Source: a virus
Reading direction: 5' to 3' (one strand)
Virus record (IMG/VR): IMGVR_UViG_3300025327_000162
Coordinates: 1-22,423 of that record
Length of the DNA stretch: 22,423 nt
A program made the translations under genes and the position numbers. Numbering within the stretch: the stretch's first letter is position 1; each line of letters opens with the position of its first letter. Below are positions 1-22,423 of the stretch, in pieces. The notes under the pieces were generated by a model. That model was not told where the DNA came from. It saw only the letters and a list, made by a program, of their open reading frames with translations, and did no database searches.

Positions 1-132
1 CGGCGGAGGCGGCGGCGGCTCCGGGGGTGGGACCGGGGGAGGTGGCGATGGCGGCGGTGGCTCCGGCGGGGGCGGCGGCGGAGGCGGCGGCGTGGGCGGC
101 GGGGGAGTGGGCGGGGGTTCCGGCGATGGCGG
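1..132 (-). repeat. Low-complexity CCG/CCN run encoding a polyproline segment
   Basis: The minus strand reads as an almost unbroken run of proline codons (CCG, CCC, CCA, CCT) broken only by Glu, Ser, Thr and Val codons, about 44 codons up to the window edge. It is the C-terminal part, as far as visible, of the BNR protein. Such runs form extended linkers. The window ends inside it. Confidence 0.85.
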
Positions 133-1695
133 CGTGGTACTGGTGCCCGTGAGGATCGTCGTCACGATCGCGGCTGCCCCCGTCGGCAGCGCCCCGATAT
201 TGGTGCCGTAGTATGGGAGCCGGCACGTCACATTGCCTGGATTCTCGTTGATCGTGAGGACAATATGCCACGCGATCGGCGTCGTCGCCGTCGTGCCGCG
301 CCAGACGTGAAGAATGCCATCAGTAGCGATGACGCCGGCCCAGCTCTGAAAGGCCAACACCGCCCCATCGTCGGCCAGCGTCATCTGGTAATTGCCACCC
401 ACGACGACGTTCGGCGGGCCATCAGGGAAACTGCCAGCGACCCACGTCACGCCATCGGTCGATTCGTAGTAGAACGGCTCCGTATCAAGGTCAGCGACGC
501 CAGGATCGCCCATATTGATGCCGACCACCATCCGGGTGCCCACCACGATCGCCGAGGTGATTGGATGCTGCGTATTCGTGTCGAGCGCCGCGATCGGGGC
601 ATTGACGAGGGTCCAGGTGAGGCCAAGATCATCGCTATACCAGGCGACGGGCCGACGCCGCGAGGCGATCTGTTTCCAGCCGACACCGACGATCCGACCA
701 CCGGGAAACTGGCCGAACTGGGTGATCCCGGACCAGGTGACCGAGGCCGAGGGCGCGGGCAGGGTAATTTCCGTCCACGTAGCCCCGGAATCCGTAGTCC
801 GCCAGACGCGCGCCGGGGGATTGACACCCGTCTGTTCCGCCGTCACGAGGCCGATGCCGCTCCCGAGATTGATCCCTGCCCGCAGACCGCTGGGCGAGGT
901 GTTCTCAAAGACGGTTGGCCGGTAAATCTGAAAGCTGGCACCCGCGTCCACGGACCGCAACAGATCGAAGGTGGTAGTGAGCCCGTCAATCGTATAGCGA
1001 CCAAGGGCGTACATCGTGCCGTTCCCGAAATCGAGAAAGTCGTCGGTGCCCCATTCACTGAGGGTGAAGTCGCCAATGAAATCGTAGTACGGCCAGTCCC
1101 CTGGCTGGAGCACGCTGTACCAGGTCGCCCCGCCGTCGTTGCTACGCGCCACGCCAAAGCGCGGGCTGTAGACGACCACATCGGTGCCCACGCCGGCCTG
1201 CCCACGCCACACGGACCCCCGGGCCGCGTAGAAGCGCCCGAGAAACACATCCCGGTCCCTGAAGATCCCTGGCGGAGACGCGGTCCAGCTCCCCACGAGC
1301 CCCGTGAGGGAACTCCAGAACTTCGTGATGTAGGGACCATCGGTAGTGGGTGGAAAGGTCGGGAAGGCCTGGCAGGGGCTCGCAGCCGAGGAGACCACCG
1401 CCACGTTTCCGCTCGTGAAGAGCACATCGTAGGTCAGGGGCGTAGGCGAGACGGTGCTATAATCCACGATGACCGTGCCCGCAGGCCGCCCCCCAGCCGG
1501 CTGGCTGCTGATCGGCACCGTCATCTGCGTGGACGGGGCGCCGCCACAGACCGCATCCGTATAGAATCGAATCGTCAGCGAGCTATTCGCCGGAATGTTG
1601 GCAGTCGTCGTCCAGACCGTTACGGTGAGCAGACTCGTGGTCGTGGACGATTGGATGTCCGTCGTTGGCAGATAGTCGTAGCCCGACAGAATCAC
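1..1695 (-). CDS. BNR/Asp-box repeat protein with polyproline tail (3' end outside window)
   Basis: Reading from a GTG at 1695, the minus strand stays open for 565 codons to the left edge, so the C-terminus is missing. AAGGG lies 7 bases before the GTG and no ATG is better placed. Four clear Asp boxes (S/T-x-D-x-G-x-T-W) are seen: SNDGGATW at about residues 185-192, TTDSGATW 300-307, YSDDLGLTW 353-361 and STDGVTW 412-418. A weaker one, RSVDAGASF, is near 247-255. Asp boxes mark beta-propeller folds such as sialidases and photosystem stability factors. No sialidase catalytic set (FRIP, Arg triad) was recognised, so a binding or structural propeller is more likely than an enzyme. Residues 522-565 are almost all Pro with a few Glu, Ser and Thr. 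The gene follows the nozzle-like gene, so a tail or receptor-binding role is inferred. Confidence 0.8.
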   Translation of the reverse strand, partial: MILSGYDYLPTTDIQSSTTTSLLTVTVWTTTANIPANSSLTIRFYTDAVCGGAPSTQMTVPISSQPAGGRPAGTVIVDYSTVSPTPLTYDVLFTSGNVAVVSSAASPCQAFPTFPPTTDGPYITKFWSSLTGLVGSWTASPPGIFRDRDVFLGRFYAARGSVWRGQAGVGTDVVVYSPRFGVARSNDGGATWYSVLQPGDWPYYDFIGDFTLSEWGTDDFLDFGNGTMYALGRYTIDGLTTTFDLLRSVDAGASFQIYRPTVFENTSPSGLRAGINLGSGIGLVTAEQTGVNPPARVWRTTDSGATWTEITLPAPSASVTWSGITQFGQFPGGRIVGVGWKQIASRRRPVAWYSDDLGLTWTLVNAPIAALDTNTQHPITSAIVVGTRMVVGINMGDPGVADLDTEPFYYESTDGVTWVAGSFPDGPPNVVVGGNYQMTLADDGAVLAFQSWAGVIATDGILHVWRGTTATTPIAWHIVLTINENPGNVTCRLPYYGTNIGALPTGAAAIVTTILTGTSTTPPSPEPPPTPPPPTPPPPPPPPPEPPPPSPPPPVPPPEPPPPPP

Positions 1696-1713
1696 GACCG
1701 ATCCCTTCTGCTC

Positions 1714-3531
1714 TTAGGCGACAAACGCGGTGTCCTCCAGCAACTCCCCCTTGAACAGCAAGGCCACGGCCTGCGGAAAGATCAACTGACTGACCGAGCC
1801 AGTCCACAGCCGCGGTCCGTCATCCGCCAAATAGGCGATCCCATAGGGCGTGATCGTCACCGTGAACGGCCATTTGGTGCCCGGCACCCCGTAGACCTTG
1901 CGCGTGTAGAAGGGTTCGGCGGTGCCCGCCACCTGGTAGAGCCCCGCAATCGTCCACACCCAGATCGACCCGTTCCACACCATCGCCTTCTGGATGGGCT
2001 CCTCATCGGAGGTGATGTCCAGAAAGTTTGGCGCGGCTTCCGCTCGCCCAGGAGGCGAATAGAAGAGCCGCCCCCGTTCTCCAGCTAGGGGTGAGCGCGC
2101 CCACCACATGCTCCCCGCGAAGGGGCCGACCGCATCATCCCATGAATCGTTCGGGCGGACGTTATCCGTCTGGAGTTGGAAGGAGTCCATCAACAAGTCG
2201 GTGGTCGAGTCCAACCCCGCGAAGTCGGCTACCTTATCAGTGGAGGTCGTCGTGCCGTTATCAATAGTGATGACCCGGAACTTGATCGTGCCGTTGCCTA
2301 CCGTGCGATAAATCTCCAACTTATCCACCTGCGGGTCGGACGACACAGGTAACCCCGCCAACGCCACGGCGTTGCGCTTGACCTGCAAGGCTTCGACTTG
2401 CGTCGGGTTCGGATTCGACCGAGACCCCGTAACGGAGTTGAGAAAGACGACCTGATAGGCGTAATCCCCCTGCATCCCGACCCCGCCCCCGAGCTTGAGA
2501 TCGTCCCAGTACGCGGTGACCGCGCCGTTGGCGTTGGCCGTGATGCCGAGCTTGACGGCGACCACATCGGCCCACGTCTTGGCCGCCGTGCCCGCGCGGA
2601 GAAAGATGGACTTGGGAATGCGGAGTAGGACCCAGTTGTCATGGAGCGCGGGGACGAAGGTCTGCCCGACCGCCGTCTGCACGGCCGTGAATTCCGGGGG
2701 ATCGGTGACCCCGAAGAGCGCCGGGTCTTGTCCGTGGGCGAATTGCGGCAACGACCCCACGCCCACAACCTGTTGGGAGGGCTGCCCGCCCGGGAGCTGC
2801 TGGGTGGAGACGGGCACGGTGTACTGGTAATAGTCGGACGCGAAGGCCGCGCCGGAAATATCGAAGGCGAGGCTGGCGGCCGCCATGTTCTCCGGCAGAT
2901 CCACCCGGAGCCACACCGTGATGAAGTCCTCCAGGGGCGACACCACGCCTGCGGCCAGGAGGCTCAGATCCACCGTGATGGCCTTCGTCGCGGTGGCGAC
3001 CACCCCCGCAGCGACGACCATCTTCATGGACTTGGTGGCTTCCTGCTTGATCGTCGCTTCATCGCTCAGCACGCAGCCAGCCGCCGTCCACCCAGCGGCC
3101 GTTTCCATCGCGTCGATGGCCTTGGTTGTTTGGGACGCCCCCGTGGCCGTGAAGCCATCCGGGGGCGGGTCGATGCCCCACTTCGATGCGACGCCGGCTT
3201 GCGACACCTTGAACAGCGCCCCACCACCGGCGAGAAAGGCGACGTCCTGGGCGCCAAGCGTCGGCGGCATGACGGCTTGCGTCAGCTTGGTGCCATCGAG
3301 ACCGGAGTAGATCAGCGCGGGGCCGCCAAGGACCGGGGGCGTGGGATCAATTTGATAGTACCGGGTACTGACACCGGCATACCGATGGGCCGCGAACCGG
3401 AACACCGAATGGGCATCGAGCGCCGCGAGCAGGGTCGAGCCCCAGCGCGAGCGCAAGGCGGAGGTTTTCTGGGGCGCGATGCCTTCCGCGCGCCGTGCCG
3501 TGTTCGGCGGGATGGCGTCGCGCGACCCCAT
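1714..3531 (-). CDS. Probable tail nozzle/stabilisation-type structural protein
   Basis: 605 residues from ATG at 3531. Residues about 355-440 form an FN3-like beta domain with the pattern GDYAYQVVFLN, TGSRSNPNP, LEIYRTVGNGT and STDKVADF. Residues 455-590 resemble a phage tail propeller: a region around RGRLFYSPPG, then IWVWTIAGLYQVAG, then YGIAYLADDGPRLWTG. This layout is known from podovirus tail nozzle and stabilisation proteins; the assignment rests on pattern memory, not on a search. The frame is open upstream to a TAG at 3594-3592. A strong AGGAGG at 3590-3585 sits 8 bases before an in-frame CTG at 3576, while the ATG at 3531 has no ribosome site, so the true start may be CTG 3576 (620 residues). 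The C-terminus ends soon after the last propeller strand and could be shortened. Confidence 0.75.
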   Translation of the reverse strand: MGSRDAIPPNTARRAEGIAPQKTSALRSRWGSTLLAALDAHSVFRFAAHRYAGVSTRYYQIDPTPPVLGGPALIYSGLDGTKLTQAVMPPTLGAQDVAFLAGGGALFKVSQAGVASKWGIDPPPDGFTATGASQTTKAIDAMETAAGWTAAGCVLSDEATIKQEATKSMKMVVAAGVVATATKAITVDLSLLAAGVVSPLEDFITVWLRVDLPENMAAASLAFDISGAAFASDYYQYTVPVSTQQLPGGQPSQQVVGVGSLPQFAHGQDPALFGVTDPPEFTAVQTAVGQTFVPALHDNWVLLRIPKSIFLRAGTAAKTWADVVAVKLGITANANGAVTAYWDDLKLGGGVGMQGDYAYQVVFLNSVTGSRSNPNPTQVEALQVKRNAVALAGLPVSSDPQVDKLEIYRTVGNGTIKFRVITIDNGTTTSTDKVADFAGLDSTTDLLMDSFQLQTDNVRPNDSWDDAVGPFAGSMWWARSPLAGERGRLFYSPPGRAEAAPNFLDITSDEEPIQKAMVWNGSIWVWTIAGLYQVAGTAEPFYTRKVYGVPGTKWPFTVTITPYGIAYLADDGPRLWTGSVSQLIFPQAVALLFKGELLEDTAFVA

Positions 3532-3584
3532 CGGCCAAAAACCACCTGTAAAATTTCTCCACCTGACCCTAGGCAGCGACGTGT

Positions 3585-3590
3585 CCTCCT
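3585..3590 (-). promoter_or_regulatory. Strong Shine-Dalgarno that points to a CTG start
   Basis: AGGAGG on the minus strand overlaps the preceding TAG and lies 8 bases before CTG 3576-3574, which is in frame with the nozzle-like gene. It is 53 bases from the ATG at 3531, too far to serve it. A GTG at 3562 lies in another frame that ends at 3347. Confidence 0.55.
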
Positions 3591-3612
3591 ACGAATACGA
3601 GAAATAGCGGCA

Positions 3613-4437
3613 CTAGCGCACCGCCCAGTCCCGCCACCGCGTGGTGGTCCCGTCATACACAAGCGTCACGGCCCCATCGACGGCGAGCGTGACATCCAGG
3701 CCCGTTGAGAAGTGGAAACGGTTGGTGGCGGTGGAGGTCGCTTCGTGCTTGAGCGTGATGACGTTGGCCCCCACGTTGAAGAGCACGAGGAGATGCCCTG
3801 ACCCGGCGGGGACGATCCCCGTGAGATCCACAGCCCCAGTCGCCGAGAGCCGGAACACGACCCCCGCCGCGATGACGTAGTTGTCGGTGTTCCCCGTGAA
3901 GGCCGCCGGGGTGACGGGAGGCCACCGCTGCACGCCGGAAATGGTGGCCGTGCCGGAGATATTGGTGGGGCCCGAGAGGGTGGTGGTGCCCGTGAAACTA
4001 GGCGCGCCGGAAAAGGTGGGATTCCCGGAGAACGTCGGATTGCCCGCAAACTGACCTAACACCGCTTGGATCACCTGATCGGCGTTCACCGCGAACCCCG
4101 GACCCGTAACGAACGCGGTTTTGAGCCCCTTGGAGGCAATGATGACTTCTGCGGCGACGTGCGGCTCCCCGATCCGTCGAGAGAAGAGCCCGCTATCCAC
4201 CATTTCGATGCGCGTCACGACGTCGGTGTCCCGGGTACTCCGTCCCACATTGGTCACCCGCTGGCCGTTGAGATCGAGCGCGGCATGATAGACTGGCTGC
4301 TGGCTGTCCCGCCCGCTCAGCGCCCCCAGCTCCGTCGAGATGGCCAGGAGCCGCGTGTTCAATTCCGCGATCAAGCGGTTGATCCCGTTGACGGTATTAT
4401 CTTGGACCGGGGCCACGCTGAGGATCTCTTGCGGCAT
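3613..4437 (-). CDS. Fibre-like virion protein with short TFSG-type repeats
   Basis: 274 residues. The N-terminal part contains NGINRLIAELNTRLLAIS, a probable short helical or coiled segment, and LNGQRVTNVGRSTRDTDVV, a pattern common in phage tail fibre proteins. Near residues 132-168 there are tandem six-residue units (GNPTFS, GNPTFS, GAPSFT, GTTTLS, GPTNIS, GTATIS), as in elongated trimeric beta fibres. The C-terminal part, with VITLKHEATSTATNRFHF and LVYDGTTTRWRDWAV, resembles small beta domains at the end of many phage structural proteins. The start follows the upstream stop as TAAGATG, so translation is probably coupled. A fibre or receptor-binding role is inferred. Confidence 0.75.
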   Translation of the reverse strand: MPQEILSVAPVQDNTVNGINRLIAELNTRLLAISTELGALSGRDSQQPVYHAALDLNGQRVTNVGRSTRDTDVVTRIEMVDSGLFSRRIGEPHVAAEVIIASKGLKTAFVTGPGFAVNADQVIQAVLGQFAGNPTFSGNPTFSGAPSFTGTTTLSGPTNISGTATISGVQRWPPVTPAAFTGNTDNYVIAAGVVFRLSATGAVDLTGIVPAGSGHLLVLFNVGANVITLKHEATSTATNRFHFSTGLDVTLAVDGAVTLVYDGTTTRWRDWAVR

Positions 4438-4438
4438 C

Positions 4439-5029
4439 TTAGCTGCCCACCACCATCGTCATGAGCAGGCCCCCGAGCGCCTGCGAGGCATCGGCAAAGG
4501 CCACGTTGCGATGGTCACTGTCGCGGCGGAATTCTCTCGCCAGCACGGCCAAGCTGTACGGCAGGTCAATCCACGTCGGATAGTCCACGCGGAGGTCGCT
4601 GGCAATCACGGCGATCGTGCCTCGGGGATAGTCGAGACCGAACGGGGCGCCGTGGACAAAGATCTCGGGGTCGGCGCTGGATTCGGGAGATGGAAACAGC
4701 CGGATCTCGTGGCGGTCGAGCTGCTCCGTGGTGTACGCGATGGGCGCGCCCACGAGATCCCGCCAGTGCGGGGCATGGGCCTCCAGTTCCCGGAGCGTGA
4801 CCCTGGACAACAGGACGTCGTCGTAGAAGACGCCCAGGATTTCCACGATGGCCGCGTCCACGCTGTAACTGCCTTGCCTGGCCACCGCTGGAACCAGTTG
4901 CCAGGTCGTGAAGAGGCCTTGATGGCCCAGATCCGTGGCGATGTCGGCGTAATAGTGATCGATCTGCGGCGTTTCGGTGGCGATGCCTCCGAGGAGCCGC
5001 ACGAAGGCCAGGGCATCAACTTTCGGCAT
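4439..5029 (-). CDS. Adaptor-like phage protein (third of a tandem set)
   Basis: 196 residues. The C-terminal half has the layout of phage head-tail adaptor proteins: an L-x-x-L motif before a Trp (LRELEAHAPHWRDLVG), a strand pair ending in EIRLFPSPESS, and then a helical part after a Pro-rich turn (YPTWIDLPYSLAVLAREF). The two genes upstream show the same order of elements. It ends with TAAGATG into the fibre-like gene. Its role would be to join the portal to the tail. Family membership is inferred from pattern, and sequence identity to its neighbours is low. Confidence 0.65.
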   Translation of the reverse strand: MPKVDALAFVRLLGGIATETPQIDHYYADIATDLGHQGLFTTWQLVPAVARQGSYSVDAAIVEILGVFYDDVLLSRVTLRELEAHAPHWRDLVGAPIAYTTEQLDRHEIRLFPSPESSADPEIFVHGAPFGLDYPRGTIAVIASDLRVDYPTWIDLPYSLAVLAREFRRDSDHRNVAFADASQALGGLLMTMVVGS

Positions 5030-5032
5030 GGG

Positions 5033-5611
5033 TCAGGAGGCCACGAGGCGGCCTTGCAGGCTCGCTGCGAGGGCGGTGAGCGGGCTATAGACCCGCTGTT
5101 TGAGGCAGATGAGGGCCTCCGCGAGATCCACCAGCAGGGGCACGGTGTCATCGGGAAGTTCAATGGCCACCGTATCGTCGCTGAGATCCGCCGTGAGTTT
5201 GGCGTAGACCAGGGTCACGGTATCGGCCGCCGGCTTCGAGGGCCAGAGCACCAGAAGATCCCGCCCGATCATCGACCAGAGTTCAAACTGGGGCCCGATG
5301 GCCCGACCCCAGGCTCTATCGAAATACCAAAACTCCTTCCACAGCACCTTCTTGAGATCCCGCGCGCCCTCCTGGACCCCGAGCATCCGCAGCGCCGCGG
5401 GGGCCTGAGCAGGATCGGACACCTTGTAGATCTGCTGGTAGGGCACGGTCGGGAAGCTCAGGGTATCGACCACGTACCCATCTCGGGCGTTGACGATTCG
5501 CTGAAGATGCGTCAGCAGGAGCCGGCAGGTGACGCGCGAGGTGCCGAGGGCGTGCGTGTCCCGGACCCGCGCGAGAAGCTGATCCACGAGCTGCCCGGCG
5601 ACGTAGGGCAT
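5033..5611 (-). CDS. Adaptor-like phage protein (second of a tandem set)
   Basis: 192 residues, starting at an ATG reached through TAAGATG from the upstream gene. The middle contains EFWYFDRAWGRAIGPQFELW, then IGRDLLVLWPSKPAADTVTL, then VYAKLTADLSDDTVAIELPD. A helical C-terminus follows (LLVDLAEALICLKQRV). This strand-turn-helix arrangement, with an 'elP' turn before the last helices, is the usual form of phage adaptor proteins placed between portal and tail. The N-terminal 40 residues are helical (LVDQLLARVRDT, LLLTHLQRIVNARDGYV). Function is inferred from pattern and position. Confidence 0.65.
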   Translation of the reverse strand: MPYVAGQLVDQLLARVRDTHALGTSRVTCRLLLTHLQRIVNARDGYVVDTLSFPTVPYQQIYKVSDPAQAPAALRMLGVQEGARDLKKVLWKEFWYFDRAWGRAIGPQFELWSMIGRDLLVLWPSKPAADTVTLVYAKLTADLSDDTVAIELPDDTVPLLVDLAEALICLKQRVYSPLTALAASLQGRLVAS

Positions 5612-5612
5612 C

Positions 5613-6620
5613 TTAGATCGGCCATCTATCTAACACAATGTCCCGCGCCGTGATGGTGTCGCGCCGGGCCCCCAGGCCGAAATTCCTCGGGAGTTGCAGA
5701 ATCATCGTCACATCGTCCACCCCGAGATCCGAGCGGATGGCCTCGATGACTTGGTTCTCCCACGCCGTCGCCTGGCTCCGGTAGGCGTTCATCCAGTAGC
5801 CCGCCAGGTCCGGTTTCCCGGCGCGCACTGCCTGGGCGGCCTCGTACCGCATCGCGTCAATCAGGGCACCCTCGATGATGACGTGCGGGTCGATTTGCGG
5901 AGGCAGGGGGGCATGGAAGGCGAGTTCCGGCGGGGTGGACCAGTAGACGTACCGGATCAATTCGTCCTGGCTCGGATACGGGAAGAACTCCACCCGCTTG
6001 GTGCCATCGGTATCGACAGCCGTTTCCGCCCACGCGCTCGGCCCTCCGCCAGCAGCGGCCGACCGGCGATCCGGGTCTTCATGATCGAGTTCTGCCAGGC
6101 TCACGTTCTCCAATAACTGGCCCCGACGCATATGAACCATGTCGCCTAGCCACCGGACGGTCGGCAGCAAGCGCGTGCGCTGCTCGGCAATCGTGGCCGA
6201 TGCCGTGGCGTTCGTGGTTTCGAGAAAGGGGATGGTGAGCTGGAGCGCCGTGATCGGGCCTGATCCAATGACGGCCGCGATCTCGTACCAGTTCATGGCG
6301 GGCCGGATGAAGCGACCCACGAGAGACAGGCTCGGGTTTGCTGGATCGGTCGAGAAGCCTGTGGGCGTGGCCCAGGCCGCGGCGGCCGTCGCATCCGGCG
6401 TGACCACCACCGACCCCTGGGTGACCGACACCGTGCCAGCGGACATCGTCGCCGGGAGGACGACTTCGCCGACCTTGCGAAGATGACGGAGGCGGCCCCG
6501 GCTGGCGATCCGCTGATACCGGCGGGCGACCCACTGGGCACACAGGAGATGCCCGGCGGAGGTGTCGATGGCGGCCAGCACCTCCCGCGCGCAGGACTCG
6601 ACGGTGAAGGGTGGCGGCAT
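5613..6620 (-). CDS. Head-tail adaptor-like protein
   Basis: 335 residues. It begins with a helical segment (CAREVLAAIDTSAGHLLCAQ, then VARRYQRIASRGRLRHLRK). A beta insertion follows (VVLPATMSAGTVSVTQGSVV and later SLSLVGRFIR). The C-terminal third has the adaptor signature: RVEFFPYPSQDELIRYVYW, STPPELAFHAPLPPQIDPHV, then IIEGALIDAMRYEAAQAV and a closing helix with a Trp. It is the longest of three consecutive proteins with this plan and the one that best matches the family. It probably binds the portal ring and closes the filled head. It ends with TAAGATG into the next gene. Confidence 0.75.
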   Translation of the reverse strand: MPPPFTVESCAREVLAAIDTSAGHLLCAQWVARRYQRIASRGRLRHLRKVGEVVLPATMSAGTVSVTQGSVVVTPDATAAAAWATPTGFSTDPANPSLSLVGRFIRPAMNWYEIAAVIGSGPITALQLTIPFLETTNATASATIAEQRTRLLPTVRWLGDMVHMRRGQLLENVSLAELDHEDPDRRSAAAGGGPSAWAETAVDTDGTKRVEFFPYPSQDELIRYVYWSTPPELAFHAPLPPQIDPHVIIEGALIDAMRYEAAQAVRAGKPDLAGYWMNAYRSQATAWENQVIEAIRSDLGVDDVTMILQLPRNFGLGARRDTITARDIVLDRWPI

Positions 6621-6632
6621 GGTCAGGCCATG

Positions 6633-6818
6633 CTAGGCCGACCGGACCTGCCGCACCCGACCCGTATGGCGGTACTTCCCGCCGTCTTTCTGTTCCTTCC
6701 GTTCCTCGCTCTTCATGATGGCCACGGCCTGCTTCTGATCCGTGACTTTCTTGCCGGTCTTCGACCCGCTATGGAGCTTCCCGGCCTTGAACTTCGCCAT
6801 CACCTCGCTGCTCGGCAT
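6633..6818 (-). CDS. Small basic protein, DUF6496-like
   Basis: 61 residues, rich in Lys and Arg. VMAKFKAGKLHSGSKTGKKV followed by TDQKQAVAIMKSEERKE matches the conserved core I know from DUF6496 proteins (v-m-x-e-F-k-x-G-k-L-x-S-G-s, K-k-V-t-d-x-k-Q-A-i-A-I-x-x-S-E). These are short proteins of unknown function found in bacteria and phages. It lies between the beta-helix gene and the adaptor set, 3 bases from the upstream stop codon. The ribosome site is weak. Its charge would suit nucleic-acid contact, but this is a guess. Confidence 0.8.
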   Translation of the reverse strand: MPSSEVMAKFKAGKLHSGSKTGKKVTDQKQAVAIMKSEERKEQKDGGKYRHTGRVRQVRSA

Positions 6819-6821
6819 GGC

Positions 6822-7790
6822 CTAGCTCAGATCCGGGTGGCACGCCAGCCCGTTGAAGAGCGCCACGGAATTTCCGCCCGTCACCTGGTTGACCGGCGTG
6901 TTGGCCGGGGCGAACCACACCGCCGCCTCGTTGGCGGCGGCAACCACGTCCGTGCAGCCCGCGAAGAACGAGTTGTTGTCGAAGAACATCATGGCGTTCC
7001 CGAGCCCGGCGCCGTCGATCCCCACCGTCAAGGACGTGCCCAGGTTGAGGAACTGGCAGCCCTTGAAGATGATCGTGCAGCGGCCCAGGCCGGCCGTGGT
7101 CTTGAGGAACGTCACCTGCGCGTTGTCGGCGTTCATCACGAACACGCAGTTCTCGAACACGACGCGGGCGGGGGATCCCCCGGACTGGCCCAGATCGATC
7201 ATCGTGCCGTTCGTCCAGGCCACCGTGTCGCCGCCGAAGTAGCAGTTCTTGAAGTATTGCTCCGCGGCCTGGATGCTCACCAGCTTGAACGCCGCATCGT
7301 CCAGTGCCGTGGCGATCGTCGGCAGGAAGTGGCAGTTGACGAAGCTGTTACGGGCACCGGTCACGGTCAGCAGGTTGAGATCCGTCGCGGCGAGTCCATA
7401 CGGGAAGTAGACGTTGGCGAAGGTATTGCCCTGTCCACTCACGGTCAGGAGCGAGGCAATGGTGGCCGCATGGCCCACCCGGGAGCGCTGGTTCTGCATC
7501 GCGGGGCCGTACATGCCCACGAGATGCGTTTCGCTTTTCGCCCAGGTCAGGGCGGCCGACAGGATGTGCGAATCCGGCGTCAGCAGGATCGCCTCGTTCC
7601 GCCCGCCTTGCGTGAGGCCATAGGCGGTGGCGAGACTCGTGTGGAAGAACTCACCCGGAAGTTGGCCACCCCAGTACTGATAGGGCGTCAAGCCCGACGT
7701 GGATTTGGCCACCAGCCGGGTTTCACTGATGCCGACCAAGCCCAGCCCGGAGAACGCCGCACTCGACAGCTCCCGCAACCGTGAACTCAT
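6822..7790 (-). CDS. Right-handed beta-helix type virion protein
   Basis: 322 residues, with GAGGAG 6 bases before the ATG. The N-terminal third carries a phage motif typical of ramp-like repeats (GEFFHTSLATAYGLTQGGRN, then AILLTPDSHIL, then HLVGMYGP). The rest has recurring short strands with N-x-F/C turns: GQGNTFANVYF, GARNSFVNCHFLP, AEQYFKNCYFGGDTV, ARVVFENCVFVMNADNAQV, CTIIFKGCQFLN and MMFFDNNSFFAG. The regular spacing of about 25-40 residues fits a parallel beta-helix of the pectate-lyase kind. It is placed directly after the major capsid gene, so it may decorate the head or form a spike. No catalytic residues were identified. Confidence 0.75.
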   Translation of the reverse strand: MSSRLRELSSAAFSGLGLVGISETRLVAKSTSGLTPYQYWGGQLPGEFFHTSLATAYGLTQGGRNEAILLTPDSHILSAALTWAKSETHLVGMYGPAMQNQRSRVGHAATIASLLTVSGQGNTFANVYFPYGLAATDLNLLTVTGARNSFVNCHFLPTIATALDDAAFKLVSIQAAEQYFKNCYFGGDTVAWTNGTMIDLGQSGGSPARVVFENCVFVMNADNAQVTFLKTTAGLGRCTIIFKGCQFLNLGTSLTVGIDGAGLGNAMMFFDNNSFFAGCTDVVAAANEAAVWFAPANTPVNQVTGGNSVALFNGLACHPDLS

Positions 7791-7839
7791 GGCCGACTCC
7801 TCTGCCCGAAGGCGTCAGACTGCGTCAGTTCCGCCTCAC

Positions 7840-8739
7840 TCACCCCGTGCTGCCGTCAATTCCTCTCCACGAGCCGTAGCCCTTGGTGTGGCGCTGGTAG
7901 CTGGTGAAAATCGCGTTTTTGGTCCACGGATCGTCGAAGGAATCGAAGATCGGATGATCACGCCACCGGAAATTCAGGTCATGGACCCCCTTGGCGGCGG
8001 CGACGAACCAGTTGGTGGTCGTGGTCAGGTAGTGGTTCACCATCCACGAGAGATCCTCTTCGATGAGGGCGTTGATCTCGTTGTCGGGGCTGTACGGCCG
8101 GCCACTCGATCCGAGGATCTCGCGGGCGGCGAACTTGTTGACCGGCGCCAGGATGACCATGACGGGGGCCATCAAGCGCGGCAGGTTGCGCTCGTTGGTC
8201 ATGTTCTCGAACCGCGTGCTCGCGGCTTGCAGGCCCGTGATCGAGAATCCGATGTCCGGCGAGGGCCGGTTGGCCCGGGTCACGCCATCCAATCCCACGT
8301 GGGCGGTCGAGCACAGCGATTCCGCCGCGGTGAAGCCCACGAAGGACGTCGAAAAGGCGTTGTTGAGGACAGAGTGGGCGTCCACTTCGATGCGGTTGCG
8401 CGAGGCGCGGGCGAGTTCTCCCACCATTTCTTTCGCCACGCCGTACAACTCATCCCGCCAGCCCTCCCAGGTAAATTCCAGCGCCAGCCCGAAGGGTTCA
8501 GCGGTATACGTCTTGGTGCCGCCCATGAGGGGCTGATCCAGCGTGAAGCTCTCGCCTTCGGGCTTCTTGGGCATGGTGCCCAGGCCCGAGACCTGGAGAT
8601 CCTTGTCCGGGTTCCAATCCATCTCGCTCACGTTGGCCCACAGGGAATACTCCATGGGCCGCTCTTTTCCGGTCTCCACGAAGACCCGGTTGAGATCCGG
8701 CGCTAACAGCGGGGCGATTGATCCGCGGCCGATAGGCAT
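7840..8739 (-). CDS. Major capsid protein (HK97 fold, Mu gpT-like)
   Basis: 299 residues, with AGGAGG 10 bases before the ATG. Features typical of the Mu gpT-like branch of HK97-fold capsid proteins are visible: an N-terminal arm ending in LAPDLNRVFVETGKERP, a long helix region (GWRDELYGVAKEMVGELARA), then RNRIEVDAHSVLNNAF, the ESLCSTAHVGLDG loop, the P-domain strand APVMVILAPVNKFAAREIL, and a C-terminal stretch with NWFVAAAKGVHDLNF and GYGSWRGIDGSTG. No long N-terminal delta domain is present, in keeping with a separate scaffold-like gene upstream. Its order after decoration-like and scaffold-like genes supports the call. Confidence 0.85.
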   Translation of the reverse strand: MPIGRGSIAPLLAPDLNRVFVETGKERPMEYSLWANVSEMDWNPDKDLQVSGLGTMPKKPEGESFTLDQPLMGGTKTYTAEPFGLALEFTWEGWRDELYGVAKEMVGELARASRNRIEVDAHSVLNNAFSTSFVGFTAAESLCSTAHVGLDGVTRANRPSPDIGFSITGLQAASTRFENMTNERNLPRLMAPVMVILAPVNKFAAREILGSSGRPYSPDNEINALIEEDLSWMVNHYLTTTTNWFVAAAKGVHDLNFRWRDHPIFDSFDDPWTKNAIFTSYQRHTKGYGSWRGIDGSTG

Positions 8740-8753
8740 AGGTCAGGTCCCTC

Positions 8754-9269
8754 CTAGTAGGTGCCCGACCCGGCGTTGGCGCCGCCGCGGGCCGTGTTCG
8801 TGAGAATCATGTAGACACGGCCATCGACCGTGCCCACCGCGTCCTTGAAGCCGACCACGATCCCGCCGCCGGTATCGGACACCGCATTGGCGTCGAGATA
8901 CCAGTTCGTGGTGCCCTTGGTGATCGGGTAGACCTTCCACATATTGGCCGCTGCGAGGGTGTGAGTGCCCGCCGTCGAGTCCGACAGCGTGATCTCGATA
9001 ACGGTTTGGGGTCCCAGCCAGTAGAGCGCCACTTCGGCCGAGGTGACGCCCGTCGCCGAATCCCGCGCGAGCCCGAAGGCGCGTTTGGTGACGCCCGAGG
9101 CGTCGATGGGGCTCGCGGACTCGGTGATGAGCCCAGAGTCGTCGTCCTGCACGAAGGCGCCCTTGGTGTACGTCTGAGCCGCCTTCTCGGCCCCGTAGAG
9201 CAGGGGCGAGGATGTGAAGCCGATGTGCTTCGCGTACAGGGCGGGTTTCGGTTGCGTGGTCAATGCCAT
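8754..9269 (-). CDS. Probable capsid decoration protein (DUF2190-like)
   Basis: 171 residues with AAGGAG before ATG 9269. The early part reads AAQTYTKGAFVQDDDSGLIT, then KRAFGLARDSATGVTSAEVA, then LYWLGPQTVIEITL. This is the 'x-y-x-x-G-a-x-v-x-x-d-x-x-g' followed by 'a-x-G-l-a-x-x-d' pattern of small beta-rich head decoration proteins related to DUF2190. The C-terminus ends in a Gly/Ala-rich tail. It sits just upstream of the major capsid gene with a 14-base gap, the usual place for such proteins. It would stabilise the outer face of the capsid. Confidence 0.7.
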   Translation of the reverse strand: MALTTQPKPALYAKHIGFTSSPLLYGAEKAAQTYTKGAFVQDDDSGLITESASPIDASGVTKRAFGLARDSATGVTSAEVALYWLGPQTVIEITLSDSTAGTHTLAAANMWKVYPITKGTTNWYLDANAVSDTGGGIVVGFKDAVGTVDGRVYMILTNTARGGANAGSGTY

Positions 9270-9282
9270 GGTCGATGTCTCC

Positions 9283-9909
9283 TTATGGTGTTATGCCGGG
9301 GACATTCCCGGTCCGAATCATCTTGTCGAAGCGTTGCCCCGCCATTTGCCGAGCAGCAGCCCCGGACTGCATCCGCTTGAGGAGTTGGTCGTTGGGGTTG
9401 GTATGGACGATGATCCCCTGCCCCGCGTAGCGGTCCCCCATCTCCTGCAAGGCGGTCGTCACGCCGGATTCCATGGCCCGTTGATGGGCCTCGCGCTGCC
9501 GGCGGAGGCGCAGATAGCGGTCCTTCTGCATCCGCATGAGGATGACGTCGCCGAGGCGGCGTGTGGTATCGGCGGCCATGCCCCGGAGTTCGAGGGCCTC
9601 CGGCATGTCCCCCTGGACGACTTCCCAGCCCTCAGTGAGCTTGTACTTGATGTAGCGACCGTGAAAGGCCGACTGGACCCAGCAATACTCAAACTCCGGC
9701 TGGGCATTCGAGACTTCCAGCTCGTTGAAGTGCTGCGCGAGTTCGTTCTCGACCTCGAAGGTGCGCGGGTCGATCGTGCCGACGTCGGCATTGGCGGCCT
9801 CCGCAGCCTGCGCAAGGGGCTCGGCGCGCTCTTTCAGCACCTCGCGCCGGGCGTCTCCTGGGGGCGGGAGCGCCTCTACACCGGGTCCTACGGGGATCGT
9901 CTGTGCCAT
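9283..9909 (-). CDS. Conserved phage protein of the head module, function unknown
   Basis: 208 residues, mostly charged and helical. GGAGG lies just before ATG 9909. Recognisable blocks are FEYCWVQSAFHGRYIKYKL, then EGWEVVQGDMPEALELRG, then RLGDVILMRMQKDRYLRLRR. This is the arrangement of a protein commonly placed between scaffold and capsid genes in uncultured phages; I know no proven function. The C-terminal 50 residues are rich in Gln, Arg and Met. Tight linkage with scaffold and decoration genes suggests a minor head or assembly protein. Confidence 0.7.
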   Translation of the reverse strand: MAQTIPVGPGVEALPPPGDARREVLKERAEPLAQAAEAANADVGTIDPRTFEVENELAQHFNELEVSNAQPEFEYCWVQSAFHGRYIKYKLTEGWEVVQGDMPEALELRGMAADTTRRLGDVILMRMQKDRYLRLRRQREAHQRAMESGVTTALQEMGDRYAGQGIIVHTNPNDQLLKRMQSGAAARQMAGQRFDKMIRTGNVPGITP

Positions 9910-9910
9910 G

Positions 9911-9935
9911 CTTCCCTCCGTCGCCCGGGGGGAAG
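9911..9935 (-). promoter_or_regulatory. Hairpin overlapping a ribosome-binding site
   Basis: On the minus strand CTTCCC (9935-9930) can pair with GGGAAG (9916-9911) around a 13-base loop. The right arm covers the end of the GGAGGGAAG ribosome site of the gene starting at 9909. The 61-base gap before that gene is one of the few untranslated gaps here. Pairing could lower translation of this gene relative to its neighbours. No experimental support. Confidence 0.3.
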
Positions 9936-9970
9936 CGACTGCTCGATGTTGCGACCGAGAAGGCTGTCGC

Positions 9971-10792
9971 CTACCTGTACGCCGCCGTCTTGGTCATGTA
10001 TTCCTGCCAGGACTGGTAGCCCATCCGTTTCGCCAGATCGTCTTCCGTCATGCCGCGAAACGCCAAGGCCGCCTCCGCCGTCTCGCCGCCGAGATCGTAG
10101 GCCGTGGGCACCTTGGTCGTGTCCCGTCCCACTTCGCGTCCACTGCGCGAGCGCCCGGCGAGTGCCTCGGGACGTTCCTCTGCGGCGGGCTTACGGAGCG
10201 CGGCTTCCTGGGCTTCGGCGGTGAGTTCGTCGATGTGCTGCCCCACGATGGCGTTGTGCGCGTAGGCATAGACGCCCGGACGCATCTTGATCTGCGGAGG
10301 GAGGGCATCGACCATCGCGTCGATGTCTTTCTTGAAGCGCTCGTAGTACTTGAGACTGACGACTTCACTCCGCTTGTTCAGCTGGGAGAACTGATCCATC
10401 CCGGTGGCTTCGAGTTGGTTCACCCGAGCCGCGTAGCGTGCTTCCTGCTGGGCGTCCCACCGCTCGACGGTGGCCAGATCCCCCTGCTGGATGGCTTCGA
10501 CGTACTGGGCGCGTGTCACCTGCCCCGCCGGATCGGGGGTGGGCACCGGCTCCCGTTGACGGGAGAGCGTCGTGTCCATCGTCTGCCGCATCCCGGTCAA
10601 GGCCTCGGTCAACGCCGACATGGACCCCTGCATGGTCGTCTGGAACTGGCGAAACTCCTCGGCGGGGACGAACTGGGGGGCTGTCGGCTCCGACTCGTTC
10701 GGATTGGGCTCGTCAGGCTCCCCGTCAGCCCCGCCCGCGATGAACGGAAGCCTACGTAGGGCGCTTGCTTTGTATAGACCGGAGTTTGGCAT
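9971..10792 (-). CDS. Scaffold-like head assembly protein
   Basis: 273 residues from ATG 10792, which is 8 bases after GAGGA; a GTG at 10798 is in frame but too close to the ribosome site. It is an acidic, Pro/Glu-rich, mostly helical protein. After residue about 40 there is an extended helix (PAEEFRQFQTTMQGSMSALT, continuing through TGMRQTMDTTLSRQ). Further helical blocks include QLEATGMDQFSQLNKRS and YYERFKKDIDAMVDALPPQ. The end, MTEDDLAKRMGYQSWQEYMT, is a small helical domain as found at scaffold C-termini. Its place between portal and capsid genes fits scaffold. No protease catalytic motif was seen. Its first 41 bases overlap the preceding small gene. Confidence 0.7.
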   Translation of the reverse strand: MPNSGLYKASALRRLPFIAGGADGEPDEPNPNESEPTAPQFVPAEEFRQFQTTMQGSMSALTEALTGMRQTMDTTLSRQREPVPTPDPAGQVTRAQYVEAIQQGDLATVERWDAQQEARYAARVNQLEATGMDQFSQLNKRSEVVSLKYYERFKKDIDAMVDALPPQIKMRPGVYAYAHNAIVGQHIDELTAEAQEAALRKPAAEERPEALAGRSRSGREVGRDTTKVPTAYDLGGETAEAALAFRGMTEDDLAKRMGYQSWQEYMTKTAAYR

Positions 10793-11003
10793 ACACACGC
10801 TCCTCTTGCTGGCTCATTGTGACGAATTTGAGCACCGCGTCAAGTGATTTCTTCTGCCCCCGGGCCTCCAAAGTCGCCTCCCAGGTCATCGCCGCATCCT
10901 GGTCCCGCTGACATTGGGCCTTCCGGGCTTCCAGCCACGCGATGAAATCCGCCTCAGCCCCTTCATCCTGCCCCAACCACTCACGCCATCGGCTCCCCGC
11001 CAT
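10752..11003 (-). CDS. Small charged helical protein between portal and scaffold
   Basis: 83 residues. Its ATG at 11003 lies inside the last codons of the portal gene, and its end overlaps the scaffold-like gene, so it is embedded in a run of overlapping genes. Sequence blocks such as WREWLGQDEGAEADFIAWLE and LDAVLKFVTMSQQEERVYAK suggest two helices with many Glu, Gln, Lys and Arg residues. Small proteins of this type are common downstream of phage portal genes, with no known function. A role in head assembly is possible. Confidence 0.6.
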   Translation of the reverse strand: MAGSRWREWLGQDEGAEADFIAWLEARKAQCQRDQDAAMTWEATLEARGQKKSLDAVLKFVTMSQQEERVYAKLRSIQSKRPT

Positions 11004-12843
11004 TGGGCCCTCCTGGAGGTTGATTCTGCCCCATCCCGAGGGCTAACCCGCCGACCATATTGGATAATCCGACGAGGCCGTCTCGGCTCAACCCGTCGAT
11101 GGAATCCAGTTCTTCTTCCACATGAATGATGAACGCCTCGGGATCACGGATCGTGTCGAACGTCCGAATCGTCCGGTCGATGATCTCCCCGGCTGCCGCC
11201 GCCACCTTCCGGGCGACGTCGCGCACCTGCGGCGGTGTCTGAGGGTTGGCGGCGATGGCGACCAACTGGATCGTCTTGTCGTAATACTGCGCCAAGATAT
11301 TGACCAGCATGAGCGCGTTCTGGCGATCCGCGTCCCGGTTGACCGAGGCGCTGCTCGCGGTCATTTCAACCGACACCGCCTCATCGAACTCAGGATCGCG
11401 CAAGAGCGCAATGACGAGCGCCCCATCCTCGGCCCCGATGACGCGCTGAATGTGCTTCTCGACGTCCTTGTCCCCCGCCAAGAGCCGTTCCTGGTAACGG
11501 TAGAGACATTGACGGACCGCTCCGGCTGCTGCGAACCGTACCGAGTCGAAGGCCGGGGTAAACCGGCGATTCACTTGCTGCAACATGCTCAGCGCCGTGA
11601 TCCCCGGCGTCCGCGAGCCGAGCACCGCCGAGGGGCGCGGGGTGGACATATCGTTGATCCCGATGCGCCGTTCCGCGAGCGAAATCGTGATCGCTTCGGC
11701 GGCGGGGGCACTGGGGTAGACGTCTGCCATCTGTTCGGGTTTCAGGTCATCCGGGTCCTGCATGAACTGCACCTTGCCGGGCCAGACCTTCATGGTATCC
11801 GGCACGGACCCCTCACGCGCCTTCCAGAACCGGGCATTCGCCAGGAACATGTTGAGCGTGCGGAAGTTGTGGATGTCGGAGGTTTCTTCCTGATAGGGCC
11901 GGACCATGTCGATGACCCCGATCCCGTAGAAGAGATGGGCGCGGCGCTGATAGTGCATCGCCTCAATCGGGCGAGTATCGTAGCCGTTCCAATCCACGCG
12001 CAAAATCGACTGCGAGGTGCGATCCCACGCCACGACGAGATCCTCGTCAAACCCATCCCCGTCGATGTCGAAGTAGAGGTAGAGTTCAAGGATTTCCGCG
12101 AGTTCCGTGATCTGCTGCGAGGAGGAGGTCCGCCCGAGCTGCTCCCGGCGGGATTTGGTCCATCCGATCGCCCCGACGGGGATGACGCCCGTGATGTCCC
12201 ATTTCTTGGCCTTCGCCTTGTCCCGCAGTTCCGAAAACAGATACCACCAGCGCAACCCGACCCAGCGGGCGACCTGTAAATCATCCGCGGCGCCGCCGGG
12301 GAGAATCAAGTCCTCAATCGGATGGGTGAGAATCCGGGGCGCCCGCGAGGTGATCTTCTTGACCTTGGTTTTCTTCTGATGCTCCACGAACGGGATGTAG
12401 AGAGACCCCGTCCCCAACTGCACGTCGTCAAGGACCGACTGTTCGATCGCTGACCGGAGTGCCCACTCGTTGGCCGCGCCCCAGTTGATGAAGGCTTGGA
12501 GGGCCTTCGCGGCCTGGAGACTCGTCCGGCCATGCACCGCCCGCACGGTGAGTGTTGGCACCACGGTGAAGACGAGATCAATCACCTGGGCATAGATGGC
12601 GTCCGCGGCGATAGCCCCGAGCGTGATCTCCGTGTTCGGCGCGTTTTCCACCGGAATGTTGCGGACAATGTTTTTGGGGATGCCCTCGTAGAGCCGCAGA
12701 TTCTCCCGCCACACGGCTTCCTGCGGGTTCCGAGCGGCTAAGGCCGCCTCGACTTCTTCGAGCAGATAGGCATGAAGTGCCCCCTTCCGCTCTTCCGAGA
12801 TGTCGAGATCGACTTGGCGAGGATGCCGCTCAACGAGGCGCAT
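10981..12843 (-). CDS. Portal protein
   Basis: 620 residues from ATG 12843, ending in TGA. Typical portal regions occur in order: a helical N-terminus (LHAYLLEEVEAALAARNPQE), the wing entry with ITLGAIAADAIYAQVIDLVF, LDDVQLGTGSLYIPFVEHQ, a stretch around HPIEDLILPGGAADDLQVAR, an acidic strand pair YLYFDIDGDGFDEDLVVAWD, and the stem region HLFYGIGVIDMVRPYQEETS with IHNFRTLNMFLANARFW. The C-terminus is helical and ends in a Gly/Pro/Asn tail. Length and layout suit podovirus-type portals, which form the dodecameric ring through which DNA enters and leaves the head. It lies upstream of scaffold and capsid genes as expected. Confidence 0.85.
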   Translation of the reverse strand: MRLVERHPRQVDLDISEERKGALHAYLLEEVEAALAARNPQEAVWRENLRLYEGIPKNIVRNIPVENAPNTEITLGAIAADAIYAQVIDLVFTVVPTLTVRAVHGRTSLQAAKALQAFINWGAANEWALRSAIEQSVLDDVQLGTGSLYIPFVEHQKKTKVKKITSRAPRILTHPIEDLILPGGAADDLQVARWVGLRWWYLFSELRDKAKAKKWDITGVIPVGAIGWTKSRREQLGRTSSSQQITELAEILELYLYFDIDGDGFDEDLVVAWDRTSQSILRVDWNGYDTRPIEAMHYQRRAHLFYGIGVIDMVRPYQEETSDIHNFRTLNMFLANARFWKAREGSVPDTMKVWPGKVQFMQDPDDLKPEQMADVYPSAPAAEAITISLAERRIGINDMSTPRPSAVLGSRTPGITALSMLQQVNRRFTPAFDSVRFAAAGAVRQCLYRYQERLLAGDKDVEKHIQRVIGAEDGALVIALLRDPEFDEAVSVEMTASSASVNRDADRQNALMLVNILAQYYDKTIQLVAIAANPQTPPQVRDVARKVAAAAGEIIDRTIRTFDTIRDPEAFIIHVEEELDSIDGLSRDGLVGLSNMVGGLALGMGQNQPPGGPNGGEPMA

Positions 12844-12849
12844 GGAGCC

Positions 12850-13236
12850 TCATGGCGTCGAGCCGATGGCAAGGCCACGCACGCTGGCGATGACGGAGGC
12901 GGCCTGATTCAGGTTGACGGTCGCGTTGGTGGTGGCGCCCGCGTTGATCGTGCTATCAATGATGAGGAGCAGGCCCCCCGCCTTGAGCAACACCCCGGCA
13001 TCCGTCTGGCCATCCAAGCGGATCGTCACGTCCTGATCGGCCCGGACGAGCAGCCCCTGCATCGTCGTGATCGCGCTCGTCGGCAAGGCTGTGAAGGTGG
13101 TCCCGTTACCATCCCCGACCTTCGTCGTGGGGTTGAAGGCCTGCACTTCATCCGCCACGACGCGGCGCACATAGGGGAAACCCGGCACCGGCTGGCCATC
13201 CACCTCGACGAGCACTGTGACTTTGAGCGCAGGCAT
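12850..13236 (-). CDS. Small beta-rich phage protein upstream of portal
   Basis: 128 residues starting at ATG 13236, which overlaps the preceding stop as TAATG. Upstream codons in this frame are open but belong to a neighbouring gene and lack a better start. Blocks include KVTVLVEVDGQPVPGFPYVR, ITTMQGLLVRADQDVTIRL, LKAGGLLLIIDSTI and ATTNATVNLNQAASVIASV. Alternating strands with Asp/Asn turns suggest a beta sandwich. Similar small proteins appear near the portal in uncultured phages, with no function that I know. A virion component is likely from context. Confidence 0.65.
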   Translation of the reverse strand: MPALKVTVLVEVDGQPVPGFPYVRRVVADEVQAFNPTTKVGDGNGTTFTALPTSAITTMQGLLVRADQDVTIRLDGQTDAGVLLKAGGLLLIIDSTINAGATTNATVNLNQAASVIASVRGLAIGSTP

Positions 13237-13334
13237 TAGCGGGGCCTCGTGGTCGTATTGACGATGTACAAACAGAGCAACGGCACGATGAGCACAACGA
13301 CGCCCAGGAGCACATCCCACACAAAGACGCTCAT
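13236..13334 (-). CDS. Single-span membrane micro-protein (32 residues)
   Basis: The frame starts at ATG 13334, which shares bases with the upstream stop (TGATG), and ends with TAATG into the next gene, so both ends are coupled. The sequence begins MSVFVWDVLLGVVVLIVPLL and continues with CLYIV, an uninterrupted hydrophobic stretch of about 22 residues, then a short polar, basic end (NTTTRPR). This is a typical single transmembrane segment with a positive C-terminal end. A holin-like or other membrane role is possible, but no lysis gene is nearby. The coupling at both ends and the clean hydrophobic pattern are the main support. Confidence 0.6.
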   Translation of the reverse strand: MSVFVWDVLLGVVVLIVPLLCLYIVNTTTRPR

Positions 13335-14674
13335 CACGTCACCTGATAGCCGAGGACGTCGATGTCCAGGGCGTTGGTTGTGAGATTGGTGGTGTTCGTC
13401 CAGAGATAGAACACCTGCTGTCCCACGTTCGGCAGTTGCACCGTGCCCCGGGTCGAGTTCCATTGGGCCGAGGCGGACACCTGGATGCGCGAGGTCATAT
13501 AGTCTTTGGCGGTGATGTACCGGATCTTGGCGATGGTATCCACAGCCCCCCCATTACCCAAGCCCCGGGCCTGCACGTTGAGCAGGATCTGTGTCGCGTT
13601 CGCGGGCACGCTCGCGGAGAGCGCCACGGTCGTTTCCGTGGTCGCCGCCCCCGCAGCCAGGGCCACCACGGCGGTTTCGTACATCGCCCAGTCACCGTAG
13701 AGGCGCGTCGAGACGAGTTGCGAGCTGCCATCGAAGCGCACGGCCCCGGCGTAGGCCCACATCGTGTAGCCCGTGGGCAAGGTCGGCCCCGTGGGCGGGG
13801 CGACGGCGCTGGAGAGTGAGGCCAGGGTCGTGCCGTTCCAGATCCAGTAGAAATGGACGAACGTGGAGACCGTGAAGGCGGCGGCTTGATCCCGGCCGTT
13901 GATGATGGGGCCAGCCGTCGTCACGGTGTTCGTGAGACTGCCGGGATTATGCTGCACGGATTGGGTATTCGTACTCGACCGGAGGACCACGGCATCCGCG
14001 GCGAGATGGAACGTGGCGACGGTCGCCACGAAGGAGCGGTTGCCCCGCACGGCCCAGGTATTCGTCCCGGCACCACCGGAGACAATGATCTGAAAGAAAT
14101 TGGGCTCCCAGGCGACCGTGACGCCACCGGCCCCGACCACGGTTGCGGGGACCATGCCGGTGCCGTCGGAGGCCATGATCGTGCCTGCGGGTAAACCGAC
14201 AAGCGTTTGCGCCATCCCGCCCTGGGCTAAACTCAACGCAAAGCGCACCCGCGTGTCGGTGGAACTGGTGACGTTGCCCCCAGAAGTCACAACCGTGGCG
14301 ATCCGAATGGCCCCGGCTGGCAAGGCCGGCGCGGAGCCCCCGGTGCCGACGAGATAGTGCGTGCCCGCGACGCGGGTGTAGCCGGTGAGATTCCCGGTCG
14401 TCTCGGCATTGGCGATGACGTAGTTGTTCTGGCCATTCGCAAAAGTGACCGACCCGCTCTCAGTGAGATAGAACCCGTTGGCGTAAGCGGTCAAGGCCGT
14501 GGGCGTGTGCGTGAGTCCAGAAGCGACGGGAAAGACGCCGCCGCTCACCACGAAATCGGTGAACATGTCCCGATACCGCTCGGCGTCCTCCTCCGCGAGG
14601 AAGGTTTGCAGATCCGTCAGGAACGCGGCGGATGCCGAAGGGATCGTACTGTGCGTCTGGGTGGTGACGGGCAT
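13334..14674 (-). CDS. Fibre-like virion protein
   Basis: 446 residues. The ATG at 14674 directly follows the TAA of the preceding small gene. The N-terminus (LTDLQTFLAEEDAERYRDMF) is helical. Residues about 40-150 form a beta region with YANGFYLTESGSVTFANGQN and GNLTGYTRVAGTHYLVGTGG, then RIATVVTSGGNVTSSTDTRV. This resembles a domain common in phage fibres, where units of a value, unit and stranded repeat occur. Residues about 340-446 read like another beta sandwich (AATTETTVALSASVPANATQ, LLNVQARGLGNGG). Ser, Thr and Gly are abundant and Cys is absent. A surface fibre or receptor-binding role is inferred. It lies unusually between terminase and portal. Confidence 0.7.
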   Translation of the reverse strand: MPVTTQTHSTIPSASAAFLTDLQTFLAEEDAERYRDMFTDFVVSGGVFPVASGLTHTPTALTAYANGFYLTESGSVTFANGQNNYVIANAETTGNLTGYTRVAGTHYLVGTGGSAPALPAGAIRIATVVTSGGNVTSSTDTRVRFALSLAQGGMAQTLVGLPAGTIMASDGTGMVPATVVGAGGVTVAWEPNFFQIIVSGGAGTNTWAVRGNRSFVATVATFHLAADAVVLRSSTNTQSVQHNPGSLTNTVTTAGPIINGRDQAAAFTVSTFVHFYWIWNGTTLASLSSAVAPPTGPTLPTGYTMWAYAGAVRFDGSSQLVSTRLYGDWAMYETAVVALAAGAATTETTVALSASVPANATQILLNVQARGLGNGGAVDTIAKIRYITAKDYMTSRIQVSASAQWNSTRGTVQLPNVGQQVFYLWTNTTNLTTNALDIDVLGYQVT

Positions 14675-14839
14675 TTAGCCGAACGCGCCCTTGTTCCCAG
14701 CACCCCGGCGATTCTGGCCTGGAATATCCCGCGGCTTCCGCACGGACGCGATCATTCCGGCCCGGGCAGAGGTGGCGAACGTGACGCCGGCCTTGAGATG
14801 CCCAGTACCGGCTTTGGCGTTGTCCTTGATTGCGGCCAT
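14675..14839 (-). CDS. Small basic protein (54 residues)
   Basis: The ATG at 14839 is preceded by AGGAGA at a good distance, and the TAA abuts the next gene's ATG. The protein starts MAAIKDNAKAGTGHLKAGVT and ends GQNRRGAGNKGAFG. It is rich in Gly, Ala, Lys and Arg, with few acidic residues. No family was recognised. Its tight fit between two genes and good ribosome site support a real gene. Confidence 0.6.
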   Translation of the reverse strand: MAAIKDNAKAGTGHLKAGVTFATSARAGMIASVRKPRDIPGQNRRGAGNKGAFG

Positions 14840-14849
14840 GGGGTCTCTC

Positions 14850-15137
14850 CTATTGAAATTCGATGTAGAGCTTTCCGCTGGCCAGGGTCGGCACGACTAA
14901 CCCAATCCAGGGTCCCGGCCCAGAGCGCGAGAGCAGGTTGTCCGATTCGACATAGTTCGCGCCAGAGGCGACGGAGGCCCACTTCACCTTCCCTGCGGCA
15001 TCCGTGACCACGGCCGTGTGGCCCGCCGTCGTCGCCCCGACCCAGCGGATGCCCTTGACCGAGACGGGATCTGTCGTCAGCACCGTGGAGGCGGCGGTGT
15101 CCACGATCCATTCCGTCGATTGATAGGCGTTGGCCAT
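14850..15137 (-). CDS. Small beta-rich structural protein
   Basis: 95 residues; the ATG at 15137 shares its A with the TGA of the upstream coiled-coil gene. Blocks are TEWIVDTAASTVLTTDPVSV, KGIRWVGATTAGHTAVVTDA, AGKVKWASVASGANYVES and GLVVPTLASGKLYIEF. This order (W-x-v-D, then v-k-x-I-x-W, then v-x-D-x-x-G) recurs in small phage proteins that I know from uncultured phage genomes, with no assigned function. The fold is probably a small all-beta domain. A virion component is likely from its location. Confidence 0.65.
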   Translation of the reverse strand: MANAYQSTEWIVDTAASTVLTTDPVSVKGIRWVGATTAGHTAVVTDAAGKVKWASVASGANYVESDNLLSRSGPGPWIGLVVPTLASGKLYIEFQ

Positions 15138-15649
15138 CAGCCCCTCCCCACCATCTCGCGGAACACGCCGAGCTGGTTTTCCGCGGCCGCGATCTGTCCA
15201 GCGAGCGCCTCCAACCGCCCACGCTGGGTCCGCTCCTCCGCCTCCATGTCGGCCACCCGTGCCGCGTGGGCCGTTTGCGTCGCCGCCAGCATCTCGGCCA
15301 TCTCCTGCTCGTGGATGGCGAAGGCTTCCCGGGCTTTTCGGCTGGCCGCCGACACCTTCGCCGCCTCGTCCGTAGCGCGCTGCGTCAAGGTCGCCACGGT
15401 GTGCGCGTAGGTGGCCTGCGCGGTGTCGATCTTCCCGTTGACGGTATCCAGTTCCGCTTGCGCGAGGTCGATGGTCGCCGCGATGCGGTCCAGGGTGGCC
15501 TTGGCTGAGGGGATAGCCGACTCGATGGTGGCCACCCGCTCCAGGATCGGCTTGATCTTCGTGAACACTTCGAACGAGGCCGAGAGGTTCGTGAGATCCC
15601 GCAGGGCGTCGCTGTACGGCGTGAGGCTCTCCAGGTCGTCGTCAGGCAT
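15137..15649 (-). CDS. Coiled-coil protein
   Basis: 170 residues with GGAGGAG before ATG 15649. From about residue 25 to the end it is nearly all helix-forming, with heptad-like spacing: IKPILERVATIESAIPSAKA, DLAQAELDTVNGKIDTAQA, LTQRATDEAAKVSAASRKAR, HEQEMAEMLAATQTAHAARV and LEALAGQIAAAENQLGVF. No enzymatic motif is visible. It is the first gene after the only long intergenic region, so it may begin a transcription unit. It could be a virion, scaffolding or fibre-associated coiled coil. Length alone rules out a tape-measure role. Confidence 0.7.
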   Translation of the reverse strand: MPDDDLESLTPYSDALRDLTNLSASFEVFTKIKPILERVATIESAIPSAKATLDRIAATIDLAQAELDTVNGKIDTAQATYAHTVATLTQRATDEAAKVSAASRKAREAFAIHEQEMAEMLAATQTAHAARVADMEAEERTQRGRLEALAGQIAAAENQLGVFREMVGRG

Positions 15650-15666
15650 GGGTGGTCTCCTCCCCG

Positions 15667-15698
15667 TGACAATGCGCTACATCGACGCAGGCTGTCAA
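15667..15698 (-). promoter_or_regulatory. Promoter-like site with an inverted repeat
   Basis: On the minus strand a perfect -35 hexamer TTGACA (15698-15693) is followed 18 bases later by a weak -10 candidate CATTGT (15674-15669). The site is also a dyad: TGACA pairs with TGTCA, and inside it TGCG pairs with CGCA around a 9-base centre. It lies just upstream of the coiled-coil gene's ribosome site. The overlap of promoter and dyad suggests an operator, but the regulator is unknown. The -10 match is poor. Confidence 0.4.
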
Positions 15699-15970
15699 GA
15701 ACTGCTCCGATGCCATCCCCCGAGCGACCGCCGCCACAGGCGCTGTTCAGTCGGAACTGCTCCACCCCCACTCTGCCGCGTCCGGTCCCACACGAACAAC
15801 TGCCCATGGACCCCCCCGAAACGTCCATAGAGGAGCCACGGATGACGGGGCAAGGATTGGGACGGCGCGGTTGCCCCTTTACCACGCGAGGACCAGAGCC
15901 GCGCTGGCTGGATGTAGTAAAGCGGATGGATATGCCCAGCCCCGCCCCGCTGCGAAAGAATGCCGCTCAT
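15695..15970 (-). CDS. Doubtful 91-residue reading frame in the intergenic region
   Basis: An ATG at 15970 follows AGGTGA by 6 bases, just after the stop of the preceding gene, and the frame ends inside the promoter-like site. The translation is rich in Gly, Arg, Ser and Trp (for example GGVHGQLFVWDRTRQSGGG) and lacks the Ala/Val/Thr pattern of its neighbours. No family was recognised. If it is not a gene, 15650-15980 is a 331-base leader region holding a promoter-like dyad and a 10-base direct repeat. Confidence 0.25.
   Translation of the reverse strand: MSGILSQRGGAGHIHPLYYIQPARLWSSRGKGATAPSQSLPRHPWLLYGRFGGVHGQLFVWDRTRQSGGGAVPTEQRLWRRSLGGWHRSSS
15699..15763 (-). repeat. Direct repeat GGAGCAGTTC, two copies
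   Basis: GGAGCAGTTC occurs on the minus strand at 15708-15699 and 15763-15754, 55 bases apart, in the intergenic region directly upstream of the TTGACA site. Spacing is about five helical turns, so both copies face the same side of the DNA, as expected for binding sites. Two copies only; chance cannot be excluded. Confidence 0.4.
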
Positions 15971-15980
15971 GCGCGGTCAC

Positions 15981-16973
15981 CTACGGGTCCGGCACAATCG
16001 TCACGAAGAGATCGTCACAGCCCGCCGCCGTGGCCCGGAGCGTAATGACCCGCCCATTGAGATCCCCCGCGCCGAAGTCCACGGCGTAGATGCCAAAGGC
16101 AATCTCCGTCACCGCCGAGAGCGTCCCTGCCGCGAAGGCCCCATCATCAATTGATCGCGTCACGGTCACTGTCTTACCAGTCACCGGATTGTGATTGGTC
16201 GAATCCGTCATCAGGAATTCAAAACCGATGAGCGTCGCATTCTTCTTGATGCCGGAGCTAATGGACACCGCCGCCGTCACGCTCCCCACGCTGCCGGAGA
16301 GGTTGCCGGTGATATTGCCGACAATATCCATCGTCTGGTTCGGTAGATTGATGGCCGTGAGCCCAGCCCCCGCCACGCCGATTTCGGCGGTGTCGGTCTC
16401 GATGTCTGCTTCCTTGTCCCGGATAGCTTCCAGTGAATCCGTCGTCTGATCGTAGGTGAACGACCCAGCGGTCTTACTCAACATCTCATGAACCACGCTG
16501 CCCACCGTGGGCGGGGCAGCGCCGTCAATGTCCGAATCTGCCGCGAGGATCTCATCGAGGCGGGCATCCGCTATGGCCGTGTCCACTTCCGCATTCACAT
16601 CAAGCTTGGCCTGGGCACTAAGTCCCGCACGCTCGATGGAGAAGGACGCCAGCACCGCATTGACGGTTTTGGTGTCCACCACGGCACCGACGATGGCCAC
16701 TTGGTACTCATTGCCGGCGGCGTAGAAGCCCGCATCCGTGTTGTCGGAGAGGTCGATGTAGACGGAGTGCATCCCGGTGGCGTCGAAGTCTTCGAGTTGG
16801 GTCACGCCAGCGAGCGAACTGCGTTCCGTGGCCCAGGTCGCGGCGGTGGCGTGCGCCTTGAAAATCTTGAGCGTGCCGTCCGTCGAGCGCGTGATGCTGG
16901 CCCCGGTCTGGTCGTTCGTATTCCAAAGGAGCGCCACCTTGCCGTTGACTGGGAAATCGCCGAGATGCTTCAT
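15981..16973 (-). CDS. Virion protein with two related beta-sandwich domains
   Basis: 330 residues; its ATG overlaps the end of the LamG gene. Residues 1-115 and 245-330 look like two versions of the same domain: VALLWNTNDQTGASIT... with GMHSVYIDLSDNTDAGF, and LIGFEFLMTDSTNHNPVTGK with AFGIYAVDFGAGDLNG. Between them lies a helical, Asp-rich linker (LDVNAEVDTAIADARLDEIL, DSLEAIRDKEADIETDTAEI) and a short repeat-like piece (IVGNITGNLSGSVGSVTAAV). The linker type and the end domain are familiar from tail-associated proteins of uncultured phages. A fibre or surface role is inferred. It ends at 15981, before the long intergenic region. Confidence 0.7.
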   Translation of the reverse strand: MKHLGDFPVNGKVALLWNTNDQTGASITRSTDGTLKIFKAHATAATWATERSSLAGVTQLEDFDATGMHSVYIDLSDNTDAGFYAAGNEYQVAIVGAVVDTKTVNAVLASFSIERAGLSAQAKLDVNAEVDTAIADARLDEILAADSDIDGAAPPTVGSVVHEMLSKTAGSFTYDQTTDSLEAIRDKEADIETDTAEIGVAGAGLTAINLPNQTMDIVGNITGNLSGSVGSVTAAVSISSGIKKNATLIGFEFLMTDSTNHNPVTGKTVTVTRSIDDGAFAAGTLSAVTEIAFGIYAVDFGAGDLNGRVITLRATAAGCDDLFVTIVPDP

Positions 16974-17791
16974 GCGGAGACCAGCTTTCCACCTACGAGA
17001 GATTTATTTAGAATGTTGTAGCCGACGAGTGGTCCGGCGGTGTTCGCCCCCGCCGGCACGAAGTACCGCCGCCGGAGGATGGGGCGGAGGAAGGCGTAGG
17101 GTTCTTGTGACGTCCAATACATCTGTTCGTCGGACAAGGCATGGTCATATAGGAAGACGTGATAAATGTCTCCGTCAAAATAGAATCCGGCGCTACCATA
17201 CCGGCCGATGTCAAATGTGTTCGTATTCACGAGCGACTGCGTGCCTGTGTAGGCGAATGAGGCATCAAATGTGCCATCTACATAGTACCGAAGCGTGAGC
17301 CCGTTATAACTACCGGCGATCGTATGTACCAATCCATCGCCCGTGACATCGGTCACGAATCCAGAGTTGTGCCACGCCCCATCATAAAATGCGTACCCAT
17401 TGGATGAGGCACCGATCAGACTCAATCGCCACGGGACGTTTGATCCATTGAAATTCACCGAGGCGATCGTCTGATTACTAGCCCCGCGGTTGCATATGCG
17501 ACTCACGACGGACGTGGTCGCCTGCTGCAAATACGCGGGCTTGGGCGCGGCAAAGTATTTCCCGCCCGTCGTCGAAAACGTCGCGGTCATCCCGCCGGGT
17601 CCAGGCGTCCACGCAATCCCCCCGACCGGCGCAGCGGCCAATCCACGAGTCACGTCGATCGTTGGGCCTCCGCCTTCATTCAAGAGCCACGCCGCGAGGA
17701 GACCCTGCGCAAGGCGATGCCCCCAGTCGATCTCCGCCGCGCCGAACGGCGGCTTGACGCGGGGGTCGGGCCAGAGGAGCGAGCGCGGCAT
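16970..17791 (-). CDS. LamG/concanavalin A-like domain protein
   Basis: 273 residues. N-terminal IDWGHRLAQGLLAAWLLNEG followed by GGPTIDVT is the usual opening of phage proteins with a LamG fold. Residues about 90-240 hold the LamG domain: TIAGSYNGLTLRYYVDGTFD, TNTFDIGRYGSAGFYFDGDI, and the closing YHVFLYDHALSDEQMYWTSQ followed by EPYAFLRP. This fold binds sugars or proteins, so a receptor-binding or surface-decorating role is likely. GGAGAA lies 8 bases before ATG 17791, and the ATG overlaps a TAA (TAATG) although no gene now ends there. GC is lower than in neighbours: 17161-17220 has 28 of 60 G+C. Confidence 0.85.
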   Translation of the reverse strand: MPRSLLWPDPRVKPPFGAAEIDWGHRLAQGLLAAWLLNEGGGPTIDVTRGLAAAPVGGIAWTPGPGGMTATFSTTGGKYFAAPKPAYLQQATTSVVSRICNRGASNQTIASVNFNGSNVPWRLSLIGASSNGYAFYDGAWHNSGFVTDVTGDGLVHTIAGSYNGLTLRYYVDGTFDASFAYTGTQSLVNTNTFDIGRYGSAGFYFDGDIYHVFLYDHALSDEQMYWTSQEPYAFLRPILRRRYFVPAGANTAGPLVGYNILNKSLVGGKLVSA

Positions 17792-17802
17792 TACTGGAGT
17801 TC
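17791..17802 (-). other. Relic gene end (E-L-Q-stop) in front of the LamG gene
   Basis: Minus-strand GAACTCCAGTAA would encode E-L-Q-stop and overlaps the LamG start as TAATG. The real upstream gene ends with GAGCTTCAGTGA, also E-L-Q-stop, at 18367-18356, on the other side of the HNH gene. Nine of 12 bases agree and the three differences are synonymous transitions. Confidence 0.5.
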
Positions 17803-17823
17803 TCCGGTATGGTATAGTAGGGC

Positions 17824-18261
17824 ATGAAAACGAAACCGGTCAGTGGGTTCCCGGGCTACTGGATTACGGATACCGGCCGAGTCCTGAGCGGCATGGAACA
17901 ACGAAGTCCTGGTGGGCATGCGAACGGATTTCGAACAATAATCCACCGAAATCCTATTCGAGAACTCAAGCAAACGCTGACGAATCGGTACTTCGTCGTC
18001 GGCCTTCATCGAGAAAACACAGTCGTCTTGCGGCGGACACACCATCTTGTCCTTGAGACTTTCGTTGGGCCGCGCCCGAAGAATTATCTTGGGCGGCATC
18101 TCGACGGTAACACCGCCAACAATACGCTCGCAAACCTTGCGTGGTCCACCCATAGTGAGAACGCATTGGACCGTCGGCGACACGGCACTTGGACGAAGAC
18201 ACGCACCGATATGCGGAAGTTGACGGATCGGCAGTTCGTAGCCATTAGAAACTCGGCCTGA
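17824..18261 (+). CDS. HNH homing endonuclease with NUMOD4-like N-terminus, C-terminus cut by TGA
   Basis: 145 residues on the strand opposite to the late genes. Residues 8-22 (GFPGYWITDTGRVLS) fit NUMOD4. The HNH core spans about 73-110: RTHHLVLETFVGPRPKN, then RHLDGNTANNTLANLAWST, with His 73/74, His 92 and Asn 99/100 as likely metal and catalytic residues. After LTDRQFVAIRNSA the frame stops at TGA 18259-18261, but it continues in frame with a helix-turn-helix-like tail. Such genes spread by cutting DNA without the insert. GC is low (29 of 60 at 17941-18000). It lies between a structural gene and the LamG gene. The HNH core is intact, so nicking may survive. Confidence 0.85.
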   Translation: MKTKPVSGFPGYWITDTGRVLSGMEQRSPGGHANGFRTIIHRNPIRELKQTLTNRYFVVGLHRENTVVLRRTHHLVLETFVGPRPKNYLGRHLDGNTANNTLANLAWSTHSENALDRRRHGTWTKTRTDMRKLTDRQFVAIRNSA

Positions 18262-18381
18262 GGAGTCGGAACCGCAGAACTCATCGCGAAACACTATGGA
18301 ATCTCCACTTCGCATGTCTATGCGATCCGTAATGGCAGTAGACTGCGGCACGAGATCACTGAAGCTCATCTGCCTGGCTGA
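18259..18381 (+). pseudogene. Lost C-terminal DNA-binding tail of the HNH gene, beyond an in-frame TGA
   Basis: Reading on through TGA gives GVGTAELIAKHYGISTSHVY then AIRNGSRLR, up to TGA 18379. This aligns with the end of the other HNH protein (GVWPQRLIAREFLIDPSHVS, then KIHSGDRR), including the spacing after the L-t/s-D-x-x-x-x-x-I-R start. The tail is a helix-turn-helix-like segment usual in HNH homing enzymes. It is therefore a former coding part cut off by one stop codon. Confidence 0.65.
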
Positions 18382-18802
18382 ACAGCGTCACGGTCGAGCC
18401 CGTCGCCGGGAACGCCTGCCCAGAGGAATTTTTCAAGATGAACTTGACCTTGCACCCCGGGAGGGTGAAGATGTTGGAGGAACGGATCTGCGCCGCCGTG
18501 GTGTCGATCAGGCTGATGACGGCCACGAGCTTGTCCGCGCGGGCGTCGTTGTCCGAGTCAAGCGTGTCGTAGTTCGTCCCGTCCACGGCCCTGATCGCAT
18601 ACAAGGACACGAAGCCGGTGGCCGTTGGCGCAGACACGAAGTCCACCGCCACCACCGCCTGGAAGAACTGCCGGAGATCGGTTGAATTGTCGTACTCGGT
18701 GCCCGCCACCGACCACGCGCCATCCGCAAGGGCGTTCAGTTCCGTGGTCAGGACGGTGCCTTCGCTGGTCGGGGCGGCATCCCAGAGGACAATGTTAGCG
18801 AT
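18356..18802 (-). CDS. Conserved phage structural protein, probable ATC start
   Basis: The sequence IANIVLWDAAPTSEGTVLTT, then ELNALADGAWSVAGTEYDN, then FFQAVVAVDFVSAPTATGFV, follows a known pattern of phage virion proteins that normally start M-A-N and continue with 't-x-x-G-s-v-L-T-T-E-L-N-a-L'. The frame is open only from a TAG at 18817-18815. Between that stop and the conserved part there is no ATG, GTG or TTG. AGGAGG at 18816-18811 stands 8 bases before ATC 18802-18800, where ATG would be expected. A start at GTG 18715 or ATG further in would delete the conserved N-terminus. 148 residues. It ends in E-L-Q-TGA next to the HNH gene. Confidence 0.7.
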   Translation of the reverse strand: MANIVLWDAAPTSEGTVLTTELNALADGAWSVAGTEYDNSTDLRQFFQAVVAVDFVSAPTATGFVSLYAIRAVDGTNYDTLDSDNDARADKLVAVISLIDTTAAQIRSSNIFTLPGCKVKFILKNSSGQAFPATGSTVTLFSQADELQ

Positions 18803-18810
18803 GGCTATCT

Positions 18811-18816
18811 CCTCCT
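18811..18816 (-). promoter_or_regulatory. Shine-Dalgarno that points to an ATC start
   Basis: AGGAGG on the minus strand, 8 bases before ATC 18802. It is the only strong ribosome site near this gene and fixes the start within a few bases. An in-frame TAG overlaps it, so translation cannot begin further upstream. Confidence 0.6.
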
Positions 18817-18836
18817 ATGGGGTGTAGAATCTGACC

Positions 18837-19358
18837 ATGATCGAAACGTGGCACGAGATTCCACTGCCAGGCTACGACCACCTCTATGAGGCCAGCGACT
18901 GCGGCAGAGTCCGTAGCCGAGACCGTATAGACCGCTTCATGCGTCTCCATAGGGGCGTTGTGTTTACTCCGTTCCGTAGCCCAACCGGCTATCTCCAAGT
19001 GACCTTGAGCAACAACGGTCGGCAGTGGACATTCACCATTCACGATTTGATTGCACGTACATGGTTGGGAGAACGACCCAAGGGTTACGAGGTGAACCAC
19101 CTGAATGGTGACAAGGTGGACAACCGAGCGGAGAACCTCGAATATGTCAGCCGCAGCGCGAATCAGCATCATCGCTACCACGTCCTTGGAAAGCGCGCGC
19201 CACATGGAGAAGCCCATTACGCTGCACGACTATCTGATGCTGACGTGACCGAGATTCGAAGACTGCGCGGCGTATGGCCACAGAGATTGATAGCCAGAGA
19301 GTTCCTGATTGACCCGTCCCATGTCAGCAAGATCCACTCCGGCGACCGTCGCATTTAG
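18837..19358 (+). CDS. HNH homing endonuclease (NUMOD4 plus HNH)
   Basis: 173 residues, antisense to the late genes. NUMOD4: TWHEIPLPGYDHLYEASDCG followed by RVRSRDR at residues 4-30. HNH core: FTIHDLIARTWLGERPKGYE then VNHLNGDKVDNRAENLEYVS, with His 69, His 88 and Asn 97/100 as likely active-site residues. After GEAHYAARLSDADVTEIRRL a complete helix-turn-helix-like tail follows (LIAREFLIDPSHVSKIHSG). It is intact and related in plan to the HNH gene at 17824. GC is low (30 of 60 at 19021-19080). Its TAG overlaps the TAA of the minus-strand gene that ends at 19355. It would act by nicking or cutting related phage DNA so that the gene is copied. Confidence 0.9.
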   Translation: MIETWHEIPLPGYDHLYEASDCGRVRSRDRIDRFMRLHRGVVFTPFRSPTGYLQVTLSNNGRQWTFTIHDLIARTWLGERPKGYEVNHLNGDKVDNRAENLEYVSRSANQHHRYHVLGKRAPHGEAHYAARLSDADVTEIRRLRGVWPQRLIAREFLIDPSHVSKIHSGDRRI

Positions 19359-19840
19359 GCGCCCGGGATCAGGACGAAGGCGGCGCTCACGTCCACGCTC
19401 TCGATGGCCCCTTCGAAGGTCAGCGTGAAGGTGCCAGTGCCATCAAGGGCGAACAGGCGCTCCGCACGTGTCATCTTCCGCTTCGCGGCGGCTGCGAGCG
19501 CCGCGCGCATCGAGGTGCCAGTGCCTCCGCTGAAAATGTCGCTGAACCCATTTCGGATGTTGGCTAACGAGGGATTGACCGGCCCGATCATGAACATCAT
19601 GCGGAAGGCGTCACGCTCCCCCTGGCTCCGGGCAATGAATGTCGTCCAGTTCATCACCGCGAGGGCGTCATTGAGCGAGAACGACGTGCGCCAGCAGTCG
19701 GCCAGCGTCGGATCGGGCGCGTTGTAATAGTTTCGCACCGCCACGTTGTCATTGGCCGCGCCAAGATAGAACTCGGCCAATTCGGGATGGGTTTGTATAT
19801 CTGTCGCCAGGGTCACGATCTGCGCTGGTGTCAGGGCCAC
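19355..19840 (-). CDS. Conserved phage protein, function unknown
   Basis: 161 residues from GTG 19840, with AGGAGG 6 bases upstream. Sequence blocks RNYYNAPDPTLADCWRTSFS, then LNDALAVMNWTTFIARSQGE, then SLANIRNGFSDIFSGGTGTS and AAKRKMTRAERLFALDGTG, then TLTFEGAIESVDVSAAFVLI follow a pattern common in tailed phages: 'Y-N-a', 'i-f-S-G', 'a-x-R-x-a-t-r-a-E-r-l-f-a' and 'f-E-G'. I know no proven role; its usual place in phage late modules suggests a virion or assembly protein. The HNH gene at 18837 sits directly after it on the other strand. Confidence 0.75.
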   Translation of the reverse strand: MALTPAQIVTLATDIQTHPELAEFYLGAANDNVAVRNYYNAPDPTLADCWRTSFSLNDALAVMNWTTFIARSQGERDAFRMMFMIGPVNPSLANIRNGFSDIFSGGTGTSMRAALAAAAKRKMTRAERLFALDGTGTFTLTFEGAIESVDVSAAFVLIPGA

Positions 19841-19864
19841 AGCACGCCTCCTTCCATGGGTTGT

Positions 19865-19987
19865 CTACATGGATCGCACGGCGCGGACCGCGAAGGCCCG
19901 CCCAGACTGGCTTTTCTTGCGACCCTTGGGAGCCGGTTTGGGCCTGCCCTCGCCCATCATGGGCATCATGGGCATGGCCTGCGGCAT
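19865..19987 (-). CDS. Tiny Met-rich basic protein (40 residues)
   Basis: ATG 19987 to TAG 19867-19865. It begins MPQAMPMMPMMGEGRPKPAP, then a Lys/Arg-rich part (KGRKKSQSGRAFAVRAVRS). The repeated P-M-M motif and strong basic tail resemble tiny peptides of phage late regions. The ribosome site is weak. The frame is open further to 20143, but that part overlaps the next gene in another frame and looks like its shadow. Confidence 0.45.
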   Translation of the reverse strand: MPQAMPMMPMMGEGRPKPAPKGRKKSQSGRAFAVRAVRSM

Positions 19988-20009
19988 CCGGCCAGGGTGA
20001 CGCGGGCCC

Positions 20010-20183
20010 TTACTTGCCCCGCGTGGCACGGTTGATGCCTCCGCCCATCGTCGGGTTCCCCTTCGCGCTCTTGACGGGCCCGCTCCGCATCGGGGTGCCG
20101 CTGCCAGAGCGTCCCTGCTGGTAGCTGTTCCGCTCCTTCGCACTCACCCGCGCCAGCCCTGCCAGATCCAGTTTCGAGGCCAT
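20010..20183 (-). CDS. Small basic protein (57 residues)
   Basis: AAGGAG precedes ATG 20183. The protein begins MASKLDLAGLARVSAKERNS and ends PTMGGGINRATRGK. It is rich in Gly, Ser, Arg and Lys, with almost no large hydrophobic residues after position 10, so it is probably disordered. No family was recognised. The ribosome site and location between terminase and structural genes support a real gene. Confidence 0.6.
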   Translation of the reverse strand: MASKLDLAGLARVSAKERNSYQQGRSGSGTPMRSGPVKSAKGNPTMGGGINRATRGK

Positions 20184-20252
20184 GTCGGTGTCTCCTTGTG
20201 GTGAAAGGGCCCAGTTATCCGTCGCTGCGCGTCATCGTGACACCCTGCGTCG

Positions 20253-20269
20253 TCCAGGTCAAGCCTGGA
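20253..20269 (-). other. Short hairpin after the terminase gene
   Basis: TCCAGG (20269-20264) pairs with CCTGGA (20258-20253) around the loop CTTGA. It lies 8 bases after the terminase stop in a 93-base gap. There is no U tract, so it is not a clear intrinsic terminator; it may stabilise the mRNA end. Confidence 0.35.
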
Positions 20270-20276
20270 ATGTGGG

Positions 20277-20900
20277 TTAGGCGACCTGGCCCCGGGCGAC
20301 CCGCTCGATATAGTCGGCCGGCGCCCCGGTTTCCCGGAGATAGGCGAGGCGTCTTTCCAGCTCCCCATCCTGTTGCCGGCGGATCTGGACCGCCGGGAGG
20401 AGCTTGACCGCAGAGGCCAAGGCATCCACTAGGTCGACGGTCGGTGCCATCGGGAAGTTGACCAGTTCCGACCGGAGTTCGAGGTGTTGGGGCTGAAGGA
20501 ACAGCCGCCCGTTCCCGATCACAGGCTGGAGCACCGTGCGGATGCGCCAGGTCTTCTCCACGTTGGTCGGCTGGCGGACTTCCAGGATCGGCACCCGGCG
20601 CTCCCGGAACTTGGCTTCCCGCCCCACCATGTCGCCGTAGAGGGATTGCATGGCGTTGGACTCGATGCCGAAGGTCCGGGGGTGGAAGGTGTCGTTGACC
20701 TCGAACAGCTTAGCCGTCAACTGATCGGTCGAGCAGCGGGCGGCCCAGGCGAAGAGGACGAACACGCGGCCCCACGTGTCCTGCGCAACCACCACGATCG
20801 CGCTCCGGGCCCGGACGCGCTTCAGGGCGAGGCGCTTCCCAGCGGCGGGATCGCAGAACGCCACCCGGTAGGAGAGATCCCCCAAAGGCAGACGGGTCAT
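20277..20900 (-). CDS. terL: Large terminase, nuclease part
   Basis: 207 residues. The RNase H-like nuclease of phage terminases is recognisable: YRVAFCDPAAGK (Asp 17) as first acidic strand, TFGIESNAMQ (Glu 80) as second, and VDLVDALASAV (Asp 156, Asp 159) as the last. These residues hold the metal ions that cut concatemeric DNA. The C-terminus is helical and basic (VQIRRQQDGELERRLAYLRE). Its ATG at 20900 is the codon right after the TGA of the ATPase frame and is in the same frame. No good ribosome site precedes it, so it depends on restart or readthrough. Missing N-terminal ATPase is supplied by the neighbour. Confidence 0.85.
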   Translation of the reverse strand: MTRLPLGDLSYRVAFCDPAAGKRLALKRVRARSAIVVVAQDTWGRVFVLFAWAARCSTDQLTAKLFEVNDTFHPRTFGIESNAMQSLYGDMVGREAKFRERRVPILEVRQPTNVEKTWRIRTVLQPVIGNGRLFLQPQHLELRSELVNFPMAPTVDLVDALASAVKLLPAVQIRRQQDGELERRLAYLRETGAPADYIERVARGQVA

Positions 20901-22052
20901 TCAGATCGCCCGCAACCGGAAGCCCTGTCCGGGCTGATAGAGACTCTGCCACGAGTCGCGGGTCAAGACCGTCCCCACGGGCAGATCGGGTCGCGACGCT
21001 GGGGTATTGACCCGCTCGCCGATGGCCACGTCGCGCTCGTCCTCGGTGAACTGGATCATGTTGCCCACGATCGAGAACTCGCGAACCATCTCCATGTCGA
21101 AGTCCGTCAAGGCGGGATCGGAGCCGGAATTCATATAGAGCAACGAGAAGAGCACGCCGAACTCCCGTTGGAGCTGCGCGATCTTGTCGAGCGTAAAGGC
21201 CTCCGGCCAGATCGGGTCCCCGTCCTCGACGACGGCTTTCACGAGCCATTCCACGGTGGGATCGTTCTGCTGGATGTATTGGTAGAGATCCGCCACCCCC
21301 CACCGCGTGCCGATCAGGAACTCCAAACTCGACGGCTTGTTGATGAGCGCTCGGGAGGCGATATGCCAGTCGATGGCCTGCTGCATGACGAGGGGCGAAT
21401 TGGCAGCGTCCAGCGTCACCAGGTCGTCCTTGATGAGGACCGAAGGGTGCGCGCCGGTCACGGCGGCCCCCACGCCCATCGCGCGAATCGAGGGATCTGA
21501 CCATTCCTGGTTCCGGGGCACGATCATCTCGCGTTCGTTCCATTTCTTCGACTGCTTCCGGGGATTGTCCCAGACGCGATGGGGCCAGAGGGCGCGCAGC
21601 ACCTCGTTCGTCTCGAAGGCGGATTCCACAACGCGCAGCGCGTCCGTCATGCGGGCTTCGGTTTCCCCGGTCATGATGATCCGCTGATCGGCGCCATCCT
21701 CGCCGGGAAAGTAGATATTCGCCTCTTTCGGCTGGATGAGAATGTGAATCGGGAGGCCGTGGGATACGATCGTCGTTTTGGCGTGCTCCCGCGGCAGCAG
21801 AATCGCCTTCCGCATCGGGGGCACGCGCTGGAGGAACTGGCAGACCGGGAGATGGAGGGATTCCGTAAGGAACGTCTTGCCGAGGACGCCTTTGTTGAAG
21901 GCGTAAAGCGAGCCTTCCATCTTCCGGCGCTGGGTGGCGATCCAGGCCCCTTCGGCACTGGCGGCACCCGCTTGGCGCGCCTGCCCGGTTTTCCGGTCGA
22001 GCAGGATTTCCGCTTTGGCCTTCCGGGCACGCGCGGCCTGCTCGGCGTTCAC
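20901..22052 (-). CDS. terL: Large terminase, ATPase part
   Basis: 383 residues from GTG 22052. Walker A variant ILLPREHAKTTIV (about residues 84-96), Walker B VLIKDDLV (205-212, acidic Asp 209/210), and coupling-motif-like FLIGTRWGVADLY follow in order, as in the ATPase that drives DNA into the head. The N-terminus has QFLQRVPPMRKAI before Walker A. The frame ends with TGA 20903-20901 after GQGFRLRAI, in the linker where the nuclease normally follows. Overlap of GTG with the TGA of the upstream gene (GTGA) suggests coupling. Usual whole terminases have about 500-600 residues; the two parts add up to 590. Confidence 0.85.
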   Translation of the reverse strand: MNAEQAARARKAKAEILLDRKTGQARQAGAASAEGAWIATQRRKMEGSLYAFNKGVLGKTFLTESLHLPVCQFLQRVPPMRKAILLPREHAKTTIVSHGLPIHILIQPKEANIYFPGEDGADQRIIMTGETEARMTDALRVVESAFETNEVLRALWPHRVWDNPRKQSKKWNEREMIVPRNQEWSDPSIRAMGVGAAVTGAHPSVLIKDDLVTLDAANSPLVMQQAIDWHIASRALINKPSSLEFLIGTRWGVADLYQYIQQNDPTVEWLVKAVVEDGDPIWPEAFTLDKIAQLQREFGVLFSLLYMNSGSDPALTDFDMEMVREFSIVGNMIQFTEDERDVAIGERVNTPASRPDLPVGTVLTRDSWQSLYQPGQGFRLRAI

Positions 22053-22423
22053 GGCGGTGTCGAGATCCAGGTGCCCGCCGGCCAGAACGTCCCGGGAAAG
22101 GCGGTCAGGATCGTGCCGAGGACGATCTTGGCGTGGCCCAAGGTATAGGCGAAATCCACCCGGTACACTCCCCCACCGGCCAGGACCTTGGCCCCCACGT
22201 CGTTTTCATCAAATCCCCGCACATCGACCATGGTGCCCGGGATGAAAAGACGGAGCCCGACGCCGGACCCCACGCTACTGGACGACAGGACCAGATCATA
22301 CGGCGGCCCACCAGGGAGTGGCACGGGCACAGGTCCGGGCGGGGGCGCGGGTGCCGGCGGGGGCGCGGGAGGCGCCACAGGCGCACCAGGCCCGCCCCAT
22401 CCGCCAAAGGGGTTGACAGGATA
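22049..22423 (-). CDS. Pro-rich protein with C-terminal beta domain (5' end outside window)
   Basis: The frame is open to the right edge, giving 124 residues. The visible start is YPVNPFGGWGGPGAPVAPPA followed by a Pro/Ala stretch. From about residue 42 comes a compact domain with LVLSSSSVGSGVGLRLFIPG, then VDVRGFDENDVGAKVLAGGG and VYRVDFAYTLGHAKIV. No family was recognised. A GTG at 22378 could be an internal start, but the reading frame upstream also looks coding. It lies just before the terminase, where small terminase subunits usually are. It lacks the helical, basic look of that subunit, so its role is open. Confidence 0.65.
   Translation of the reverse strand, partial: YPVNPFGGWGGPGAPVAPPAPPPAPAPPPGPVPVPLPGGPPYDLVLSSSSVGSGVGLRLFIPGTMVDVRGFDENDVGAKVLAGGGVYRVDFAYTLGHAKIVLGTILTAFPGTFWPAGTWISTPP

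Follow-up and report, generated by a model that had tools for sequence, protein, structure and literature searches.

A probable displaced gene end beside a free-standing HNH endonuclease gene in a phage

Introduction

The closest precedent for the locus described here comes from fungal mitochondria, where mORFs are known from atp6, atp9, cox2 and nad3 of Glomus and from atp6 of Allomyces macrogynus (PMC3630166). In both fungi the endonuclease gene has on one side an inserted C-terminus, fused to the body of the host gene, and on the other the displaced native C-terminus (PMC3630166). For Glomus atp6 the native C-terminus matches close relatives at 91.2%, and the two copies match each other at 63.5%, with the protein remaining largely the same (PMC3630166).

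In phages, the mob genes of T4 (PMC2988022) and the HNH genes of Skunavirus (PMC12724721) encode NUMOD4/HNH_3 enzymes outside introns and lie between conserved phage genes; they occur in some relatives and are missing from others (PMC2988022, PMC12724721). We found no report of a displaced host-gene end at the insertion site of the T4 mob or Skunavirus HNH genes. HEG islands, in which a phage gene has endonuclease genes on both sides, have also been described (PMC10448857).

Here we analysed a stretch of 22,423 bases (the window) from one IMG/VR virus record. It holds an endonuclease gene, HNH1, that shares with the T4 and Skunavirus genes the domains, the intron-free setting and the patchy occurrence between conserved genes. 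Like in the mORFs, HNH1 is flanked by two host-gene ends, of which 12–14 bases are certain, and the stranded native end is the better match to close relatives. The enzyme family and the logic, the latter from fungal organelles, are thus already known, and what appears to be new is the displaced gene end in a phage, for which our limited literature search returned no other case.

Results

Gene map of the locus

The structural genes of the region are encoded on the minus strand; HNH1 and a second endonuclease gene, HNH2, are on the plus strand and flank a 148-codon gene on either end (Table 1). A 100% identical contig, IMGVR_UViG_3300025325_000134, spans at least bases 10973–22423 of the window, so that the features described do not depend on one assembly, although this contig and the window could share a source. 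The arrangement recurs in the 100% identical contig L003.

Table 1. Features of the locus, in window coordinates
Feature	Position	Strand	Remarks
148-codon phage gene, probably virion-associated, first codon ATC	18356..18802	-	90% identity to L004-L006, 67% to L009
Left copy (functional) of gene end, GAG CTT CAG TGA	18356..18367	-	8/12 to nearest HNH-free relatives
Right copy (displaced native end), GAA CTC CAG TAA	17791..17802	-	11/12 to L004-L006 gene end
Candidate longer remnant of native end	17792..17817	-	Shuffle p = 0.004; final 12-14 bases certain
HNH1, NUMOD4 + HNH_3 endonuclease gene, 145 aa, free-standing	17824..18261	+	Antisense to structural genes
In-frame TGA, then same-frame helix-turn-helix tail of HNH1 family	18259..18382	+	HTH_23 and HTH_Tnp_4, weak matches
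Laminin_G_3 (LamG) gene	16970..17791	-	In relatives directly 3' of 148-codon gene
HNH2, second NUMOD4 + HNH_3 gene, 5' junction of 148-codon gene	18837..19358	+	
161-codon gene, upstream of 148-codon gene	19355..19840	-	

The product of the 148-codon gene had no match in Pfam or PHROG. AlphaFold2, run on eight family members, gave a model (pLDDT 77) with an all-beta sandwich fold. Among viral proteins it matched uncharacterised phage proteins best, and tail-fibre and C1q-like folds less well. Its position next to LamG and further virion genes makes 'structural' a reasonable guess for this gene. No DNA similarity to the region was detected in 50,697 phage records, a tblastn search with the 148-codon protein against phages gave no match, and two scans of genome contigs yielded zero relatives. 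The relatives used below were found by searches with the flanking proteins.

The large terminase gene of the window is broken by an in-frame TGA with an ATG right after it (20900–20903, minus strand), and each of the two halves matches phrog_38; the break may be a natural split or a nonsense mutation. This TGA and a further one in HNH1 (see below) raised the question of an alternative code with TGA as a sense codon, which we rejected because many genes here stop at TGA, several of them at tight gene junctions.

The end of the 148-codon gene is present twice

A first-pass annotation of the sequence had described E-L-Q-stop ends on either side of HNH1, and they are present exactly as described. 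The left copy closes the 148-codon gene, and the right copy, read on the same strand, shares bases with the ATG of LamG (17791–17789) as TAATG; the HNH1 gene separates the two. GA-CT-CAGT is common to both copies in register. Direct reading also bears out that the three differences between them are transitions, each of which is synonymous or exchanges one stop codon for another.

Judged from the window alone, this likeness is not compelling. The copies agree at 9/12 bases, a level of similarity to the left copy that is reached by ten of the 44,824 12-mers on both strands of the window, and alignment of the two flanks against each other gave p = 0.36 in a shuffling test (local alignment). With such numbers the likeness might be due to chance, with the right E-L-Q-stop string being a mere leader of LamG. 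The HNH-free relatives already refute this reading, which we regard as very improbable: they carry GAACTCCAATAATG at exactly this junction, and the window matches their gene end GAACTCCAATAA at 11/12 bases or better at one lone site, the right copy. Because the relatives' end finds the right copy alone at this level, the doubled end goes beyond chance.

The stranded right copy is closer to the gene end of the nearest relatives than the attached left copy (11/12 versus 8/12). Shuffled alignment of the right flank with an HNH-free relative gave p = 0.004, with CTATAC-CATA-CCGGA-GAACTCCAGTA aligned to CTGTACTCGCAGGCGGATGAACTCCAATA. The old end may therefore be preserved in the right flank over up to 26 bases with small deletions, the last 12–14 bases being certain.

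HNH-free relatives preserve the junction without the endonuclease gene

In three HNH-free contigs (L004, L005 and L006), the homologue of the 148-codon gene (90% protein identity) joins LamG directly via GAACTCCAATAATG, and the junction reads ...GCG GAT GAA CTC CAA TAATGCCGCGCTCG. That the 148-codon gene would run straight into LamG in relatives without the HNH gene had been predicted from the window, and the predicted sequence agrees with the one seen in all three contigs at 13/14 bases, the lone mismatch being synonymous. BLASTN of the window against L004 returned two pieces, one for each side of HNH1, which overlap at the gene end (L004 3950–3956).

A family profile of the 148-codon gene identified 58 loci, of which 54 were informative after setting aside the window's twin (L051), the locus of the more distant relative L008 (L074) and two loci cut by contig ends; some of the loci are near-duplicates, and the 54 do not equal independent lineages. 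The next gene starts between −37 and +13 bases from the stop codon in 47 of them and is at most 5 bases away in five more, giving 52/54; L086 and L097 are ambiguous. Among all family loci, only the window with its twin and L008 have an endonuclease gene at this junction. HNH1 is thus polymorphic for presence and absence at a conserved gene junction. By this gene order, the tight junction between the 148-codon gene and its neighbour is the ancestral state, and HNH1 was gained in the lineage of the window. Clean loss through short direct repeats is possible, and HNH1 could in principle be the ancestral state, lost from the relatives by recombination between such repeats. This is already unlikely by parsimony, since the genes adjoin in 52 loci of the family, outgroup L009 among them, which would call for many losses instead of one gain, and we assign it hardly any weight.

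The relatives' junction, together with the 11/12 versus 8/12 matches, identifies the right copy as the displaced native end and HNH1 as a derived insertion. We consider it highly probable that HNH1 lies in the last codons of the 148-codon gene and that the insertion site, the ancestral junction and the native copy are assigned correctly. Site and junction are those proposed in the first-pass annotation.

An E-(L/I)-Q ending is also found in the distant family members L057, L059, L072 and L097. Loss of this ending would probably be costly to the phage, and its recurrence would account for the need of the invaded gene to retain these residues.

HNH1: a free-standing and probably decaying homing endonuclease gene

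HNH1 combines an HNH nuclease domain (HNH_3, 42.3 bits, cut-off 24.8) with a homing-type DNA-binding module (NUMOD4, 23.7 bits, cut-off 23.4), as expected for a free-standing homing endonuclease gene. Introns are frequent homes of HNH genes, and a gene residing in a group I intron or an intein could be misread as free-standing. There were zero Rfam matches at E values up to 1 across 17600–19600, so that a group I intron around HNH1 was rejected for want of intron RNA structure, and HNH1 is antisense to the 148-codon frame, which is unbroken up to a stop of its own and has a conserved end. HNH1 thus sits in no intron or intein, and a misreading of this kind is extremely unlikely.

The nearest relatives of HNH1 are 34–53% identical and located elsewhere, and no donor with HNH1 plus its flanks was found. 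Two related phages (L015 and L016, from G007 and G008) have two and four HNH_3 genes at other places; such genes abound in this group.

The relatives of HNH1 finish in a helix-turn-helix tail with closing residues such as GRTWAHIP. The equivalent point in HNH1 coincides with the stop of the 148-codon gene, which places the 3′ edge of the insert there. In HNH1 itself, a TGA breaks the frame at codon 146, directly ahead of the helix-turn-helix tail; past the TGA the frame is still recognisable and continues into the antisense of the 148-codon gene. This TGA, which had gone unmentioned in the first-pass annotation, removes the DNA-binding tail, and for this reason HNH1 is probably truncated and decaying. 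An intact frame including the C-terminal DNA-binding part is seen for HNH2 and not for HNH1. Truncated copies are common among the HNH genes of Skunavirus (56/268) (PMC12724721).

A second endonuclease family occupies the same junction in L008

In L008, a LAGLIDADG-like gene (5150–6031, minus strand; PF14528 with 21.7 bits, slightly below the cut-off of 22.5) lies antisense at the very junction that holds HNH1 in the window. Its end overlaps the upstream gene by 20 bases, which resembles the old frame of HNH1. A doubled end at this gene was not significant (p = 0.67 and 0.23). Two enzyme families, oriented alike, are therefore present at this one gene ending, and the ending of the 148-codon gene may be a recurrent landing site.

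The 10-mer GTATGGTATA is present at 17807–17816 of the window and at 5977–5986 of L008, 14–15 bases from the ATG of LamG. It adjoins the starts of two unrelated endonuclease genes and is absent elsewhere in the stretches searched; a shared promoter, a remnant or a coincidence are candidate explanations.

HNH2 at the 5′ junction

HNH2 scores 44.1 bits for HNH_3 and 37 bits for NUMOD4, and its frame is intact. It lies between the 148-codon and the 161-codon gene, and its TAG shares bases with the upstream gene's TAA. HNH2 is absent from L004–L006, where these genes are 3 bases apart; the junction in L004 reads TAACCAATG. No doubled gene end was detected at HNH2 (p = 0.73 and 0.84 in shuffled alignments), nor did any of eight loci of HNH relatives have this signature.

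ATC is the first codon of the 148-codon gene (18797–18820, minus strand); it stands behind GGAGGAG, eight bases past a GGAGG motif. There is no ATG, GTG or TTG in a comparable place near this start, and the aligned relatives start with ATG. The change from ATG to ATC is located at the HNH2 insertion.

With HNH1 and HNH2 around the 148-codon gene, the arrangement recalls the HEG islands, which exceed 10 kb and are of high identity; in the window a single gene is bracketed (PMC10448857).

Discussion

Our data are best explained by a model in which HNH1, a homing endonuclease gene of the free-standing type, inserted itself in antisense into the last codons of the 148-codon gene. The insertion left two ends, one fused to the gene body, preserving the ...DELQ terminus of the protein, and the native one stranded against the LamG start. 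The attached end may have arrived with the element, or may have been rebuilt during repair from a divergent HNH-bearing template, and its respelling may have helped it to escape recutting.

When polarised by the relatives (L004), all three differences fall on the left, attached copy, which agrees with delivery of the end by the element or with its copying from a template that bore HNH. Element-supplied protective recoding is no more than plausible. Divergence is marginally higher in the last nine codons (7/9) than elsewhere in the gene (62/140), with p = 0.05, or p = 0.03 by permutation; at p = 0.03–0.05 only, we do not claim a terminal spike of recoding. The first-pass annotation had proposed HNH entry at the gene's end, with the old end left by LamG and a recoded, no longer cuttable one supplied by the endonuclease gene. 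Its first two parts are borne out by the relatives, and the third is weak at these p values (about 0.03–0.05). The best DNA match to the attached end is the distant member L072 (11/12), the residues are those of the window lineage itself, and 12 bases are too short to name a donor.

A rival explanation concerns only the origin of the new end. At the entry of HNH1, a staggered break of at least 12 bases could have been filled in, giving a target-site duplication of which the attached copy then drifted synonymously. The in-register GA-CT-CAGT of both copies and the synonymous nature of every difference in the left copy agree with this, and in a gene with 46% of its codons different from L004, changes in three of four codons are nothing exceptional. 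A duplicated target with later synonymous drift accounts for the data almost as well as an element-supplied end. However, the changes are 3/3 on the constrained coding copy and 0 on the unconstrained one, which should drift at least equally fast (the sign test gives only 1/8), and staggers of 12 bases or more are not known for HNH homing enzymes. We give target-site duplication an appreciable probability, though below even, and the same holds for its corollary that the stranded copy stayed unchanged by chance.

In T4, the cut sites of free-standing endonucleases usually lie at a distance of hundreds of bases or more from the place of insertion (PMC2988022), so that the gene end need not be the site cut by HNH1. 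Phage HNH elements might carry a respelled host-gene ending at the 3′ edge of the unit, on the other strand, which would permit harmless and uncut entry into coding ends. We put this forward tentatively and think it rather unlikely, as we do the analogy that follows from it, in which such elements would be the phage counterpart of the C-terminus-swapping mORFs of fungi. The duplicated ends of mORFs measure about 50 to 280 bases, against 12–14 certain bases in the window, and trees place the inserted end of mORFs in another lineage, whereas no donor can be named here (PMC3630166). The cited case of Glomus atp6 concerns a LAGLIDADG enzyme in a fungal mitochondrion (PMC3630166), and ours an antisense HNH gene in a phage.

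An open question is how homing endonuclease genes can move into a new place for the first time and leave the host gene alive. This site keeps a before-and-after record at the level of single bases, in which HNH-free sister phages stand beside the native and the new end of the window. It represents a phage gene end that was replaced and displaced, in parallel to what is known from fungal mitochondria, and it offers short DNA substrates of defined sequence for a direct test of protective respelling.
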